Source: Falsiroseomonas bella
GTDB taxonomy: Bacteria > Pseudomonadota > Alphaproteobacteria > Acetobacterales > Acetobacteraceae
Assembly (NCBI RefSeq): GCF_003173615.1
Contig: NZ_QGNA01000001.1
Coordinates: 1,550,001-1,614,000, forward strand
Reading direction: 5' to 3'
DNA length: 64,000 bases
Within the stretch, counting starts at the first letter, position 1; the number at the start of each line of letters is the position of its first letter. This document shows positions 1 through 64,000 of the stretch, in pieces. The position numbers were made by a program, and so were the translations under genes. The notes under the pieces are model-generated. The model did no database searches. It was not told the origin of the DNA and worked only from the letters and a program-made list of their open reading frames with translations.

Positions 1-864
1 TTTCCCGCGGATCCCATGGGCATCGGCGCGCTGCTCTCCCCGATGGGCCTTGGCCTGGCGCCGCAAACGCCGGCGCGCGAGTGGCGCGATCTCTATGCCG
101 CGCTGGACGCGGTCGCGGTCGCCGCCGTGCATCCCTTCTACACCGCGAGTATCCGGGAGTTCCGCGCCGCCGGACGCCCGGTGGTCGGCTCCGGCCCCGT
201 CGGCGTCGAAGGCACAGCGGCCTGGATGGACGCGATCGCCAAGGCCGCCGACGTGCCGGCCGCGATGCTGGACGCCGCCAAGGCGCGCATGCTGCCCGCG
301 ATCAAGGGCGCGATGGCGGCCGCGCCGATCAAGGCGCGCATCACCGTCTCCGGCTACGAGGGCAGCGAACTGCTCGTCGCCCGCCTGCTGAGCGAGGCTG
401 GCGCCGAGGTGCCCTATGTCGGCACGGCCTGCCCGCGCACCGAATGGTCCGATCCCGACCGCGAATGGCTCGAGGCCCGCGGCACGCATGTGCAGTACCG
501 CGCGAGCCTTGAGCAGGACGTCCACGCGATGCTGGACGCGAAGCCCGATCTCGCGCTCGGCACCACGCCGCTGGTGCAGAAGGCGAAGGAGCTCGGCATC
601 CCCGCGCTCTACTTCACGAATATGGTCAGCGCGCGGCCGCTCTTCGGCCCCGCGGGCGCAGGCTCCATGGCCGGCATCGTCGCCGCGCAGACCGGCGGGC
701 GCGAGCGCTTCGCGCGCATGGTCTCCTTCTTCGAGGGCGTCGGCACGCCCGACCGCGCCGGCTACGGCTTCAAGACCAAGCCCGAGGATCCGCCCGGCTT
801 CCGCGAGCGGCAGCGCAAGCTGCGCGCGGCGAAGGCCAAGGCCGAAGAGGCGGTGGGGAGCTAG
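1..864 (+). CDS. bchY: Chlorophyllide a reductase subunit BchY, C-terminal part
   Basis: This is the 3' portion of the gene for one half of the BchYZ catalytic component of chlorophyllide a reductase, which with BchX reduces the chlorin to the bacteriochlorin ring in bacteriochlorophyll synthesis. The reading frame is open from base 1, so the start lies outside the window; about 287 residues remain of a family usually near 500. Nitrogenase-like features visible are the [17 protein letters not shown] segment and CPRTEW. It stops 4 bases before bchZ, so the two are probably translated together. The gene order bchY-bchZ-puf is the classical purple-bacterial superoperon arrangement and supports the call. 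Confidence 0.93.
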
Positions 865-868
865 CGCC

Positions 869-2305
869 ATGCTCGTCCTCGACCATGACCGGGCAGGCGG
901 CTACTGGGGGGCGATCTACGCCTTCTCGGCGATCCGCGGGCTGCGCGTGGTGATCGACGGGCCGGTGGGCTGCGAGAACCTGCCCGTCACGGCGGTGCTG
1001 CACTACACGGATGCGCTGCCGCCGCACGAGTTGCCGATCGTGGTGACTGGCCTCGACGAGGATTCGCTGTCGCAGAACGGCACCGAGCCCAACCTGAAGC
1101 GCGCCGCGGCAAGCCAGGACCCGGATCTGCCGGCCGTGGTCGTCACCGGCTCGATCGCGGAGATGATCGGCGGCGGCGTGACGCCGCAGGGCAGCAACCT
1201 GCAACGCTTCATCTGCCGCACCATCGACGAGGACCAGTGGCAGGCCGCGGACCGCGCCATCATGTGGCTCTGGACCGAGTTCGGCGCCAAGGGCCGCAAG
1301 GTGCGCGCGCGCAATCCGAAGCTCGGCGAGAAGCCGCGCGTCAACATCATCGGGCCGATCTACGGCACCTTCAACATGCCCTCCGACCTCGCGGAGATCC
1401 GACGCCTGGTCGAGGGCATCGGGTGCGAGGTGAACCTGGTCTTCCCGCTCGGCAGCCATGTCGAGGACATCGCGAAGCTTCCGGATGCGGACGTCAACAT
1501 CTGCATGTACCGCGAATTCGGTCGCAAGCTGTGCGAGGAGCTCGACCGCCCCTGGCTGCGCGCGCCGATGGGGCTGTTCGCGACCACGAACTTCCTGAGC
1601 AAGCTCGGCGAACTGACGGGCCTCGACCCGGAGCCTTTCATCGAGCGTGAGAAGCACACCACCATCAAGCCGCTGTGGGATCTCTGGCGCTCCGTCACCC
1701 AGGACTTCTTCGCCAGCGCCTCCTTCGCGGTGGTCGCGACCGAGACCTACGCGCGCGGCCTGCAGCGCTTCCTGGGCGAGGAGATGGGCGTGCCCTGCGC
1801 CTTCGCCTTCGCGCGCAAGGCCGGCGAGAAGCCAGACAACGCCGCGGTGCGGGACGCGATGAAGAAGTCCCCGCCGCTGGTCCTGTTCGGCAGCTACAAC
1901 GAGCGGATGTACGCAGCGGAGCTGCGCAGCCGGACGATGTACATCCCGGCCAGCTTCCCGGGCGCGATCATCCGGCGCAGCACGGGCACGCCCTTCATGG
2001 GCTACGCCGGCGCCACCTACATCGTGCAGGAATACTGCAACGCGCTCTTCGACGCGCTGTTCCACATCCTGCCGCTCGGCACCGATCTCGACCGCGTCGA
2101 GCCCACGCCGGTGCGCCCGGCCGAGGTATGGGACGAGGAGGCGGTTTCCCTCCTCGACCGCCGCGTGGAAGCGGAGCCTTTCCTGCTCCGCATTTCCGCC
2201 GCGAAGCGCCTGCGCGAGCAGGTGGAGAAGGCAGCACGCACTGCTGGGGAGCAGCGCGTCACAGCGGACCGTGTCGCAAGCACGCTTTCGGAGAGCGTCG
2301 CATGA
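869..2305 (+). CDS. bchZ: Chlorophyllide a reductase subunit BchZ
   Basis: Second catalytic subunit of chlorophyllide a reductase; pairs with BchY to hold the Fe-S cluster and chlorophyllide substrate. The product is about 478 residues, the usual BchZ length. The N-terminus [19 protein letters not shown] and the early [13 protein letters not shown], with the conserved cysteine of nitrogenase-like NB proteins, are diagnostic. The frame is open further upstream, but the ATG at 869, four bases after the bchY stop, gives the family N-terminus. Downstream it runs into the puf genes, so it may be expressed from bch promoters upstream of the window and could itself contain a puf promoter. Confidence 0.95.
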
Positions 2306-2487
2306 CTGATCCGCTCCCCAGATCCCGCACCTCGAACCGGACGGCGCCTGGCGCCTCCCGGCTCCTGGCGCGGGTACGCCATGGCGGTTCGCCGCCTGGC
2401 AACCCGGCCGCGCGGGGTCTGCGCGGTAACGGCCGAGAGGCCAATAGGAGGCTCAAGGTATGGCCGACGGTTCGCGAACCGGCCTGA
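2302..2487 (+). CDS. Possible 61-residue leader ORF between bchZ and pufB
   Basis: An ATG overlapping the bchZ stop (ATGA) opens a 61-codon frame that ends 28 bases inside pufB in another frame. The predicted product begins [12 protein letters not shown], is very basic and has no membrane segment. The position is that of pufQ in Rhodobacter, but PufQ is a membrane-spanning protein, so this is not a clear homologue. It could be a translated leader that couples bchZ and pufB translation, or simply chance open frame in GC-rich DNA. No family is recognised. Confidence 0.2.
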
Positions 2488-2639
2488 CTGAGGGCGAAGC
2501 GCGCGAGATCCACCGCCTGTTGATCCAGGGGTGGGCATTCTCGGTCTTCGCTTCCATGGGCGCCCACATCCTGGTGTGGCTGTGGCGTCCGCTCGTCTAC
2601 GGAAACCAGATCGTCCCGCCGGACTGGCGCTTCTTCTGA
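2460..2639 (+). CDS. pufB: Light-harvesting 1 beta polypeptide PufB
   Basis: Beta subunit of the core LH1 antenna that surrounds the reaction centre in the intracytoplasmic membrane. The 59-residue product begins [18 protein letters not shown], followed by one membrane helix containing GAHILVWLWRPL, in which the histidine is the expected bacteriochlorophyll ligand. A strong AGGAGG lies 11 bases upstream of the ATG at 2460. It is followed after 24 bases by pufA, as usual. It is too short to be found by length-filtered gene callers. Length and motifs fit the family fully. Confidence 0.95.
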   Translation: MADGSRTGLTEGEAREIHRLLIQGWAFSVFASMGAHILVWLWRPLVYGNQIVPPDWRFF

Positions 2640-2663
2640 TCGGACGGGAAGGAGAGACAGCCC

Positions 2664-2843
2664 ATGCACAAGATCTGGATGGTAGTTGATCCGCGACGCT
2701 CGCTGTTCCTGGCGATGATCGCGGTGATCGCCGTGGCGACGATCCTGCACTTCGTCGTCATGAGCTCCCCCCGTTACTGCGACCACTGGGGGTGGTGCGC
2801 GACGTCGCCGACCTTCGTGCCCGGTCAGCCGGTCATCAGGTAG
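2664..2843 (+). CDS. pufA: Light-harvesting 1 alpha polypeptide PufA, unusual C-terminus
   Basis: Alpha subunit of LH1. The 59-residue product begins MHKIWMVVDPRRSL, the standard LH1-alpha amphipathic start, then a helix ending AVATILHFVV with the bacteriochlorophyll-ligand His29. A GGAGAG ribosome site precedes the ATG. The periplasmic end is odd: instead of the common pattern in which a tryptophan follows the ligand His by about 11 residues, here the first Trp is 13 residues away inside CDHWGWC, so two cysteines bracket it, and the tail is long and proline-containing. Identity as LH1-alpha is clear from position and N-terminus; the tail needs structural interpretation. Confidence 0.93.
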   Translation: MHKIWMVVDPRRSLFLAMIAVIAVATILHFVVMSSPRYCDHWGWCATSPTFVPGQPVIR

Positions 2844-2929
2844 GCGGTCGCCGATGTCGATCCGCGGTAGCGGGTGGAGACCAACCGATCCCGCAGCAGG
2901 CATGCATAGCAATATGCGCCCGCTGCGGT

Positions 2930-2950
2930 GCGGCGGGCCTCGCCCGCTGC
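2930..2950 (+). promoter_or_regulatory. pufA-pufL intercistronic stem-loop
   Basis: In the 165-base gap between pufA and pufL, GCGGCGGGC (2930-2938) can pair with GCCCGCTGC (2942-2950) through nine base pairs including one G-U, around a 3-base CTC loop. In other purple bacteria stem-loops at this place protect the pufBA part of the transcript from 3' degradation and so raise antenna over reaction-centre synthesis. The same role is inferred here from position and strength; no U-run follows, so it is not a typical intrinsic terminator. Confidence 0.6.
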
Positions 2951-3008
2951 CGGGGACGACGCAAGGGTTGGGCAGCGTGATGCCTGGCCAGGATGGGAGC
3001 CACATTCC

Positions 3009-3842
3009 ATGGCAATGCTGACCTTCGAACGCAAATACCGCGTCCGCGGAGGGACGCTGGTTGGCGGGGACCTCTTCGATTTCTGGATCGGTCCCTTCTG
3101 GATCGGCTTCTTCGGGGTCACGACGGCGTTCTTCACCGCAGTTGGCACGGCGCTCATTTTCATGGGCGCGGCCAAGCAGGGCACGTTCAACCCCTGGCTC
3201 ATCAACATCCCGCCGCCCGACCTCGCCTACGGCCTGCGGCTGGCGCCGATGTACGAAGGCGGGCTGTGGCAGTGGATCACGATCTGCGCCATCGGTGCGT
3301 TCGTCTCCTGGGCGCTGCGCCAGGTGGAGATCAGCCGCAAGCTCGGCATGGGCTACCACATCCCGGTCGCCTACAGCGTCGCGGTCTTCGCCTATGTCAC
3401 GCTGGTGGTGATCCGGCCGGTGCTGATGGGCGCCTGGGGGCACGGCTTCCCCTACGGCATCTGGAGCCACCTCGATTGGGTGTCGAACGTCGGCTACCAG
3501 CACCTGCACTTCCACTACAACCCGGCGCACATGATCGCGGTGACGTTCTTCTTCACCACGGTGCTTGCGCTGGCGATGCATGGCGGCCTGGTGCTGTCCG
3601 CCGTCAACCCGCCGAAGGGTGACGTGGTGAAGGCGGCCGAACACGAGAACGCATACTTCCGCGACCTGATCGGCTACTCGATCGGCACGCTCGGCATCCA
3701 CCGCCTCGGCCTGTTCCTGGCGCTTTCCGCCGGGTTCTGGAGCGCGGTGTGCATCGTGATCAGCGGACCCTTCTGGACCCGCGGCTGGCCCGAATGGTGG
3801 GGCTGGTGGCTCAACCTGCCGATCTGGCGCAACATCCACTAG
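3009..3842 (+). CDS. pufL: Photosynthetic reaction centre L subunit
   Basis: L subunit of the type-2 reaction centre; binds the special pair, accessory bacteriochlorophyll, bacteriopheophytin and primary quinone cofactors together with M. The product has 277 residues with five hydrophobic segments. Diagnostic stretches are [15 protein letters not shown] at the N-terminus, [21 protein letters not shown] with the pigment-ligand histidine, and [17 protein letters not shown] with histidine of the iron/quinone region. The frame extends upstream, but the ATG at 3009 gives the conserved family start. It precedes pufM by 15 bases. Confidence 0.97.
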
Positions 3843-3857
3843 GGGGGGCGAGACACA

Positions 3858-4847
3858 ATGAGTGCCGTCGTCGTCTACCAGAACATCTTCACCCGCATCC
3901 AGGTCCGCCCGCCCGAGCCCTATCCCGGCGTGCCCCTGCCGCGCGGCGATGCCGCGCGGGAAGGCGGTGGAGGCTTCGTCCACCTGTTCGGCCGGCTCGG
4001 CGATGCGCAGGTCGGGCCCATCTATCTCGGCCTGCTCGGCGTCGTGTCGATCTTCTTCGGCACGCTGGCCTTCGTGATCATCGGCCTGAACATGCTGGCC
4101 TCCGTGCAGTGGGACATCATCCAGTTCGTCCGCCAGCTCTTCTGGCTGGCGCTCGAGCCACCGCTGGCCCAGCACGGGCTGCGCTTCCCGCCGATGCGCG
4201 AAGGCGGCTGGTGGTTGGTCACGGGCTTCTTCCTGACGATCTCCATCCTGCTCTGGTGGGCACGCACCTATCGCCGGGCGATCCAGCTTGGCCTGGGCAC
4301 GCATGTCGCCTGGGCCTTCGCGGCGGCGATCTGGCTCTACCTGGTGCTCGGCTTCATCCGCCCGATCGCCATGGGCAGCTGGAGCGAGGCGGTGCCCTTC
4401 GGCATCTTCCCGCATCTCGACTGGACCGCGGCCTTCTCGATCCGCTACGGCAATCTCTTCTACAACCCGTTCCACGCGCTCTCGATCGTCTTCCTCTACG
4501 GCTCCACGCTGCTCTTCGCGATGCATGGCGCCACGATCCTGGCGCTGGGCCGCTACGGCGGCGAGCGCGAGATCGAGCTGATCGTGGATCGCGGCACGGC
4601 GGCCGAGCGCGGCGCCCTCTTCTGGCGCTGGTGCATGGGCTTCAACGCCAGCTTCGAGAGCATCCATCGCTGGGCCTGGTGGTTCGCGGTGCTGTGCCCG
4701 CTGACCGGCGGCATCGGCATCCTGCTCACCGGCACCGTCGTGGACAACTGGTACCTCTGGGCCGTCGAGCGTGGCTTCGCGCCCGAATACCCGCAACTCT
4801 GGGCGCCGGTCCTTGACCCGGCCCTGGTGCAAGGAGCACCGCGATGA
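3858..4847 (+). CDS. pufM: Photosynthetic reaction centre M subunit
   Basis: M subunit of the type-2 reaction centre, partner of PufL and binder of the primary quinone. The product is 329 residues with five predicted membrane helices. Recognisable features are [11 protein letters not shown] near the start, [23 protein letters not shown] with the special-pair histidine, and [21 protein letters not shown] around the iron/quinone site. Its last codons overlap the pufC start (ATGA), so translation of the cytochrome is coupled to M. Length and all conserved regions are intact. Confidence 0.97.
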
Positions 4848-5983
4848 GGCCGCTCAAGCTAAGCTGGACCTGGCAGGCGCTGATCGCCATCGCGGCGCTG
4901 CTGGTCGGCTACGTGCTGGTGACCAGCTTCGAGCGCCCGCCCGTGAGCACGGCGCAGATCGGCTACCGTGGCACCGCCATGCAGCAGCTGCAGAACCCGC
5001 GCACCGTCCGCCAGGTGGCGGCGCGGAACGTCCTGCCGGAGGCGCAGCCGCCGGCGGACCCGCCGACGGACGACGCGGACAAGGCCTCGGCCGTCTACCA
5101 GAACGTCCAGGTGCTGGGCGAGCTCAGCAACGCCCAGTTCCTGCGCCTGATGCAGGCGATGACCGAGTGGGTGGTGCCTGCGGCGATCCGCGAGGAAGGG
5201 AATGGCTGCAACTACTGCCATAACCCCGAGAACCTCGCCTCTGACGAGATCTACACGAAGGTGGTCGCGCGCCGCATGCTGCAGATGACGCGCACGATCA
5301 ACGAGGACTGGACCACGCACGTCGCGCAGACCGGCGTCACCTGCTACACCTGCCATCGCGGGAATGCGGTGCCGGCGAATGTCTGGACGACCTTCACCGA
5401 CAACCGCTCGGGCCTCGTCGGCCCGACGGGCCAGAACCGCGTGGCACCGGCGGCGAACCTCTCCTCGCTGCCCTACGACCCGTTCACGCCCTTCCTGCTC
5501 AACGACCAGGACATTCGCAACCTGAGCACCACCTGGCATCCCGGCAGCAACCCCGACAACATCCGCATCAGCGAGTGGACCTACTCCCTCATGGTGCATA
5601 TGTCGCAGGGGCTCGGGGTGAACTGCACCTTCTGCCACAACAGCCGCGCGTTCGGCAGCTGGGAGCAGAGCCCGCCACAACGCCTCACCGCGTGGCACGG
5701 CATCCGCATGGCGCGGGCGGTGAACAACACCTACATGCAGCCGCTGTCGCAGACCTTCGCGGCGCATCCCTGGGGTCCCGAGCAGTACATGAACGGGCCG
5801 CGCCGGGTCGGCGAACTTCACGCAGACGCCCTGAAGGTGAACTGCGCCACCTGCCACCAGGGCGTGAACAAGCCGCTGCTTGGCCAGCCGATGCTGCGGG
5901 ACTACCCGGAGCTCGGCATGGTGAACCGGGCGCCGCCCCGCACCGCCGCGGCGGAGCCCGCCGCGCAGGCCTCCCGCAACTAG
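4844..5983 (+). CDS. pufC: Reaction-centre tetraheme cytochrome c subunit PufC
   Basis: Periplasmic electron donor that re-reduces the photo-oxidised special pair. The 379-residue product has an N-terminal hydrophobic signal-anchor (about residues 11-28) and four c-type heme motifs, CNYCH, CYTCH, CTFCH and CATCH, in that order. There is no lipobox cysteine near the signal, so the protein is probably held by an uncleaved anchor rather than by lipid as in Blastochloris. It is translationally coupled to pufM. A strong hairpin follows 26 bases after the stop, marking the likely end of the core puf message. Confidence 0.95.
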
Positions 5984-6008
5984 GGACGCCGCGCGCATGA
6001 AACGCTGC

Positions 6009-6042
6009 CGGCCGGCGCGCCCTTGCAGGGGCTCGCCGGCCG
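6009..6042 (+). terminator. Strong hairpin after pufC
   Basis: CGGCCGGCG (6009-6017) pairs perfectly with CGCCGGCCG (6034-6042), and inside it GCCC (6019-6022) pairs with GGGC (6029-6032), forming a two-tier stem between pufC and the yqaA-like gene. No U-run follows, so it may act as an mRNA 3' stabiliser or attenuator that separates puf from crtI expression rather than as a simple Rho-independent terminator. The structure is seen; the function is inferred. Confidence 0.45.
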
Positions 6043-6063
6043 CGGCACATCCGGGCGCCGCCC

Positions 6064-6501
6064 ATGACGACGCTCGCGACCTATCTCGGCCTCTTCGCCG
6101 CCGCCTTTGGCGCCGCCTCCATCCTGCCGATGCAGTCGGAGCCGCTGCTGGTGGCGCTGCTGATCCTGGGCGACCAGTCGCCCTGGGCGCTGGTGGCGGT
6201 GGCGAGCCTCGGCAACACGCTCGGCTCCTGCCTGAACTGGCTGCTCGGCCGCTGGGTGGAGCATTACCGCGACCGGCGCTGGTTCCCGGTGCCGCGCGAC
6301 AAGCTGGCACGGGCGGAAGGCTGGTACCATCGCTGGGGGCGCTGGTCGCTGCTCATGAGCTGGGCGCCGATCATCGGCGATCCGCTGACGGTGATCGCCG
6401 GCGTGCTGCGCGAGCCCTTCTGGAGCTTTCTGGTGCTTGTCGCGATCGCCAAGACCGGCCGCTACGTGACGCTTGCGCTGATCACCCTCGGCTTCACCTG
6501 A
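6064..6501 (+). CDS. YqaA/DedA-like small inner-membrane protein
   Basis: Predicted 145-residue integral membrane protein with about four hydrophobic segments. It resembles E. coli YqaA (VTT/DedA superfamily) in the pattern SILPMQSEPLLVALL, then SLGNTLGSCLNWLLGRW, then WGRWSLLMSWAPIIGDPLTVIAG. DedA-family proteins are linked to membrane lipid handling and proton-motive force. It lies between pufC and crtI in the same direction, 13 bases before crtI, so it is probably co-transcribed with crtI. I know of no defined role for YqaA in photosynthesis; the location may be accidental or reflect membrane remodelling. Confidence 0.75.
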   Translation: MTTLATYLGLFAAAFGAASILPMQSEPLLVALLILGDQSPWALVAVASLGNTLGSCLNWLLGRWVEHYRDRRWFPVPRDKLARAEGWYHRWGRWSLLMSWAPIIGDPLTVIAGVLREPFWSFLVLVAIAKTGRYVTLALITLGFT

Positions 6502-6514
6502 ACGGAGGCCCGCC

Positions 6515-8023
6515 ATGCTCGACGCGATGACCGATCCACGGCCGCATGCGGTGGTCATCGGCTCCGGCTTCGGCGGCCTGGCCGCGGCCGTGCGGCTCGG
6601 CGCGCGCGGCTGGCGCGTGACGGTGCTCGAGAAGCTCGATGCGCCGGGCGGCCGCGCCTATGTGTTCCGCCAGGACGGCTTCAGCTTCGACGCCGGCCCG
6701 ACCATCATCACGGCGCCGTACCTGCTTGAGGAGCTCTGGGAGCTCTGCGGCCGGAGGATGAGCGACGACGTCACGCTGCGTGCGATGGACCCGTTCTACC
6801 GCATCCGCTTCGACGACGGCACGGTCATGTCCTGCTCCGCCGATCCCGAGGCGACACGGGCCGAGGTCGCGCGCATCGCACCCGAGGACCTCGCCGGCTT
6901 CGAACGCTTCATGCGCGACTCGGAGGCGATCTACCGCGTCGCCTTCGGCCAGCTTGCGGACAAGCCGTTCCACAGCTTCGGCGCGCTGCTGCGCGCGGCC
7001 CCGGACATGATCCGGCTGCAGGGCTACCGCACCGTCTTCGGCAAGGTCGGGGACTATTTCCGCAATCCTAAACTTCGCATCGCCTTCAGCTTCCACCCGC
7101 TGCTGATCGGCGGGAACCCGATGACCACCACCGCCTATTACTGCCTGATCGCGCATCTGGAGCGGATGCACGGCGTGCACTACGCGATGGGCGGCATGGG
7201 CGCGCTGGTGAACGGCATTGCCGGGCTGATCGACGGCCTCGGCGGCCGCATCCGCTGCAACGCGGAGGTGGCGGAGATCCTGGCCGAGAACGGCCGTGCC
7301 ACCGGCGTGCGTCTTGCCGATGGCGAGCGCATCGCTGCCGACATCGTCGTCTCCAACGCTGATGCGGGCTGGACCTATTCGAAGCTGCTGGCCAAACACC
7401 CGCGCCGCCGCTGGACCGACCGAAAGGTGGCGCGCGCGCGCTACTCCATGAGCCTCTTTGTCTGGTACTTCGGCACCAACCGCAAATTCGACGACGTCTA
7501 CCACCACACCATGGTGCTCGGCCCACGCTATGAAGGCCTGCTGCAGGACATCTTTGCCCGCAAGCACTTGGCCGACGACTTCTCGCTGTATCTGCACCGG
7601 CCGACCATGACGGATCCTTCCTTGGCGCCACCCGGTTGCGACGCCTTCTACGTGCTGTCCCCGGTGCCGCATCTCGGCAGCGGCGTGGATTGGGGCACGC
7701 GCGCCGAACCCTATCGCGCCGCGATCCAGAAGCGGTTGGAGGACACGGTCATGCCCGGCCTGGGCGAGTCCATCGTCACTTCCCGCATGCTGACGCCGCA
7801 GGATTTTCGGGATCGCCTGCTGTCGGTGAACGGCGCCGCCTTCTCGCTGGAGCCGCAGCTCTTCCAGAGCGCCTGGTTCCGCCCGCACAACCGCAGCGAG
7901 GAGCTGGAGGGTCTCTACCTGGTCGGCGCCGGCACGCATCCCGGCGCGGGCGTGCCCGGCGTGATCAGCTCCGCCCGCATTCTCGACCAGCTGGTGCCGG
8001 AAGCCGTCGCCTTCCGGCGCTGA
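6515..8023 (+). CDS. crtI: Phytoene desaturase CrtI
   Basis: FAD-dependent desaturase that introduces several double bonds into phytoene, producing neurosporene or lycopene for the spheroidene or spirilloxanthin pathways. The 502-residue product has the dinucleotide-binding motif VIGSGFGGLAAAVRL at the N-terminus, the GGRAYVF and DAGPTIIT segments, and the carotenoid-desaturase C-terminal signature LYLVGAGTHPGAGVPGVI. GGAGG lies about seven bases before the ATG at 6515; an in-frame ATG at 6527 is an alternative. It converges with crtD1, whose stop is three bases away. crtB and crtE, needed to supply phytoene, are not in this window. Confidence 0.93.
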   Translation: MLDAMTDPRPHAVVIGSGFGGLAAAVRLGARGWRVTVLEKLDAPGGRAYVFRQDGFSFDAGPTIITAPYLLEELWELCGRRMSDDVTLRAMDPFYRIRFDDGTVMSCSADPEATRAEVARIAPEDLAGFERFMRDSEAIYRVAFGQLADKPFHSFGALLRAAPDMIRLQGYRTVFGKVGDYFRNPKLRIAFSFHPLLIGGNPMTTTAYYCLIAHLERMHGVHYAMGGMGALVNGIAGLIDGLGGRIRCNAEVAEILAENGRATGVRLADGERIAADIVVSNADAGWTYSKLLAKHPRRRWTDRKVARARYSMSLFVWYFGTNRKFDDVYHHTMVLGPRYEGLLQDIFARKHLADDFSLYLHRPTMTDPSLAPPGCDAFYVLSPVPHLGSGVDWGTRAEPYRAAIQKRLEDTVMPGLGESIVTSRMLTPQDFRDRLLSVNGAAFSLEPQLFQSAWFRPHNRSEELEGLYLVGAGTHPGAGVPGVISSARILDQLVPEAVAFRR

Positions 8024-8026
8024 GCC

Positions 8027-9538
8027 TCAGGCCGGCGCCGGCAAGCGCACCGCGCGGCGCGCGCCGCCGCCGAGATCCTCCAGCACCCGTGCAGCGGCCA
8101 GCCGGCCCGACATCGCCGCCATCGGGATGCCCGCGCCAGGATGCACCGACCCGCCGGCGCAGTAGAGGCCGGGCAGCCGCGTGACGCCGCCAGGCCGCGC
8201 GAAGGTGCCCGTCGCGCCATGGCCGGCGCGGCCATACAGCGCGCCCCCTGAAGCGGGGAACAGCGCATCGAAGCCGGTCGGCGTGCTCGCCGTCGCGTTG
8301 TCCAGCGCCACCTCCAGCCCGCAGGCGCGCAGCAGGTCCAGCGTGCGCCGCGCAAGTGCCGGAAGCTCCGGCACGAAGTCGCGGGTGTCGCCATCCGGCG
8401 GCGCATTGATCAGCAGCAGCAGCCGCTCGGCCATGCCGGGCTGCACCTCGCCCACGCCGCGATCCTGCGCGCAGACATAGACCGTGGGCGCCGCGCAGAT
8501 GTCGCGCCGGCGGAAGATCGCGCGAAACTCCTCGGCGTAGTCCTCCGCGAAGAAGACGTTGTGGTGCAGCAGCGAGAAGCCGCGCGTCGGCGTGCTCACG
8601 CACCAGGTCACGGCGGAAAGCGAGCGCGCGGCATCCGGCGTATCCGGCGCGGCGCCGCGGGCGCCTCCGCCCAGCATCCCGCGCGCCAGCGCCGCGACGT
8701 CGCCGTTGAACAGCACGGCATCGGCGGCGATCTCCTCGCCACCGGCGAGCCGCACGCCGCAGGCGCGGCCATCACGAACCAGGATCTCGTCCACATGCGC
8801 GCCGAAGCGGAAGCGCGCACCCTGTCGCTCGGCCAGCGCCTGCAGCGCCTGCGCCACCCGCACCATGCCGCCGCGCACCAGCCACACGCCGTCCTGCTCG
8901 ACATGCGCGATGAGCATCAGCGTCGCTGGCGCCAGGAAGGGCGAGCAGCCGGTATAGGTGGCATAGCGCCCGAACAACTGTCGCAGCCGCGCGTCCCGGA
9001 AATGGTCGCCGAGCGCCGACCACATGCTCCGCCAGGGCGCAGTGCGCCACAGCGCGTCCAGCCGCCCCCAGCCGACGCGCTGCACCAGCGCCAGCGGGGA
9101 TGGGCGCTCCGCCGCGATGAAGCTGCCGACCAGGGTGCGGTGGATTTCGGCGCTGCGCGCGACGAAGTCGCGATAGCCGCGCGCATCCTCCGCCCCGGCG
9201 AAGTCGCCGATCGCCTCCGCCGAGCGGTCCACATCCGCAAAGAGATCAAGCCGCCCGCCCTGCCGCCAGGCATGCCGCGCCAGTGTCTCGGCCGGCACCA
9301 GCGCAAGCGAATCCTCCAGCCGCTCGCCCGCTTCGGCGAAGAGCCCCTCGAAGATCCAGCGCATCGTGAAGACCGTCGGGCCGGCATCCACGCCCTGCAG
9401 CTGTCGCATCTTGCCGCCGGGTGTGGCGGCGCGCTCCAGCACGGTCACCTCGGCGCCGCGCCGGGCAAGATCCACCGCGGCGGAAAGGCCGCCCATGCCG
9501 GCGCCGATCACCACCACGCGGTCGCGGCGGCGCCCCAT
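8027..9538 (-). CDS. crtD: CrtD-type carotenoid 3,4-desaturase (copy 1)
   Basis: FAD-dependent desaturase of the CrtI/CrtD family, expected to introduce the 3,4 double bond of 1-hydroxy- or methoxy-carotenoids on the way to spheroidene or spirilloxanthin. The product is 503 residues starting MGRRRDRVVVIGAGMGGL, with the CrtD-style GGKMRQL after the FAD motif and GLYCAGGSVHPGAGIPMAAMSGRLAA at the C-terminus. The frame is open upstream, but the ATG at 9538 follows the membrane gene by 14 bases and gives the FAD-binding start. A second, divergent crtD-like gene lies at 13938-15428; which of the two is the true CrtD cannot be settled from sequence alone. Confidence 0.85.
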   Translation of the reverse strand: MGRRRDRVVVIGAGMGGLSAAVDLARRGAEVTVLERAATPGGKMRQLQGVDAGPTVFTMRWIFEGLFAEAGERLEDSLALVPAETLARHAWRQGGRLDLFADVDRSAEAIGDFAGAEDARGYRDFVARSAEIHRTLVGSFIAAERPSPLALVQRVGWGRLDALWRTAPWRSMWSALGDHFRDARLRQLFGRYATYTGCSPFLAPATLMLIAHVEQDGVWLVRGGMVRVAQALQALAERQGARFRFGAHVDEILVRDGRACGVRLAGGEEIAADAVLFNGDVAALARGMLGGGARGAAPDTPDAARSLSAVTWCVSTPTRGFSLLHHNVFFAEDYAEEFRAIFRRRDICAAPTVYVCAQDRGVGEVQPGMAERLLLLINAPPDGDTRDFVPELPALARRTLDLLRACGLEVALDNATASTPTGFDALFPASGGALYGRAGHGATGTFARPGGVTRLPGLYCAGGSVHPGAGIPMAAMSGRLAAARVLEDLGGGARRAVRLPAPA

Positions 9539-9552
9539 GCCGCCATCCACGG

Positions 9553-10299
9553 TCAGGCAGCCTGCGCCACTTCGCCGCGGCGGCGCTGCCGCGCCGCGCG
9601 CTCGATCGCCAGGCGGTGCCAGATGATGATCGTGAGACCGACCGTCAGCGGGATCGCCCACATCACCGGATGCAGCGCGAGCTCCGGGAAGATCCGCACG
9701 GAGCCGAAGGCCATGAAGGCCGTGTAGACGCTGATGCCGGCACCGACGAGCGCCTTCACATGCTCCTTCAGCCAGTCCTCCCGCGTCGGACGGTCCTTGG
9801 CAAGGAACCAGAGGTTCGTCGCCCCGGTTGCTAGGCCCACGACGGCCAGCCCGATCAGCAGCTTCTCGCCCATCATCCAACCCTGGAAGGCGCAGTTGAG
9901 CGAGGTCGCGATGACGATCCACTGCCAGGCATACATCGCCCGCGTGCGGTTCAGCGCCTGCTGGCTCCGATTCCGCACCAGCATCCAGCCATACCAGGTC
10001 AGGTTGATGGTCAGCGTCGCCGCGCACACCATCAAATGGCCGAAGAAGCCGCGGATGAAGACCTCGTCGAAGCGCCCGACGAGTTGCGGATGCGTGCCCA
10101 TCGGGTCGTAGAGCGACAGCAGGCTCATCGCCAGCGCGAAGCTGCCGGTGCAGAGCAGGGCGATGCTGAACACCTTGCCCCAGCGGCGGTGGTTCACGCC
10201 GCCTTTCCGTCCGATCACCGGAACCCAGAAGGCGATCGCGCCGGTCGCGCCCGTGATGATGTGGGCGATGACCAGCGTGTGGAAGACGAGCAGCTCCAT
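9553..10299 (-). CDS. DUF2306-like multi-pass membrane protein upstream of crtD
   Basis: Predicted 248-residue integral membrane protein with about seven or eight hydrophobic segments. The N-terminal pattern HIITGATGAIAFWVPVIG followed by KGGVNHRRWGKVFS resembles the DUF2306 family, whose function is not established. It is the first gene of a two-gene minus-strand unit with crtD1 (14-base gap) and shares a divergent promoter region with the P450 gene. The context suggests a membrane accessory role in carotenoid or photosystem biogenesis, but that is inference. The ATG at 10299 is preceded by GAGGCG. Confidence 0.7.
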   Translation of the reverse strand: MELLVFHTLVIAHIITGATGAIAFWVPVIGRKGGVNHRRWGKVFSIALLCTGSFALAMSLLSLYDPMGTHPQLVGRFDEVFIRGFFGHLMVCAATLTINLTWYGWMLVRNRSQQALNRTRAMYAWQWIVIATSLNCAFQGWMMGEKLLIGLAVVGLATGATNLWFLAKDRPTREDWLKEHVKALVGAGISVYTAFMAFGSVRIFPELALHPVMWAIPLTVGLTIIIWHRLAIERAARQRRRGEVAQAA

Positions 10300-10322
10300 C
10301 GCGGCGCCTCTGCGGTCGCAGG

Positions 10323-10340
10323 TGACAATGCCACTTGACA
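10323..10340. promoter_or_regulatory. Near-consensus PpsR/CrtJ box in the divergent P450 promoter
   Basis: TGACAATGCCACTTGACA is an imperfect inverted repeat matching the PpsR/CrtJ operator TGT-N12-ACA in all but one position (TGA instead of TGT on the left arm), with the frequent TTGACA right arm. It lies 70 bases upstream of the P450 start and 23 bases upstream of the DUF2306-like gene, so it could repress both directions. The right arm also resembles a -35 box. Regulation is inferred from the motif and from ppsR being encoded 5 kb away. Confidence 0.5.
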
Positions 10341-10410
10341 CATCGCGGTGTAAAGTCGCGGAATCGAACGAGGTATACGGCGCGCGCGACAGCGGCGCCA
10401 TGAGGACGGC

Positions 10411-11832
10411 ATGACCGACGCGCCGACGATCGAGGACGCACCCGCGCGCCGGGCCGACGCGGCGGGCTGGGCGCCTTTCATCCCGCCCTACACGCCGCCC
10501 TGGCCGGCGCTGCCCTCGCTGGTGCGCGCGATGCTGCGCGGCGATGGCGACCTGCTCTCGCTGCTGCCGCGCGAGGCCTATCACATGAAGATCGGCCCGC
10601 TCGGCTATTCGCGGCGCTCGATCGTGGTGGTGAACGAGCCTTCCATGGTGCGCCATGTGTTGGCCGACCCGGAGGGGATCTTCCCGAAATCCGACCTGAT
10701 GGTGCACGCGCTGGAGCCTCTGATCGGCGACAGTATTTTTGTTTCGTCGGGTGCCACTTGGCGCAGGCAGCGCAAGGTGATCGATCCGGCGCTTTCGATG
10801 ATGCGGGTGAACCGCGCCTTCCCCGCGATGGAGGCGGGCTGTGCGGATGCGGAATCGGAATACGACCGCCACGCGGAACACGGCACGCCCTTCAGCCTCG
10901 ACCTCGCGATGAGCCACCTGACGGCCGACATCATTTGCCGCACCGTCTTCACCACCACGCTGCACAGCAAGACCGCGCATGACGTCTTCGACGCCTTCAC
11001 GGAGTTCGAGCGCCGCGTGGCGCAGGTGGAGATCCGCCGGCTGATCTGGGACAAGGCCTGGACCAGGGCGCCGCAGAAGGCGCCGGTTCTGGAAGCCTGC
11101 GCCACCATCCGCGCGCGCATCGGCGAATTGCTGGACACGCATCTGGATGCCGGCGCCAGCTTCGACGACATCGCGCAGCAGGTGATCGAGGCGCGCGACG
11201 ACGTCGGCGCCAAGGCCTTCACGAGGGAGGAGCTGATCGACCAGCTCGGTGTGCTGTTCCTGGCCGGGCACGAGACCTCGGCCAGCGCGCTCACCTGGGT
11301 TTTCGCCATCCTCGCGACGCAGCCCGCGCTGGTGGCGCGGCTGCGTGCCGAGGTGGAGGAGGTGACCGGCGGCGGCCCGATCGAGTTCCACCACATCAAG
11401 CGCCTGACGCTGACGCGCAACATCTTCCGCGAGACGCTGCGCCTCTACCCGCCCATCACCTTCCTGCCGCGCGTGGCGAACGAGGCGACGGCCCTGAACG
11501 GCTACCGGCTCAAGAAGGGCGCGCTGGTGATGGTCGCGCCCTGGGTGCTGCACCGACACCGCCTCTACTGGAAGGACCCGAACCGCTTCGACCCCGACCG
11601 CTTCCTGCCGGAGCGGGAGCAGGAAATCACCTCCGGCGCCTACATTCCCTTCGGCATAGGGCCCCGCATCTGCGCCGGCGCCGCCTTCGCCACCATCGAA
11701 GCGACGCTGCTGATCGCGCGCCTGTTCCGCCGCTTCGACTGGACGCTGGACGCGCCGGAGCGCATCCGCCCCGCTGCTCGCCTGACGACGCGCCCCGTGG
11801 AGCAGGTCATGTGCCGCGTCAGGCCGGCATGA
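10411..11832 (+). CDS. Cytochrome P450 within the carotenoid cluster
   Basis: Heme-thiolate monooxygenase of 473 residues. Visible P450 landmarks are the I-helix AGHETSASAL (about residue 284), the K-helix ETLR (about 340) and the heme loop FGIGPRICAG with the proximal Cys421. There is no fused reductase domain and no ferredoxin gene adjacent. Its stop overlaps the start of the ATP-grasp gene (ATGA), so the two are translationally coupled. Being set between crtD1 and crtC, its substrate is probably a carotenoid; a bacterial precedent for P450 action on carotenoids is CYP175A1 of Thermus, a beta-carotene hydroxylase. The actual substrate is unknown. Confidence 0.9.
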   Translation: MTDAPTIEDAPARRADAAGWAPFIPPYTPPWPALPSLVRAMLRGDGDLLSLLPREAYHMKIGPLGYSRRSIVVVNEPSMVRHVLADPEGIFPKSDLMVHALEPLIGDSIFVSSGATWRRQRKVIDPALSMMRVNRAFPAMEAGCADAESEYDRHAEHGTPFSLDLAMSHLTADIICRTVFTTTLHSKTAHDVFDAFTEFERRVAQVEIRRLIWDKAWTRAPQKAPVLEACATIRARIGELLDTHLDAGASFDDIAQQVIEARDDVGAKAFTREELIDQLGVLFLAGHETSASALTWVFAILATQPALVARLRAEVEEVTGGGPIEFHHIKRLTLTRNIFRETLRLYPPITFLPRVANEATALNGYRLKKGALVMVAPWVLHRHRLYWKDPNRFDPDRFLPEREQEITSGAYIPFGIGPRICAGAAFATIEATLLIARLFRRFDWTLDAPERIRPAARLTTRPVEQVMCRVRPA

Positions 11833-13028
11833 CCGGCACCGTCGTCGTCACCCTCGGACGTCTGCCGAAAGGCCTCGACATCTGTCGCAGCTTCGCGCTG
11901 GCCGGCTGGCGCGTGGTGGTGGCGGAGCCGCACGCGCGTCATCTCTGCGGCGCTTCCAACAGCGTCACCCGCAGGGTCCGCCTGCCCGCGCCCGCCGAGG
12001 GCAAGCGCGCCTATCTCCAGCGGCTGGCGGAGATCACACGTGCCCACGGCGCGAACCTCGTCGTGCCGGTCTCGGAGGAGGCGCTGCATGTCTCCTTCCT
12101 GCCGCGATTGCTGCCGGACGTGCCGGTGCTCGCCATGCCGCCCGGCACGATGCTCGCGCTGCACCACAAGGGCCGCTTCACCGAGGTTGCGCGGGAGGCC
12201 GGCGTCGCGGTGCCGGAGACGCATCCCCTCGGCAGCGAGGGCGCCGCGGCGCTCGCGCGCGCCGGCCGCGTCGTGGTGAAGCCCGTCCATTCCGCCGCCG
12301 GCCGTGGCGTGCGCGTGCTGGCCGAAGGCGAGGCACTGCCCGCGCCCGAGCCCAGCGCGCCCGCCGTGGTGCAGCGCTTCCTGCCCGGCGCGGAGTTCAG
12401 CTCCTGCACGCTGGCGCGGCAGGGCCGCGTCCTCGGCACCGTGATCTATCGTGGCGTGCAGTTCGCCGGCTCCGTCGCCTGCGCCTTCGAGCGTGTGGAG
12501 CACGCGGCGGCCGAAGCATGGATCGCCCGACTGGTCGAAAAACTCGGATGGACCGGCTTCATCTCCTTCGACATGCGCGAGGACGCGGAGGGGCGCATCC
12601 ACGGCATCGAATGCAACCCGCGCACCACGAGCGGCCTGCATTTCTTCGAGACCGAGGACATCGCCGCCGCCATCCTCGGCGCGCGCGACACGCTGCGCCA
12701 CCGCAAGGCGACGCGCCTGCAGCAATTCTGGTCCTGCCTGACCGAGACGCAGCTGGCGCTGTTCCGCCGCGATCCCGATTTCCGCCGCCACCTGCGCAAC
12801 CTGTTCACCACGCGCGACGTGACCTGGGCGGCGCGCGACATGGCGCCGTTGCTGACCATGCCCTGGACCGCCTGGCCGATCATGCGCGACGCGGCGCGCG
12901 CGCGCGTGCCCTTCGGGGAGGTGGCGACCCTCGATGTCGGCTGGTTCGAGGGCGAGGTGCGCGCGCCGACTACCGCAGCGGCCGCGGCACCCGGAAGGGC
13001 AGCATCGCGTACATCAGCGGCGACCTGA
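11829..13028 (+). CDS. ATP-grasp ligase coupled to the P450
   Basis: Predicted ATP-dependent carboxylate-amine/thiol ligase of 399 residues. It has an N-terminal preATP-grasp fold (VVVTLGRLPKGLDICRSF), then the ATP-binding lysine region VVVKPVHSAAGRGVRVL, VVQRFLPGAEFSS, and the metal-binding acidic motif HGIECNPRTTSG. ATP-grasp enzymes activate a carboxylate as acyl-phosphate and join it to a nucleophile. The start at 11829 overlaps the P450 stop. Its 3' end overlaps the 3' end of crtC on the other strand by 59 bases. Together with the P450 it suggests formation and conjugation of an acid; substrate unknown. Confidence 0.85.
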   Translation: MTGTVVVTLGRLPKGLDICRSFALAGWRVVVAEPHARHLCGASNSVTRRVRLPAPAEGKRAYLQRLAEITRAHGANLVVPVSEEALHVSFLPRLLPDVPVLAMPPGTMLALHHKGRFTEVAREAGVAVPETHPLGSEGAAALARAGRVVVKPVHSAAGRGVRVLAEGEALPAPEPSAPAVVQRFLPGAEFSSCTLARQGRVLGTVIYRGVQFAGSVACAFERVEHAAAEAWIARLVEKLGWTGFISFDMREDAEGRIHGIECNPRTTSGLHFFETEDIAAAILGARDTLRHRKATRLQQFWSCLTETQLALFRRDPDFRRHLRNLFTTRDVTWAARDMAPLLTMPWTAWPIMRDAARARVPFGEVATLDVGWFEGEVRAPTTAAAAAPGRAASRTSAAT

Positions 13029-13941
13029 AGCGATCCAGCGACAGGCTTTCATGCACGCCGGGCGCCGCCTGGCCGAGCAGCGTCGTGTGGATTTCCGAAC
13101 GCGAGTAGAAGGGCGCATCGGTCAGCGTGCGGGTCACGCGCACCGGGCCTTCCGCCCGCGTCGGTCGGCGCAGGCGCCACAGCGTGCGCGGCAGCTCCGC
13201 CTCCGGCGGCGGCGCGAAATCGGTCAGCGCGCCGTCATCCGTCGCGCGCAGCGCCAGCGACTGCGAAGTGCCGTCGCGGCGATGCGTGTTGTAGAGGATA
13301 GCCGTCGCATCGGGCAGCATCGCGCGGCACCAGTCCCACTCCCGGAAATCCTCCTCGAGCGGCGCGGCGCCGGCATTGGTGTCGAAATACGCCGCGCCGG
13401 ACCAACGCAGCGCCGGGCTTTCGAGCGCGACCTCCACGCGGGATCGCGGCGCGATCGGCTGCCACAGATGCCGCCCCTGCGAATCCAGCGTGAGCGCGCG
13501 CGTCGAGAGGGCGCGCGGATGCAGCCGCAGTACGCCGCGCAGGCGCGAGGGGAAGGGCGCCGTCACCTCCTCGATGCGCACGGTCAGCGTCGTGCCGTCC
13601 CATTCCATCGCGCTCGGCCCGATCGTCAGCGAATTCGCATCCCGCCGCAGCGCGTGGCGGCGCCGGTCGGTCATGGCCCATCGCGAGGGCGTGCCGTAGA
13701 GCACGACATTCATGCAGCAATGGTCGTGCGGATCGCCGCCGGTGCCGCCACCGGCGCGGTGCGCCAGCGCATACCAGGGCGAGAACACGGTGCCGATGAA
13801 GGCGATGATGGTGATGCCGTGCTTCCCGTCATCCGAGATCGCGTCCAGGTACCACCAGCGATAGCCGCGCCGCGCCACCGGCACGTCGAAGGCCCAGCTG
13901 CGCTGTGTTGGCGCCGCCTGCGCCTCCTGCACCATGCTCAT
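12970..13941 (-). CDS. crtC: Carotenoid 1,2-hydratase CrtC (hydroxyneurosporene synthase)
   Basis: Adds water across the terminal 1,2 double bond of acyclic carotenoids to give 1-hydroxy derivatives, the substrate for CrtD-type desaturation. The 323-residue product has the CrtC core with RGYRWWYLDAISDDGKHG, followed by FIGTVFSPWYALA and later FREWDWCRAMLPDATAILYN. Its ATG overlaps the stop of crtD2 (ATGA), so hydration and desaturation enzymes are coupled. Its C-terminus overlaps the convergent ATP-grasp gene. Length fits the compact alphaproteobacterial CrtC family. Confidence 0.9.
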   Translation of the reverse strand: MSMVQEAQAAPTQRSWAFDVPVARRGYRWWYLDAISDDGKHGITIIAFIGTVFSPWYALAHRAGGGTGGDPHDHCCMNVVLYGTPSRWAMTDRRRHALRRDANSLTIGPSAMEWDGTTLTVRIEEVTAPFPSRLRGVLRLHPRALSTRALTLDSQGRHLWQPIAPRSRVEVALESPALRWSGAAYFDTNAGAAPLEEDFREWDWCRAMLPDATAILYNTHRRDGTSQSLALRATDDGALTDFAPPPEAELPRTLWRLRRPTRAEGPVRVTRTLTDAPFYSRSEIHTTLLGQAAPGVHESLSLDRFRSPLMYAMLPFRVPRPLR

Positions 13942-15428
13942 CCGCGATCCTCGATCACCCGCGCCGCCGCCAGCCTGCCCGACATGGCGGCCATCGCCAC
14001 CCCCGCGCCCGGATGCGCGCTGCCGCCCGCGAGGTAGAGCCCCGGCAGCTTCGTCCGCGCGCCCGGCCGGCTGAAGGCCGATTGCCAGCCATGCACCGCC
14101 GGCCCGTACAGCGCGCCGCCCGCACCGGGGAACAGCCGGTCGAAATCCGCCGGCGTGGTCACGCGCTCCGCCTCCGGCCGGCGATGGATGACGAAGCCGG
14201 CGCGGCGCAGGCGCTCCAAGGCCGCCTCGCCGCAGCGCGCGATCGCCTCCTCCGGCAGGGGGCGCAGATCCGCCCGTGCCGGCGCGTTGACCATCGCCAG
14301 CAGCCGCTCCGGCCCCGGCGGCGGCGCGGCGCCCGCCATCCGGTCATGCGCCCAGAGCGTCACCGTGGGCGTCGTCGGCAGCCGCGCGCGGTAGCCGATC
14401 TCGGCATATTCCGCCGTCGGGTCGTCGGCATGCACCACGGTCTGCGCCGCGGGGGCCGCGCCCTCGGTCGCTGCGTGCATCGCCCAGGTCACGGCCGAGA
14501 AGGATCGCCGCTCGGGCGGCAGGCGCTCCACCGCCGCCGCCGCGCCGCGCCCGAACAGCCCCGCGCCGAGCCCTGCCGCGTCCGCGTTCAGCACCACCGC
14601 GCCGGCCGCGATCGTCTCGCCATCCGCAAGCCGCACGCCGGATGCCCGCCCGCCGGCGACGAGGATCTCGCGCACCTCGGCGCCGTAGCGGAAGCCGGCG
14701 CCGCGCGCCCGCGCCACATGCTCCAGCGCCTCCGCCAGCCGCGCCATCCCGCCTTCCACCGCCCAGAGGCCCTGAAGCTCGACATGCGCGACCAGCATCA
14801 GCGTCGCCGGCGCCTGCAGCGGGGAGGAGCCGACATAGGTCGCGACGCGCGCGAAGACCTGGCGCAGCCGCTTGTCGGCAAAGTGCTCGCCCAGCGCATC
14901 CCACAGCGAGGCGAAGGGCGAGGCGCCGAGCAGTCCCCGCAGCCCGGCTTGCGCCGCCAGCGCGACCGCCCCCGGCCGCTGCGCCCGCAGGAAGGGCCGT
15001 TCCAGCGCATCGTGGATGCGCCGCGCGCGCTCCCGGAAGGCCAGGTAGCCGCGCGATGCGGCGGCGCTGGCGAAGCTGCCGATCGCCTCGGCGGCGGCCG
15101 ATTCGTCCACTGGCAGGTCGAGCCGCTTCCCATCCGTCCAGGCGTGGCGGCCGAGCAGCGGTTCCGGCCGCAGGGTCAGCCGGCTCTCCAGGCTGTCGCC
15201 GGCCGCCGCGAAGATCTCCTCGAACACCGGGCGGAGCGTCAGCAGGCCAGGGCCGGCACCGACCGGCACGCCGTCCACCGCGACCTCGCGGATCTTGCCG
15301 CCCGCCGCCGCCGCGCGCTCCAGCACCAGCACCGGACGGCCCTGGGCGGCGAGCAGCGCCGCCGCGACCAGGCCGCCCATCCCGGCGCCGATCACGACCA
15401 CGGTCTGGGGGGAAGCCGGCATGACCAC
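13938..15428 (-). CDS. crtD: CrtD-type carotenoid desaturase/oxidoreductase (copy 2)
   Basis: Second member of the CrtI/CrtD FAD-dependent family in this cluster, 496 residues. It has VVVIGAGMGGLVAAALLAAQ at the N-terminus, GGKIREVAVDG, and GLYLAGGSAHPGAGVAMAAMSGRLAA at the C-terminus, closely parallel to the gene at 8027-9538 but clearly diverged. It is first in a two-gene operon with crtC, the classical crtD-crtC pairing, and its promoter region carries a perfect PpsR box. This context makes it the better candidate for the true 3,4-desaturase, leaving copy 1 for another step. An in-frame ATG at 15422 is an alternative start. Confidence 0.85.
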   Translation of the reverse strand: MVMPASPQTVVVIGAGMGGLVAAALLAAQGRPVLVLERAAAAGGKIREVAVDGVPVGAGPGLLTLRPVFEEIFAAAGDSLESRLTLRPEPLLGRHAWTDGKRLDLPVDESAAAEAIGSFASAAASRGYLAFRERARRIHDALERPFLRAQRPGAVALAAQAGLRGLLGASPFASLWDALGEHFADKRLRQVFARVATYVGSSPLQAPATLMLVAHVELQGLWAVEGGMARLAEALEHVARARGAGFRYGAEVREILVAGGRASGVRLADGETIAAGAVVLNADAAGLGAGLFGRGAAAAVERLPPERRSFSAVTWAMHAATEGAAPAAQTVVHADDPTAEYAEIGYRARLPTTPTVTLWAHDRMAGAAPPPGPERLLAMVNAPARADLRPLPEEAIARCGEAALERLRRAGFVIHRRPEAERVTTPADFDRLFPGAGGALYGPAVHGWQSAFSRPGARTKLPGLYLAGGSAHPGAGVAMAAMSGRLAAARVIEDRG

Positions 15429-15451
15429 AGGTAAAGGGGCCGGTCAGGAAG

Positions 15452-15469
15452 TGTCAAGTTTTGCTGACA
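15452..15469. promoter_or_regulatory. PpsR/CrtJ operator TGT-N12-ACA
   Basis: TGTCAAGTTTTGCTGACA is a perfect TGT-N12-ACA palindrome with the favoured TGTCA/TGACA arms. It lies in the 239-base region between the divergent crtD2-crtC and ppsR-bphP-bphO operons, 24 bases from the crtD2 start. PpsR/CrtJ binds this sequence to repress crt, bch and puc genes under oxygen or without far-red light. A TTGACA at 15508-15513 facing ppsR could serve as its -35 element. Binding is inferred from the motif. Confidence 0.75.
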
Positions 15470-15667
15470 AGGAGAACCGTAATGGTGTGCTGTCGTTTGG
15501 CGTGTTATTGACACGAAGTTTCGTTCTCGGATGACTTTCCCGTCGGGCGTCTCAGAACCCATGACACGCCGTTGCCGCGGAGGTGGACCTCGGATGCCCC
15601 GTTCTGCCGCAGCCGGATCGCAGCCGGCTTCCCTTTGCCGGGTCGCGCGCCTAAGTGATGACGTGCC

Positions 15668-17017
15668 ATGAACCGCGTCGTCGTCACGCAGCCTGACGTC
15701 ACCCTGGTCCTCGATTGGGACGGGGTCATCCGCGACGCCTCGGTTTCCGCGGCGCTGGCGAAGGACGGGCTGGACGGCTGGGTCGGCCGGCACTGGACCG
15801 ATACGGTCGGCGAGCCTGCCGGCGACCAGGTCCGCCGCATGGTGGAGGATGCGCGCTCCCGCGGCGTCTCCGCCTTCCTGCAGGTGACGCAGCGCTTCCC
15901 CTCCGGCATCGAGGTGCCGATCGAGTACACCACCGTGCGGCTCGGCGCCCAGGCCGGGCTGATGGCGGTCGGCAAGAGCCTCCAGGCCGTTCAGGAACTG
16001 CAGTCCCGCCTGGTCGCGGCGCAGCAGGCGCGCGAGCAGGACTACTGGAAGCTGCGCGAGATCGAGATGCGCTCGCGCCTGCTGTTCGACGCCTCGTCCG
16101 AGGCGGTGCTGATCGTCGCCGCCGGCGACCTGCGGGTGATCGAGGCGAATCCGGCCGCCATCCGGGAGCTCGGCATGGCGCCCGGCTGGGACTTCGCGCA
16201 GGAGGTCGCGCCGCGCGACCGCAACGCCTTCCGCGAGCTGCTGGCGCGCGCGCGCGAGCATGGCCGGACGCCCGGCGTGCTGATGCATATCGGCGCCGCC
16301 GCCACGCCCTGGCTGCTGCGTGTCTCCATGATGGCGCGGGAGCCGGAGCCGGTGCTGCTGATCCAGCTCGCCCCGGCGATGCCAGAGCCGGGCCGCGGCC
16401 TGCCCCGCGCCCTGCCGCCCCGCACCGACGAACTGCTCGAAGGCCTGCCGGACGGCTTCGTCGTCGCGGACGCCGAGGGCCGCGTGCGGCGTGCCAACCG
16501 CGCCTTCCTCGAACTGGTGCAATGCGCGACCCAGACCGCCGTGCTGGGCGAGCCGTTGGCCCGTTGGCTCGCCACGCCCGGCCGCGACGCCGCGGTGCTG
16601 ATGCGCACGCTCAACGAGCATGGCGAGGTCCGGCTGTTCAAGACCACGGTCACCGGCCTGCTCGGCACCGAGTCGGAGGTCGAGATCTCCGCCACCGCCA
16701 GCACCGCCGGCGGCCCGCCCGCGATCGGCCTGCTGGTGCGCGACATCGGCCGGCGGCCGCAGGACGACCTGGGCGACCTGCACGCCGCGATCTCGCAGGT
16801 GCTGCGCGACATGGGGCGCATGCCGCTGCCCGTGCTGGTGCGCAACACCGCCGCCTTGGTCGAGCGCGCGCGGATCGACCAGGCGCTGCGCCGCGCCGGT
16901 GGCAACCGCACCGCCGCGGCCGATGCGCTCGGCCTCAGCCGCCAGAGCCTCTACGCCAAGCTCGAGCGCTACGGCATGCACGACCCGCGCGATTCCGACA
17001 TGGACGCCGCCGGATGA
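15668..17017 (+). CDS. ppsR: Photosynthesis gene repressor PpsR/CrtJ
   Basis: Transcriptional repressor of bacteriochlorophyll, carotenoid and antenna genes. The 449-residue product has an N-terminal PAS-like region, a linker helix (QELQSRLVAAQQARE), two further PAS domains (about 135-235 and 255-360) and a C-terminal Fis-type helix-turn-helix (about 405-440: GGNRTAAADALGLSRQSLYAKL). Unlike Rhodobacter PpsR/CrtJ, whose redox control involves a cysteine in the helix-turn-helix, only one cysteine is present (Cys286) and none in the DNA-binding domain. It is the first gene of a coupled operon with bphP and bphO, so light rather than redox may be the main input. Confidence 0.93.
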   Translation: MNRVVVTQPDVTLVLDWDGVIRDASVSAALAKDGLDGWVGRHWTDTVGEPAGDQVRRMVEDARSRGVSAFLQVTQRFPSGIEVPIEYTTVRLGAQAGLMAVGKSLQAVQELQSRLVAAQQAREQDYWKLREIEMRSRLLFDASSEAVLIVAAGDLRVIEANPAAIRELGMAPGWDFAQEVAPRDRNAFRELLARAREHGRTPGVLMHIGAAATPWLLRVSMMAREPEPVLLIQLAPAMPEPGRGLPRALPPRTDELLEGLPDGFVVADAEGRVRRANRAFLELVQCATQTAVLGEPLARWLATPGRDAAVLMRTLNEHGEVRLFKTTVTGLLGTESEVEISATASTAGGPPAIGLLVRDIGRRPQDDLGDLHAAISQVLRDMGRMPLPVLVRNTAALVERARIDQALRRAGGNRTAAADALGLSRQSLYAKLERYGMHDPRDSDMDAAG

Positions 17018-19209
17018 ACGAAGCCGGCCCCGACTACGCCGCATCCTCCTCCGCCTCGCCCCAACTCGACACATCGAGCTGCGAGCGGGAACCGATCCAC
17101 CAGCCGGCGAGCATCCAGCCGCATGGCCTGCTGTTGCTGGTCCGGGAGCCGGACAGCGTCGTCGTGCAGGCCTCGGCCAACGCGCCCACCATGCTGGGCC
17201 TCGATGCGGTGCTCGGCCGCCGGCTGCGCGACCTGGGCGGCGACCTCGCCGCCGCCGTGCTGCCGCGCACCCTGGAGTCGCTCGACGGCCCGCCGGTCGT
17301 CTTCCGTGCCACGGCGGGCGCATCGGGCCAGGACTTCGACGTGCTGATGCACCGTGCACCCGGCGGCGGCCTGGTGATCGAGCTCGAACCCGCCCAGCCG
17401 CAGCCCGACATCGCCCGCCGGGTCGAGGCGGCGCTGCAATCCTTCCTGTCCTGCTACGCCCTGCGCCCGCTGTGCGAGCAGGCGGCGCGCGTCTTCCGCG
17501 AGATCGCCGGGCACGACAGGGTGATGGTCTACCAGTTCGCCGAGGCCGGCCATGGCGAGGTGTTCGCCGAGGATCGCAGACCGGACCTGGAGCCGCTGCT
17601 CGGCAACCACTACCCGGCCTCCGACATCCCGCAGATCGCCCGCCGGCTCTATGAGCGGAACCTGCTGCGGATCGTGGTGGACGCGCATTACACCCCGGCG
17701 CCGCTGGAGCCTCGCCGAAACCCGCTGACCGGCGATCACCTGGACATGTCGCACTGCATGCTGCGCAGCGTCTCGCCGGTGCATGTGCAGTACCTCAAGA
17801 ACATGGGCGTGCGCGGCACCATGGTGTGCTCCATCATGGTCGGCGGGCGGCTGCGCGGGCTCGTCGCCTGCCATCACGAGACGCCGCGGCGCGTGCCGGT
17901 GACGGTGCGTTCCGCCTGCGCCCTGCTGGCGGAGGCGCTGAGCACCCGCATGGCCGCGCTGGAAGCCTTCGTGGAGGCGCAGGCCGAGCTTTCCGCCCGC
18001 CGGCTGGAGCAGCGCCTGGTCGAGGCGATCTCCCGCAAGGGCGACTGGCGGGAGGCGCTGTTCGACAACCCCGCCACGCTGCTGCAGCCGCTCGGCGCGA
18101 CCGGCGCGGCGCTGCTGTTCGAAGGCGGCGTGCAGACCATGGGCGACGTGCCGGCGACCGATTCGCTGCGCGAGATCGGCGCCTGGCTGGACACGCGCCC
18201 GCGCGGCGGCGTCATCGCCACCAGCTCGCTGCGGACGGATGCGCCCGCGCTCGCCGCGCTCACGCCGATCGCGGCGGGCGTCCTTGCCGTGCCGGTCTCC
18301 GCCATGCCCGGCGAATACCTGGTGTGGTTCCGCCCCGAGCAGCTGCGCACCGTCGTCTGGGGCGGCGACCCGAACAAGCCGGTCGAGGTGGTGGACGGCC
18401 AGCGCGGCCTCAGTCCCCGCCATTCCTTCGCCAAGTGGCAGCAGCTGGTCGAAGGCAGCTCCGAGCCCTGGAGCCAGAAGGAACTCGCTACGGCGCGGCT
18501 GATCGGCGATTCGGTCGGCGACGTCATCATCCAGTTCCGCTCCGTGCGCATGCTGATCGCGGAGGACCAGCTGGCGCAGGTGCGCCGCCAGGTCGCCGCC
18601 TCGGTGCAGCCGGTCGCGATCTGCGACGGTCGCGGCGCGATCGTGCTCGCGAACGAGGCGATGGAGCGGCTGCTGCCCGGCCTGAAGGGCGCGCCGCCGC
18701 GCAACATCGAGGAGCTCGCCCCCTATTTCGCCAGCCCCGGCGAGTTCCGCCGCCGCCTGCACGACCTGCTGGAAAGCCGCCAGTCCTGGAGCGGGGAGGT
18801 GCGGCTCGCCGATGACGAAGGCTCCGGCCGGCCGATCCTGGTGCGCGCCGACCCCGTGCATTCCGCGCCCGACCGGGTGCTCGGCTTCGTCGTGCTGATG
18901 AACGACCTGGTCGAGCGCAAGGCGGCCGACGCCGCGCGCCGCCGCTTCCAGGAGGTGATCGCCGAAAGCCACCGCACCCGCGCGGGCTGGCTCGATCGCC
19001 ATGCCGACCTGGTGTTCCAGGCGATCCTCGCCTCCCTGGTGGAGAATGCGCAGCTCGCCGCGCTCGAGATCGCGGAAGGCGTCGAGCTCTCCCGCATGCC
19101 GGAGATGCTGGAGAGCGTGCGCGCTTCCGTCGCGCGCACCACCGACATGCTGGAAAGCCTCGCGCGCCAGATCGAGGCGCCCCGGCCCGACAGGCGGGAC
19201 GAGGATTGA
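17014..19209 (+). CDS. bphP: Bacteriophytochrome, PpsR-antagonist type without kinase
   Basis: Red/far-red photoreceptor of 731 residues. Domains in order are PAS with the biliverdin-binding Cys23 (SSCEREPIHQPASIQPHG), GAF with PASDIPQIARRLY and HCMLRSVSPVHVQYLKNMG, PHY with the PRHSF tongue motif (about 469-473), a further PAS domain (about 530-635) and a C-terminal helical region. No histidine-kinase ATPase domain (N, G1, G2 boxes) follows. This is the architecture of Rhodopseudomonas/Bradyrhizobium BphP1-type proteins, which relieve PpsR repression by direct binding in far-red light. The ATG overlaps the ppsR stop, fitting a stoichiometric pair. Confidence 0.93.
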   Translation: MNEAGPDYAASSSASPQLDTSSCEREPIHQPASIQPHGLLLLVREPDSVVVQASANAPTMLGLDAVLGRRLRDLGGDLAAAVLPRTLESLDGPPVVFRATAGASGQDFDVLMHRAPGGGLVIELEPAQPQPDIARRVEAALQSFLSCYALRPLCEQAARVFREIAGHDRVMVYQFAEAGHGEVFAEDRRPDLEPLLGNHYPASDIPQIARRLYERNLLRIVVDAHYTPAPLEPRRNPLTGDHLDMSHCMLRSVSPVHVQYLKNMGVRGTMVCSIMVGGRLRGLVACHHETPRRVPVTVRSACALLAEALSTRMAALEAFVEAQAELSARRLEQRLVEAISRKGDWREALFDNPATLLQPLGATGAALLFEGGVQTMGDVPATDSLREIGAWLDTRPRGGVIATSSLRTDAPALAALTPIAAGVLAVPVSAMPGEYLVWFRPEQLRTVVWGGDPNKPVEVVDGQRGLSPRHSFAKWQQLVEGSSEPWSQKELATARLIGDSVGDVIIQFRSVRMLIAEDQLAQVRRQVAASVQPVAICDGRGAIVLANEAMERLLPGLKGAPPRNIEELAPYFASPGEFRRRLHDLLESRQSWSGEVRLADDEGSGRPILVRADPVHSAPDRVLGFVVLMNDLVERKAADAARRRFQEVIAESHRTRAGWLDRHADLVFQAILASLVENAQLAALEIAEGVELSRMPEMLESVRASVARTTDMLESLARQIEAPRPDRRDED

Positions 19210-19211
19210 GC

Positions 19212-19802
19212 ATGGACGGCGCGGCGCGCGCGGCGCTCCGCGCCGCAACCGACGCGGCGCATCAGCGCCTGCACGGGCTGCCCGGCTTCGTGGCGCTGGC
19301 CGAGGGGCGGATCGCGCTACCGGACTACGCCGTGCTGCTCCGCCGCATGCTCGGCTTCCACGCCGCCCTCGAATCGCGCCTCGATGCGGTCGAGGGATTG
19401 GATACGCTCGGCATCGACCTCGCGGCGCGTCGCCGGACCCATCTGCTGCGCGCCGACCTCGATTGGCTCGGCGCCTCCGCCGCGGTGCCGCTTGCGCCCT
19501 TGCCGGAGATCCGCGGCCCGGCCGAGGCGATGGGCGCGCTCTATGTCGCGGAAGGCTCGACGCTCGGCGCGCGCCAATTGGCGCGCGCGCTCGACGCCGT
19601 GCTGCCGCCGGGCGAGGCGGGGCGCCGCTTCCTTATTGGCCATGGCGAGCGGCATGGCGCGATGTGGCGCGATTGCTGTGCCGCGATCGAGCGCTGCGGC
19701 GTGGAACCCGGCGCGCGCGATGCGATGATCGCGGGCGCCGCGGCGACCTTCGCCGCCTTCGAGGCCTGGTTCACGGTGCCGGAGGCTGTTCCGGCGGCGT
19801 AG
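19212..19802 (+). CDS. bphO: Heme oxygenase BphO (biliverdin synthesis)
   Basis: Predicted biliverdin-producing heme oxygenase of about 196 residues that supplies the bacteriophytochrome chromophore. The N-terminal LRAATDAAHQRLHGLPGF contains the likely proximal heme histidine (His17), and ALYVAEGSTLGARQLAR is the conserved distal-helix region with glycines. It follows bphP directly; an in-frame TTG at 19206 overlaps the bphP stop and is an alternative coupled start, but ATG at 19212 is preferred. The ppsR-bphP-bphO order forms a complete light-sensing unit. Confidence 0.9.
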   Translation: MDGAARAALRAATDAAHQRLHGLPGFVALAEGRIALPDYAVLLRRMLGFHAALESRLDAVEGLDTLGIDLAARRRTHLLRADLDWLGASAAVPLAPLPEIRGPAEAMGALYVAEGSTLGARQLARALDAVLPPGEAGRRFLIGHGERHGAMWRDCCAAIERCGVEPGARDAMIAGAAATFAAFEAWFTVPEAVPAA

Positions 19803-19815
19803 GCGAGGCCGGCCC

Positions 19816-21012
19816 TCAGCCCCCCACCTCGACTTCTGCGCCGCCGCCATAGAGCCAGGCCAGCGTCTCCCGCCACTCCGCTTGTGACTTCGCGCGCATG
19901 ATCGCGTTGCGCAGCGCCGCATGCGCGCCCGCCGGGTGGTACACATGCTCGCCCACCGCGCGGGACTGCAGCTGCACGCGCGCGGTGCGCAGTGCGCGCG
20001 CGGCATTGTAGGCCGGCAGCGCGGACCGGGCGTCGCCCTGATGCGCCGCCATCGCCTGCGCCAGGCACACCGCATCCTCCATCGCCATGCAGGCGCCCTG
20101 CGCCATGTATTGCAGCATCGGATGCGCCGCGTCGCCGAGCAGCGCGACGCGTCCGTCCACCCAGCCCTCCACCGGATCGCGGTCGCACAGCACCCACAGC
20201 TTCCAGTCGCGGCCGTGGCGGATGATGGACTGCGCGGTGGGATGCACGTGGTGGAAGCCGGCGAAGACTTCCGCCTCGCTCACCGGCTTGCCGGCGACGG
20301 GTTCCGGCGCGTCGTTGTGGTAGGTGACGACCAGGTTGAAGGTCTTCCAGCCCTGCAGCGGGTAATGGACGATGTGGCATTTCGGCCCCGCCCACAGCGT
20401 CGCCGCGTTCCAGCGCAGGTGCTCCGGCATGTGCTCGGTCGGGATCACGCTGCGATAGGTGGTGTGGCCCGAGACGCGCGGCCGGCCGTCGCCCACCACC
20501 TGGCGGCGCACATTCGACCACAGCCCGTCCGCGCCGATCAGCGCGCGGCCGCGCATCGGCTCGCCGCCGGGCAGGAAGGCCGTCACGCCGCCGCCATCCT
20601 GTTCGTAGCGCACCACCTCCGCGCTGGTGCGCAGCGCGATGCGCTCATGCGCGCGGCAGGCCTGCAGGAACACGCCGTGCAGGTCGCCGCGATGGATCAC
20701 GGCATAGGGGTTGCCGAACCGCGCCCGGAAATCCTCGCCGAGGTCGATGTGGCAGATCTCCTCGGCGGTCAGCGCATCCATCAGGCGCAGGCTGTCCACA
20801 TAGATCGCCATGGCCCGCGCCGTGTCGCCGACGCCGAGCGAATCGAAGGCGTGGAAGGCGTTAGGCCCGAGCTGGATGCCCGCGCCCACCTCGCCCAGCG
20901 TCGCCGCCTTCTCCAGCACCTGCACCGCGAAGCCCTGCTTCGCCAGCCCGAGCGCGGCTGCGAGGCCGCCGATGCCGCCGCCGGCGACCAGGATGGGAAG
21001 GGCTTCGCTCAT
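19816..21012 (-). CDS. FAD-dependent aromatic hydroxylase (3-hydroxybenzoate 6-hydroxylase/salicylate hydroxylase type)
   Basis: Single-component flavoprotein monooxygenase of about 398 residues. It shows the FAD dinucleotide motif LVAGGGIGGLAAALGLAKQG, the GADG segment (IGADGLWSNVRRQV) and the second FAD motif RVALLGDAAHPMLQYMAQGA. GAGIQLGPNAFHAFDSLG is typical of the 3-hydroxybenzoate 6-monooxygenase/salicylate 1-hydroxylase group, which converts hydroxybenzoates to gentisate or catechol using NAD(P)H and oxygen. No ring-cleavage dioxygenase is adjacent, so the exact substrate is open. Translation may alternatively start four codons upstream at 21024. It converges with bphO. Confidence 0.8.
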   Translation of the reverse strand: MSEALPILVAGGGIGGLAAALGLAKQGFAVQVLEKAATLGEVGAGIQLGPNAFHAFDSLGVGDTARAMAIYVDSLRLMDALTAEEICHIDLGEDFRARFGNPYAVIHRGDLHGVFLQACRAHERIALRTSAEVVRYEQDGGGVTAFLPGGEPMRGRALIGADGLWSNVRRQVVGDGRPRVSGHTTYRSVIPTEHMPEHLRWNAATLWAGPKCHIVHYPLQGWKTFNLVVTYHNDAPEPVAGKPVSEAEVFAGFHHVHPTAQSIIRHGRDWKLWVLCDRDPVEGWVDGRVALLGDAAHPMLQYMAQGACMAMEDAVCLAQAMAAHQGDARSALPAYNAARALRTARVQLQSRAVGEHVYHPAGAHAALRNAIMRAKSQAEWRETLAWLYGGGAEVEVGG

Positions 21013-21074
21013 GCCGGCGAGCATCGCCAGGCGCCCCCTGCTGTCAACGGCCCGGCCCGTGCTAGACGCGCGCC

Positions 21075-21824
21075 ATGGACCGGCAGGCCGAACTGGCGAA
21101 GGTGAAGGCGCGCATCCGGGCGCTGGCCGCGCGCACGGTGGAGCGCGGCTGCTCGGAAGCCGAGGCGATGGCCGCCGCCGCCAAGGTGGGCGAGCTGCTG
21201 GAGGTCTATGGCCTCTCGATGGGCGAGGTCGAACTGCGCGAGGAAGCCTGCGTGCAGCGCGTGCTGGTCTTCAACGACCCGCGGCGCCAGGCGATGGGCT
21301 GGCTGTTCCCGGCGCTGCTGCGCTTCACCGAATGCCGCGGCTGGACAGTGGGCCGCGCCGACTACGTCATCTTCGGCCTGGAGCCCGATGTGCAGATGGC
21401 CGAGTACCTGATGCAGGTGATCGCCGGCGCGCTCGCCTACGAGGAGGCGCGCTTCCGCAGCAGCGCGGACTACGCGCGCAGCCGGACCGCGCCGCAGGCC
21501 GTGCTGCGCAGTTTTCGGATCGGCTATGCCGACCGCATCGCCGCCCGGCTCGAGGAACTCGGCGTCCACCGGCGGGAGACCGCGCGCCAGGCGCATGCCG
21601 AAGCGCAGCGCGCCGGCGGCGCCGGCACCGCGCTGGTGCTGGTGAAGGAGCGGAAGATCGAGGACGGTTTCCGGGCGCTCGGCGTGCGACTGCGCACGGT
21701 CAGCCGCACCACGGTGGTGCGCGACCGGGGCGCCTATGGTCGCGGGCGGGAGGCGGGCGGTCGCGTTGGCCTGGACCGTCCCGTCGGCGCGGGTCCCGCG
21801 GCGGGCCGCCTGCCGCGGCGATGA
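21075..21824 (+). CDS. DUF2786 domain protein
   Basis: A 249-residue soluble protein of unknown function. The N-terminal region (KVKARIRALAARTVERGC followed by SEAEAMAAAAKVGELLEVYG) matches the DUF2786 pattern of a short helical repeat with TxxxGaSExEAmaAa-like spacing. A middle region carries ALAYEEARFRSS and the C-terminus is a low-complexity Gly/Arg tail. DUF2786 proteins are often found near HExxH metallopeptidase-like proteins, which is also the case here. It may form a transcription unit with the gene at 21961, separated by an array of hairpins. No activity is known. Confidence 0.75.
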   Translation: MDRQAELAKVKARIRALAARTVERGCSEAEAMAAAAKVGELLEVYGLSMGEVELREEACVQRVLVFNDPRRQAMGWLFPALLRFTECRGWTVGRADYVIFGLEPDVQMAEYLMQVIAGALAYEEARFRSSADYARSRTAPQAVLRSFRIGYADRIAARLEELGVHRRETARQAHAEAQRAGGAGTALVLVKERKIEDGFRALGVRLRTVSRTTVVRDRGAYGRGREAGGRVGLDRPVGAGPAAGRLPRR

Positions 21825-21853
21825 TGCTCGGCGGACAACGGATCGACCTGCGA

Positions 21854-21953
21854 CCGGCGATAGCCGGCCGAGGCCGCGAATGCGGCCCGCGCCAAGTGGC
21901 GCGAAGCCAAGCGCAGCGCCGGCGATTGAGGGGCGAAGGTGAAACCTTCGCCC
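21854..21953. repeat. Cluster of four consecutive short hairpins
   Basis: Four inverted repeats fill 100 bases of the gap between the DUF2786 gene and the HExxH gene: CCGGC/GCCGG (21854-21867), GGCCGC/GCGGCC (21872-21887, loop GAAT), CGCGCCA/TGGCGCG (21888-21903) and a perfect ten-pair stem GGGCGAAGGT/ACCTTCGCCC with a GAA loop (21931-21953). The last ends 8 bases before the downstream ATG. They could act as terminator/attenuator, RNA-processing sites or a small structured RNA; nothing in the sequence decides this. Confidence 0.55.
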
Positions 21954-21960
21954 GCCGGAC

Positions 21961-22383
21961 ATGAGCCGTCGCGATGCCGCTGCGCGGCGGCTCTATGCGT
22001 GGGAGGATGCGGTGGTCGCGCCGCGCGACCGGTCGCTGGTGCCCTTCGCCCGCCTGCAGTCGCTGGTGGACCATGTCTGGGCCGCCGAGGGTCGTCATTT
22101 CCCGCCGCGCATCCGGCCGCTGCCGAAGCAGGCCCGCCGCACCGTCGCCCGCGCCACCCGCACCGCCATCGAGGCGCCGGCGGAGCTCCCGACCTGGGTG
22201 CTGCTGCACGAGATCGCGCATGCGCTGATCGCCGATGTGGACGGCAACGGCCTGGGCCACGGGCCCGACTTCGTGGCGACCTATCTGCGGCTGCTGGTCG
22301 CCCATGCCCGCATGGACCGCGCGCTGCTGGAAGAGACGCTGCGCGCGGCGGCGATCGCCTGGGATACGCGAATCGCCGCGTGA
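21961..22383 (+). CDS. Putative zinc metallopeptidase-like protein (HExxH)
   Basis: A 140-residue protein with the zinc-protease motif LLHEIAHALIADVDGNGLGHGPDF, in which the HEIAH pair and the later His of GHGPDF could supply three metal ligands. The N-terminus is rich in Arg and Trp (RLYAWEDAV). Similar small HEIAHA...GHGPxF proteins occur in actinobacteria and proteobacteria beside DUF2786 genes and have no assigned role. The start at 21961 sits immediately after a ten-base-pair hairpin and has no good ribosome site visible. It converges with phaR. Confidence 0.72.
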   Translation: MSRRDAAARRLYAWEDAVVAPRDRSLVPFARLQSLVDHVWAAEGRHFPPRIRPLPKQARRTVARATRTAIEAPAELPTWVLLHEIAHALIADVDGNGLGHGPDFVATYLRLLVAHARMDRALLEETLRAAAIAWDTRIAA

Positions 22384-22393
22384 GGGGCGCGGC

Positions 22394-23002
22394 CTAGTCC
22401 GGCTTCTTCCCTGCCTGCGCGGCTTCCAGCTGACGCCGCAGCCGGTCCACCTCGGCCTGCAGCGCCGCGATGCGGGAGGCGTCGCTGCCCGGCTCGGCCG
22501 GCTCCTGGCCGCCGCGGAAGGGCGCGAACAGAGTCATGGCGCGCTCCATCATCGCCATGTTCTGCTTGCTCATCTCCTCCAGCCCGCCGAAGGGATTGAA
22601 CCCGCCCATCGTCTGCTCGACGGCCCGCCGTACCTGGTCCTGCTGACGGGAGAAGGCGCCCATCACCGTCTCAAGGTAGCGCGGCACCATCGCGCCCATG
22701 CTGTCGCCGTAGAAGCCGATGATCTGCCGCAGGAAGCTGGTCGGCAGCAGGTGCCGCCCCTTGGATTCCTCCTCGACGATGATCTGGGTGAGCACGGAGC
22801 GCGTGATGTCCTCGCCCGATTTCGCGTCATAGACGACGAAGTGCCGGCCCTGCCGGACCATCTGGGCCAGGTCCTCAAGCGTGACGTAGGACGAGGATTC
22901 CGTGTTGTAGAGGCGCCTGTTCGCGTATTTCTTCACCACGACGGGCGGGCTGGCTGGCGTCTCGGCCGCGTCCGCCGGGGGGAGTCTGGTGTCCTGTGAC
23001 AT
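22394..23002 (-). CDS. phaR: Polyhydroxyalkanoate synthesis repressor PhaR
   Basis: DNA- and PHA-granule-binding repressor that controls phasin and PHA synthesis genes. The 202-residue product has the diagnostic N-terminal domain VVVKKYANRRLYNTESSSYV, then the repeat region with DITRSVLTQIIVEEESKG and FLRQIIGFYGDSMG, a glycine/phenylalanine stretch and a C-terminal coiled coil (IAALQAEVDRLRRQLEAAQ). The ATG at 23002 is preferred over an upstream in-frame start because it gives the family N-terminus. It is divergent from the PHA synthase genes it probably regulates. Confidence 0.93.
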   Translation of the reverse strand: MSQDTRLPPADAAETPASPPVVVKKYANRRLYNTESSSYVTLEDLAQMVRQGRHFVVYDAKSGEDITRSVLTQIIVEEESKGRHLLPTSFLRQIIGFYGDSMGAMVPRYLETVMGAFSRQQDQVRRAVEQTMGGFNPFGGLEEMSKQNMAMMERAMTLFAPFRGGQEPAEPGSDASRIAALQAEVDRLRRQLEAAQAGKKPD

Positions 23003-23151
23003 GCTCTCGCTTGCCTTCCGCGCGGCCGTCCCGCCGCCTGGGACGGATGCTAACATGGGCTGCGCTGCGGTGCGAAATTTCCGACGCGGCCACCGGGCGA
23101 GGCAATCGGGCCGAGTTCCCGCCGGGCGCGCGCGGGCGCTAAAGATGCGAC

Positions 23152-23634
23152 ATGGACGGGGATCGCCCCAAACCGGACGAGGCCGAGATCGAGCGCCTGG
23201 CCGAGGACTGGATCACGCTCTGGCAGAGCGAGATCGCGGCCATGGCCTCCGACCGCGAGGCCGCCGAGGCCTGGGCCGCGGCCGCTTCAGCCTGGGCGGC
23301 GCTCGGCGCGGCCTGGATGCGCGCGGCTGCGGCACCGCCCTTCGGCCGCCCGCCGCCCAACTGGCCGTTCGCTGGGCCGTTCACTGGGCCGTTCCCCGGA
23401 CCTTTCGCGGGTCCCTTCGGCCATGACGGCCCCGCTGCGCCGCCGCGGCCCCCGGCCGCTGCCGCTCCACCTGCTCATGGGAGCGAGCCGGGGATGGCTG
23501 GCGCTGGCCGGGACGATGACGCCCTCCGCCGGCGGCTCGCCGAGCTGGAACGGCGGCTTTCCGATCTCGAAGGCGGGCCGGGCGGAGCAGGCCCGAATCC
23601 TCGACCGCCTCGCCGCCGGAAGCCACGCGCCTGA
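23152..23634 (+). CDS. PhaE-like small PHA synthase partner
   Basis: A 160-residue protein of simple composition: an N-terminal amphipathic region (LAEDWITLWQSEIAAMASDREAAEAWA) of the kind seen in PHA synthase partners, a Pro/Gly/Phe repeat zone (GPFTGPFPGPFAGPFG) and a C-terminal leucine-heptad coiled coil (RRRLAELERRLSDLE). By position upstream of phaC it is probably a short PhaE- or phasin-like subunit. Its last 212 bases overlap phaC in a different frame, which is unusual; both frames look coding because each has recognisable conserved features. Function is inferred. Confidence 0.6.
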   Translation: MDGDRPKPDEAEIERLAEDWITLWQSEIAAMASDREAAEAWAAAASAWAALGAAWMRAAAAPPFGRPPPNWPFAGPFTGPFPGPFAGPFGHDGPAAPPRPPAAAAPPAHGSEPGMAGAGRDDDALRRRLAELERRLSDLEGGPGGAGPNPRPPRRRKPRA

Positions 23635-24661
23635 GGAATTCCGGGCGGCGGTGCTGCGCCGCCTGCTGCGGGAGGACCGCGCGCTGATCGCCGGCATCGC
23701 CGCCTATCGTCGCCACCCCTACACCCGCCGCCTGCCCGACCCGCCGGTGCCCTGGGGGGAGGGCGGATCGCGCCTGCTGGATCATGGCGCGCCGGGCGCC
23801 GCCGGGCCGCCGGTGGTCTTCGTCCCTTCGCTGGTCAACCGCGCCTATGTGCTCGACCTCGACGAAAGAAATTCGCTGCTGCGCTTCCTGGCGGGGCAGG
23901 GGGTGCGGGCGATGCTGCTCGACTGGGGTTTTCCGGGTGAGGCCGAGCGTCAGTTCACCCTGACGGACTACATCGCGGGGCGGCTGGAACGGGCGCTCAT
24001 GGCGCTGCCGGAGTCCGCGGTGGTGGTCGGCTACTGCATGGGCGGGCTGCTGGCGCTGGCTGCCGCGCTGCGCCGGCCGGACCGGGTACGCGCGCTCGGC
24101 CTGCTCGCCACGCCCTGGGACTTTTGGGCGACGCCGGAGGAGGCGCAGCGCGCCGCGGCCGCCGCCGCGCTGCTGCCGGCGCTGGAGCCGCTGATGCAGG
24201 CGACCGGCACCCTGCCGGTGGACGTGATCCAGACCCTGTTCGCCGGCCTCGATCCCTGGGGCATCCCTCGCAAGTTCCGGGCCTTCGCCCGGCTTGACCA
24301 GGCCTCCCAGCGCGCCGCGCTGTTCGTCGCGCTGGAGGACTGGCTGAACGACGGCGTGCCGCTCGCCGCCCCGGTCGCGCGGGAGACGCTGGGCGGCTGG
24401 TACGGCGCCAACACCCCCTCGCGGCTGGCCTGGCGCGTCGCCGGCGCGGTGGTGGACCCGGCCGAGGCCACGATGCCGGCCTTCCTGGCGATCCCGCACC
24501 GGGACCGCATCGTCCCGCCCGCCTCCGCCCGGTCGCTCGCCGCAAGGCTGCCCGGCGCCCGGGTGCATGAGGCGGAGGCCGGCCATATCGGCATGGCGGC
24601 GGGCAGTGCGGCGGAAGCGGCGCTCTGGCGCCCGCTGCTGGCATGGCTTCGAAGCTTGTAG
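23423..24661 (+). CDS. phaC: Short PHA synthase (PhaC-like alpha/beta hydrolase)
   Basis: Polymerises 3-hydroxyacyl-CoA to PHA. The 412-residue product has the PHA-synthase nucleophile elbow VVGYCMGGLLAL with the catalytic Cys205 in place of lipase serine, LVNRAYVLDL and ATPWDFW typical of PhaC, and the remaining triad members in IPHRDRIVPP (Asp) and AEAGHIGM (His). It is shorter than class I enzymes (about 590) and close to class III PhaC, which needs a PhaE partner. The start overlaps the small upstream gene by 212 bases; ATGs at 23477 and 23516 would shorten the overlap but lose the RRGPRPLPLHL start. Confidence 0.82.
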   Translation: MTAPLRRRGPRPLPLHLLMGASRGWLALAGTMTPSAGGSPSWNGGFPISKAGRAEQARILDRLAAGSHAPEEFRAAVLRRLLREDRALIAGIAAYRRHPYTRRLPDPPVPWGEGGSRLLDHGAPGAAGPPVVFVPSLVNRAYVLDLDERNSLLRFLAGQGVRAMLLDWGFPGEAERQFTLTDYIAGRLERALMALPESAVVVGYCMGGLLALAAALRRPDRVRALGLLATPWDFWATPEEAQRAAAAAALLPALEPLMQATGTLPVDVIQTLFAGLDPWGIPRKFRAFARLDQASQRAALFVALEDWLNDGVPLAAPVARETLGGWYGANTPSRLAWRVAGAVVDPAEATMPAFLAIPHRDRIVPPASARSLAARLPGARVHEAEAGHIGMAAGSAAEAALWRPLLAWLRSL

Positions 24662-24723
24662 CGGACGCTGCGCCGCACCAAACTGCGCCCAACGCCAGAT
24701 CCTGAGGAAGGGAAGCACCTCCC

Positions 24724-25899
24724 ATGACCGAGATCGTCATCGCCTCGGCCGCCCGCACGCCGGTCGGCTCCTTCAACGGCGCCTTCGCCAGCCTGCCGGC
24801 GCATGCGCTCGGCACCGTCGCCATCAAGGCCGCGCTGGAGCGCGCGGGCGTGAAGGCGGAGGAAGTGGACGAGGTGATCCTCGGCCAGATCCTGACCGCC
24901 GGCGCCGGCCAGAACCCGGCCCGCCAAGCGGCGATGGCCGCCGGCATCCCGGCCGAGCGCACCGCCTTCGGCATCAACCAGCTCTGCGGCTCCGGCCTTC
25001 GGGCCGTGGCGCTCGCCGCGCAGCAGATCGCGACGGGCGACGCCGCCATCGTGGTGGCCGGCGGTCAGGAAAGCATGACCCAGTCGCCGCACGCCGCGAA
25101 CCTCCGCGCCGGCCAGAAGATGGGCGGGCTCGAGCTGGTGGACACCATGCTCAAGGACGGGCTGTGGGACGCCTTCCACGGCTATCACATGGGCAACACC
25201 GCCGAGAACGTCGCCCAGAAATACCAGCTGACCCGCGAGGAGCAGGACCGCTTCGCCGCCGAGAGCCAGCGCAAGGCCGGCGAGGCGATGAAGGCCGGCC
25301 GCTTCAAGGACGAGATCGCGCCCGTCACGGTGAAGGGCCGCAAGGGCGACGTGGTGGTCAGCGAGGACGAGTATCCGAAGCCCGAGACCACCATGGATGT
25401 GCTCGGCAAGCTGCGCCCCGCCTTCGCGAAGGACGGCACGGTCACCGCCGGCAACGCCTCCGGCATCAATGACGGCGCCGCCGTGGCGGTCGTGATGAGC
25501 GCCGCCGAGGCGAAGAAGCGCGGCATCACGCCGCTGGCGCGGATCGTGAGCTGGGCGACCGCCGGCGTGGACCCGGCGATCATGGGCACCGGCCCGATCC
25601 CGGCCAGCCGCAAGGCGCTGCAGAAGGCCGGCTGGAGCATTGCGGACCTCGACCTGATCGAGGCCAACGAGGCCTTCGCGGCGCAGGCCTGCGCGGTGAA
25701 CAAGGACCTCGGCTGGGATCCGTCGAAGGTGAACGTGAATGGCGGCGCCATCGCGCTCGGCCATCCGATCGGCGCTTCCGGCGCGCGCGTGCTGAACACC
25801 CTGCTGTTCGAGATGCAGCGCCGCGGCGCGAAGAAGGGCCTCGCCACCCTCTGCATCGGCGGCGGCATGGGCGTCGCGATGTGCGTCGAGCGCGCCTAG
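24724..25899 (+). CDS. phaA: Acetyl-CoA acetyltransferase (beta-ketothiolase) PhaA
   Basis: Biosynthetic thiolase condensing two acetyl-CoA to acetoacetyl-CoA, the first step of poly-3-hydroxybutyrate synthesis. The 391-residue product contains all active-site residues: Cys88 in [11 protein letters not shown], His347 in [11 protein letters not shown] and Cys377 in [16 protein letters not shown] and NEAFAAQA are further thiolase signatures. A good ribosome site (GGAAGG region) precedes the ATG. It lies downstream of phaC in the same direction; the reductase phaB is not present in the window. A GC-rich palindrome after the stop may end the transcript. Confidence 0.95.
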
Positions 25900-25902
25900 T
25901 TC

Positions 25903-26583
25903 CTACTCCTCGCTCTCCCTCCCCCGCTGTGCGGGGGAGGGCTGGGGTGGGGGCGCGACCAACTCTCCCCCGAAGCCGTCGCCGCCCACGCACGCCGCCA
26001 CCACCAGATCCACCACGTCGCGCGCGACCGTCTCCTGCCAAAGCTCCCCCACGCCTTCGGCACGCAGCGTGCTGAAGCCGTGCACCGTGGACCACGCCAG
26101 CGCCAGCCGCGCGCGGCGTGATCGCGGGTCCATGCCCGGCACCGCCTCCGCCATCGCCTGGTCCAGCACGGCGAAGCCGTCCTCCGCCGCGGCGCGCCAG
26201 GCGGGATCGCCCCGGTCGATCAGGTCGGTGCGGAACATCAGCCGGAAATGGGCGGGGTTGGCCCGAGCGAAGCCGATATAGCCCCGCCCCGTCGCCGCCA
26301 GCCGCGCCGCCGCATCGGCCTCGGTCGGCAGCGCCGCGACCTCCGCCCGCATCGCCGCGGCCAGCCGCGCCTCGCCCTCGGTGACGAAGGCCGTCAGCAA
26401 CCCGCGCTTGTCGCCGAAATGCGGCGCCGCGGCGGAGTGCGAGACGCCGGCCCGCCGCGCGCATTCGCGCAAGGTGACGGCCTCCGGCCCCGCTTCCCGC
26501 ACGATCTCGCCGACCGCGTCGAGCAGCGCGCGGCGCAGCGCGCCGTGATGGTGCCGGCCTTCGCCCTTGGGGATCACCGCCAT
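25903..26583 (-). CDS. TetR-family transcriptional regulator
   Basis: A 226-residue repressor. The N-terminal helix-turn-helix is seen in RRALLDAVGEIVREAGPEAV followed by LRECARRAGVSHSAAAPHFGDKRGLL, and the C-terminal part resembles the TetR C-terminal ligand domain (YIGFARANPAHFRLMF). The ATG at 26583 gives the normal family N-terminus; the frame is open upstream. The last 17 residues (APPPQPSPAQRG...) are encoded by a REP-like palindrome and look like an insertion-derived tail. It is divergent from the ABA4-like operon, with a perfect palindrome in between as probable operator. Confidence 0.88.
   Translation of the reverse strand: MAVIPKGEGRHHHGALRRALLDAVGEIVREAGPEAVTLRECARRAGVSHSAAAPHFGDKRGLLTAFVTEGEARLAAAMRAEVAALPTEADAAARLAATGRGYIGFARANPAHFRLMFRTDLIDRGDPAWRAAAEDGFAVLDQAMAEAVPGMDPRSRRARLALAWSTVHGFSTLRAEGVGELWQETVARDVVDLVVAACVGGDGFGGELVAPPPQPSPAQRGRESEE
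25917..25941. repeat. REP-like extragenic palindrome, also possible terminator of phaA
   Basis: CCCTCCCCCGC (25917-25927) and GCGGGGGAGGG (25931-25941) form a perfect 11-base-pair stem with a TGT loop, flanked by GGGGTGGGGG. This sequence type is a recurrent extragenic palindrome in many GC-rich proteobacterial genomes (general knowledge). Here it lies just after the phaA stop, where it can act as a bidirectional terminator, and it is read through to encode the C-terminus of the TetR regulator. Only one copy is seen in the window. Confidence 0.6.
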
Positions 26584-26641
26584 GCCGCGATCCTGGCCCG
26601 GCACGGAAAACTTGACAACGGTCAGTTTCGCGCGCCATGAA

Positions 26642-26656
26642 CTGACCATTGGTCAG
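26642..26656. promoter_or_regulatory. Probable TetR operator palindrome
   Basis: CTGACCATTGGTCAG is a perfect 7+1+7 inverted repeat between the divergent TetR gene and the ABA4-like gene, 16 bases before the latter's ATG. A second partial half-site, GGTCAG, is at 26620-26625, next to TTGACA at 26612-26617 that could be a -35 element. Autoregulation and repression of the ABA4-like operon by the TetR protein are inferred from this arrangement. Confidence 0.6.
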
Positions 26657-26671
26657 ATCCCGGGAGGCTCC

Positions 26672-27100
26672 ATGCAGGCCGAGACGATCTTCTCCACCGC
26701 GAACATGCTCGCCATGGCGGGCTGGCTCGCGCTGCTGGCCGCGCCGCGGACGCCCTGGGTCACCTGGCGCCTGGCGGGCGTCGCCATCCCCGCCCTGCTC
26801 GCCGCGCTCTACGCCGTGCTGCTGGCTTGGCACGCGCCAGGGGCCGAGGGCGGCTTCTCCTCCCTCGCCGGCGTCGCTGCGCTGTTCCGGACGGAGGGCG
26901 TGCTGCTCGCCGGCTGGGTCCACTACCTCGCCTTCGACCTCTTCATCGGTGCCTGGATCTGCCGCCGCGGCGCCGCCGAGGGGATGAACCCCTGGCTGGT
27001 GCGGCTCTGCCTCCCGCCGACCTTCCTGGCCGGCCCGATCGGGCTGCTGCTCTTCCTTGGCCTGCGCGCCGTCCTCGTGAAGCGGGAGAACCCCGCATGA
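26672..27100 (+). CDS. ABA4-like (DUF4281) integral membrane protein
   Basis: A 142-residue protein with four predicted membrane segments starting METIFSTANML-like (MQAETIFSTANMLAMAGWL) and containing VHYLAFDLFIGAWI and PPTFLAGPIGLLLFLGLR, which are characteristic of the ABA4-like family. In plants ABA4 is needed for neoxanthin synthesis; the bacterial role is unknown. GGGAGG lies just before the ATG at 26672. Its stop overlaps the start of the next membrane gene (ATGA), and the pair appears controlled by the divergent TetR regulator. Confidence 0.82.
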   Translation: MQAETIFSTANMLAMAGWLALLAAPRTPWVTWRLAGVAIPALLAALYAVLLAWHAPGAEGGFSSLAGVAALFRTEGVLLAGWVHYLAFDLFIGAWICRRGAAEGMNPWLVRLCLPPTFLAGPIGLLLFLGLRAVLVKRENPA

Positions 27101-27903
27101 GCGCGACGCTGCACGCGCCGGTGACGCCCGGCGCCCTCGTCGCCGAACTCGACCGGCGCCAGCCGTTGCTGGCCCGGCTGGGCTGGGCGTTCCTGGCGCT
27201 GCTGCTGCTCTGCCTCGCCGCGATGGCCTTCGATCCGCGCGCCTTCGACGGCGCCTCGGTCTGGGTGAAGCCGGCGAAGTTCGCGGCCTCCTTCGTGCTC
27301 TGGTTCTGGACCCTCGCCTGGGCCTGGGGCGTGCTGGCGCCGGAGGCCGCGCGCGGCCGCATCGCACGCCTCGTGCTGTGGGGCACCGTCGCCGCGGCGC
27401 TGTTCGAGCAGGGCTGGATCACTTGGCGCGCCGCGCTCGGCGGGCCGAGCCACTTCGCCAAGGATGCGCTCGGCGCGGTCATGTATTCGCTGATGGGCGT
27501 CGGCGCGGTGACGCTGGTGGCGCTCGCCGCGCTGCTCGGCCTTCTGGTGCTGCTCAACCCGCGTCCCGGCGCACCGCGCCCCTGGGTGCTGGCGGTCGGG
27601 CTCGGCCTGGTTGTCGGCGGCGTGCTCGGCGGCTTCACGGGCGCGGCGATCTCGGTGCTCGACAGCCCGCATGTCGGGGGCGCCGCCACGAACGCCGCCG
27701 GCCTGCCGCCCTTCTACTGGTCCCGCGACGGCGGCGACCTGCGCTTCGCGCATTTCCTCGGCATCCACGCCATGCAGGCGCTGCCGCTGCTTGCCCTGCT
27801 CGGCGCCGGGGCGCGGCTGGTCGGGCTGGCGGCGGCGGGCTGGACGGCGCTGACCCTTGCCGCCTTCACCATGGCGCAGCGAGGCATTCCGCTCTCGCCC
27901 TGA
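27097..27903 (+). CDS. Multi-pass membrane protein coupled to the ABA4-like gene
   Basis: Predicted 268-residue integral membrane protein with about seven hydrophobic segments (for example RLGWAFLALLLLCLAAMAF and VLAVGLGLVVGGVLGGFTG). I do not recognise a named family. Notable polar islands are SVWVKPAKFAASFVLWFW and FAHFLGIHAMQALPLLA, with a histidine-rich surface that could bind a ligand or heme, but this is speculation. The start at 27097 overlaps the upstream stop, so the two proteins probably work together. Confidence 0.75.
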   Translation: MSATLHAPVTPGALVAELDRRQPLLARLGWAFLALLLLCLAAMAFDPRAFDGASVWVKPAKFAASFVLWFWTLAWAWGVLAPEAARGRIARLVLWGTVAAALFEQGWITWRAALGGPSHFAKDALGAVMYSLMGVGAVTLVALAALLGLLVLLNPRPGAPRPWVLAVGLGLVVGGVLGGFTGAAISVLDSPHVGGAATNAAGLPPFYWSRDGGDLRFAHFLGIHAMQALPLLALLGAGARLVGLAAAGWTALTLAAFTMAQRGIPLSP

Positions 27904-27999
27904 GGCGCGACCCCTCTCGCAGCCGTGACCCCCGGCACAACCGCCGCGCGTGCCATCCTCCCGCCCGGGCCCGGAAAGGGCCAGGGAGGGACCACAGCC

Positions 28000-29076
28000 A
28001 TGACCAACGCCCGCCTCGGCCGGCGCGGCCTGCTCGCCGCCGCAGCCGCCATCGCCGCGACCCCCGCGCTGGCGCAGCGCCAATACGGACGCGGCGGACC
28101 GCCGCAGCGCTACCCGGACCCCGACATCGTCGCGATCGACCCGCGCCGCTTCAACATGGGGCTCGGCAACGCCGCCATCCGGCGCCTGCACACCGGCATG
28201 CAATGGGCCGAGGGCCCGGCCTGGCACGCCACCGGCCGCTTCCTGGTCTGGTCCGACATCCCCTCCGACGAGGCGCTGCGCCTGAACGAGGAGGACCTGA
28301 GCGTCCATCGCCGCTTCCGCAGCCCCTCCGGCTTCTCCAACGGCAACACCTTCGACCGCGAGGGCCGCCAGATCGCCTTCCGCCACCTGCACCGCGACGT
28401 GGTCCGCTACGAGCCCGATGGCCGCGTCACCGTGCTCGCCGCGCGCGGCCCGGACGGCCCCTTCAACGCGCCGAACGATGGCGTGGTCCACCCCGAGGAC
28501 GGCGCGCTCTGGTTCACCGATCCCGGCTACGGCGCGCTGATGAACTACGAAGGCGAGCGCGTGCCGGAATCCGCGAACTCGCCGCGCCCCTTCATCAAGG
28601 AGGCCGTCTATCGGATCGACGCGCAATCCGGCGCGGTGACGAAGGTGACGGACGCGCCCTTCAAGCCGAACGGCCTGTGTTTCTCGCCCGACTACCGGAT
28701 CCTCTACGTCGCCGACACCGGCGCCAGCCATTACCCGGAGGCGAAGAAGATCATCTGGGCCTTCGACGTGGACGGCCCGCGGCTGCGCAACCCGAGAACC
28801 TTTGCCGACACCACGCTGGACGGGAAGGCGGGCATGGCGGACGGCATCCGCGCCGATGAGCGCGGCAACATCTGGGCTGGCATGGGCTGGGTCGGAGACG
28901 GCTATGACGGCGTGCACATCTTCGCACCCGACGGCGCGCGCATCGGCCAGATCAAGCTGCCGGAGATCTGCTCGAATGTCTGCTTCGGCGGGACGCGGCG
29001 GAACATCCTGTTCATGACCGCGAGCCAGTCGCTCTACGCCCTCCCGGTGGAGACGCGCGGCGCGCATTTCTGCTGA
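28000..29076 (+). CDS. Secreted SMP-30/gluconolactonase-type beta-propeller protein
   Basis: Predicted periplasmic sugar lactonase-like protein of 358 residues. A twin-arginine-type signal (LGRRGLLAAAAAIAATPALA) opens the protein. The six-bladed propeller shows MQWAEGPAWHATGRFLVWSD, PNDGVVHPEDGALWFTDPGYG, FKPNGLCFSPDYRILYVADT and ADGIRADERGNIWAGMG, with the Glu, Asn and Asp residues that ligate the catalytic metal in this family. The substrate is not predictable. The frame is open upstream; ATG at 28000 behind GGGAGGG is chosen. Confidence 0.85.
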   Translation: MTNARLGRRGLLAAAAAIAATPALAQRQYGRGGPPQRYPDPDIVAIDPRRFNMGLGNAAIRRLHTGMQWAEGPAWHATGRFLVWSDIPSDEALRLNEEDLSVHRRFRSPSGFSNGNTFDREGRQIAFRHLHRDVVRYEPDGRVTVLAARGPDGPFNAPNDGVVHPEDGALWFTDPGYGALMNYEGERVPESANSPRPFIKEAVYRIDAQSGAVTKVTDAPFKPNGLCFSPDYRILYVADTGASHYPEAKKIIWAFDVDGPRLRNPRTFADTTLDGKAGMADGIRADERGNIWAGMGWVGDGYDGVHIFAPDGARIGQIKLPEICSNVCFGGTRRNILFMTASQSLYALPVETRGAHFC

Positions 29077-29087
29077 GGCCGAACTCT

Positions 29088-29705
29088 TCAGCCGTTCAGC
29101 AGCGCGTCGATATCCGCCTGGGCGAGGTCGCTCGACCCGGCCGCCGTCTCCACTGTGCGCGCCTGGGTGCGCACCTCGACCCGCGGGCGCTCCGGCGCCT
29201 CCGCGGCCGGCGCCAGCGTCCGCAGCGCGCCCTCCACCTGCTGCAGGTGCTGGATCGCGCGGCGGATGCGCTGGCCGGTGAGATCCTGGAAGCTGCAGGC
29301 CTCGAAGATGGCGTTGAGCCGCTCGACGATCGCCGGCGCGGCGGCGGCGTCGCGCCCGGCGGCGATCCAGTCGCCGATCGCCTCGGCGGCTTCCAGGATG
29401 GTGTTGGCCGCCGCCTCGGTGACCTGCACCACCGCTTCCAGTTCCAATCCGCTGTTGCGCGTGGCGGCGGCGGGCACGGCGATCAGCTGGGCGATCTGGG
29501 CCTGCATGCGCGCGATCTCCCCGGCCAGCCGCGCCTCGCTCTGGTCGGCCAGCTCCACGCCGGCATGCAGCTCCGCGCTGAGCTCCGCGATGCGCCGGTC
29601 GAGGAAGCGCCGCAGATCGGCGAAGCGGGGATCGAGCTCCGCGGCGAGCGCCGCGCGCAGCGGGCCCGGCTCTGGCCGGTCGGGCAGGGAAGGGCAGGCG
29701 TCCAT
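29088..29705 (-). CDS. CheZ-like protein phosphatase with FliM-type C-terminal peptide
   Basis: A 205-residue, mostly helical protein. The segment FEACSFQDLTGQRIRRAIQ matches the CheZ active-site region, in which the Asp/Gln pair of FQDLTGQ promotes dephosphorylation of CheY-P. The N-terminal half is coiled-coil rich. The last residues, LAQADIDALLNG, strongly resemble the FliM N-terminal CheY-binding peptide, suggesting that the tail tethers CheY-P. No flagellar or chemotaxis genes are adjacent. ATG at 29705 is chosen over an upstream in-frame start as the upstream part is Arg/Trp-rich and unlike the family. Confidence 0.78.
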   Translation of the reverse strand: MDACPSLPDRPEPGPLRAALAAELDPRFADLRRFLDRRIAELSAELHAGVELADQSEARLAGEIARMQAQIAQLIAVPAAATRNSGLELEAVVQVTEAAANTILEAAEAIGDWIAAGRDAAAAPAIVERLNAIFEACSFQDLTGQRIRRAIQHLQQVEGALRTLAPAAEAPERPRVEVRTQARTVETAAGSSDLAQADIDALLNG

Positions 29706-29754
29706 CGGCGCGCTGTGCCACGCCAGGGCTGAAGGCCTCGTTGACGCGGCGGTA

Positions 29755-30474
29755 TCAGCGCGCCGCCATCGCCACCACCCGGCGGCGCACCGCGACCGCG
29801 CCGGCCGGCACGCCGGCAAACAGGTCCTTTTCCGCCTCCACGATGAAGACGCCAGCCAGCCGAGGGCAGACCAGCCTTCCGCAGCGTTCCAGCACCGGCG
29901 CGGCCGAGCCCATCATTCGGAGGCCGTAGGGAGGCACGAACAGCGCCGTCTCCTTCCGCTCGGCGCGGAACAGGTGGCGCGCCAGCAGCCGCTCGATCTG
30001 GCCGCGCGAATAGGGCTGGCCGTGGCCGAAGGGGGTGCGGTCCAGATGCGCCCACATCCCCACGCGGTTCGGCACCACCAGCATCAGCCGCCCGTCGTCG
30101 CGCAGCACGCGCCAGACCTCGCGCAGCAGGCGCCTGGCGTTCTCCGCCGCCTCTAGCCCATGCACCAGCAGCACCCGGTCGAAGCTGCCATCCGGCAGGG
30201 GCAGGTTCTCCTCCTCGGCCAGCAAGGTTGCGGGGCCTTCGGGATGGGCGCGCAGGCCGTTGGCGCCGGCCAGATGCGCCGGCACCAGCGCCACGCAGCG
30301 TCGCGCCTCCGCCCGCCAGAGGCCGAGATAGGGCGCCGCCCAGCCCAGCCCCAGCACCGACTGCCCGGGCAACGCCGGCCACAGCGTCGCCAGCCGCGCG
30401 GCCACCAGCCGCGCCGCGGTGTCGCCGCCGCGCGAGCCGTAGAACTCGGCCAAGCCGTGGACCTCGGTCGTCAT
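29755..30474 (-). CDS. Class I SAM-dependent methyltransferase (Methyltransf_11 type)
   Basis: A 239-residue predicted methyltransferase. The SAM-binding region is seen as GQSVLGLGWAAPYLGLW (motif I, modified) and LLAEEENLPLPDGSFDRVLLVHGLEA, followed by LLREVWRVLRDDGRLMLVVPNR, as in ubiquinone/menaquinone-type methyltransferases. Motif I lacks the usual acidic D-x-G pattern, so activity is less certain. Homologues lie divergent to gloB in many alphaproteobacteria, as here (61-base gap). ATG at 30474 is chosen; the frame is open upstream. Confidence 0.8.
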   Translation of the reverse strand: MTTEVHGLAEFYGSRGGDTAARLVAARLATLWPALPGQSVLGLGWAAPYLGLWRAEARRCVALVPAHLAGANGLRAHPEGPATLLAEEENLPLPDGSFDRVLLVHGLEAAENARRLLREVWRVLRDDGRLMLVVPNRVGMWAHLDRTPFGHGQPYSRGQIERLLARHLFRAERKETALFVPPYGLRMMGSAAPVLERCGRLVCPRLAGVFIVEAEKDLFAGVPAGAVAVRRRVVAMAAR

Positions 30475-30535
30475 GCAGACGATATAGGGTCTTTGGGCGC
30501 CGCATGGCACGGTGCCGGGGCAAGGGAGTGAGGCC

Positions 30536-31273
30536 ATGTCGTTGCGCATCGAAGCGGTGCCCTGCCTGCAGGACAATTACCTCTGGCTGCTGAAGGACCA
30601 ACCGACGGGCGCCGTCGGCATCTGCGACCCCGGCGAGGCCGGTCCCGCCATCGCGGCGGTGGAGCAGGCGGGCGGAAGGCTGGACTCGATCCTGCTGACC
30701 CATCACCACGGTGACCATGTGAACGGCGTGGCGGAGCTCAAGGCCCGCTTCCCCGGGGCCAAGGTGGTCGGCGCCGCGCTCGACGCGCACCGCCTGCCGC
30801 CGCTTGACCTGGTGGTGAAGGAGGGCGACCTGGTCCCGCTCGGCGCCGCGCGGGCCGAGGTGCTGCACCTGCCCGGCCACACCACCGGCCACATCGCCTT
30901 CCACTTCGTCGCCGACCACGCGCTGCTCTGCGGCGACGTGGTCTTCGCCCTCGGCTGCGGGCGGCCGCTGGAGGCGGGGGGGATGGAGGCGCTGTGGCAT
31001 TCGCTGCGCCGCGTGGCGCGGCTGCCGGCCAACACCCGGCTCTGCTGCGGCCACGAATACACGGAAAGCAACGCCCGCTTCGCGCTGCATGTGGACCCCG
31101 AGAACAAGGCCCTGAAGGCCGAGGCCGAGGCCGCCGGCGCGCTGCGCGCCGCGGGGCGCCCGACGGTGCCGACGACGGTCGCGCAGGAACTCGCCGCCAA
31201 CCCCTTCCTGCGCGCGAAGGACCTGGCCGAGTTCACGGCCCGCCGCGAAGAGAAGAATCATTTCAAGGGATGA
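30536..31273 (+). CDS. gloB: Hydroxyacylglutathione hydrolase (glyoxalase II)
   Basis: Metallo-beta-lactamase-fold enzyme that hydrolyses S-D-lactoylglutathione to D-lactate and glutathione in methylglyoxal detoxification. The 245-residue product has the binuclear metal motif THHHGDH (residues 55-61), PGHTTGHIAF, LLCGDVVFALGCGR and the glutathione-binding CCGHEYTESNARFA. ATG at 30536 behind GGGAGTGAG is preferred to an upstream ATG. A glutathione S-transferase gene follows 7 bases later, forming a glutathione-related unit. Confidence 0.95.
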   Translation: MSLRIEAVPCLQDNYLWLLKDQPTGAVGICDPGEAGPAIAAVEQAGGRLDSILLTHHHGDHVNGVAELKARFPGAKVVGAALDAHRLPPLDLVVKEGDLVPLGAARAEVLHLPGHTTGHIAFHFVADHALLCGDVVFALGCGRPLEAGGMEALWHSLRRVARLPANTRLCCGHEYTESNARFALHVDPENKALKAEAEAAGALRAAGRPTVPTTVAQELAANPFLRAKDLAEFTARREEKNHFKG

Positions 31274-31280
31274 CGCCGAC

Positions 31281-31886
31281 ATGGCCATGAAGCTGCACTA
31301 CACCGCCAACAGCCCCTTCGCCCGCAAGGTGATGGTCTGCGCCATCGCGCGCGGCATCGAGGACCGGATCGAGACGATCGGCAGCAACCCGCATGCCTCG
31401 CCGGAGGAGCTGCTGAAGTCCAACCCGCTTTCGAAGATCCCCTGCCTGGTGCTGGAGGACGGCACGGCGGTCTTCGACAGCCCGGTGATCTGCGAATACC
31501 TCGACTCCGTCGGCGAGGCGAACGGCCTCTTCCCGAGCTCCGGTACGCCGCGCTGGGTGCGCATTTCCGTCATGCACGCGCTGGCCGACGGCATCGCGGA
31601 TGCGCTGGTGGCGCGGCGGATGCATGGCGGCGCGCCGCTCGACGAGGCGCGCAGCGCCTTCCTCGCCCGCCAGAAGGCCGCGGTGGCGCGCGGCATGGCC
31701 GTGCTGGAGGCCGATCCGCCGAAGGGGCTTTCGGACATCGGCGCGATCGCGGTGGCCTGCGCGCTGGGCTATCTCGATTTCCGCTTCGCCGACGAGCCCT
31801 GGCGAGAGGCGCATCCGAACCTCGCCGCCTGGTTCGCCGAGGTCTCGCCGCTCGCGCCGCTCGCGCGCACCGTGCCGGGCGCATGA
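31281..31886 (+). CDS. Glutathione S-transferase family protein
   Basis: A 201-residue cytosolic GST. The thioredoxin-like N-terminal half shows MKLHYTANSPFARKVMVCA, with the Ser/Asn-rich activation region, NPLSKIPCLVLEDG with the conserved cis-proline, and FDSPVICEYLDS that contacts glutathione's gamma-glutamate. The helical C-terminal domain follows. It lies between gloB and a methyltransferase and overlaps the latter by ATGA, so the three are probably one transcript handling reactive electrophiles. Confidence 0.88.
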   Translation: MAMKLHYTANSPFARKVMVCAIARGIEDRIETIGSNPHASPEELLKSNPLSKIPCLVLEDGTAVFDSPVICEYLDSVGEANGLFPSSGTPRWVRISVMHALADGIADALVARRMHGGAPLDEARSAFLARQKAAVARGMAVLEADPPKGLSDIGAIAVACALGYLDFRFADEPWREAHPNLAAWFAEVSPLAPLARTVPGA

Positions 31887-32488
31887 GCACGTCCCTGGCT
31901 TGGGACGAGCGGTTCTCAGGCGGCGATTTCCAGTTCGGCGAGGCGCCGAACCGTTATCTCGAGGAGCTGCGCCCCTGGTTCAGCCCCGGCATGCGCGCGC
32001 TGGCGCTCGGGGACGGCGAGGGGCGCAACGGCGTCTGGCTGGCCGGACAGGGGCTATCCGTGACCTCGCTCGACTGGTCGCAGGTGGGCATGGCGAAGGC
32101 GGCCGACCTCGCCGCGCGGCGCGGCGTCGCGCTGACGACCGTCGTCGCGGATGCGGCGGCCTGGGACTATCCGGAGGCCGGCTTCGACCTCGTCGCCTGG
32201 ATCTACCTGCATCTGCCGCCCGTGGACCGCGCGGCGGCGGCGCGCGGCGTGCTGAGGGCGCTGGCGCCGGGCGGCCTGCTCGCGCTGGAATGCTTCACGC
32301 CGGCGCAGCAGGGCCGGCGCAGCGGCGGGCCGAAAATGCCCGAGCTGCTGTGGTCGCGCGCCATCGTGGAGGAGCTGTTCGGCGAGCTGGAGGTGCTGGA
32401 ACTGCTGGAAGGCACGGTCAGCCTGGATGAAGGCCCGCGACACCAGGGGCGCGCGGAAGTGGTGCGGGCGCTGCTGCGAAAGCTATGA
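31883..32488 (+). CDS. SAM-dependent methyltransferase, TehB/thiopurine-like
   Basis: A 201-residue methyltransferase beginning MSTSLAWDERFSGGDFQFGEAPN, typical of small TehB- or TPMT-like enzymes that detoxify oxyanions or thiols. Motif I is ALALGDGEGRNGVWLAGQG and the post-motif is LTSVTSLDWS-like (LSVTSLDWSQ). FDLVAWIYLHLPP is motif II. It is coupled to the upstream GST gene by ATGA overlap and abuts the convergent exporter gene without a gap. Confidence 0.82.
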   Translation: MSTSLAWDERFSGGDFQFGEAPNRYLEELRPWFSPGMRALALGDGEGRNGVWLAGQGLSVTSLDWSQVGMAKAADLAARRGVALTTVVADAAAWDYPEAGFDLVAWIYLHLPPVDRAAAARGVLRALAPGGLLALECFTPAQQGRRSGGPKMPELLWSRAIVEELFGELEVLELLEGTVSLDEGPRHQGRAEVVRALLRKL

Positions 32489-33334
32489 TCACTTTGCCCG
32501 CGCCGCGATGAACCCGCCGCCCGCGACCATCAGCGTGGCGAGCGCGACGCGCCAGCTCATCGCGCCCTCGCCCGCCAGGATCAGCAGCAGCGTGGAGGCG
32601 ACCGGCACCGCATAGGCCAGCGTGCCGAGCAGCCGCGGGTCGCCGCGCTTCATCCCGACATCCCACAGGAAGAAGGCGGCGCCGACCGGGCCGAGGCCGA
32701 GTGCCGCCACCGCCAGCCATTGCCGCGCATCCGGCAGCACGGTCGTCTCGAAGGCCAGGTGCAGCAGCGCGGCCAGCGCGGCGGTCGCCAGGCAGAAACC
32801 CGCCACCGCCTCGGTCGGCACGCGGGCGAGACGCGGCGTGCCGGCGGTGACCGAATAGACCGACCACACCACCGCACAGCCCAGCGCCGCCAGGAAGCCC
32901 GGGATCGCCTCGGGCGGGAATTGCGCGCCGGGCCCGACGATCAGCAGGCAGCCCGCGAAGCCCAGTGCGACGCCGCCAAGCCGCGCCGGCCCCAGCCGCA
33001 TGCCGCGGATCGGCGCCGCGAGCAGCACGATCAGCAGCGGCCAGAGATAGTTGATGAGGTTCACCTCCACCGCCGGCGCCAGGGCGAAGGCCAGGAAATA
33101 CAGCGCGTGATAGCCGAACAGCCCGCCGACGCCATGCACCCAGGCCAGCGCTGGCTGCGCCAATGCCCGCGCCTGCCCGCGCACGATGACCGCGAGCAGC
33201 CCGATGGTGCCGCCGAGCGCGAAGCCCATGGCGGTGAGCTGCAGCGGCGGGATGCCGGCGGCGAGGCGCGACAGCAGGGCCAGGAAGGCCCAAAGGATCA
33301 GCGCGCCGCAGCCGGCGAGCGTGGCGGGGGACAT
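32489..33334 (-). CDS. EamA/DMT-family exporter (YddG-like)
   Basis: A 281-residue inner-membrane transporter with about ten predicted helices in two EamA repeats. GYHALYFLAFALAPAVEVNLINYLWPLLIVLL is strongly like the YddG group of aromatic amino-acid/drug exporters. The second repeat includes GPVGAAFFLWDVGMKRGDPRLLGTLAYAVPV. Substrate is unknown; homology suggests amino acids or related metabolites. It is transcribed convergently with the methyltransferase gene. Confidence 0.85.
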   Translation of the reverse strand: MSPATLAGCGALILWAFLALLSRLAAGIPPLQLTAMGFALGGTIGLLAVIVRGQARALAQPALAWVHGVGGLFGYHALYFLAFALAPAVEVNLINYLWPLLIVLLAAPIRGMRLGPARLGGVALGFAGCLLIVGPGAQFPPEAIPGFLAALGCAVVWSVYSVTAGTPRLARVPTEAVAGFCLATAALAALLHLAFETTVLPDARQWLAVAALGLGPVGAAFFLWDVGMKRGDPRLLGTLAYAVPVASTLLLILAGEGAMSWRVALATLMVAGGGFIAARAK

Positions 33335-33379
33335 GCGGCTGCGTCCTAGCCGCCCCCGGCTGTCGCGCGAAGCGGGCGG

Positions 33380-34135
33380 CTAGACCTTCCCGCCATCCAC
33401 GACGAAATACTGCGCCGTCACCATCGCGCTGTCGTCGGCGGCCAGCCACAGCGCCATGCGCGCGATGTCCGGCGGCATGACCTTGCGGTGGATGCTCTGC
33501 GCGGCGAGGTGGTTCGCCACCGCCTCCGGCGTCGCCCACAGTGCTTCCTGCCGCTCGGTGAAGACCCAGCCGGGCACGAGCTCGTTGACACGGATGTTGT
33601 CGCCGCCGAGGTCGCGCGCCAGGCCGCGTGTCAGGCCGCGCACGGCGGATTTCGCGGCGGTATAGGCCGGCATGCCGCCCTGGCCGCTCATCCAGCTCAC
33701 GCTGCCCATGTTGATGATCGAGCCCTGCTTCGCCGCGCGCATCCCCGGCGCGACCGCCTGCGCGCAGAAGAACATGTGGCGGAGGTTGGTGGCCATGCGC
33801 TCGTCCCAGTAGTCGGGCTCCACCGTCTCCAGCCCGTGTCGGTCGTCGCGCGCGGCGTTGTTCACCAGCACCAGCGGGTCGCCGAGCTTCGCGCGTACGT
33901 CCGCAATGGCCGCGCGCAACGCCGCGATGTCGCGCAGGTCGCATTGCAGGAACAGCGACCCCGTGGACGCGGCGACATTCGCCCCGTTCGTCGCGTCGAA
34001 ATCCAGGAAGGCCACGCGCGCGCCCTGGCGCGCGAATTGCGCCACCATCTCGGCGCCGATGCCGGAGGCGCCGCCGGTGATCAGCACGACCCGGCCGCGC
34101 AGGCTGGGATAGGTGGCGAAGGCGTCTTCGGCCAT
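33380..34135 (-). CDS. Short-chain dehydrogenase/reductase
   Basis: A 251-residue classical SDR. The nucleotide motif TGGASGIG (after VVLI), NNAARD, the catalytic serine in MGSVSW, and the Tyr-Lys pair in AYTAAKSAV are all present. The sequence resembles the SDR subgroup of sugar dehydrogenases (for example galactose or xylose dehydrogenases), with WVFTERQEALW after the active site. An acidic residue after the second beta strand (AFLDFD) suggests NAD preference. No sugar-catabolic genes are adjacent, so the substrate is open. Confidence 0.87.
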   Translation of the reverse strand: MAEDAFATYPSLRGRVVLITGGASGIGAEMVAQFARQGARVAFLDFDATNGANVAASTGSLFLQCDLRDIAALRAAIADVRAKLGDPLVLVNNAARDDRHGLETVEPDYWDERMATNLRHMFFCAQAVAPGMRAAKQGSIINMGSVSWMSGQGGMPAYTAAKSAVRGLTRGLARDLGGDNIRVNELVPGWVFTERQEALWATPEAVANHLAAQSIHRKVMPPDIARMALWLAADDSAMVTAQYFVVDGGKV

Positions 34136-34179
34136 GCGGTGTCCTCCGATGCGCGAACGCGGCGCCCTGTCGTCCGTTG

Positions 34180-34980
34180 CTAGGCTTCCAGCAGCGGCTG
34201 GGGATCGAGCCAGGTCTGGTACCAGGACAGCGAGAAATGCAGATGCGGCCCGGTGACGCGGCCCGTGGCGCCGATGCGGCCGATCGGCTGCCCGCGTTCC
34301 ACCGTCTCGCCCTCCGCTACGCCGCGCTCGGATAGATGCGCATAGAGCGTGTTCACGCCGTGGCCGTGATCCACGACCAGAAGCTGGCCGAAGAAGAAAA
34401 AATCGCCCGACAGCGTCACGCGCCCGGCCATCGCCGCGGCAACCGGCGTGCCGGTTGGGGCGGCAATGTCGAAGCCGTAATGCGGCTGCCGCGGCTCGCC
34501 GTTCAGGATGCGCTGGCTGCCGAAGACGCCGCTGATGCGTCCGCGCGCAGGCCAGGCGAGCGGCGCGACGAAGCCGGTGAGCGCCGAGTCCTCATTGCGC
34601 GCCGCGCGCAGGCGTTCGCGTTCGGCGGTGATGCGGCGCAGCGCCGCCTCGTCGGGCGTCACTTGCGCGGGCGGCAGGCCGGTGATGCGCTGCACCGACC
34701 ACTCGCGCTTGCGCACCGCGAGTGCGCGCAGCTCGCCGCGCCGGCCGGGTTCCGTCACCGAAAGCTGCGCGCTGCTTCCGTGGTCGCGGCCGAAGCCGAA
34801 GGCGAAGTCGCCCTGCGGGCTGACGCGAACGCCGCGCCCGTCCAGCGCCATGCGCGTGCCGGGCGGCACGGTGCCGACAAGCAGCCCGCCCTGCGCCGGC
34901 TCGCCGCGCCATTGCAGCGCCTGCGCATGGCGGGCGAGCAGCAGCGCGGGTGCAGCCAGAAGCATGCGACGTCCGATCAC
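34180..34980 (-). CDS. Periplasmic M23-family peptidoglycan peptidase
   Basis: Predicted LytM/M23 metallopeptidase of about 266 residues acting on peptidoglycan cross-links. A short signal peptide (GRRMLLAAPALLLARHAQA) precedes an N-terminal beta domain, a helical linker and the M23 domain with HYGFDIAAPTG, GHGVNTLYAHLS and PHLHFSLSWYQT, containing HxxxD and HxH zinc ligands. The GTG at 34980 overlaps the xseA stop (GTGA) and is chosen as start; an ATG at 34965 is an alternative. Coupling to xseA is often seen in alphaproteobacteria. Confidence 0.85.
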   Translation of the reverse strand: MIGRRMLLAAPALLLARHAQALQWRGEPAQGGLLVGTVPPGTRMALDGRGVRVSPQGDFAFGFGRDHGSSAQLSVTEPGRRGELRALAVRKREWSVQRITGLPPAQVTPDEAALRRITAERERLRAARNEDSALTGFVAPLAWPARGRISGVFGSQRILNGEPRQPHYGFDIAAPTGTPVAAAMAGRVTLSGDFFFFGQLLVVDHGHGVNTLYAHLSERGVAEGETVERGQPIGRIGATGRVTGPHLHFSLSWYQTWLDPQPLLEA

Positions 34981-36455
34981 AGCAGCGTCCCCTGTTCCGT
35001 TCCCTTCTTCGCCTTCGCACGACGCGGCGCCTCGCCTTCGGCCGTGGCGACGACCTGCCCGTCCGCGAAGCCGATGGACAGGCGCGCGCCCGGCGCCACC
35101 GCGGCGGCGCGCGTCAGCGGTTCGCCCTCCGCATCGCGCACCAGCGCGAAGCCACGCGCCAGCACCGCGTTGTAGGACAGCGCCTCCAGCTGGCGCGACG
35201 CGCCGGCGAGCATCGCGCGACGCTCGCGCAGCAGCGCGAGCACCGGCGCCGCGGAGAAGGCATGCAGCGCGCGCGCGCCGCGCAGCCGCTGCACGCACCG
35301 GGCGAAGGCGGCGACGCGCCGCCCGTCGAGCAGCGCCACCGCATGGCGCCGCGCCGCGATGGATTCGCGCGGATGCGGCACGGCCAGCGGCGCCAGCGCA
35401 TCGCGCTTCAAGCGGACGAAGGCGCGCAGCGCATCCGGCAGGCTCTCGCCCGCCTCGTCCAGCCGGCGGCGATACTCCAGCACGCGCGCCGGGATGTCGG
35501 GCAGGCGGCGTTCCAGGCGCAGCAGCGTCGTCTCCGCCGCGCGCCGCTGCCGCATCGCGGCGCCGCGCAGCCGGGCGCCGGTCTGGTCCAGCGCCGCTAG
35601 AAGATCGGCGCGCGCGGGCACCGCCATCTCCGCCGCCGCGGTCGGCGTCGGCGCGCGGCGGTCCGCGGCGAAGTCGATCAGCGTCGTGTCGGTCTCATGC
35701 CCAACGGCGGAAATCAGCGGGATGGGACAGGAAGCGGCGGCCCGGACGACGATCTCCTCGTTGAAGGCCATCAGGTCCTCGAGGCTGCCGCCGCCGCGCG
35801 CGACGATCAGCACGTCTGGGCGCGGGATCGGCCCATCGTGCGGCAGCCGGCCAAAACCTTCGATCGCGGCGGCGATGCGCTCCGCCGCGCCCTGCCCCTG
35901 CACCGGCACGGGCCACAGCAGGATGCGGCGTGGGAAGCGCCGCGCGATGGTCGTGCGGATGTCCTGGATGACGGCGCCGGCCTCGCTGGTGACCACGCCG
36001 ACGACGCGCGGCAGCCCGGGCAGCACGCGCTTGCGGCCGGCCTCGAACAGGCCCTCCGCCGCCAGCCTGACGCGCAGCTTCTCGATCCGCGCCAGCAGCG
36101 CGCCCTCGCCGGCATACTCCAGGCGGTCGATGACGAGCTGGTATTTCGAGCGGTCGGCATAGGTGGTGAGCTTGCCGGTGGCGATCACCTCCACGCCGTT
36201 CTCCGGCTGCACCGATAGCCGCGGCACGGCGGATTTCCACACCACCGATTCCAGCTTCGCGGATTCGTCCTTCAGCGAGAGATAGATGTGCCCGGACGGA
36301 TAGCGCTTGCACTCCGTGATCTCGCCGCGCACGCGCACGCGGCCGAAGGCCCCTTCCAGCGTCCGGCGGATCGCGCCGGAAATCTCGGAAACGCTGAATT
36401 CGGGCACGTTGGCACCGGAGGCGGGGGCCCCGGCGACGGGCGGCGTGGTGTCCAT
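34977..36455 (-). CDS. xseA: Exodeoxyribonuclease VII large subunit
   Basis: Catalytic subunit of the single-strand-specific exonuclease VII used in repair. The 492-residue product has the N-terminal OB-fold (FGRVRVRGEITECKRYPSGHIYLSLKD), then the nuclease core with TSEAGAVIQDIRTTIARRFP, DVLIVARGGGSLEDLMAFN, SAVGHETDTTLIDFAADRRAPTPTAAAE, followed by the long helical region and a conserved C-terminus. Length is normal for alphaproteobacteria. It is divergent from purD, an arrangement common in Rhodospirillales. Confidence 0.95.
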   Translation of the reverse strand: MDTTPPVAGAPASGANVPEFSVSEISGAIRRTLEGAFGRVRVRGEITECKRYPSGHIYLSLKDESAKLESVVWKSAVPRLSVQPENGVEVIATGKLTTYADRSKYQLVIDRLEYAGEGALLARIEKLRVRLAAEGLFEAGRKRVLPGLPRVVGVVTSEAGAVIQDIRTTIARRFPRRILLWPVPVQGQGAAERIAAAIEGFGRLPHDGPIPRPDVLIVARGGGSLEDLMAFNEEIVVRAAASCPIPLISAVGHETDTTLIDFAADRRAPTPTAAAEMAVPARADLLAALDQTGARLRGAAMRQRRAAETTLLRLERRLPDIPARVLEYRRRLDEAGESLPDALRAFVRLKRDALAPLAVPHPRESIAARRHAVALLDGRRVAAFARCVQRLRGARALHAFSAAPVLALLRERRAMLAGASRQLEALSYNAVLARGFALVRDAEGEPLTRAAAVAPGARLSIGFADGQVVATAEGEAPRRAKAKKGTEQGTLL

Positions 36456-36521
36456 GGCCGGACCCTATGCTAGGACGCGCCGGTGCGGAACCTTCCGTGC
36501 GGGACGTTGCGGGGTGGCGCG

Positions 36522-37790
36522 ATGCGGGTGCTGGTGGTGGGCGGCGGCGGCAGGGAACATGCCTTGTGCTGGGCGCTGTCCCGCTCGCCCCTGCTCACGA
36601 AGCTGTGGTGCGCGCCGGGCAATCCCGGCATCGCGGAGGTCGCGGCCTGCGTGCCCATCGGCGCAACGGATGTCGCCGCGCTGGTCCGATTCGCGCGGCA
36701 GGAGAGTGTGGAACTGGTCGTCGCCGGGCCGGAGGCGCCGCTGACGCTCGGCCTCGCGGGTGCCTGCGCCGAGGCGGGGATCCCCTGCTTCGGGCCGAGC
36801 GCCGCCGCGGCGCAGCTCGAGGGCAGCAAGGCCTTCTGCAAGGCGGTGGCCGACGAGGCCGGCGTGCCCACCGCCGCCTGGCGACGCTTCGACGATGCCG
36901 CGGCCGCGCGCGCCTATATCCGCGCGCAGGGTGCGCCGATCGTCGTGAAGGCCGATGGCCTCGCCGCCGGCAAGGGCGTGGTCGTCGCGGCGACGGTCGA
37001 GGAGGCCGAGGCCGCGATCGCCGACATCATGGAAAGCCGCGTGCATGGCGAGGCCGGCGCGACCGTGGTGATCGAGGATTTTCTCCAGGGCGAGGAGATC
37101 TCCTTCTTCGCGTTGTGCGACGGGGAGACGGCGCTGCCCTTCGGCGCCGCGCAGGACCACAAGCGCGTGGGCGAGGGCGATACCGGCCCCAACACCGGGG
37201 GCATGGGCGCCTATTCCCCGGCGCCATCCTTCACGCCCGCGCTGCAGCAGCAGGCGATGGAGCGCATCGTGCTGCCGACGCTGCGCGCGATGGCGCGGCG
37301 CGGCACGCCCTTCCGCGGCGTGCTCTTCGCGGGGCTGATGCTGACTGCGGCAGGACCGAAGCTGATCGAGTTCAACGTCCGTTTCGGCGATCCCGAATGC
37401 CAGGCGCTGATGCTGCGCCTGCGGTCGGACCTGCTGCCCGCGCTGCTGGCCGCCGCGCAGGGGAGTCTGGCCGGCGTACAGCTTGCGATGTCGGACGATC
37501 CCAGCCTGGTCGTGGTGATGGCGGCGGAAGGCTATCCCGGCACGCCGCGCAAGGGCACCGAGATCCGCGGGCTCGCCGCCGCCGCTGCGCTGCCCGGCGT
37601 GCGCATCTTCCATGCCGGCACCGCGCGGCGCGCGGATGGCGCGATCCTGGCCGATGGTGGGCGCGTGCTCGGCATCGGCGGCACCGCCGCGACGCTGCGC
37701 GCGGCGCGCGACGCGGCCTATGCGGCGGTGGACGCGCTGGACTGGCCGGGCGGCTTCTGCCGGCGCGATATCGGTCACCGCGCATTGTGA
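36522..37790 (+). CDS. purD: Phosphoribosylamine-glycine ligase
   Basis: GAR synthetase, second step of purine synthesis; ATP-grasp enzyme of 422 residues. [19 protein letters not shown] is the diagnostic N-terminus, with the ATP-grasp elements [34 protein letters not shown], and [23 protein letters not shown], and [15 protein letters not shown] near the end. The ATG at 36522 is chosen over an upstream in-frame ATG because it gives the family start. The stop overlaps an in-frame GTG of the next gene. Confidence 0.95.
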
Positions 37791-37804
37791 AGGAGGCGAC
37801 GCAG

Positions 37805-39175
37805 TTGCACAGGCCGCTCATCGCGCTCGACGGCTACAACCTCTCTCTCGAACAGGGGACCGGCGTCGCGACCTATGCCCGCGGCCTGTCGCACCGGCTG
37901 AAGGCGCTCGGGGCGGAGGTCGGCGTGCTCTATGGCCACCGCTCCTCCGCCGGGAAGGACGGGCTGCTGCGCGAGGTCACCTTCTTCGATCCGCGCGGCG
38001 ACCTGCCCGGCTGGCGCCGCCCGCTCGACGACACGATGCGCATGCTGCGCCTGCGCTTCGGCGTGCAGGCGGTGGAGGTGCCGATCGGCAGCGTCGAGAC
38101 GACCTCGCTCGCCGCGCGCCTGCCGGCCTTCGACCGGATCTGGAACATCCCGAGCCTGTATCGCGCCGCCGTGCTCGGCTTCGGCGCCAGCCGCCGCTTC
38201 GGCCGCGTCCGCCTGCCCAACGCGCCGAAGCTGATGCACTGGACCTATCCCGTGCCGCTGACCGCCGAGGGCCCGGGCCAGGAAGCCCTGCCCAACATCT
38301 ACACCATCCACGACCTGGTGCCGCTGCGCCTGCCCTTCACCACGCTCGACAACAAGAAGCGCTACCTCGGCACGGTGCGCGGCATCGCGGAGCGCGCGAC
38401 GCATATCGTGACGGTCAGCGAGGCGTCGCGCCGCGACATCATCACCCTGCTCGGCGTGCCGGAGGAGAAGGTCACGAACACCGGCCAGGCGGTGGAACTG
38501 CCGGACCCTGCGACACTGAAGCCGGAATCGCTGGTCCGGTCGGAACTGGAAGGCTTCTTCGGCCTGCACTGGCAGAAATACTTCCTGTTCTTCGGCGCGA
38601 TCGAGCCGAAGAAGAATGTCGGGCGGCTGATCGAGGCCTATCTCGCCACCGGGTCCGAGCATCCGCTGGTGATCTGCGGCAAGCAGGCCTGGAACGCGCA
38701 TCAGGAGCTCGGCCTGCTGTATGAGGACGACCGCCGCGAATTCGTCCCGCGCGGCCCGGTGGAGGGCGTGCAGGGCCTGCAGCGCAAGCTGCGCGACAAG
38801 GTGATGCTGATCGACTACGTGCCGGGCCGCCTGCTGACCGGGCTGATCCGCGGCGCGCGCGCGATGCTGTTCCCCTCGCTGTACGAAGGCTTCGGCCTGC
38901 CCGTGGTGGAGGCGATGCATCTCGGCGCGCCGGTAATGACCTCCAACACCTCGTCCCTGCCGGAAGTGGCGGGCGATGCCGCGCTGCTGGTGGACCCCTA
39001 CGACACGCGCGCGATGGCGGAGGCGATCCAGCGCCTGGACGCCGACGCCGCGCTGCGGGCGGAGCTTGCGGCGCGCGGCCCGAAGCGCGCGGCGACCTTC
39101 AACGCCGAGGACTACGGGAAGCGGCTGCGAGAGATGTATGCGCGGCTGGGGATCAGGCTGGAGGCGCCAGCCTAG
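37805..39175 (+). CDS. Glycosyltransferase family 4 protein
   Basis: GT-B glycosyltransferase of about 456 residues. The C-terminal donor domain shows [71 protein letters not shown], the GT4 EX7E-type signature. The N-terminal acceptor domain begins [25 protein letters not shown]. An AAGGAGG at 37790-37796 sits eight bases before a TTG at 37805, which is therefore chosen as start; a GTG at 37787 overlapping the purD stop is possible. Likely makes surface polysaccharide; substrates unknown. Confidence 0.87.
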
Positions 39176-39240
39176 CAGCACGGATTCCGTTGCGGCGGCG
39201 GCCCGGAGCGTGGGAGGCTGTCGTCGGGGAGGACGGCGCG

Positions 39241-40140
39241 ATGGCAGTCCCGACATTCAACCCGGCGAAGGCCAAGGTGATCCTGCCCGCGCCGGGCAAG
39301 GCCGAAACGGGCGATGGCGACACCATGCGGCTCGACCTGCCCTTCCGCCTCGTATCGGTGGACACGCCTGAAAAATCGAATGTCGGCGGCAAGCCGGCGG
39401 TGGCGCAGAAGCGGCTGGACGCGGCGCTGGAGGTGCTCGGCGAGCTTTCCGGCCGCAGCGGCGTGCCGTCCGGCTTCGCCGACTATTTCGCACCCCGGAT
39501 CGCCGATGGCGGTGCGGTGCGCCACTACGCGGCCGCGGAGGAAGCGACAAACCAACTGCGCAAGCTGCGGGCCGAGACCACCACCGGTGCGAAGGGCAAG
39601 GCGCGTGAACTGGCGGTGATTCCAGCAGGCGAGGTGGTGGACGGGAACGGGCGCATGCTCGCCTATGTCGCGCCGTATCTGACGAAGGCGGAGCGCGACA
39701 GGCTCCCCGTCACCTCCAGGAAGCGGCGGACCTTCAACCTGTCGCTGGTGGCGGAAGGCTGGGCGGCAAGCTTCCCCATCTGGCCGTCCTTTCCTTCGCG
39801 CCGCACGGATCTCGATGCCTTCCTGGACGCGGCGGGCACGGCATGGCGGCGTGGCAAGGGGAACTGGGCAGGCGGCAACAAGGCCGCGCTGCTCACCGGC
39901 TACGAATTCCGCGCGCTGATCAAGATCGGGCGCGCCCGGCTGGACGGCATCCTGCAGTCCGACGGCACGCGGCGAGAGGCCACGTCGCGCGACTTTCTCT
40001 CTGCCTTCGAACGGCGTTGCGTGGACCGAGCCGGCGTGAACCATGGGCGTTTCGGCTTCGTCGCCGTGCCGCATGGCGATCGCCTCTGGAGCTGGACGCA
40101 GAAGGCGGCAGGGGAACTCCAGGACTATCTGGGCGCCTGA
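39241..40140 (+). CDS. Staphylococcal-nuclease-like (TNase) domain protein
   Basis: A 299-residue protein with an SNase/thermonuclease-like domain. GDGDTMRLDLPFRLVSVDTPEKS contains the first catalytic arginine (Arg36) and Glu44, and VVDGNGRMLAYV provides the third (Arg138), followed by NLSLVAEGWAASFPIWPSF. The catalytic triad is thus present. No signal peptide is visible, so it may be cytoplasmic. The C-terminal 100 residues are not recognised. It converges with rsmD with no gap. Confidence 0.72.
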   Translation: MAVPTFNPAKAKVILPAPGKAETGDGDTMRLDLPFRLVSVDTPEKSNVGGKPAVAQKRLDAALEVLGELSGRSGVPSGFADYFAPRIADGGAVRHYAAAEEATNQLRKLRAETTTGAKGKARELAVIPAGEVVDGNGRMLAYVAPYLTKAERDRLPVTSRKRRTFNLSLVAEGWAASFPIWPSFPSRRTDLDAFLDAAGTAWRRGKGNWAGGNKAALLTGYEFRALIKIGRARLDGILQSDGTRREATSRDFLSAFERRCVDRAGVNHGRFGFVAVPHGDRLWSWTQKAAGELQDYLGA

Positions 40141-40698
40141 TCAGGCCTGCGCCCGAAAAAAGACCAGCCGCGCCGCGCCATGCGCGCGTTCGGCCACCGG
40201 CTCGAAACCCGGCACCTCCAGCGCCTCGCCCTTTGCGACCTCGGCCACCAGCAGCGCGTCCGGGGCGATCCAGCCGGCGGCGCCGAGTGCCGCGACCGCG
40301 CGCGGCACCAGGTCCTTGCCATAGGGCGGGTCGAGGAGGATCAGCGAACAGGGCGCATCCGCGCGCGGCGGCTTCGTCGCGTCGCCCGGGATCACGCGCG
40401 TGGTGTCCGCTTCCCGCAGCGCCGCGATGTTGGTGCGCAGCGCGGCCAGGGCGGCGCGGTCCTGCTCGATGAACACGGCCCGCGCCGCGCCGCGCGACAG
40501 CGCCTCCAGCCCCAGCGCCCCGGTGCCTGCGAAGGCGTCGAGCACGCGCGCGCCCTCCACCCGCTCGCGCCCGGACCAGGGCGCGTGCCACAGCATGTCG
40601 AACAGCGCCTGGCGCACGCGGTCCGAGGTCGGGCGCGTCGCGTCGCCTTGCGGCGCGACCAGGCTACGACCGCGGTGACGGCCGGCGACGATTCGCAT
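40141..40698 (-). CDS. rsmD: 16S rRNA (guanine966-N2)-methyltransferase RsmD
   Basis: Methylates G966 of 16S rRNA. The 185-residue product begins MRIVAGRHRGRSL, the family start, and carries SAM motif I VLDAFAGTGALGLEALSRG and the amino-methyltransferase motif LLDPPYG. It overlaps the upstream rluB gene by 35 bases in the same direction, so the two RNA-modification enzymes are translationally coupled. Confidence 0.95.
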   Translation of the reverse strand: MRIVAGRHRGRSLVAPQGDATRPTSDRVRQALFDMLWHAPWSGRERVEGARVLDAFAGTGALGLEALSRGAARAVFIEQDRAALAALRTNIAALREADTTRVIPGDATKPPRADAPCSLILLDPPYGKDLVPRAVAALGAAGWIAPDALLVAEVAKGEALEVPGFEPVAERAHGAARLVFFRAQA

Positions 40699-41563
40699 GC
40701 GGCCTGCGCGGCGCGGCGTTACGGGCGCGGGGGATGCTGCGCGCCCCGGGCGGTGGGGGCGCGGGTGGCGGCGGCGGCGCTTCCGCCGGCGCGTCTCCGC
40801 CCCGCCGCCGCTGCGGCTTCTCGCCGATGCCGAGCTGCTCGCGCAGGATGCGCGGATGCACCTCCTCCACGCCGGCGCGCGGCAGCGCGCCGAGCTGGAA
40901 GGGACCGTAGGCCACGCGGATCAGCCGCGTGACCTGCAGGCCGAGATGCGCCATCACGCGTCGCACCTCGCGGTTCTTGCCTTCCTTCAGGCTGATCGTG
41001 AGCCAGGCATTGGTGCCCTGGCGGGAATCGAGCCCGGCCTCGATCGGGCCGTAGGCGACGCCATCCACCGTCACGCCGCGCGCCAGCGCCGCCAGCGCGC
41101 GTTCGTCCACGGGACCATGCACGCGCACGCGGTAGCGCCGCAGCCAGCCGTTGGACGGCAGTTCCAGCCGCCGCGCCAGCTCGCCATCGTTGGTCAGCAG
41201 CAGCAGCCCCTCGGAGGTGATGTCGAGCCGCCCGATCGAGACGACGCGCGGCATGCCCGGCGGCAGCTTCTCGAACACGGTGGGGCGGCCCTGCGGGTCG
41301 CGATGCGTCGTCACCAGGCCATCGGGCTTGTGGTAGCGGAACAGCCGCGTGCGCTCCGGCGCCGCGACCGGCTTGCCCTCCACCGCCACCTTGTCGCCGG
41401 CCGCGACGAAGGTCGCCGGCGTTTCCACTGTCTTGCCGTTGAGCTTCACCTTGCCTTCGGCGATCAGCTTCTCCGCATCGCGGCGCGAGGCGATGCCGGC
41501 ACGCGCGAGATACTTTGCGATGCGCTCGCCACGCTTGTCGTCTTCCTCGGTCTCGTCGGTCAT
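40664..41563 (-). CDS. rluB: 23S rRNA pseudouridine synthase RluB-type
   Basis: Pseudouridine synthase of the RsuA/RluB group, expected to modify 23S rRNA U2605. The 299-residue product has an N-terminal S4 domain (RIAKYLARAGIASRRDAEKLIAEGKV), the catalytic SIGRLDITSEGLLLLTNDGE with the nucleophilic aspartate, and LKEGKNREVRRVMAHLGLQVTRLIR. A basic, proline-rich C-terminal tail of about 60 residues, common in alphaproteobacteria, extends over the rsmD start. Its own start overlaps the stop of the upstream amidotransferase gene. Confidence 0.93.
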   Translation of the reverse strand: MTDETEEDDKRGERIAKYLARAGIASRRDAEKLIAEGKVKLNGKTVETPATFVAAGDKVAVEGKPVAAPERTRLFRYHKPDGLVTTHRDPQGRPTVFEKLPPGMPRVVSIGRLDITSEGLLLLTNDGELARRLELPSNGWLRRYRVRVHGPVDERALAALARGVTVDGVAYGPIEAGLDSRQGTNAWLTISLKEGKNREVRRVMAHLGLQVTRLIRVAYGPFQLGALPRAGVEEVHPRILREQLGIGEKPQRRRGGDAPAEAPPPPPAPPPPGARSIPRARNAAPRRPHANRRRPSPRS

Positions 41564-42276
41564 TCGCGCGCGGCCCGGATGAAGGCTTCGAAGATCGCGG
41601 GATCGCGCGGATCAACGGCGTATTCGGGATGCCACTGCACGCCGAGGGCGAAGCGATAGGCGGGATGCTCCACGCCCTCGATCACGCCGTCGGGCGCGAT
41701 CGCGTTCACCACCGCGCCCTCGCCCGGCGTCGCCACCGCCTGGTGATGCGCGCTGTTCACGGCGAGCTTCGTCGCGCCGACGATCGTCGCAAGCCGCGTG
41801 TCGTCCAGCACGCGCACCACATGCCCCGGTTCGGTGCGCGGGTTGGGCTGCTCATGCGCCAGGGCGTTCTCCACCTCGTCGGGGATGTGCTGGATCAGCG
41901 TGCCGCCGAAGGCCACCGCCAGAAGCTGCTGCCCGCCGCAAATGCCGAGCACCGGCAGGTCGCGGCGCAGCGCCTCCTTCACCGCGGCCAGCTCGAAATC
42001 CGTGCGGCCGGGCTTGAGCGTGACCTTCGGATGCGGCGGCCCGCCGCCCCAGAGCGCCGGGTCCACATCGAACGCCCCGCCGGTCACCAGCAGGCCGTCC
42101 AGCGTGTCGAGGTAGTCCGCGGCGAGCTCCGGGTGATGCGGCAGGGCTACCGGCAGCCCACCCGCGGCGATCACGGCGGAAAAATAGTTCTGGCGGAGCG
42201 CGTACCAGGGCAGCTTCGACCAGCCGCCGGCCGGTTCCGCATCCAGGGTCACGCCGATCACGGGGCGGGATGGCAT
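41560..42276 (-). CDS. Class-I glutamine amidotransferase-like hydrolase (peptidase C26, PuuD-like)
   Basis: A 238-residue hydrolase similar to gamma-glutamyl-GABA hydrolase PuuD. The nucleophile Cys lies in VLGICGGQQLLAVAFGG and the catalytic His-Glu in GVQWHPEY. GLLVTGGAFDVDPALWG and NSAHHQAV are further C26-family motifs. It is first in a minus-strand unit with rluB and rsmD (ATGA overlap) and divergent from tadA. The physiological gamma-glutamyl substrate is not fixed by context. Confidence 0.87.
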   Translation of the reverse strand: MPSRPVIGVTLDAEPAGGWSKLPWYALRQNYFSAVIAAGGLPVALPHHPELAADYLDTLDGLLVTGGAFDVDPALWGGGPPHPKVTLKPGRTDFELAAVKEALRRDLPVLGICGGQQLLAVAFGGTLIQHIPDEVENALAHEQPNPRTEPGHVVRVLDDTRLATIVGATKLAVNSAHHQAVATPGEGAVVNAIAPDGVIEGVEHPAYRFALGVQWHPEYAVDPRDPAIFEAFIRAARE

Positions 42277-42321
42277 GCGGCCTTGCTAGACCCGCGCGCC
42301 GCGCCGCGGCAAGGATCGCGC

Positions 42322-42768
42322 ATGTCGCCGATGGAACTCGCCCTGGCCGAGGCCCGCACCGCCGCCGCGCGCGGTGAGGTGCCGGTCGGCGCCGTGGTCA
42401 CGGACTCCGCCGGCACCGTGCTGGCGCGCGCCGGCAACGAGGTGGAGGCGCGCCGCGATCCCTCCGCCCATGCCGAGATGCTGGCGCTGCGCGAAGCCGC
42501 CGCGGCCACGGGCGACAAGGTCCTGCCGGAGGCGACGCTCTGGGTCACGCTCGAGCCCTGCGCGATGTGCGCCGCGGCCGCCAGCTTCTTCCGCGTGAAG
42601 CGCGTGGTCTTCGGCGCCTATGACCCGAAGGGCGGGGCGGTGGAGCACGGCCCGCGCTTCTTCGCCCAGCCCACCTGCCACCACGCGCCCGAGGTCGTGG
42701 GCGGCGTGCGGGAGAGCGAGGCCGCGGCCCTGCTGCGGGACTTCTTCGCCGGGCTGCGGCAGGGCTAG
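42322..42768 (+). CDS. tadA: tRNA-specific adenosine deaminase
   Basis: Zinc-dependent deaminase that converts A34 to inosine in tRNA-Arg(ACG). The 148-residue product has all active-site residues: His50 and Glu52 in AHAEMLAL, Cys80 and Cys83 in LEPCAMCAAA. AAARGEVPVGAVV is the conserved N-terminal region. AAGGA lies six bases before the ATG at 42322; the frame is open upstream. tadA beside rluB and rsmD is a common alphaproteobacterial cluster. Confidence 0.94.
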   Translation: MSPMELALAEARTAAARGEVPVGAVVTDSAGTVLARAGNEVEARRDPSAHAEMLALREAAAATGDKVLPEATLWVTLEPCAMCAAAASFFRVKRVVFGAYDPKGGAVEHGPRFFAQPTCHHAPEVVGGVRESEAAALLRDFFAGLRQG

Positions 42769-43679
42769 GCGCGCGCCTCCACCACGCCGCCGAAGCGCGG
42801 GTCCCAGCACCAGGGCGCGTTCGGCCCCACCGTGACACCGCCCTGGAAGCGCGGCGCCGGCACGTGCCGCGCTTCGCCGCGCAGCACCGCCTCGCCTTGC
42901 GCCGTCAGGCGCCAGGCCGCGCCGCGTTCCAGCAGCCGGCGCGGCCCCTCGGCCAGGCGCGCGCGGAGGTCGAGGATGATCAGGTCCGTCACCTGGAACA
43001 CCGGGTCCGCCGCCAGCATCGCGCGCAGCACCGCGCCGTCCTCGCTGGCGCCGGCCGCCACGGCCTGCAGCAGCAGCCGCTCGGTCAGGGCCAGGCCATC
43101 CGTCGTCCAGGGCAGGTCCTGCAGGTGGCGACGCATCGCCGCGCTCAGATGGGGCAAGGGCGAAGGGCGGCGCCACAGCCCGTCCAGGGTGCGGGGATCC
43201 TCCGCCGCGAAGCCCTCCCAGGCCAGCGCCCCCGCTTCGAGCTGGGCCCGCGTCAGCGGCGCCGGCGCCAGCGCAGCCAGTTCGGCATCGGGCAGGGCCG
43301 CAAAGGGGCGCACGCCATCGGCGGGCATCAGGAACAGCCGCCCCTCCAGCGCGCGGCGCTCCGCCAGCAACCCCAGCACGCGGATCAGCGCCGCCTGGTC
43401 CCACAGATCGTGCTCGAACCACAGCAGCACCCGCTCGAACCGGTCGAGCCCGTTCAGCGCGGCGTATTCGGCGCCGAGGCGCAGCCGCACATCCTGCAGC
43501 GCCGCGCCGTAATGCAGCGCGACGAAGCGCGCGCGGATGCCGAGATAGGCCATCAGCCCGTCCGCGCCGACCGGCCCCTGGCAGACCGGATCGGCGAAGG
43601 CGAGGTAGTCGCCGGCCCATCCCGCCGCGGGCAGACGCGCCCGCAGGTCGTCGCCGCAGCGGAGATGGGCGGTGCCCAA
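42765..43679 (-). CDS. DUF1835 domain protein
   Basis: A 304-residue soluble protein. GTAHLRCGDDLRARL and FADPVCQGPVG at the N-terminus followed by VLLWFEHDLWDQAALIRVL are the DUF1835 hallmarks; the C-terminal part (DGLALTERLLLQAV) matches the companion helical domain. The function of the family is unknown. No ATG is available: the first plausible start is TTG at 43679, 18 bases downstream of the preceding gene. The end overlaps the convergent tadA by four bases. Confidence 0.75.
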   Translation of the reverse strand: MGTAHLRCGDDLRARLPAAGWAGDYLAFADPVCQGPVGADGLMAYLGIRARFVALHYGAALQDVRLRLGAEYAALNGLDRFERVLLWFEHDLWDQAALIRVLGLLAERRALEGRLFLMPADGVRPFAALPDAELAALAPAPLTRAQLEAGALAWEGFAAEDPRTLDGLWRRPSPLPHLSAAMRRHLQDLPWTTDGLALTERLLLQAVAAGASEDGAVLRAMLAADPVFQVTDLIILDLRARLAEGPRRLLERGAAWRLTAQGEAVLRGEARHVPAPRFQGGVTVGPNAPWCWDPRFGGVVEARA

Positions 43680-43697
43680 GGCGACGATGGCTGGCGC

Positions 43698-44675
43698 CTA
43701 AAGCCGCAGCCCGAGGCGGCGGATCATCGCGCCTTCCTCGGCGAACTGCTTGCGCGCGAAGGCGTCGTATTCGGCCGGGCCGAGATACCAGGGCGCCATG
43801 TCGAAGCGATCCAGGATCGCGACATGCGCCGGGTCGAACAGCGCCGCGCGGAACGCCGCGTCCAGCACCCGCACCACCTCCGGGTTCATGCCTTTCGGGC
43901 CGGCGATGCCGTAGGGCGAGGCGGAGACGATGTCGATGCCGCTCTCGCGCAGCGTCGGCGTCTCCGGGAAGCGCTTGGCGCGCTCCGCGCTCCAGACCGC
44001 CAGCAGCCGCATCTGGCCCGACTTCACCAGCTCCGCCCAGCCGGAGCTGTCGGAGCTCACCTGGATCTGCCCGCCGAGCAGCGCCTGCGCGTTCTCCGCC
44101 CAGCCGCGGAAGGGCACATGCGTCCACTCGATGCCGCGGGTGCCGGCGATCTGCTCCATGGTGATGTGCAGCGAGGTGCCGACGCCCGGCGTGCCGTAGT
44201 TCACCTTGCCGGGATTGGCCTTGGCGTAGTCCAGCAGATCGCCCAGCGTCCGCCAGGGCGCGTCGGCGCGCACCACCGTGCCGAACAGGTAGCCGGTGAT
44301 GTGGCTGACATAGGTGAAATCCTCCAGCGGGTTGAACAGCGCCCGCTGCGCCATCTGCGGATGGCGGAACACGCTGATGGGCATCTGCGACACGGTGTAG
44401 CCGTCGGGCCGCTCCTGCAGCAGCGACTGCGGCCCGAGCACGCCGCCCGCGCCGGGCTTGTTGTCGATGATCACCGGCTGGCCGAGCCGCTTGGCGACCT
44501 GCTCGCCGAAGGCGCGCATCTGCACATCCGTCGTGCCGCCCGCGGCCCAGGGGACGATCAGGCGGATCGGCCGGTCCGGGAAACGCCCCTGCGTGCCCTG
44601 GGCATGCAGCGAGGGTGCGGCGAGCAGGCCGGCGCCGGCCAGCAGGACGGCGCGGCGCGTGGCGGCGATGGGCAT
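43698..44675 (-). CDS. Bug/TctC-family periplasmic solute-binding protein
   Basis: Tripartite tricarboxylate transporter substrate-binding protein of 325 residues. A twin-arginine-like signal (TRRAVLLAGAGLLAAPSLHAQ) is followed by the family core FPDRPIRLIVPWAAGGTTDVQMRA, IDNKPGAGGVLGPQSL, and NYGTPGVGTSLHITME. Such proteins are abundant in Acetobacteraceae and Burkholderiales and bind carboxylates. The TctA and TctB membrane subunits are not adjacent, so it is an orphan receptor; ligand unknown. Confidence 0.9.
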   Translation of the reverse strand: MPIAATRRAVLLAGAGLLAAPSLHAQGTQGRFPDRPIRLIVPWAAGGTTDVQMRAFGEQVAKRLGQPVIIDNKPGAGGVLGPQSLLQERPDGYTVSQMPISVFRHPQMAQRALFNPLEDFTYVSHITGYLFGTVVRADAPWRTLGDLLDYAKANPGKVNYGTPGVGTSLHITMEQIAGTRGIEWTHVPFRGWAENAQALLGGQIQVSSDSSGWAELVKSGQMRLLAVWSAERAKRFPETPTLRESGIDIVSASPYGIAGPKGMNPEVVRVLDAAFRAALFDPAHVAILDRFDMAPWYLGPAEYDAFARKQFAEEGAMIRRLGLRL

Positions 44676-44808
44676 GGGTGACCTCCCCGATGGCGGCAGG
44701 CCTTGGATGGCCCGTCCGGACGCTATGCTGCATGGGTAGCGGCGGGGCGCAGCGGCCGCAACCTTGCCATTAGGACGGCTTTAAGTTGCCCCAGCGGAAG
44801 ATTGCGCC

Positions 44809-46482
44809 ATGACGATCCGGCTGATTCGCCGCCGATCGCGAGCGATCCTGCTTGCCGGCGGCCTGTTCCTTGTCACCGCCCTGGGCGCCGGCGCCGCCCT
44901 GCAGAGCCATCGCCACCTGAAGCACAAGCAGGATCGCATCGTCACGCTGCATCGCAAGGTGGCCGACGCGCAGCGGCTGCTGCTGCTGGTCGCCGAAAGC
45001 CAGGCGGTGATCCGCCACTGGATGATCTCGGGCCGCATGGAGGATCGCGACGCCTCGCTGCGCGCCGGCGATGCGCTCGCCACGCAGGGCCGGGAGTTGG
45101 CGGCGCGGCTCGCAGGCCCGCTCGCCGCGCGCGGCCTGCCACCCGTGGGGGAGATGCTGGAGCATGTGCTGCGCGTCCGCGACCAGGCGCATGCGATGAT
45201 CGAATCCGGGGCGCTGGACGCCACGCGCCAGGCGGTCGTGCAGGGCGGCGGCCTCTCCGCCGTCGCGCAGCTGCGCGAGGTGCTGGGCAGCTTCCGCAGC
45301 AACATCGAGGAGGAACTCGGCGCGCTGGACGCCGAACTGCGCGAGGGGCAGGCGGCGGGACTGCTGCTGGTCGGCGCTTCTTCGCTGCTGATGCTCGCCA
45401 TGCTGCTCGGCGCCGTCGGGCAGCTCGCGCGCCGTCGCGCCGCGGCGGAGCGCGCGCGCGCCGCGATGGATGCGCGCGGGCGGGAGGTCGCGGCGCTGTT
45501 CCGCATGGGCGAGCTGCTGCAGAGCAGCCACGCGCCGGAGGACATCCGCCGCGTCGTCTCCCACACCGCGGCGGAACTGCTGCCGGACCTTTCCGGCGCC
45601 TTCTACATCTTCAACAATTCCCGCGACCGGCTGGACATGCTCGGCCTCTGGGGCGCGCGCGGCCTGCCGCCCGACCTGCCGGAGCATTTCGCGCCTGACG
45701 AATGCTGGGCGCTGAAGCGCGGCCGCCCGCATGGCCCCGCCACCGGCGAGAACCTCCGCTGCGACCATCTCGGCGAGGCCGAGACCTGCCTGCTCTGCGT
45801 GCCGATGCAGGCGCGCGGCGAGGTCTATGGCGTGCTGAGCTTCTTCCATCCGGAGCGGCGCACGATGAGCACGACGGAGATCGAGCTCGCGCAGGCGCTG
45901 GCCGATGGCGTCTCCCTCGCGCTGGCCAATCTCGCGCTCCGGGAGCAGCTGCGCAGCCAGGCGCTGCGCGACGAGCTGACAGGCCTGCACAATCGCCGCT
46001 TCCTGGACGAGACGCTGCCGCGCCTGGTGGCGCATGCGGAACGGCGCAGCGCCTCCCTCGCGGTGCTGATGCTCGATCTCGATCACTTCAAGCAGGTCAA
46101 CGACCGTTACGGCCATGCCGCGGGGGATGCCGTGCTGCGGGAGGTCGGGCGCCTGCTGCAGGCGCGGCTGCGCCGCATGGACCTCGCCTGCCGCTATGGC
46201 GGGGAGGAGCTGATCGTGCTGATGCCCGACTGCAACGCGGCCGAGGCGCTGGTCCGGGCGCGCGAGCTCTGCGACCAGGTGCGCGGCCTGCACGGCGGGG
46301 CATCGGGCGCCCTGCCGCAGGTCACCGTCTCGATCGGCGTGGCCGCCTGGCCCGAGCATGGGGAGCAGGTCGGGAAGGTCATCGAGGCGGCGGATGCCGC
46401 GCTCTATGCGGCGAAGCGGGCCGGCCGCGACCGAGCGCTGCCGGCCGAGGCGCTGGCCGACCCGCTGCCACTGCCGGGCTGA
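44809..46482 (+). CDS. Membrane diguanylate cyclase with GAF and GGDEF domains
   Basis: Predicted c-di-GMP synthase of 557 residues. Two membrane segments (about 13-31 and 182-206) enclose a periplasmic helical sensor; a GAF domain (about 230-370) and a GGDEF domain (about 385-550) follow. The active site is RYGGEEL (about 463), an accepted GGDEF variant, and an RRMD inhibitory-site motif lies five residues before it, so feedback inhibition by c-di-GMP is likely. Also conserved is DLDHFKQVNDRYGHAAGD. It lies just upstream of the polysaccharide genes and may control their synthesis; that link is inference. Confidence 0.92.
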   Translation: MTIRLIRRRSRAILLAGGLFLVTALGAGAALQSHRHLKHKQDRIVTLHRKVADAQRLLLLVAESQAVIRHWMISGRMEDRDASLRAGDALATQGRELAARLAGPLAARGLPPVGEMLEHVLRVRDQAHAMIESGALDATRQAVVQGGGLSAVAQLREVLGSFRSNIEEELGALDAELREGQAAGLLLVGASSLLMLAMLLGAVGQLARRRAAAERARAAMDARGREVAALFRMGELLQSSHAPEDIRRVVSHTAAELLPDLSGAFYIFNNSRDRLDMLGLWGARGLPPDLPEHFAPDECWALKRGRPHGPATGENLRCDHLGEAETCLLCVPMQARGEVYGVLSFFHPERRTMSTTEIELAQALADGVSLALANLALREQLRSQALRDELTGLHNRRFLDETLPRLVAHAERRSASLAVLMLDLDHFKQVNDRYGHAAGDAVLREVGRLLQARLRRMDLACRYGGEELIVLMPDCNAAEALVRARELCDQVRGLHGGASGALPQVTVSIGVAAWPEHGEQVGKVIEAADAALYAAKRAGRDRALPAEALADPLPLPG

Positions 46483-46617
46483 ATCGCCCCGCCCGGCATG
46501 CATGCCCGGCACCCGCCGGCGCCCCCGCCCCAAGGCTGCCTTCCCTTTTTTTGGGGGCTGCGACATACCGCCTCCGCCGGCTCGCGCCGGTTGCGAAAGT
46601 TCAGGCAGGATTCCCGC

Positions 46618-48060
46618 ATGTCCGCAGCGACCGCCGACCAGATCGTGCCCGTGATCCTCTCCGGCGGCACCGGCACGCGCCTCTGGCCGCTGTCGCGGGA
46701 GGGCTATCCGAAGCAGTTCTGGCCGCTCGCCGCCGGCCGCACCATGCTGCAGGAGACGTCCTGGCGCGCCACCGGCCCGGGCTTCGCGCCGCCTGTCGTG
46801 GTCTGCAGCGAATCCCATCGCTTCCTCGTTGCCGAGCAGTTGCGCGAAATCGGGCAGGAAGGCGGGCAGGTTGTGCTGGAGCCGGTGGCCCGGAACTCCG
46901 CCGCCGCCATCGCCGCCGCCGCGCTGCTGGTCGGCGAGCACCGGCCGGACGCGGTGATGTGGATCCTGGCCGCCGACCACGCGATCAAGGACGTGCCCGC
47001 CCTGCTCGGCGCGCTGGAGGCCGCCGCCGCCGCCGCCCGCGCCGGCCGGATCGTCACCTTCGGCATCCGCCCCACCCACCCCGAGACCGGCTACGGCTAC
47101 ATCGAGACCGGCGCCGCCCTGCCCGGCACCGAGGCTGGCGGCCATGCCGCGCAGGCCGTCGCCCGCTTCCTGGAGAAGCCGGACGCCGCCAAGGCCGCCG
47201 ACCTGGTGGCGGGCGGCCGGCATCTCTGGAACAGCGGCATGTTCGTCGCGACCGCCCGCACCCTGCTCGAGGAGTTCGAGGCGCACGCCCCCTCCGTGCT
47301 CGCCGCGGTGCGGGAGGCGGTGGCGGATGCCAGCCGGGACCTTGGCTTCGTGCGCCTCGGCAAGGGCTTCGCCGCCGCGCCGTCCATCTCGGTGGACTAT
47401 GCGATCATGGAGCGCACCGCGCTGGCCGCCGTGGTGCCCTGCGATCCCGGCTGGTCCGATGTCGGCTCCTGGGGCTCGATGTGGGACATCACGCCGAAGG
47501 ACGCGGCCGGGAATGCCACCGTGGGTCCCGTCGCGCTGGTCGATGCCCGCAACTGCTTCGTCCGCTCGGAAGGCATCCTGGCCGGCGTGGTGGGGCTGGA
47601 GGACGTGGTGCTGGTCGTCACCGACGACGCGGTGCTCGCCTGCCGCCGCGACCGCGCGCAGGACGTGAAGCTGCTGGTCGAGAAGCTGAAGGCCGAGAAG
47701 CGCAGGGAGGCGACGGAGCACCGCCGCGTCTACCGCCCCTGGGGCAGCTACGAGGGCATCGCGCTGGGCAGCCGCTTCCAGGTGAAGCGCATCATGGTGC
47801 GGCCGGGCGCCAAGCTGAGCCTGCAGAAGCATTTCCACCGCGCCGAGCACTGGGTGGTGGTGGACGGCACCGCCATCGTCGAGCGCGACAAGGAACGCAT
47901 CCTGCTGCGCGAGAACGAGAGCGTCTACCTGCCGCTCGGCTGCGTCCACCGGCTGGAGAATCCGGGGATGATCCCGCTGACGCTGATCGAGGTGCAGGTC
48001 GGGTCCTATCTCGGCGAGGACGACATCGTCCGCTTCGAGGACACCTACGGCCGCGCCTGA
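46618..48060 (+). CDS. manC: Mannose-1-phosphate guanylyltransferase/mannose-6-phosphate isomerase
   Basis: Bifunctional enzyme supplying GDP-mannose for capsule or exopolysaccharide. The 480-residue product has the nucleotidyltransferase motif VILSGGTGTRLWPLSREGYPKQF, ILAADHAIKD, FLEKPDAAKA, and the C-terminal cupin-type isomerase domain with YRPWGSYEGI and LQKHFHRAEHWVVVDGTA. The ATG at 46618 gives the family N-terminus. It starts the surface-polysaccharide region. The upstream gap has a T7 run (46546-46552) after a weak hairpin. Confidence 0.93.
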   Translation: MSAATADQIVPVILSGGTGTRLWPLSREGYPKQFWPLAAGRTMLQETSWRATGPGFAPPVVVCSESHRFLVAEQLREIGQEGGQVVLEPVARNSAAAIAAAALLVGEHRPDAVMWILAADHAIKDVPALLGALEAAAAAARAGRIVTFGIRPTHPETGYGYIETGAALPGTEAGGHAAQAVARFLEKPDAAKAADLVAGGRHLWNSGMFVATARTLLEEFEAHAPSVLAAVREAVADASRDLGFVRLGKGFAAAPSISVDYAIMERTALAAVVPCDPGWSDVGSWGSMWDITPKDAAGNATVGPVALVDARNCFVRSEGILAGVVGLEDVVLVVTDDAVLACRRDRAQDVKLLVEKLKAEKRREATEHRRVYRPWGSYEGIALGSRFQVKRIMVRPGAKLSLQKHFHRAEHWVVVDGTAIVERDKERILLRENESVYLPLGCVHRLENPGMIPLTLIEVQVGSYLGEDDIVRFEDTYGRA

Positions 48061-48200
48061 CGGGGCGGGCCGCCGGGCCTCCGAGGCGCCACCCCGGCAG
48101 GGCGCCGCCGCCAGCCCCGCGCAGCATCCCTCGTTGCGGGAACCGTCCAAATTCGGCATGTTTGCGGCCGAATATGTGACAGACTCCGCCGGGGGCAGGG

Positions 48201-51200
48201 ATGGACGCGGTCTTCAACCAGACCAGCGGCGCCTCTTTCGCGACGCTGAGCGAGGCGATCCTCGCGTCGCAGCCGCATGACGTCCTCATCCTCGCGCCCG
48301 GCAGCTATGTCGAGGACTTCCCGGACCTCACCCACAGCCTGACGATCCGCTGCGACGACGGCATGGCGGCGCTGACGCGCGCCACGCCGCTGACGGTGGA
48401 CGGCCGCGCCATCCTGAACGTGCCGGGCAATCTCGGCGTGGAACTGACGCTGGTCGGGCTGGAGGTCTACGGCGCGGCCCGGCCCGGCCCCGACACCAAC
48501 GGCGCCGGCCTGCTGCACGAATCCGGCAACGGCAACCTCACCATCGAGCGCTGCTACTTCCACGGCAACGAGAACGGCGTGCTGGTCGGCTCGGCCAATG
48601 CGTCGAGCCCGCCGGGCGGGATGAACGTGGTCATCCGCAATTCCGAGTTCAGCAACAACGGTGCCCCACCCGGCAGCCCCTACGCCGCGGGCGGCAAGTG
48701 CCACAACATCTACATCAACGCCGCCACCACCGCGCTGATCGAGGACAACTACATCCACTCGGTCTTCTCGCAGGGCCACCAGATCAAGACACGGGCGGCG
48801 GTCAACACCATCATCAGCAACCGCATCGAGGACCTGCCGCAGCTCGGCAAGACCGGCTTCGGCTCGAGCTATTCCATCGACATCTCGAATGGCGGCGTCG
48901 CGGTGATCCGCGACAACGTCATCGCCAAGGGTCCCTATTCGGTCAACAAGCACCTCATCTCCTATGCCGGCGAGGGGCTGAGCTACCCGGCCAATTCGCT
49001 GCTCGTCGAGGGCAACCAGTTCGTCAATGACCGCCCCGACGGCGCGACCATCCTGCTCAACCGCATGGACGGCAGCGCCGTCACCGGCATTCCGATCGCC
49101 GTGACGGGCAACGCCTATGCCGGCAGCTATGCCTTCGACTTCACGGGCGACATCTTCGTCGGCGGCGCGAGCGACGATCTGCTGGCGGGAGGCCCCGGCG
49201 CGGACAGCCTGGTCGGCGGCGTCGGGAACGACACCTACCTCGTGAACGATGCCGGCGACCGCATCACGGAGGCGTCGGGCGCGGGCAACGACACGATCCT
49301 CACCACGCTGTCGGCCTACACGCTCGCCCTGAACTTCGAGGGCCTCGTCTTCGTCGGCGAGGGCGGCTTCGCGGGCACCGGCAACGGGGCGGCCAACCTG
49401 CTGGCCGGCGGCGCCGGCGACGACACGCTGGATGGCGGTCTCGGCGCGGACACCCTGCAGGGCGGCGCGGGCGACGACCTCTACTACGTCAACGAGATAG
49501 GCGACCGCGTGGAGGAAGCGGCCGACGAAGGCGTGGACGGCATCGTCACCGCGCTGTCCTATGTGCTGCCCGACAACGTGGAGAACCTGACGCTGACGGG
49601 CGGCGCCGGCGTCAGCGGCACCGGCAACGGGCTCGACAACCGCCTGCTGGGCAACGCCGGCAACAACCGCCTCGCCGGCGAGGGCGGCGACGACACGCTG
49701 TCGGGCGAGGTCGGTGCCGACACGCTCGATGGCGGCGCGGGCGCGGACAGCATGGCCGGCGGCGCCGGCAACGATCTCTATGTCGTGAACGATGCCGGCG
49801 ACCGCGTGCTGGAAGTGCCCGGCGCGGGACTGGACGAGGTCCGCACCAGCTTCGGCCTGCATGTGCTGGCGGCGGAGGTGGAGAACCTGACCTTCATCGG
49901 CACCGGCGGCTTCGTGGCGCAAGGCAACGACATCGCGAACCGGATCATCGGCGGCGCCGATGCCGACTCGCTCGCGGGCGAGCAGGGCAACGACACGCTC
50001 TCCGGCGGATCGGGCGCCGACACGCTCGACGGCGGCAGCGGCGCCGACAGCATGGCCGGCGGCGCCGGCGACGACATCTTCATCGTGGACGAGGCGGGCG
50101 ACCGCGTGCTGGAGCTGACCGGCGCCGGCCTCGATACCGTGCGCACCACGCTGAACGCCTATGTCCTTCCGCTCTATGTCGAGGCGCTCTCCTTCATCGG
50201 CACCGGCAACTTCGCCGGCACGGGCAATACGCTCGCCAACGCGATCGCCGCCGGCGCGGGCGCCGACACGCTCGATGGCGGGGCCGGCGCCGACACGCTG
50301 ACGGGCGGCGGCGGCGACGATACCTACGTCCTCGACAGCACGCTGGACCGCATCCAGGAGAGTGCGGGCGGCGGCACGGACACGGTGCGCACCATCCTGC
50401 GCAGCTACACGCTCGGCGCCGAGCTCGAGCACCTGACCTACACAAGCACCGCCACCTTCCGCGGCGTCGGCAATGCCGGCGACAACCGGATCACCGGCGG
50501 CACATCGGCGGACACGCTGGATGGCGGCGCGGGACTGGACACGCTGACCGGCGGCGCCGGCAACGACATCTATGTCGTGGACAGCGCCGGCGACGTCATC
50601 GTCGAGACCGGCGGCGGCATCGACACGGTGCTGACCACGCTCGCCGCCTACGACCTGGTGCCGCTCGCCACGGTCGAGAACCTCACCTTCACCGGCACGC
50701 TCGCCTTCACCGGCACCGGCAACGCGCTGGCCAACCGGATCACGGGCGGCGCGCAGGGCGATTCGCTGGAAGGCGGGCAGGGCGGCGACACGCTGTCCGG
50801 CGGCGCGGGGAACGACACGCTGGTGGGCGGGGAGGGCGCGGACAGCCTGGCTGGCGGCCTGGGCAACGACACCTTCCTCGTGACCGACGCCGGCGACCGC
50901 GTGCTGGAGGCGACGGGCGGCGGCACCGACACCGTGCTCACCACGCTCGGCGCCCACACGCTCGCCGCCGGCGTCGAGGCGCTGGTCTTCATCGGCACCG
51001 GCGACTTCGCGGGCACCGGCAACACTTCCGCGAACACGATCACCGGCGGCGACGGCGCCGATACGCTGAACGGCGGCACCGGCGCGGACACGCTGACCGG
51101 CGGCCTCGGCGACGACGTCCACGTGGTGGACAACCTGCTCGACCGCGCGGTGGAACTGCCCGGCGGCGGCTTCGACACGGTGCGCACCGCGCTCTCCTCC

Positions 51201-51848
51201 TGGACCCTCGGCGCCGAGCTCGAGGCGCTGGTCTACACCGGCGCCGGCAATTTCCGCGGCACCGGGAACGCCGCGGCCAATGCGCTGACCGGCGGCATCG
51301 GCGCCGACACGCTGGACGGCGGCGCGGGCCCGGACACGCTGGCGGGCGGTTCCGGCAACGACACCTACCTGATCGACGAGGCGGGCGACGTGATCGTGGA
51401 GGCGGGCGGCCTCGACACCGTGCGCACCACGCTGGCCACCTTCAGCCTCGCCCCCTACGCGGAGGTGGAGCAGCTCGTCTATGCCGGCGCCCAGGGCTTC
51501 GCGGGAACCGGCAACGCGCTGGCGAACCGGCTGACCGGCGGTGCGGCCGGCGACACGCTGGATGGCGGCGCCGGCGCCGACACCCTGACGGGCGGCGCGG
51601 GCCTCGACGTCTTCGTCTTCCTCGCCGGGGAGGCGGATGGCGACGTGGTGACGGATTTCGCCGGCGGCGGCGCGCTGGCGGGCGACAGCCTGCTCTTCCT
51701 CGGCTTCGGCACCGCCGTGGAGGGCGCGCAACTGACCCGGCTGACCACGACGGACTGGCTGGTGAGCTCGGGCGACGGGCTGGCGTCGGCAGTGATCCGG
51801 TTCAGCAACGCCACCACGATCCACGCGACCGACTACGCCTTCGCCTGA
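48201..51848 (+). CDS. Large beta-helix/RTX calcium-binding secreted protein
   Basis: A 1215-residue protein. Residues about 50-310 form a right-handed parallel beta-helix with alternating hydrophobic turns (SLTIRCDD, NLTIERCYFHGNENGVLVG, NVVIRNSEF, ALIEDNYIHSV, VAVIRDNVI). Residues 315-1150 are RTX repeats of the GGxGxDxxx type (GGAGDDTLDGGLGADTL) in about nine units that each end near GTGN, followed by a terminal unit. No N-terminal signal is present, as expected for type I secretion with a C-terminal signal; no HlyB/HlyD genes are in the window. Likely a surface or extracellular matrix protein acting with the capsule; enzyme activity not shown. Confidence 0.85.
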   Translation: MDAVFNQTSGASFATLSEAILASQPHDVLILAPGSYVEDFPDLTHSLTIRCDDGMAALTRATPLTVDGRAILNVPGNLGVELTLVGLEVYGAARPGPDTNGAGLLHESGNGNLTIERCYFHGNENGVLVGSANASSPPGGMNVVIRNSEFSNNGAPPGSPYAAGGKCHNIYINAATTALIEDNYIHSVFSQGHQIKTRAAVNTIISNRIEDLPQLGKTGFGSSYSIDISNGGVAVIRDNVIAKGPYSVNKHLISYAGEGLSYPANSLLVEGNQFVNDRPDGATILLNRMDGSAVTGIPIAVTGNAYAGSYAFDFTGDIFVGGASDDLLAGGPGADSLVGGVGNDTYLVNDAGDRITEASGAGNDTILTTLSAYTLALNFEGLVFVGEGGFAGTGNGAANLLAGGAGDDTLDGGLGADTLQGGAGDDLYYVNEIGDRVEEAADEGVDGIVTALSYVLPDNVENLTLTGGAGVSGTGNGLDNRLLGNAGNNRLAGEGGDDTLSGEVGADTLDGGAGADSMAGGAGNDLYVVNDAGDRVLEVPGAGLDEVRTSFGLHVLAAEVENLTFIGTGGFVAQGNDIANRIIGGADADSLAGEQGNDTLSGGSGADTLDGGSGADSMAGGAGDDIFIVDEAGDRVLELTGAGLDTVRTTLNAYVLPLYVEALSFIGTGNFAGTGNTLANAIAAGAGADTLDGGAGADTLTGGGGDDTYVLDSTLDRIQESAGGGTDTVRTILRSYTLGAELEHLTYTSTATFRGVGNAGDNRITGGTSADTLDGGAGLDTLTGGAGNDIYVVDSAGDVIVETGGGIDTVLTTLAAYDLVPLATVENLTFTGTLAFTGTGNALANRITGGAQGDSLEGGQGGDTLSGGAGNDTLVGGEGADSLAGGLGNDTFLVTDAGDRVLEATGGGTDTVLTTLGAHTLAAGVEALVFIGTGDFAGTGNTSANTITGGDGADTLNGGTGADTLTGGLGDDVHVVDNLLDRAVELPGGGFDTVRTALSSWTLGAELEALVYTGAGNFRGTGNAAANALTGGIGADTLDGGAGPDTLAGGSGNDTYLIDEAGDVIVEAGGLDTVRTTLATFSLAPYAEVEQLVYAGAQGFAGTGNALANRLTGGAAGDTLDGGAGADTLTGGAGLDVFVFLAGEADGDVVTDFAGGGALAGDSLLFLGFGTAVEGAQLTRLTTTDWLVSSGDGLASAVIRFSNATTIHATDYAFA
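49141..51650 (+). repeat. RTX repeat array inside the beta-helix/RTX gene
   Basis: Within the RTX gene the coding DNA repeats with a unit of either about 245-250 or about 296-305 bases, judged by the spacing of the GGCACCGGCAAC-type sequence (near 49376, 49618, 49923, 50219, 50466, 50714, 51013, 51263 and 51512). The long units carry an extra pair of nonapeptide calcium-binding motifs. The units are diverged rather than identical, so this is an old duplication array with scope for recombination. Confidence 0.75.
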
Positions 51849-51894
51849 GCCCCGCGGGCTCTCCGCTTTCGCCTCCGGGGCGGGCAGGCTACGG

Positions 51895-54069
51895 ATGGGG
51901 GCCATGTCCGCCGATGCGCCGTTGCCGACCGAGAGCGGGACCGATCCGGCCGGCGGCCCGCTCGTTGAGGCCGCGGCGCGGCGCATTGCCGGCGACTGGC
52001 GCGGGGCGGCGGCCGCCTATGCCGCGCATCTCGCCGCCCGGCCGCAGGATTGGGGCGCCTGGATCCAGCACGGCCATTGCGTGAAGGAGGCCGGCGATCC
52101 CGCCGGCGCGCTCGCCTCCTATCGCCGCGCCGAGGCCGGGCTGCCGGCCGATGCCGACCTGCAGCTGCAGATCGGGCACGCGCTCAAGCTCACCGGCGAC
52201 CTGGCGGGCGCCCGCGAGGCCTATGGGCGCGCGCTGGAGCTCGACCCGGCGCATGGGACCGCCTGGCAGGAGGCGGTGGGGCTGCTGACCACGCCCGGCA
52301 TCGACCTGGCGCCGCAGCGGCTGCGCCTGCTGGACGACCTCCGCCTCGTGCTCGACGTCTCGGACCTGCTGTCCTGGTTCGGCACGCATCGCGCCCCGAG
52401 CGGCATCCAGCGCATCCAGATGGAGATCGCGGCCGCCGCCGCGGCGCCGGATGCCGCGCCGGCCGACCTGCGCCTGGCCGTGTTCCGCCCGGAGCGCGGC
52501 GCCTGGCGCGAATTGCCGCCCGAGGCGTTCCAGCGCCTGAGGGCGCTGTCCCGCATGGGCGCCGATGCGCGGGAGGTCGAATGGGCCACCAGCCGCGCCC
52601 AGGTGGAGGCGGTGCTGGCGGCCGCGCCGGACTTCGCCTTCCCGGAAGGGGCCTGGCTGGTCAATCTCGGCACGGCCTGGTGGCTGGATGGCTATGACCA
52701 GGCGGTACGCGCCGCGCGCGCGGCGCGCGGCCTGCGCTATGCGGCGCTGGTGCATGACGCCGGCCCGGTGCTGGCGCCGGAGCACAGCGAGCCCGCCGCC
52801 GCCGCGCGCTTCGCGCGCTGGTTCGCCGCGCTGGCCGGCACCGCGGACCTGGTCCTGGCCGTCTCGGAGGCGACGCGCGGCGATGTGGCGCGGCTTGCGG
52901 CGCAGGCCCTGGCCGGCCTGCCCTTCCCGCCCCTGCGCCTGCTGCGCCCCGACGCGCCCCTGCCGCCGCCGCAGGCCGGCGCGGCGCATCCGCGCGAGGC
53001 GGAATTGCTGGGCGCGCCCTATGTCCTGTTCGTCGCCACCATCGAGAGCCGCAAGGACCATCTCTTCGTCCTGAACGCCTGGCTGGCGCTGCTGCGCCGG
53101 CATGGCGCGGCGGTGCCGCCGCTGGTTCTGGTCGGCCGCGCCGGCTTCCAGTCCGGCCCGGCGGTCGCGCTGCTGCAGCGCGCCCCGGCGCTGGCCGGGC
53201 GCGTCATCTGGCTGGACGACGTGGCGGACGACGCGCTGCATCGGCTCTACGCGGGCGCGCTCTTCACGATCTACCACTCGCAGCACGAAGGCTGGGGGCT
53301 GCCGGTCACCGAGGCGCTGGCGGCCGGCAAGGTCGTGGTGGCGCCGGCGCATTCGGGCCTGCTGGAATCAGGCCAGGGGCTTGCGCTGCACTACGCGCCA
53401 GGCAGCGAACCCGAGTTCCTGGCCCTGGTCGAGCGGCTGCTCCTCGAACCGGGCTTCCGCGAAGCCGCCGAGGCGCGCATCGCCGAGGGAAGGAGGCTGC
53501 GCAACTGGCGCGCCGTGGCGGCGGAGCTTGTCGCGACGCTCGCCGCCATGCCGCCGGAACCGACGGCCGGCCTGCCGCCGCCGCCGCTCGGCCTGGTGCA
53601 TCGCCTGGGCGAGGCGGCCGCCGCGCAACCCGCAGCCGTCATGCTGTGGTCGGACCTGCTGCGCGACGGTGGCGGCTGGCTCCCGCCGGAGGCGTGGGGC
53701 TGCTGGACGCGGCCCGGCCGCACGCTGCTGCGGCTGCCGCTGCCACCCTGCGCGGGGCCGCTGCGCCTGCATCTCGCCCTGCGCGGCGCCGCCGCGCCGC
53801 GGGATGTCGTGCTGCGCCTCGGCCGCGGGGCGCGGCGGGAGGTGCAGGTCGCCGCCGGCGCGCGGCCCGTGATCGTGCTCGAACTTGCCGAGCCCGGCCC
53901 GGTCGCCGAACTCGCGATCGAGGCGGCACCCGCGGATGCGGAGGAGCAGGAGGAGGGCGCGCCCGTCGGCATCGGCGTGGTCGCCGTGATGGCCTGCGCG
54001 CCGGACGACCTTGCGGCGCGCCTCTCCTTCCTGGAACGCCTGCGCTTCGTCTGGCCGGAGCCGGCGTAG
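51895..54069 (+). CDS. TPR-containing glycosyltransferase family 4 protein
   Basis: A 724-residue protein. Residues about 15-125 contain TPR-like helical repeats (AGDPAGALASYRRAEAG, DLAGAREAYGRALELDPAHG). A GT4-like domain follows with LVLDVSDLLSWFGTHRAPSGIQRIQ, PYVLFVATIESRKDHLFVLNAW and ALFTIYHSQHEGWGLPVTEALAAGKVVVAPA. The last 150 residues form an all-beta domain (LRLHLALRGA, VVLRLGRGARREVQV) that may bind carbohydrate. The ATG at 51904 is an alternative start. It lies between the RTX gene and convergent capsule-export genes and probably builds the polysaccharide. Confidence 0.83.
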   Translation: MGAMSADAPLPTESGTDPAGGPLVEAAARRIAGDWRGAAAAYAAHLAARPQDWGAWIQHGHCVKEAGDPAGALASYRRAEAGLPADADLQLQIGHALKLTGDLAGAREAYGRALELDPAHGTAWQEAVGLLTTPGIDLAPQRLRLLDDLRLVLDVSDLLSWFGTHRAPSGIQRIQMEIAAAAAAPDAAPADLRLAVFRPERGAWRELPPEAFQRLRALSRMGADAREVEWATSRAQVEAVLAAAPDFAFPEGAWLVNLGTAWWLDGYDQAVRAARAARGLRYAALVHDAGPVLAPEHSEPAAAARFARWFAALAGTADLVLAVSEATRGDVARLAAQALAGLPFPPLRLLRPDAPLPPPQAGAAHPREAELLGAPYVLFVATIESRKDHLFVLNAWLALLRRHGAAVPPLVLVGRAGFQSGPAVALLQRAPALAGRVIWLDDVADDALHRLYAGALFTIYHSQHEGWGLPVTEALAAGKVVVAPAHSGLLESGQGLALHYAPGSEPEFLALVERLLLEPGFREAAEARIAEGRRLRNWRAVAAELVATLAAMPPEPTAGLPPPPLGLVHRLGEAAAAQPAAVMLWSDLLRDGGGWLPPEAWGCWTRPGRTLLRLPLPPCAGPLRLHLALRGAAAPRDVVLRLGRGARREVQVAAGARPVIVLELAEPGPVAELAIEAAPADAEEQEEGAPVGIGVVAVMACAPDDLAARLSFLERLRFVWPEPA

Positions 54070-54085
54070 GCGCCGGCCCCCTACC

Positions 54086-55840
54086 TCAATCGAAGGTCCG
54101 ATACACCAGCGCGGTCTGGAAGATCACGTTCAGCAGGTCGCTGCCGATCTGGAAGTATTTCGGATCGAGCATCGGCAGGGCGACGACCTCGTCGCCCGGC
54201 TCCGGCGCCTCGTTCGCATCGAGGATCAGCCGGCCGGAGGCCTTGCGGATCATCACCGAGCCGCTGGATCCACGCTCGGCGAAGCCGCCCGCCGCCTCGA
54301 TGTAGTCGGAGAGGCGCATATTCTGCCGCCAGACCACCGCCTGCGGCGCGCGCACCTCGCCGCCGACCAGCACCGTCTCGACGCGTTCGGGGATGACGAT
54401 GGTGTCGCCATCCTGCACCCGGACATCGGCGCAGCGCCCGCTGCGGTCCATCACCACCAGCCGCCCTTCCGGCGCCGTGCGCCGCGCGCGCTGGATGTAG
54501 CTGGCGACCAGGTTGGCCTCGGAGGCGCGGATCTGCGCCACGCCCGTCGTCGCCGACACCGCGAGGAAGAGCTGCCGCTCAAGCCGGTCCAGCGCCTCGT
54601 TGATGGTTCGCTGCTGCGCCTGCGCCAGGCCGGGCCGCAGCAGGAAGACGCCGCGGGTGTTCGCCAGGCGCGGATCCACCTCGATGTAGTCGAGCACCGT
54701 GCAGAGCGAGGCGTCGCGGTCGGCGATCAGCACCGAAGGCCCGATCCGGCTGCCCTCCACGCTGACGCGCACGGTCGGCGCCGGCGCGTCGGTGATGAAG
54801 CTGACCGTGTCCTGGTCGAGCAGCTGCGCGGAGGACAGCTCGCGCACCGTGACGTAGCGCGCGAAGGGCTGGCCGCCGCGGGTGCCGCGGATCACGGCAT
54901 TGGTCGCGGCCGGCAGCGGTGCGGCCAGGCGCAGCAGCTCCGAGCCCGCCATGGCGCGGCCCGCCACCTCGAAGAGGAAGTTGTTGCGCACCGAGCCGTC
55001 CGCGCCCACCAGCGCGCCCTGCGGCGCGACCACGATCGTGTCGCCCTGCTGCAGGCTGATCTGCGGCAGGGAGCCGCTGAGCAGGAAGTTGTAGAGGTCC
55101 ACCCGCGCCACGTCGCGCCCGCCGCGGCGGACCACGATGTTGCGGAAGGAGCCGCGCCCGGGATCCACGCCGCCCGCACGCGCCAGGTAGTCGATCACGC
55201 TTTCCGAGGCGGCGCCGAGATGCCGGCCCGGCAGGCGCACATAGCCGGTGACGAAGACGCCGAGCGAGCCGGTGGAGAGCACCGTCGCATAGACCTGCAC
55301 CTGCTGCGCATAGACGCGGCGCACCTCGGACTCGACCACGCGCTGGATGTCGCCGGCGCGCGTGCCGGCAAGGCGGATCGGCCCGACCTGCGGGATGAAG
55401 ACATTGCCGTCCTGGTCGATGATGGACTGCACCGAGCCTTCGACGAAGCCCCAGATGGTGATGGAGACGCGATCGCCCGGCCCCAGCACGTAGTTCGGGT
55501 TCGGCGTGTCGGCCGGGCTCGGCGGTGCGCGGTTGAACAGCGTCGCGCCGAACACCGCCGTGGCGGGGCCCGGCACGCGCATCGGGTCGCCGAGCGGCCC
55601 GACCGCGATCGCCCCGCCCTCGGCCTGCGTCGCGGTGCCGAGCCGCTGGGTGCTGATCGGGTCGTTGCGGTTCAGCAGCGCGTCCACGCCCTGCGGCGCG
55701 CCGGGCGGCAGGGGCTGCGCGGCCGGCGGCGCCGCGCCGCGCGGGGCGAGCCCCGGCGGCGGAAGCTGTGCCGCGACCGGCAGCGCATGCAGCAGCGCGA
55801 GGGCGAGAAGGACGGGAAGGCCGAAACGTCGCAGGGTCAT
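54086..55840 (-). CDS. kpsD: Capsule polysaccharide export outer-membrane protein (KpsD/Wza-like)
   Basis: Periplasmic/outer-membrane polysaccharide export protein of about 584 residues. A signal peptide (GLPVLLALALLHALPVAA) precedes a low-complexity stretch, the Poly_export domain (NPNYVLGPGDRVSITIWGFVEGSVQ; GNVFIPQVGPIRLAG) and several SLBB-type domains (VFVTGYVRLPGRHLG; VLVGGEVRAPQAVVWRQNMRLSDYIEAAGGF). There is no lipobox, unlike Wza. ATG at 55840 follows the kpsE stop by one base and is preferred to in-frame ATGs at 55852 and 55864. Last in the kpsM-T-E-D unit. Confidence 0.9.
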   Translation of the reverse strand: MTLRRFGLPVLLALALLHALPVAAQLPPPGLAPRGAAPPAAQPLPPGAPQGVDALLNRNDPISTQRLGTATQAEGGAIAVGPLGDPMRVPGPATAVFGATLFNRAPPSPADTPNPNYVLGPGDRVSITIWGFVEGSVQSIIDQDGNVFIPQVGPIRLAGTRAGDIQRVVESEVRRVYAQQVQVYATVLSTGSLGVFVTGYVRLPGRHLGAASESVIDYLARAGGVDPGRGSFRNIVVRRGGRDVARVDLYNFLLSGSLPQISLQQGDTIVVAPQGALVGADGSVRNNFLFEVAGRAMAGSELLRLAAPLPAATNAVIRGTRGGQPFARYVTVRELSSAQLLDQDTVSFITDAPAPTVRVSVEGSRIGPSVLIADRDASLCTVLDYIEVDPRLANTRGVFLLRPGLAQAQQRTINEALDRLERQLFLAVSATTGVAQIRASEANLVASYIQRARRTAPEGRLVVMDRSGRCADVRVQDGDTIVIPERVETVLVGGEVRAPQAVVWRQNMRLSDYIEAAGGFAERGSSGSVMIRKASGRLILDANEAPEPGDEVVALPMLDPKYFQIGSDLLNVIFQTALVYRTFD

Positions 55841-55841
55841 C

Positions 55842-57059
55842 TCAGCTCGCATGCTCGCGTGCACTCACCACCAGCAGCCAGCCGATGCCGAACAGCACCG
55901 AGAGGCTGACGAAGACGGTCAGGGTGTTGAAGGTCGCCCGGGGATAGAGCGGGTATTCGGGCATCTGAGGCTCGGAGACCCGCATCACGAAGACCTGTTG
56001 GCGCAGCGCATCGGACCGCGCCGCCTCCAGCGAGCCGACGGCGGAGGCGAGCTCGCGATCCGCCATCATCCGCTCGAGCTCCAGCCGCTCGAAGGCGGCC
56101 ACCTGCTGGGTCAGCGCCTCCTCGCCGCGGGTGACGCGCGCGCGCTCCGTCGCGATCTGCTGCTGCAGCGCGGCGACGCGGTTCTGCAGCACCTGCAGCT
56201 GCGGGTTGTCGGGCCGCATGAAGCGCCGCCGTTCCTCGTATTCGGTGCGCGCCTGCGCCAGCGCGCCCTGCAGCTGCGTGATGGTGGTCACCGCGCCGGT
56301 CGCGGTGCTGGCCGGGTCGAAGGCCTGCTCGCGCTCGCGGAAGCCGATCAGCGCCTCGCGTGCGGCGAGCACGCGGCGCTCGGCCTTGTCCACGTCCGCC
56401 TGCGCGGCGCGCAGCGTGTCGGCGATGCTGCGCGCGGTGAAGGTGTTCACCAGCTCCTCCGACCGGCGCAGCACTTCCTCCGCCAGGCGATGCGCGTCAG
56501 CCGGTCGGAAGGCATGCACGCGCAGCTGCATCACACCCGTCTCGGGGTCCAGGGTGACGATCACGCGGCGGCGGAAATACCACGCCAGCCATTCGAGCTG
56601 CGGCGTCTCCCACCAGAGCTCGCTGACGACATCTGCCTCCGGCCGGCGCCACATCTCCACCAGGTCGATGTCGCCGCGGATGGTGTTGACCGCCGCGTAG
56701 CTGCCGATCCAGGCGGCGACGGCCCGCGATTCCTCCATGCCGGAGCGGGCGCCGGAGATCGCGCTGGCGATGCCGCCGGCGCGCCCGGCGAGTGCGTCCA
56801 CGGCGCTGCCGCCGCCGCCGCCGCGGTTGCGCACCAGGAAGCGGGCTTCCGACTCGTAGATGTTCGCCGCGTAGAACACGTAGTACGCGCCGACGATCAG
56901 CGTCGGCAGCAGCACGAGCAGCGCGAACCAGTGGCGCACGCCCATGCCGCGGCCGGCGGCAGCGCGCCGCGCGGGCTTCCCGCCCTGCAGCACCAGCGGC
57001 GGCGCGGCGCCCGCCGAGGCGAGCGGTTCAGAGGGCCTCGTAGGTGGCGATAGCTTCAT
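55842..57059 (-). CDS. kpsE: Capsule export inner-membrane protein (KpsE-like)
   Basis: Polysaccharide co-polymerase/export adaptor of 405 residues linking the ABC transporter to the outer-membrane protein. It has a cytoplasmic Pro-rich N-terminus, a first membrane helix (FALLVLLPTLIVGAYYVFYAA), a Wzz-like periplasmic domain (YESEARFLVRNR), long coiled coils (about 205-340) and a second helix near the C-terminus (TVFVSLSVLFGIGWLLVVSA). PEYPLYPRATFNT before it is typical of KpsE/CtrB. The first 32 bases overlap kpsT in another frame. Confidence 0.9.
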   Translation of the reverse strand: MKLSPPTRPSEPLASAGAAPPLVLQGGKPARRAAAGRGMGVRHWFALLVLLPTLIVGAYYVFYAANIYESEARFLVRNRGGGGGSAVDALAGRAGGIASAISGARSGMEESRAVAAWIGSYAAVNTIRGDIDLVEMWRRPEADVVSELWWETPQLEWLAWYFRRRVIVTLDPETGVMQLRVHAFRPADAHRLAEEVLRRSEELVNTFTARSIADTLRAAQADVDKAERRVLAAREALIGFREREQAFDPASTATGAVTTITQLQGALAQARTEYEERRRFMRPDNPQLQVLQNRVAALQQQIATERARVTRGEEALTQQVAAFERLELERMMADRELASAVGSLEAARSDALRQQVFVMRVSEPQMPEYPLYPRATFNTLTVFVSLSVLFGIGWLLVVSAREHAS

Positions 57060-57678
57060 CGAGTTCCTCGAAGAAGGTCAGCCGGCCCTCATGGAGGATC
57101 GCGGCGGTTTCGCAGAAGGTGCGGACATGCCAGGGCTGATGGCTCACCATCACCAGGGCGCGGCTGCGCAGGCGCGTCTCAAGGATGTGCTGGGTGCGCT
57201 CCATGAAGCGCTGGTCGCCGACGCTCGTCGCCTCGTCGATCAGGTAGCAGTCGAAGTCCATCGCCAGCGACAGGCCGAGCAGCAGGCGCGACATCATGCC
57301 GGCCGAGTAGGTCGAGACCGGCATGTACATGTAGTCGCCGAGCTCGGCGAAGTCGTCCACCGCCTGCACCAGCTCCTCGACCGGCTTCTCGTAGATGCGC
57401 GCGACGAAGCGTGCATTGTCGGCGCCGCTGAGCGAGCTGTGCACGCCGATGCCGTGCGCCAGCGGCCAGGAGACGGACATGCGCCGCTCGATCCGCCCGC
57501 GCGTGGGATACTCGACGCCGCCGAGCAGGCGCATCAGCGTCGACTTGCCCGAGCCGTTGCGCCCGAGGATGCCGAGCCGGTCGCCCGGGCGGATCACCGC
57601 GGTGGTGTCGCGCAGGATCCAGCGCTTCCCCCTTCCGCGCACCTCGTAGAACTTGCTGACATCCTCGAGCAGGATCAT
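57028..57678 (-). CDS. kpsT: Capsule ABC transporter ATP-binding protein KpsT
   Basis: ATPase of the group 2 capsule exporter, 216 residues. Walker A is GRNGSGKST, the signature region is STYSAGMMSRLLLGLS and Walker B is DCYLIDE, followed by the H-loop VMVSHQ. The product is short and compact as in KpsT/CtrD rather than the larger O-antigen Wzt. It lies 9 bases after kpsM and overlaps kpsE, forming the export complex unit. Confidence 0.94.
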   Translation of the reverse strand: MILLEDVSKFYEVRGRGKRWILRDTTAVIRPGDRLGILGRNGSGKSTLMRLLGGVEYPTRGRIERRMSVSWPLAHGIGVHSSLSGADNARFVARIYEKPVEELVQAVDDFAELGDYMYMPVSTYSAGMMSRLLLGLSLAMDFDCYLIDEATSVGDQRFMERTQHILETRLRSRALVMVSHQPWHVRTFCETAAILHEGRLTFFEELDEAIATYEAL

Positions 57679-57687
57679 GGCGCGCGC

Positions 57688-58518
57688 TCAGAATTCGAGC
57701 TTCGGGCGCACGGCGCGCAGCGCCGCCAGCCCGAGCAGGTTGAACAGTCCCACCCAGAACAGCACGTAGCCCACGCTGTAGTAGCTCGGGAGCAGGTCGC
57801 CGAAGAAGCCATCTCGCACCATCTCGTGGATGTTCGCCTGCGGGTTCCACAGCATCAGGTCGCGGATCATCGGATCCAGCACGTGCAGCGGCACCAGCGC
57901 GCCGGACAGCGGCAGGCTGAGATAGATCAGCGGATGGATCAGCCGCTCGGCGATCTCCGAGACGGCGGAGACCGCAGCCGCCATCAGCCCGAGGCCCTGC
58001 GCCAGCAGGAACAGCAGCACGATGCCGATCAGCAGGGTGGGGATGTCGGCCGGCGGCTGGTCGCCCCAGATCGCGACGCCGACGACGATCATCGCCATCA
58101 CCGTGACCACCGCCGCCATCTCAAGCAGGTGCCGCGCCAGCACCACGTCCAGCATCTTCACGCGCGAGTGGTACAGCAGCGTCATGTTGGCCCGCAGCGT
58201 GCCCGGCGCGCGGGAGATGATGGCGCGGAAGGTGAAGTAGGGCAGGTAGCTGACCAGGGCGAAGACGAACATCGAGACGCCCGGGATGCTGTGCCCGAAC
58301 TCGAAGCTGGACTTCAGCGTTGCGATCGCTCCGGCGAGCATCAGCGGCTCGAGGAACAGCCACAGGAAGCCCAGCTGGTTGCGGCCGAAGCGCGTCTGCA
58401 TCTCGCGCAGCAGCAGCGCGTGTACCACCGTGGCCTGGCGGCGGAATCCCTCCAGGGTGCGGCCGAGGCCGCCCCCGTCCCCGGCCGTGCGATAGCCGCC
58501 CCAGCCGGTCTCGCTCAT
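57688..58518 (-). CDS. kpsM: Capsule ABC transporter permease KpsM
   Basis: Membrane subunit of the capsule exporter, 276 residues with six predicted helices of the ABC-2 type. VVHALLLREMQTRFGRNQLGFLWLFLEPL is the conserved N-terminal region; NPQANIHEMVRDGFFG and the C-terminal helices are also typical. ATG at 58518 overlaps the stop of the small lipoprotein gene (ATGA). The frame is open upstream into Arg/Pro-rich non-family sequence, hence this start. Confidence 0.93.
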   Translation of the reverse strand: MSETGWGGYRTAGDGGGLGRTLEGFRRQATVVHALLLREMQTRFGRNQLGFLWLFLEPLMLAGAIATLKSSFEFGHSIPGVSMFVFALVSYLPYFTFRAIISRAPGTLRANMTLLYHSRVKMLDVVLARHLLEMAAVVTVMAMIVVGVAIWGDQPPADIPTLLIGIVLLFLLAQGLGLMAAAVSAVSEIAERLIHPLIYLSLPLSGALVPLHVLDPMIRDLMLWNPQANIHEMVRDGFFGDLLPSYYSVGYVLFWVGLFNLLGLAALRAVRPKLEF

Positions 58519-58910
58519 CAGCGCGGTATCCCGCCGCCGCGGAGCAGCGGGCGCGCCTGCGCCCAGGCTCCGCCCTCGCCCTGGCAGAGGAGCTGCGCGC
58601 GCTCGAGCGAGCCGGTGCCGATCAGCACCTCCCGGCATTCCCGCCCACTCGCCGCGATATAGGCCCGCGCGACACGGACCGTGGCCGGGCGGCCATCCGC
58701 GAGCACGACCCGCGAGGCGGTTCCGGGGGCCGCCTGGGCGACGAAGGCGGTCAAGGGGTCCGCCGGGGGTGGCGGGGCGGCCGATGCCACCTCGCTATTC
58801 CCGCCGAGGCCGCCCGCAGTACAGCCGCCAAGCAGCAGCAGGATCGCCGGCAGCAGGGTACGCGGACCGGTGGAGCGGCGCAGGGCGCGCCAGGAACCAA
58901 GGATATGCAT
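58518..58910 (-). CDS. Small lipoprotein of the capsule operon
   Basis: A 130-residue predicted lipoprotein. The signal contains LLPAILLLLGGC, a good lipobox with Cys about residue 33. The mature part includes DPLTAFVAQAAPGTASRVVL and ARAYIAASGRECREVLIG, which resembles the C-terminal domain of small bacterial surface lipoproteins, but no function is known. Being the first gene of the kpsM-T-E-D unit (ATGA overlap with kpsM), it probably acts in export or assembly. The start is the first ATG giving a signal peptide. Confidence 0.72.
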   Translation of the reverse strand: MHILGSWRALRRSTGPRTLLPAILLLLGGCTAGGLGGNSEVASAAPPPPADPLTAFVAQAAPGTASRVVLADGRPATVRVARAYIAASGRECREVLIGTGSLERAQLLCQGEGGAWAQARPLLRGGGIPR

Positions 58911-59023
58911 CGCTTGCAGGGTGTAGCTGATACGGTGAATCCAGGCAAAACAGTATGACTCGCCGGAATGGCCCGCACGTGAAGGTTGTGCCGGGTGTTG
59001 CCGGCGCGCCGCTGCGCAGCGCC

Positions 59024-59045
59024 GCGGATCCGAGGTAACATCCGC
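59024..59045 (+). promoter_or_regulatory. Hairpin presenting the kpsC ribosome site in its loop
   Basis: GCGGAT (59024-59029) pairs with ATCCGC (59040-59045), leaving CCGAGGTAAC as loop. The loop holds the GAGGT Shine-Dalgarno candidate, and the GTG start of kpsC follows two bases after the stem. Folding would shorten the otherwise long spacing and may tune translation. Effect on translation is inferred. Confidence 0.35.
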
Positions 59046-59047
59046 GC

Positions 59048-60865
59048 GTGCCGGAAGCCATGCCGCCCGAGCCGCCGCCGCTGCCGGTGCCGGCGCCCCT
59101 GCTGGAGGCCTGGCCGCACCTGCCGGCCTTCTGGCCCGAGCGGCCGCTGCGGCCAGGGCCCGCGGGCACGCCGCCCCCCTTCGATCCCGGCCCGTTCCGT
59201 CCCCCTTGCCTGGGCGGGCGCGAAGTGCCGGTGGCGCTGGTCTGGGGGGATGCGCCGGACCCGGTGGGCGCGGCGCTCGCCCGTCCCGCGCCGTGCCCGC
59301 CCGATCTCGACCGGCTGCTGGCCAGCATCGTCGCGGCGCGGCTCGGCGGCCCGCCGGGACTGCCCGATCCGGGTGCCGAGGCGCTCGGCGTGGCACCGCG
59401 CGGCGCGCGGATCGTGCTCGACCCCTGCGACCCTGCGCGGCGGGACGCGGCCGAGGCGTCGCTCGCTGCCGCCCGCGGGGCAGGGGGGGCTGTGCTGCTG
59501 GCCTGCGACCCCTTCGCCGCGGGGGCGCCGGTGCTGCCGGGCAGCCTGCCGCGGCTCGACCCCTGGACGCTGCTCGACGCCGCCGCCGTGCTGCACGGCG
59601 CCTCCCGCGATCTCGCGCTGCTGGCGCTCGCGGCCGGCGTGAGGGTGGCGGACGGGCCGCTCGCCGGCGCCGACCCGCACGACATCTGGGCCCGGCTTTT
59701 GGCCGCGACGCGCTGCGCCGATCCGTTCCGCCGCCGCCCCTGCAGCCTCGAGGACGCGATCGCGCTGCTGGCGCTGTGGAAGTCGCGGGCGGCGGAGGGG
59801 CGTCGCGTCGCCGCCTGCCTCGGCATCCATCCCTACAAGCGCGCGCGCATCCGCGCGCTGCTGGCCTCAGACGGCCCGGCGCCCTCTTTCCATCGCGGCG
59901 CGGGGCGGGGCGTCGCGGCGGCGCGGCGGCGCGGCGGTGCGCTGCTGGCCTGGAGCGCCTCCGCCCCCGCCGGCCTGCGGGAGGAAGCCGCGGCGGCCGG
60001 GGTGGAGGTGCTGTGGCTGGAAGACGGCTTCATCCGCTCTGCCGGCCTCGGCGCCGCCTTCCGCGCCGGCGCGTCCTTCGCGCTCGACGGCATCGGCCCG
60101 CACTACGATCCGGCGCGGGACAGCGACCTGGAGCGCCTGCTCAACACCGCCGAGGTCCCGCCGCCGCTGCGCGCGCGGGCGGCCGCGCTTCGGCAGACGA
60201 TCGTCGCCCGCGGCATCACCAAGTACAACCTCGGCGGCGCCGCGCCCTCCCTCGCTGCGCCGCCCGGCAGGCGGCGCATCCTGGTGCCCGGCCAGGTCGA
60301 GGATGACGCCGCCGTCCGGCTCGGCGGCGCCGGCATCGCCGGCAATCTCGATCTGCTCCGCCGGGTGCGCGCGGCCGAGCCCGATGCCTTCCTGGTCTAC
60401 AAGCCGCATCCCGACATCGAGGCAGGCTATCGCCGTGGCCGCATCCCGGCGGCGCAGCTCGCCGGCCTCGCCGACCAGGTGCTGGCCGGCGCGCCGATGG
60501 CCGCGGTGCTGGGGCAGGTGGACGCGGTCCACACGCTCACCTCCCTCACCGGCTTCGAGGCGCTGCTGCGCGGCATCCCCGTCACCTGCTGGGGCCTGCC
60601 CTTCTATGCCGGCTGGGGGCTGACGACCGACCGGACGCCGCCGCCGCGCCCGCGCCGCCGCCTGGCGCTGGACGAGCTCGTGGCGGTGGCGCTGATCCTC
60701 TATCCGCGCTGCCTCGATCCGCTGACGGAGCTGCCCTGCCCGCCGGAGGTGCTGATCGAGCGCATGGACCGGCCGGAGCTTTTCCCGCGCGGGCGCTTCG
60801 GCGCGTTGCGCGCGGCGGAGGGGTTCGTCCGGCGCAGCCTGGCGCGCCTGCGGGGCCTGCGATGA
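59048..60865 (+). CDS. kpsC: KpsC-like capsule beta-Kdo transferase with reduced N-terminal module
   Basis: Builds the Kdo linker on the lipid acceptor of ABC-exported capsules. The 605-residue product has a complete C-terminal KpsC module: GIHPYKRARIRALL (about 258), WLEDGFIRSAGLG (about 323), VPGQVEDDA (about 413), YKPHPDIEAGYRRG (about 451) and HTLTSLTGFEALLRG followed by PVTCWGLPFYAGWGLT (about 495). The N-terminal 250 residues are short and lack these signatures, whereas usual KpsC has two full modules. A GTG start is used; ATG at 59060 is an alternative. Divergent from the export genes; the partner kpsS is not in the window. Confidence 0.87.
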   Translation: MPEAMPPEPPPLPVPAPLLEAWPHLPAFWPERPLRPGPAGTPPPFDPGPFRPPCLGGREVPVALVWGDAPDPVGAALARPAPCPPDLDRLLASIVAARLGGPPGLPDPGAEALGVAPRGARIVLDPCDPARRDAAEASLAAARGAGGAVLLACDPFAAGAPVLPGSLPRLDPWTLLDAAAVLHGASRDLALLALAAGVRVADGPLAGADPHDIWARLLAATRCADPFRRRPCSLEDAIALLALWKSRAAEGRRVAACLGIHPYKRARIRALLASDGPAPSFHRGAGRGVAAARRRGGALLAWSASAPAGLREEAAAAGVEVLWLEDGFIRSAGLGAAFRAGASFALDGIGPHYDPARDSDLERLLNTAEVPPPLRARAAALRQTIVARGITKYNLGGAAPSLAAPPGRRRILVPGQVEDDAAVRLGGAGIAGNLDLLRRVRAAEPDAFLVYKPHPDIEAGYRRGRIPAAQLAGLADQVLAGAPMAAVLGQVDAVHTLTSLTGFEALLRGIPVTCWGLPFYAGWGLTTDRTPPPRPRRRLALDELVAVALILYPRCLDPLTELPCPPEVLIERMDRPELFPRGRFGALRAAEGFVRRSLARLRGLR

Positions 60866-61647
60866 GCCGCTTTCGCGCCGTGGCGATCTCCGGCGCCTCG
60901 CGCGGCCTGGGCGCGGCGCTCGCCGCGCGCTTCGCAGCGCCGGGCGTGCGGCTGCTGCTGATCGCGCGCTCGGCCGCCGCGCTGGAGGCTGTCGCGGCCG
61001 TCTGCACCGCGCGCGGCGCGACGGTGCGCGTCGCGGCGCTCGACATCGCCGACGCGCCCGCGGTCGCCGCCGCGCTCGCCCGCTTCGAGGCCGAGGGGGC
61101 GCTGGACCTCGTCATCGCCAATGCCGGCACCTCGGCCGGCACCCTGCCGGACGGGGAGGCCGAGCCGCTGGAGGCCGCGCGGCGGCAGGTGGCGGTGAAC
61201 CTGCTCGGCGCGATGAACCTGGTCGGGCCGGTGCTGCCGGGCATGCTGGCGCGCGGCGCCGGCGGCGTGACGCTGGTCGCTTCGCTTGCCGCCTTCCGCG
61301 GCCTGCCGGACAGCCCGGGATACTGTGCCAGCAAGGCCGGGCTGCTGGCCTGGGGGGAGGCGCTGCGCGGCGCCTGCGCCCCGCGCGGGGTGCGCGTCAC
61401 CGTGGTCTGCCCCGGCTATTTCGACAGCGCGATGGGCGACCGCTACCTCGGCAGCCGCCCGCTGCGCCTGTCGCTCGAGGCCGCCGCCGAGCGCACCGTC
61501 CGCGCCATCGAGGCCGGACGCGCCCTGGCGGCCTTTCCGTGGCCGCTCGCCTGTCTGCTGCGGCTTCTGGCGCTTCTGCCGGCGCCGCTCGGCGATGCGG
61601 CGCTGCGCCGGATGCGCTTCCGCATCAGGCCCGAGGCGTCGCCCTGA
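60862..61647 (+). CDS. Short-chain dehydrogenase in the capsule locus
   Basis: A 261-residue SDR. AISGASRGLGAALAARF is the nucleotide-binding motif, NAGTSAG the central motif, LVASLAAFRG holds the catalytic serine and GYCASKAGLLAWGEALRG the Tyr-Lys pair; PGYFDSAMGDRY follows. Similar SDRs are found next to kpsC in alphaproteobacterial capsule loci. The start overlaps the kpsC stop (ATGA). An arginine after the second strand (LLIARSAAAL) suggests NADPH use. Substrate not known. Confidence 0.85.
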   Translation: MSRFRAVAISGASRGLGAALAARFAAPGVRLLLIARSAAALEAVAAVCTARGATVRVAALDIADAPAVAAALARFEAEGALDLVIANAGTSAGTLPDGEAEPLEAARRQVAVNLLGAMNLVGPVLPGMLARGAGGVTLVASLAAFRGLPDSPGYCASKAGLLAWGEALRGACAPRGVRVTVVCPGYFDSAMGDRYLGSRPLRLSLEAAAERTVRAIEAGRALAAFPWPLACLLRLLALLPAPLGDAALRRMRFRIRPEASP

Positions 61648-61652
61648 CGATC

Positions 61653-62204
61653 CTACTTGGCCGGGCCCGGGCCCGACACGGCGGTGGCGCCCACTGGCGC
61701 GCCGATCGCGGCGCCGGTGGCGCCCGGCGGCGGGCCGCCCGCGGCGCGCGACAGGCGCACCCGGTCGCCGCGCGTGACCACCACGCGGTCGCCCACCTGC
61801 AGGCCTTCCTCGTTGGTCTGCACCACTGCGATGTCGCCGCCGCGATCCTCGCGGACGATGAACTCGATGGCCGTGCCGCCCGTCGCGCCACGCTCGATCG
61901 CGTTGCCGGCCAGGCCGCCGATGATCGCGCCGCCGATGCCGGCCAGCGCGTTGGACCGCCAGTCGCCGCCGATGAAGCTGCCCGCGACGCCGCCCGCCGC
62001 GGCGCCCGCCAGGGTGCCGACGCCGCCTGTCCCCTGCACCTGCACCGGCCGAGAGCCGACGATGGTCCCGAAGGAGACGCTCGCGGCCGAGCCGAGGCCC
62101 GCGGCCGAGACCGTGGTGCCGGTATTGGCCGGCGCGCAGGCCGGGACCGTGGCCACCAGCGCCAGGGCGGCGAGAATCGGCAAGACAGTCTTGGGTGTGC
62201 GCAT
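61653..62204 (-). CDS. Glycine-zipper outer-membrane (17 kDa antigen/SlyB-like) protein
   Basis: A 183-residue predicted lipoprotein: signal LPILAALALVATVPAC with lipobox-like cysteine, then a glycine-zipper segment (VGTLAGAAAGGVAGSFIGG and LAGIGGAIIGGLAGNAIERG) that inserts in membranes, then a beta domain (AIEFIVREDRGGDIAVVQTNEEGLQVGDRVVVTRGDRVRL) typical of the SlyB/Pcp family. Such proteins maintain outer-membrane integrity. It converges with the SDR gene and is divergent from the lytic transglycosylase gene. Confidence 0.88.
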   Translation of the reverse strand: MRTPKTVLPILAALALVATVPACAPANTGTTVSAAGLGSAASVSFGTIVGSRPVQVQGTGGVGTLAGAAAGGVAGSFIGGDWRSNALAGIGGAIIGGLAGNAIERGATGGTAIEFIVREDRGGDIAVVQTNEEGLQVGDRVVVTRGDRVRLSRAAGGPPPGATGAAIGAPVGATAVSGPGPAK

Positions 62205-62576
62205 GGTGCTCCGTCCATCTTCGTTAGGGTCGGCCGGGTTGAGCCTGGGCGTCCCGACCTCGCGGTCTGGTTTCGGCCAGTGGAAGCCCGGCCGGTGGCG
62301 CCCGCGCGGCGCAGCTTGCCATTCTTCTGCCTTGTTCCAAGCCTTGCGTATACCCGGCCCCCCAGGGTAGGGGTGGCTTCTGGACTTGGCCTGCGGCCTT
62401 AACGCTCCGCGTGAACTTCGGAGCGACATTGAGGGTCTGCTGGTCCGGACCAGAGCGTGCTTGAACGACGGGACTGAGTCGGGGTTGGCCCGAGGGTGCC
62501 ACCGCCATGGGGCGGCGGAGGCACCAAGGGGGGGCGGGCCTCGGTAACGGCACCCGGCAACCGACGGAGTGCGAGC
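62205..62576. other. 372-base intergenic region with a composite hairpin
   Basis: Divergent non-coding region between the glycine-zipper gene and the transglycosylase gene. At 62495-62525 GGTGCC pairs with GGCACC and, inside, CCGCC (62502-62506) pairs with GGCGG (62511-62515) around ATGG, followed by a run of seven G. I see no convincing promoter consensus, known riboswitch or coding frame in the remainder; local AT content is somewhat raised near 62310-62350, where a promoter might lie. Confidence 0.4.
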
Positions 62577-63884
62577 ATGACCCGGTCCCGGCTGGCGCGG
62601 CGGATCCGTCCTATTGCCGCCTGCCTGCTGCTTGGCGTGCTTGCGGCATGCGGAACGCAGCAGCAGGCGCGGGCGCCGGTTTCCGACGGCGCCTGGGCGC
62701 GGCCCGCGAGCTACGATCCGCCCGGCCCGCCGCACGACCCCTGGGGTCCGTACATCCGCCAGGCCTCGCAGCGCTTCGACGTGCCCGAGCGCTGGATCCG
62801 CGAGGTGATGCGCCAGGAATCCGGCGGCCGCGTCAGCGCCACCAGCCGCGTCGGCGCGATGGGGCTGATGCAGGTGATGCCCGGCACCTATCGCGAGCTG
62901 ACCCGCCGCTACGGCCTCGGCGGCGATCCCTACCACCCCTGGGACAACCTGATGGCCGGCACGGCCTATCTGCGCGAGATGTACGACCTCTACGGCGCGC
63001 CGGCCTTCCTTGCCGCCTACAATGCCGGCCCCCGCAGGCTCGAGGACTATCTCTGGGGCAATCGCGGCCTGCCGACCGAGACGCGCAACTACGTCGCCCG
63101 CATCGGGCCGCGCATCCAGGGCGTCAGCCCGGGCCGCCGCGCCGCGCCGGAGATCTACGCCGCCGCCGAGATCCCGCTGAACATCCCGCCCGGCCCGCGC
63201 CGTGGCGACACCGCGACGATGCTGGCGCTGCGCGACCAGCGGCAGGCCGCGGAGCCGCGCATCCAGGTGGCGCAGCTGCCGCCCGGCCCCGTGGTGCGGA
63301 TGGACCCGATCCCCGATGGCAGCACCAGCGCCCAGCCGATCCAGCTGGCCTCGGCCGGTCCGGTCGTCGCGATGGCGCCGGTCGCGAGCCTCGGCGACTT
63401 CCAGCGCCGGATGGAGCCGATCGAGAGCCCGGGCGACCGCGCCGTCACGGTGCAGGCGGTCACCCGCATGGAGCCGATCGTCAGCGCCGGCGATCCCGGC
63501 ACGATCCAGGCCGAGCCCCTCGCGCCGCCCGCCGCGGCGCCCGTCGCGCGTGGCTTCTCCCTGATCCCGAGCGCGCATGCCGCGACGATTCCGCGCCCGG
63601 CGGCACCCCGCTCCGCGCCGGCGCCCGCATCCCGCGCCGGCGGCGCCTGGGGCGTGCAGGTCGGCGCCTTCGCCTCGCAGAACCTGGCCCGCGACGCCGC
63701 GACCCAGGCGCAGCAGCGCATCGGCGCCCTCGGCACGCGCGTCGCCGTCGAGCAGGTCTCGCAGGGCCGCAACACGCTCTATCGCGCCCGCGTGGTCGGT
63801 CTCTCCTCCCGCGGCGCCGCCGACCAGGCCTGCGACCGGATGCGCGGCCGCGGCGCCTGCATGATCGTCTCGCCCGGCACCTGA
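62577..63884 (+). CDS. Lytic transglycosylase (SLT) lipoprotein with SPOR domain
   Basis: Peptidoglycan lytic transglycosylase of 435 residues. The signal ends LLLGVLAACG (lipobox). The SLT domain has RQESGGRVSATSRVGAMGLMQVMPGTYRELTRRYG with the catalytic Glu of QESGG, followed by NLMAGTAYLREMYD and AAYNAGPRRLEDYL. A Pro/Ala-rich linker precedes a C-terminal SPOR domain (WGVQVGAFASQNLARDAATQA; YRARVVGLSSRGAADQAC) that binds denuded glycan at division sites. GGAG lies before the ATG at 62577. Confidence 0.93.
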   Translation: MTRSRLARRIRPIAACLLLGVLAACGTQQQARAPVSDGAWARPASYDPPGPPHDPWGPYIRQASQRFDVPERWIREVMRQESGGRVSATSRVGAMGLMQVMPGTYRELTRRYGLGGDPYHPWDNLMAGTAYLREMYDLYGAPAFLAAYNAGPRRLEDYLWGNRGLPTETRNYVARIGPRIQGVSPGRRAAPEIYAAAEIPLNIPPGPRRGDTATMLALRDQRQAAEPRIQVAQLPPGPVVRMDPIPDGSTSAQPIQLASAGPVVAMAPVASLGDFQRRMEPIESPGDRAVTVQAVTRMEPIVSAGDPGTIQAEPLAPPAAAPVARGFSLIPSAHAATIPRPAAPRSAPAPASRAGGAWGVQVGAFASQNLARDAATQAQQRIGALGTRVAVEQVSQGRNTLYRARVVGLSSRGAADQACDRMRGRGACMIVSPGT

Positions 63885-63891
63885 CGCCGCG

Positions 63892-64000
63892 ATGCGCGTC
63901 TTGGTCCTCGGCGCGGGCGGCCACGCCCGGCCGGTGATCGAGGCGCTGCGCGCGACCGGGGCCGAGATCACCGGCCTTCTCGACGATGCCGAGGGCGGGC
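63892..64000 (+). CDS. NeuD/PglD-like sugar O-acyltransferase, N-terminal fragment
   Basis: The first 36 codons of a gene cut by the window end. VLVLGAGGHARPVIEAL followed by TGLLDD is the N-terminal Rossmann-like domain of the NeuD/PglD acetyltransferase family, which acetylates sialic acid or bacillosamine-type sugars. It follows the transglycosylase by 7 bases. A sugar-nucleotide acyltransferase would fit the surface-polysaccharide neighbourhood; only the N-terminus can be judged. Confidence 0.65.
   Translation, partial: MRVLVLGAGGHARPVIEALRATGAEITGLLDDAEGG

Follow-up and report, generated by a model that had tools for sequence, protein, structure and literature searches.

A P450, a membrane protein and an ATP-grasp ligase conserved among carotenoid genes: a putative carotenoid-tailoring module of aerobic anoxygenic phototrophs

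What would a cytochrome P450 and an ATP-grasp ligase do inside the carotenoid part of a photosynthesis gene cluster? The question is raised by the window, a stretch of 64,000 nucleotides from Falsiroseomonas bella, for which the original prediction proposed that the P450 oxidizes a carotenoid end group to a carboxylate and that the ligase attaches an amino acid, a polyamine or a similar group. The analysis suggests that both enzymes belong to a trio, which probably decorates carotenoid pigments in a way so far undescribed.

The locus and its three genes

The location among the crt genes of a photosynthesis cluster, as first claimed, was confirmed by crtI, two crtD genes, crtC, pufM, pufC and ppsR in the neighborhood (Table 1). 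The placement of a P450/ligase "pair" between crtD1 and crtC also stands, but a third gene had been missed, namely mem249, which lies between crtD1 and the P450 gene. crtD1 directly follows mem249 on the same strand, 2 bp from its stop, and the ends of crtC and the ligase gene overlap tail to tail. The window genome also has crtI, crtC, crtD, crtB, crtE, and a crtF-like methyltransferase, where the crtF label is based on Pfam O-methyltransferase domains and position and the crtE label on prenyl synthase profiles.

Table 1. Features of the locus, with positions in the window
Feature	Position	Strand	Evidence or remark
crtI, phytoene desaturase	6515-8023	+	TIGR02734, 630 bits (cut-off 238)
crtD1, 1-hydroxycarotenoid 3,4-desaturase	8027-9550	-	NCBIfam CrtD, 646 bits (cut-off 580)
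mem249, predicted membrane protein, 248 aa	9553-10299	-	Divergent from P450; 2 bp ahead of crtD1
Direct repeat TGACA-N8-TGACA	10323-10340	+	Divergent mem249/P450 promoter
Cytochrome P450, 473 aa	10411-11832	+	Complete ORF; Pfam p450, E 4.6e-72
ATP-grasp ligase, 399 aa	11829-13028	+	Pfam ATP-grasp_3; P450 stop overlapped as ATGA
crtC, carotenoid 1,2-hydratase	12970-13941	-	NCBIfam CrtC, 305 bits (under cut-off 400)
crtD2, second 1-hydroxycarotenoid 3,4-desaturase	13938-15428	-	NCBIfam CrtD, 587 bits (cut-off 580)
ppsR, photosynthesis repressor	15668-17017	+	TIGR02040, 417 bits (cut-off 275)

The P450 is complete, as predicted, with the heme loop FGIGPRICAG around Cys421, the ExxR motif at E341-R344, and AGHET in the I helix; these are the hallmarks of the superfamily (heme loop with the thiolate cysteine, ExxR, and I-helix AGx[DE][TS]). 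C421, E341, R344, and A285-T289 are invariant in an alignment of 20 of the 24 trio rows (ATG starts only or by choice), from which 14 paralogues were excluded. The dN/dS ratio is 0.10 between the window and locus L048. A tree of 46 chosen rows, with unsettled bootstrap and with long branches flagged for L020 and L137, places the window P450 in a 39-row clade with 98/98 support, and 38 of the 39 adjoin crt or bch genes. The top solved match of the P450 profile is the plant carotenoid hydroxylase CYP97A3 (LUT5) (E 1e-64, 170 bits). The same protein is the second match of two control paralogues (150 and 137 bits); therefore, this homology is given little weight as evidence of a carotenoid substrate.

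The ligase likewise proved to be a complete ATP-grasp enzyme. It scores 33.9 bits with Pfam ATP-grasp_3 against a cut-off of 23.2, and with 225 bits it stays under the curated cut-off of 406 for membership in NCBIfam PRK06849 (NF005315). Its predicted structure (pLDDT 86) has PurK, PylC, and L-amino acid ligases as its closest folds; in Foldseek, the E-value is ~1e-17 for PurK as well as for one L-amino acid ligase. K151, which we take to be the ATP-binding lysine, and D248, E261, N263, and R265, presumably the Mg-binding set, are invariant in an alignment of 17 of 21 rows (ATG starts only or by choice). Fold, lysine, and Mg-binding residues thus place the protein in the ATP-grasp ligase superfamily, and the modeled fold with the invariant residues would fit carboxylate-amine ligases. 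A few family members show weak NCBIfam matches, including amino-acid ligases of the RimK and MfnD type. The mechanical ORF begins at GTG 11811; a start at ATG 11829 gives the ATGA overlap with the P450 stop and agrees with the coupling proposed earlier. A 1- or 4-base overlap is possible in 21 of the 28 loci that have both genes on one strand.

mem249 is modeled as seven long helices (pLDDT 87). Among solved structures, Foldseek gave no match to it at E ≤0.001 and sequence comparison none at E ≤5. With Pfam DUF2306 it reaches 16 bits, under the gathering cut-off of 31.6 for membership, and weak similarity to this family is seen in 16 of 20 mem249 members (E ≤5, lowest 6.5e-5). The mem249 alignment used 20 of 24 rows (ATG starts only or by choice). 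mem249 and the P450 were found in the identical 26 of 80 genomes scanned for both, 23 of which had been picked for having the ligase. The remaining three lack the ligase; among the 57 scanned genomes without a ligase, these 3 carry both genes and 54 carry neither. Because mem249 accompanies the P450 even in genomes lacking a ligase, it is tentatively placed in the P450 step.

The direct repeat in the divergent mem249/P450 promoter also occurs upstream of crtE in the window genome. A raw count over 42 loci (829,198 bp) gave 25 exact matches, of which 14 lie in the mem249/P450 promoter, 9 upstream of crtE or crtC, 1 upstream of bchC, and 1 elsewhere. In the mem249/P450 promoter, the exact form is present in 14 of 38 trio loci and absent from 24. 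PpsR-type sites (TGT-N12-ACA) number 2 in the window against ~1.9 expected, and neither is in this promoter. An exact site is present in 6 of 48 mem249/P450 promoters, a set with many close relatives; 300 mononucleotide shuffles averaged 0.65 and never exceeded 3. PpsR regulation of this promoter is therefore possible.

Conservation with carotenoid genes and phototrophy

Close homologues of the P450 and ligase lie side by side in 16 of 99 relatives, and mem249 adjoins the P450 in all 16. An extra weak ligase match in G092 (29% identity) is excluded from this count, and from the relatives' row set six ligase rows that stretch over a stop were dropped, together with duplicate, short, and open-ended rows. 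The ligase occurs in 32 and the reaction-center gene pufM in 88 of 297 family genomes, and 31 of the 32 ligase genomes have pufM (table 31/1/57/208; Fisher p 1.3e-17, kinship ignored). Counted by genus, the ligase is found in 9 of 91 and pufM in 36 of 91. Where ligase and pufM share a contig, they are ≤20 kb apart in 18 of 19 cases. The 88 pufM-positive genomes include 31 with the ligase and only 3 with P450 and mem249 without it. Paracraurococcus ruber is one of the trio carriers; its LH1 is unusually blue-shifted (856 nm), and its 1998 species description is said to report 'carotenoic acid'.

In most trio loci read, the trio sits among crtI, crtD, crtC, or crtB. Four copies lie beside bchI, bchD, or bchO (L121, L124, L126, and L135). 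The ligase adjoins the P450 in 39 of 39 trio loci read; strands vary, and the two genes are on opposite strands in 11. Several of the loci appear twice, under different ids (e.g., L051 = G010 and L048 = G007). Neighbor labels are best BLAST matches to the window gene panel, to which L056, L058, and L075 were later added; crtA is outside this panel. Examples of CrtA, CrtY, CrtB, CrtC, AcsF, and BchE were checked by profile, and CrtB, CrtC, and one of two CrtA fell under the cut-off. Distances of the P450 correlate at 0.89 with those of the ligase and at 0.87 with those of crtC. Both values lie inside the range of 0.67-0.92 for all six genes compared and therefore point to inheritance together with the cluster rather than to a special pairing.

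In a second alphaproteobacterial order, the P450 was found in 21 of 249 genomes, 20 of which have pufM, and the full trio is present in all 16 loci read (the loci of G762, G776, G795, G875, and G955, 5 of the 21, were left unread). pufM occurs in 1 of 20 P450-negative genomes of this order, which were those among the matches listed and not a random draw. MAGs of Hyphomicrobiales and of Gammaproteobacteria also have the trio in their crt/bch clusters, and its surroundings are rearranged between lineages. The P450s from these different lineages group in a single supported clade. The order of G626 may be Hyphomicrobiales or another. A search for plasmid-borne copies gave 8 records, none above 37% identity. 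Synteny of P450 and ATP-grasp genes with crt genes in relatives, on which the original prediction had staked itself, was thus found abundantly, also beyond Acetobacteraceae. By location and restriction to phototrophs, the trio qualifies as a probable carotenoid-tailoring module of phototrophs, with one exception (L118), where no crt gene lies within the 20 kb read. That unrelated genes had met by chance in one strain's cluster is scarcely credible: conservation across relatives, family genomes, and the second order rejects a chance neighborhood, and the trio is shared by two or more alphaproteobacterial orders and one gammaproteobacterial MAG.

Ligase-free P450s show the order crtD-crtC-P450 in 3 genomes, lie directly behind crtA in 2, and stand beside mem249 and crtI/bch genes in 1. 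Because these copies keep their crt/mem249 neighborhoods, the P450 seems to be the core step of the module and the ligase an optional later one. In addition, the three genomes with P450 and mem249 but no ligase, and G1042, where no ligase lies within the 20 kb read, leave room for a P450 product other than a carboxylate.

Proposed function and alternatives

These data argue that, in aerobic anoxygenic phototrophs, the trio very probably forms a module for carotenoid tailoring. The original idea of a carotenoid substrate is well supported because the pair is conserved with crt genes, also outside Acetobacteraceae, and the P450 likely acts on an acyclic carotenoid. Its substrate would be a spirilloxanthin-series product of CrtI, CrtC, and CrtD, and the reaction would most likely convert a methyl group to a carboxylate. 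The ligase would then activate this carboxylate as an acyl phosphate, and its coupling to an amine such as an amino acid or amino alcohol would yield a polar conjugate. mem249 may serve the P450 step as a membrane dock, an electron-transfer partner, or a substrate-delivery protein. Methyl-to-carboxylate oxidation followed by amine ligation fits the two enzyme families as read from sequence; the ligase is our only clue to the oxidation level of the P450 product. The whole explanation, with module, oxidation to acid, amine conjugation, and mem249 in the P450 step, has about an even chance of being right. Oxidation to an acid with subsequent amide formation, taken by itself, is plausible at somewhat less than even chance.

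The optional position of the ligase would also suit an enzyme whose substrate is an alcohol stable by itself. The P450 would then only hydroxylate, and the ligase would activate an amino acid or small acid and esterify it to the carotenoid hydroxyl. VanA-type ATP-grasp ligases form an ester bond, CrtC itself leaves a tertiary hydroxyl, and the amino acid ligases among the closest folds, with the weak RimK/MfnD-type matches, point the same way. However, among the characterized ATP-grasp ligases with this fold, most use an amine, and the sequence reveals neither acceptor nor donor; esterification is considered unlikely. Slightly less likely still, the P450 would make an aldehyde or acid that already serves as the functional pigment (cross-conjugated, of the rhodopinal type), and the ligase would act on another cell component. 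P450s without a ligase and the 11 loci with opposite strands would agree with this, and according to the available text of a 2023 review, purple-bacterial tailoring genes, among them the ones behind rhodopinal and glycosylation, are still unknown (PMC10604819). Constant adjacency of ligase and P450 speaks against it, as does the excess of ligase carriers over ligase-free P450/mem249 carriers among pufM-positive genomes. The copies beside bch genes could indicate that bacteriochlorophyll, a quinone, or a photosynthetic-membrane lipid is the trio's target, but the recurrent direct neighbors are crtI, crtD, crtC, crtB, and crtA, including the crtD-crtC-P450 order, which makes a non-carotenoid target improbable.

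Comparison with known systems

In line with the earlier remark that no pathway with a P450/ATP-grasp pair is described, the literature searched, mostly abstracts and passages, contained no description of such a carotenoid-linked P450 or ATP-grasp gene. In the available parts, P450 is named only in a figure legend in PMC3338782 and is absent as a term from PMC3176799, and PMC9456165 and PMC11888242 are unrelated to the module. The P450 would be the first assigned to a purple-bacterial carotenoid pathway within this literature. Aerobic phototrophs are described, in the available text, as having a large carotenoid excess, some of it polar and not bound to photosystems (PMC12654162), and the conserved module would offer a genetic handle on these pigments. 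If the ligase makes amides, the products would be carotenoids with nitrogen. This would matter because a 2012 compilation, as far as available, recorded no hetero-carotenoids detected in nature, O-linked groups being omitted there (PMC6268381). We tentatively suggest such natural pigments, in which a P450-made acyclic acid is joined to an amine by an ATP-grasp ligase and may tune or protect the light-harvesting membrane.

The nearest known framework is the spirilloxanthin pathway (CrtI, CrtC, CrtD, and CrtF), whose crtI, crtD, and crtC flank the trio in the window; we know of no ATP-grasp or mem249-like step in it. CYP97A3, the best though unspecific solved match, belongs to plant hydroxylases whose substrates are cyclic carotenes. 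PRK06849-type ATP-grasp proteins of other clusters resemble most of the ligase, but they are 30-39% identical over ~280-290 residues, and 5 neighborhoods read of 6 held no recognized crt genes. To our knowledge, the terminal-methyl oxidases of C30 carotenoid-acid pathways are CrtI-type flavoproteins, not P450s. CrtA spheroidene monooxygenase and the CruO ketolase, like the proposed P450, oxidize acyclic carotenoid ends, and CrtA directly precedes a trio-type P450 in 2 genomes. Unlike it, CrtA is a non-P450 enzyme; the available text of the 2023 review mentions P450 twice, once generally and once as what CrtA is not (PMC10604819). Roseococcus thiosulfatophilus differs in that its product is a C30 carotenedioate with a diglucosyl ester, for which the available text gives no genes, but it makes polar carotenoid acids and belongs, as an aerobic phototroph, to the same wider family (PMC12654162).

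Gene content of the photosynthesis cluster

The photosynthesis cluster of the window, which belongs to a 5.9 Mb genome, contains bchZ, the puf genes, crtI, crtD1, mem249, the P450 gene, the ATP-grasp ligase gene, crtC, crtD2, and ppsR. The 20 kb upstream contain bchI, bchD, crtB, bchE, crtE, a crtF-like methyltransferase gene, acsF, and bchC/X. Among named genomes, those of Roseomonas sp. AR75 and MO-31 are the closest (P450 identity 93 and 90%). The original prediction described a complete P450 with its motifs and an overlapping ATP-grasp gene, and these coordinates and motifs proved correct. It overlooked a third gene, mem249, which encodes a membrane protein with seven long predicted helices (model pLDDT 87) and completes the trio.

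The window has two crtD genes; Paracraurococcus loci have a single crtD, beside crtC, within the stretch read. A VTT-domain (DedA-like) membrane protein of 145 aa again adjoins crtI at other loci, such as L048, L052, L075, L077, and L085. A DUF3422 protein (Pfam 507 bits; one of several similar cases is tabulated) repeatedly adjoins crtD, crtI, or bchO.

Coordinates of the features discussed (window positions, or positions within loci designated L)
Feature	Position	Strand	Remark
P450	10411-11832		Complete, signature motifs present
ATP-grasp gene	ATG start 11829		Overlaps P450 stop
mem249	9553-10299	minus	Divergent from P450, 2 bp ahead of crtD1
crtD	8027-9550		Behind mem249
crtD	13938-15428		Beside crtC
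VTT-domain protein	6064-6501		Directly 5' of crtI
DUF3422 protein	L056:6485-7771		
TGACA-N8-TGACA	10323-10340		Direct repeat, 13-bp period, mem249/P450 promoter
TGACA-N8-TGACA	L080:15193; L058:17086		13-bp period
TGACA repeats	L059:13191-13221; L102:303-333; L122:6516-6546; L123:5665-5695		Three copies each, 13-bp period
P450 match of G846	L126:9798-10964		Ends at profile position 357/458
CrtY adjoining trio	L115:6596-7861; L125:11943-13133		466 and 455 bits (cut-off 215)
CrtA directly 5' of P450	L136:8898-9653; L137:8697-9479		No mem249/ligase in 20 kb read
PRK06849-type distant ligase relatives	L069-L073		No recognised crt genes

Distribution of the trio and its association with phototrophy

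The pair was expected to stay with crt genes in relatives, and this was borne out in 16 of 99 relatives and in further orders. In these 16 genomes, the P450 exceeds 70% identity, the ligase always adjoins, and mem249 always lies within 1.5 kb of the P450. Within the genus, 14 of 15 genomes carry the pair; the remaining one (G009) is also without the reaction-centre gene pufM. Among 297 family genomes, the ligase profile (E up to 1e-60) matched 32 and pufM was found in 88, including 31 of the 32. The sole ligase-positive genome without pufM (G311) comes from a fragmented, 6% contaminated assembly, in which a contig end truncates the P450 and mem249 is on a separate contig. Ligase and pufM share one contig in 19 of the 31 genomes (within 20 kb in 18) and are on different contigs in 12.

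Named genomes bearing the trio belong to Roseomonas, Falsiroseomonas, Dankookia, and Paracraurococcus (including P. ruber), and the same scan found it in Beijerinckiaceae, Hyphomicrobiales, and gammaproteobacterial MAGs. At L058 and L059 (Hyphomicrobiales and gammaproteobacterial MAGs), the trio shares one stretch with bchC-X-Y-Z, crtI, crtB, crtC, crtD, crtE, and a crtF-like gene. The P450 occurs in 21 of 249 genomes of a second alphaproteobacterial order, 20 of them with pufM, and the trio was found at all 16 loci read of these 21; at L114, the ligase is cut by the contig end. The genome without pufM (G846) may contain a decaying module, because its P450 match ends short of the heme loop. 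At L118, no crt gene was found within the 20 kb read around the trio, and pufM lies about 45 kb away on the same contig. The ligase is on the opposite strand in 11 of 39 trio loci; thus, the set is retained even where the operon is broken up.

A class-wide sample gave matches in 7 of 332 genomes, three of which belong to a different group with unrelated neighbourhoods (two read, 37% identical). In a phylum sample of 398 genomes, a close ligase was found only in G000 and G626, and six further genomes have distant ligases, with no recognised crt genes in the five neighbourhoods read. One of these (L070) contains FabH-like, OleD-like, lactonase-like, F390-synthetase-like, and Rieske genes, and the layouts of L071 and L073 are apparently similar.

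In the tree, the P450s from such clusters fall into a single clade (39 rows, support 98/98), with the family paralogues and the 37% group outside it. P450 distances correlate with those of the ligase (0.89), mem249 (0.87), and crtC (0.87); the pairs are not independent, and these values fall inside the range for all six genes compared (0.67-0.92). The dN/dS values between the window and L048 (P450 0.10, ligase 0.21, mem249 0.15) place all three genes under purifying selection.

The P450-mem249 core and the promoter repeat

Profiles of the P450 and mem249 were searched in 80 family genomes, namely all 57 with pufM and without ligase, plus 23 of the 32 with ligase. Both were found in an identical set of 26 genomes, comprising the 23 ligase-positive ones and three ligase-negative ones (G149, G155, and G259). 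In these three, no ligase was found at E up to 0.001, save a marginal 48-residue match in G259. Their gene order is crtD-crtC-P450, with the P450 behind crtC on the same strand; the predicted gene ends of these two overlap by 4 bases in G155. The P450 and mem249 of G1042 have bchI and crtI as neighbours, and the 20 kb read include no ligase. The P450 lies directly behind CrtA (295 and 308 bits; cut-off 300) in G1015 and G1023, where neither mem249 nor the ligase is present in the stretch read. From these loci, the P450 apparently yields a product of use in itself, the ligase being an add-on. The core of the module is the P450 plus mem249.

The exact TGACA-N8-TGACA repeat occurs 25 times in 829 kb (42 loci), as raw counts from loci related by descent and fetched for these very genes. 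Fourteen copies are in the mem249/P450 promoter, nine upstream of crtE/crtC, one upstream of bchC, and one elsewhere; the exact repeat is absent from this promoter in 24 of 38 trio loci. The repeat looks like a shared candidate operator upstream of mem249/P450, crtE/crtC, and bchC.

Proposed chemistry and comparison with known systems

P450 enzymes oxygenate C-H bonds and are able to convert a methyl group into a carboxylic acid; ATP-grasp ligases with this fold activate carboxylates and couple them to a nucleophile. The folds nearest to the ligase are PurK, PylC, and L-amino acid ligases, and the residues expected for catalysis are retained. The P450, with mem249, would oxidize an acyclic carotenoid, which the ligase would then conjugate. 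The acid/amide version is the first choice among the readings, held tentatively at somewhat below even chances. One main rival is esterification of a carotenoid hydroxyl by the ligase. The other is an unconjugated carotenoid aldehyde or acid as the product. In one family of the second order, lycopene beta-cyclase CrtY adjoins the trio in two genomes (L115 and L125), so the substrate there may be monocyclic and carry a single terminal ring.

A full-text literature search, whose coverage excluded most subscription journals, found no account of the trio. A passage of one article states that the genes for the rhodopinal and glycosylation steps of purple bacteria are unknown (PMC10604819), and, according to a passage of another, natural hetero-carotenoids were still undetected in 2012 (PMC6268381). 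In Paracraurococcus ruber, LH1 is placed at 856 nm by a further article (PMC12654162). This species carries the trio (L053), which is a single, suggestive coincidence.
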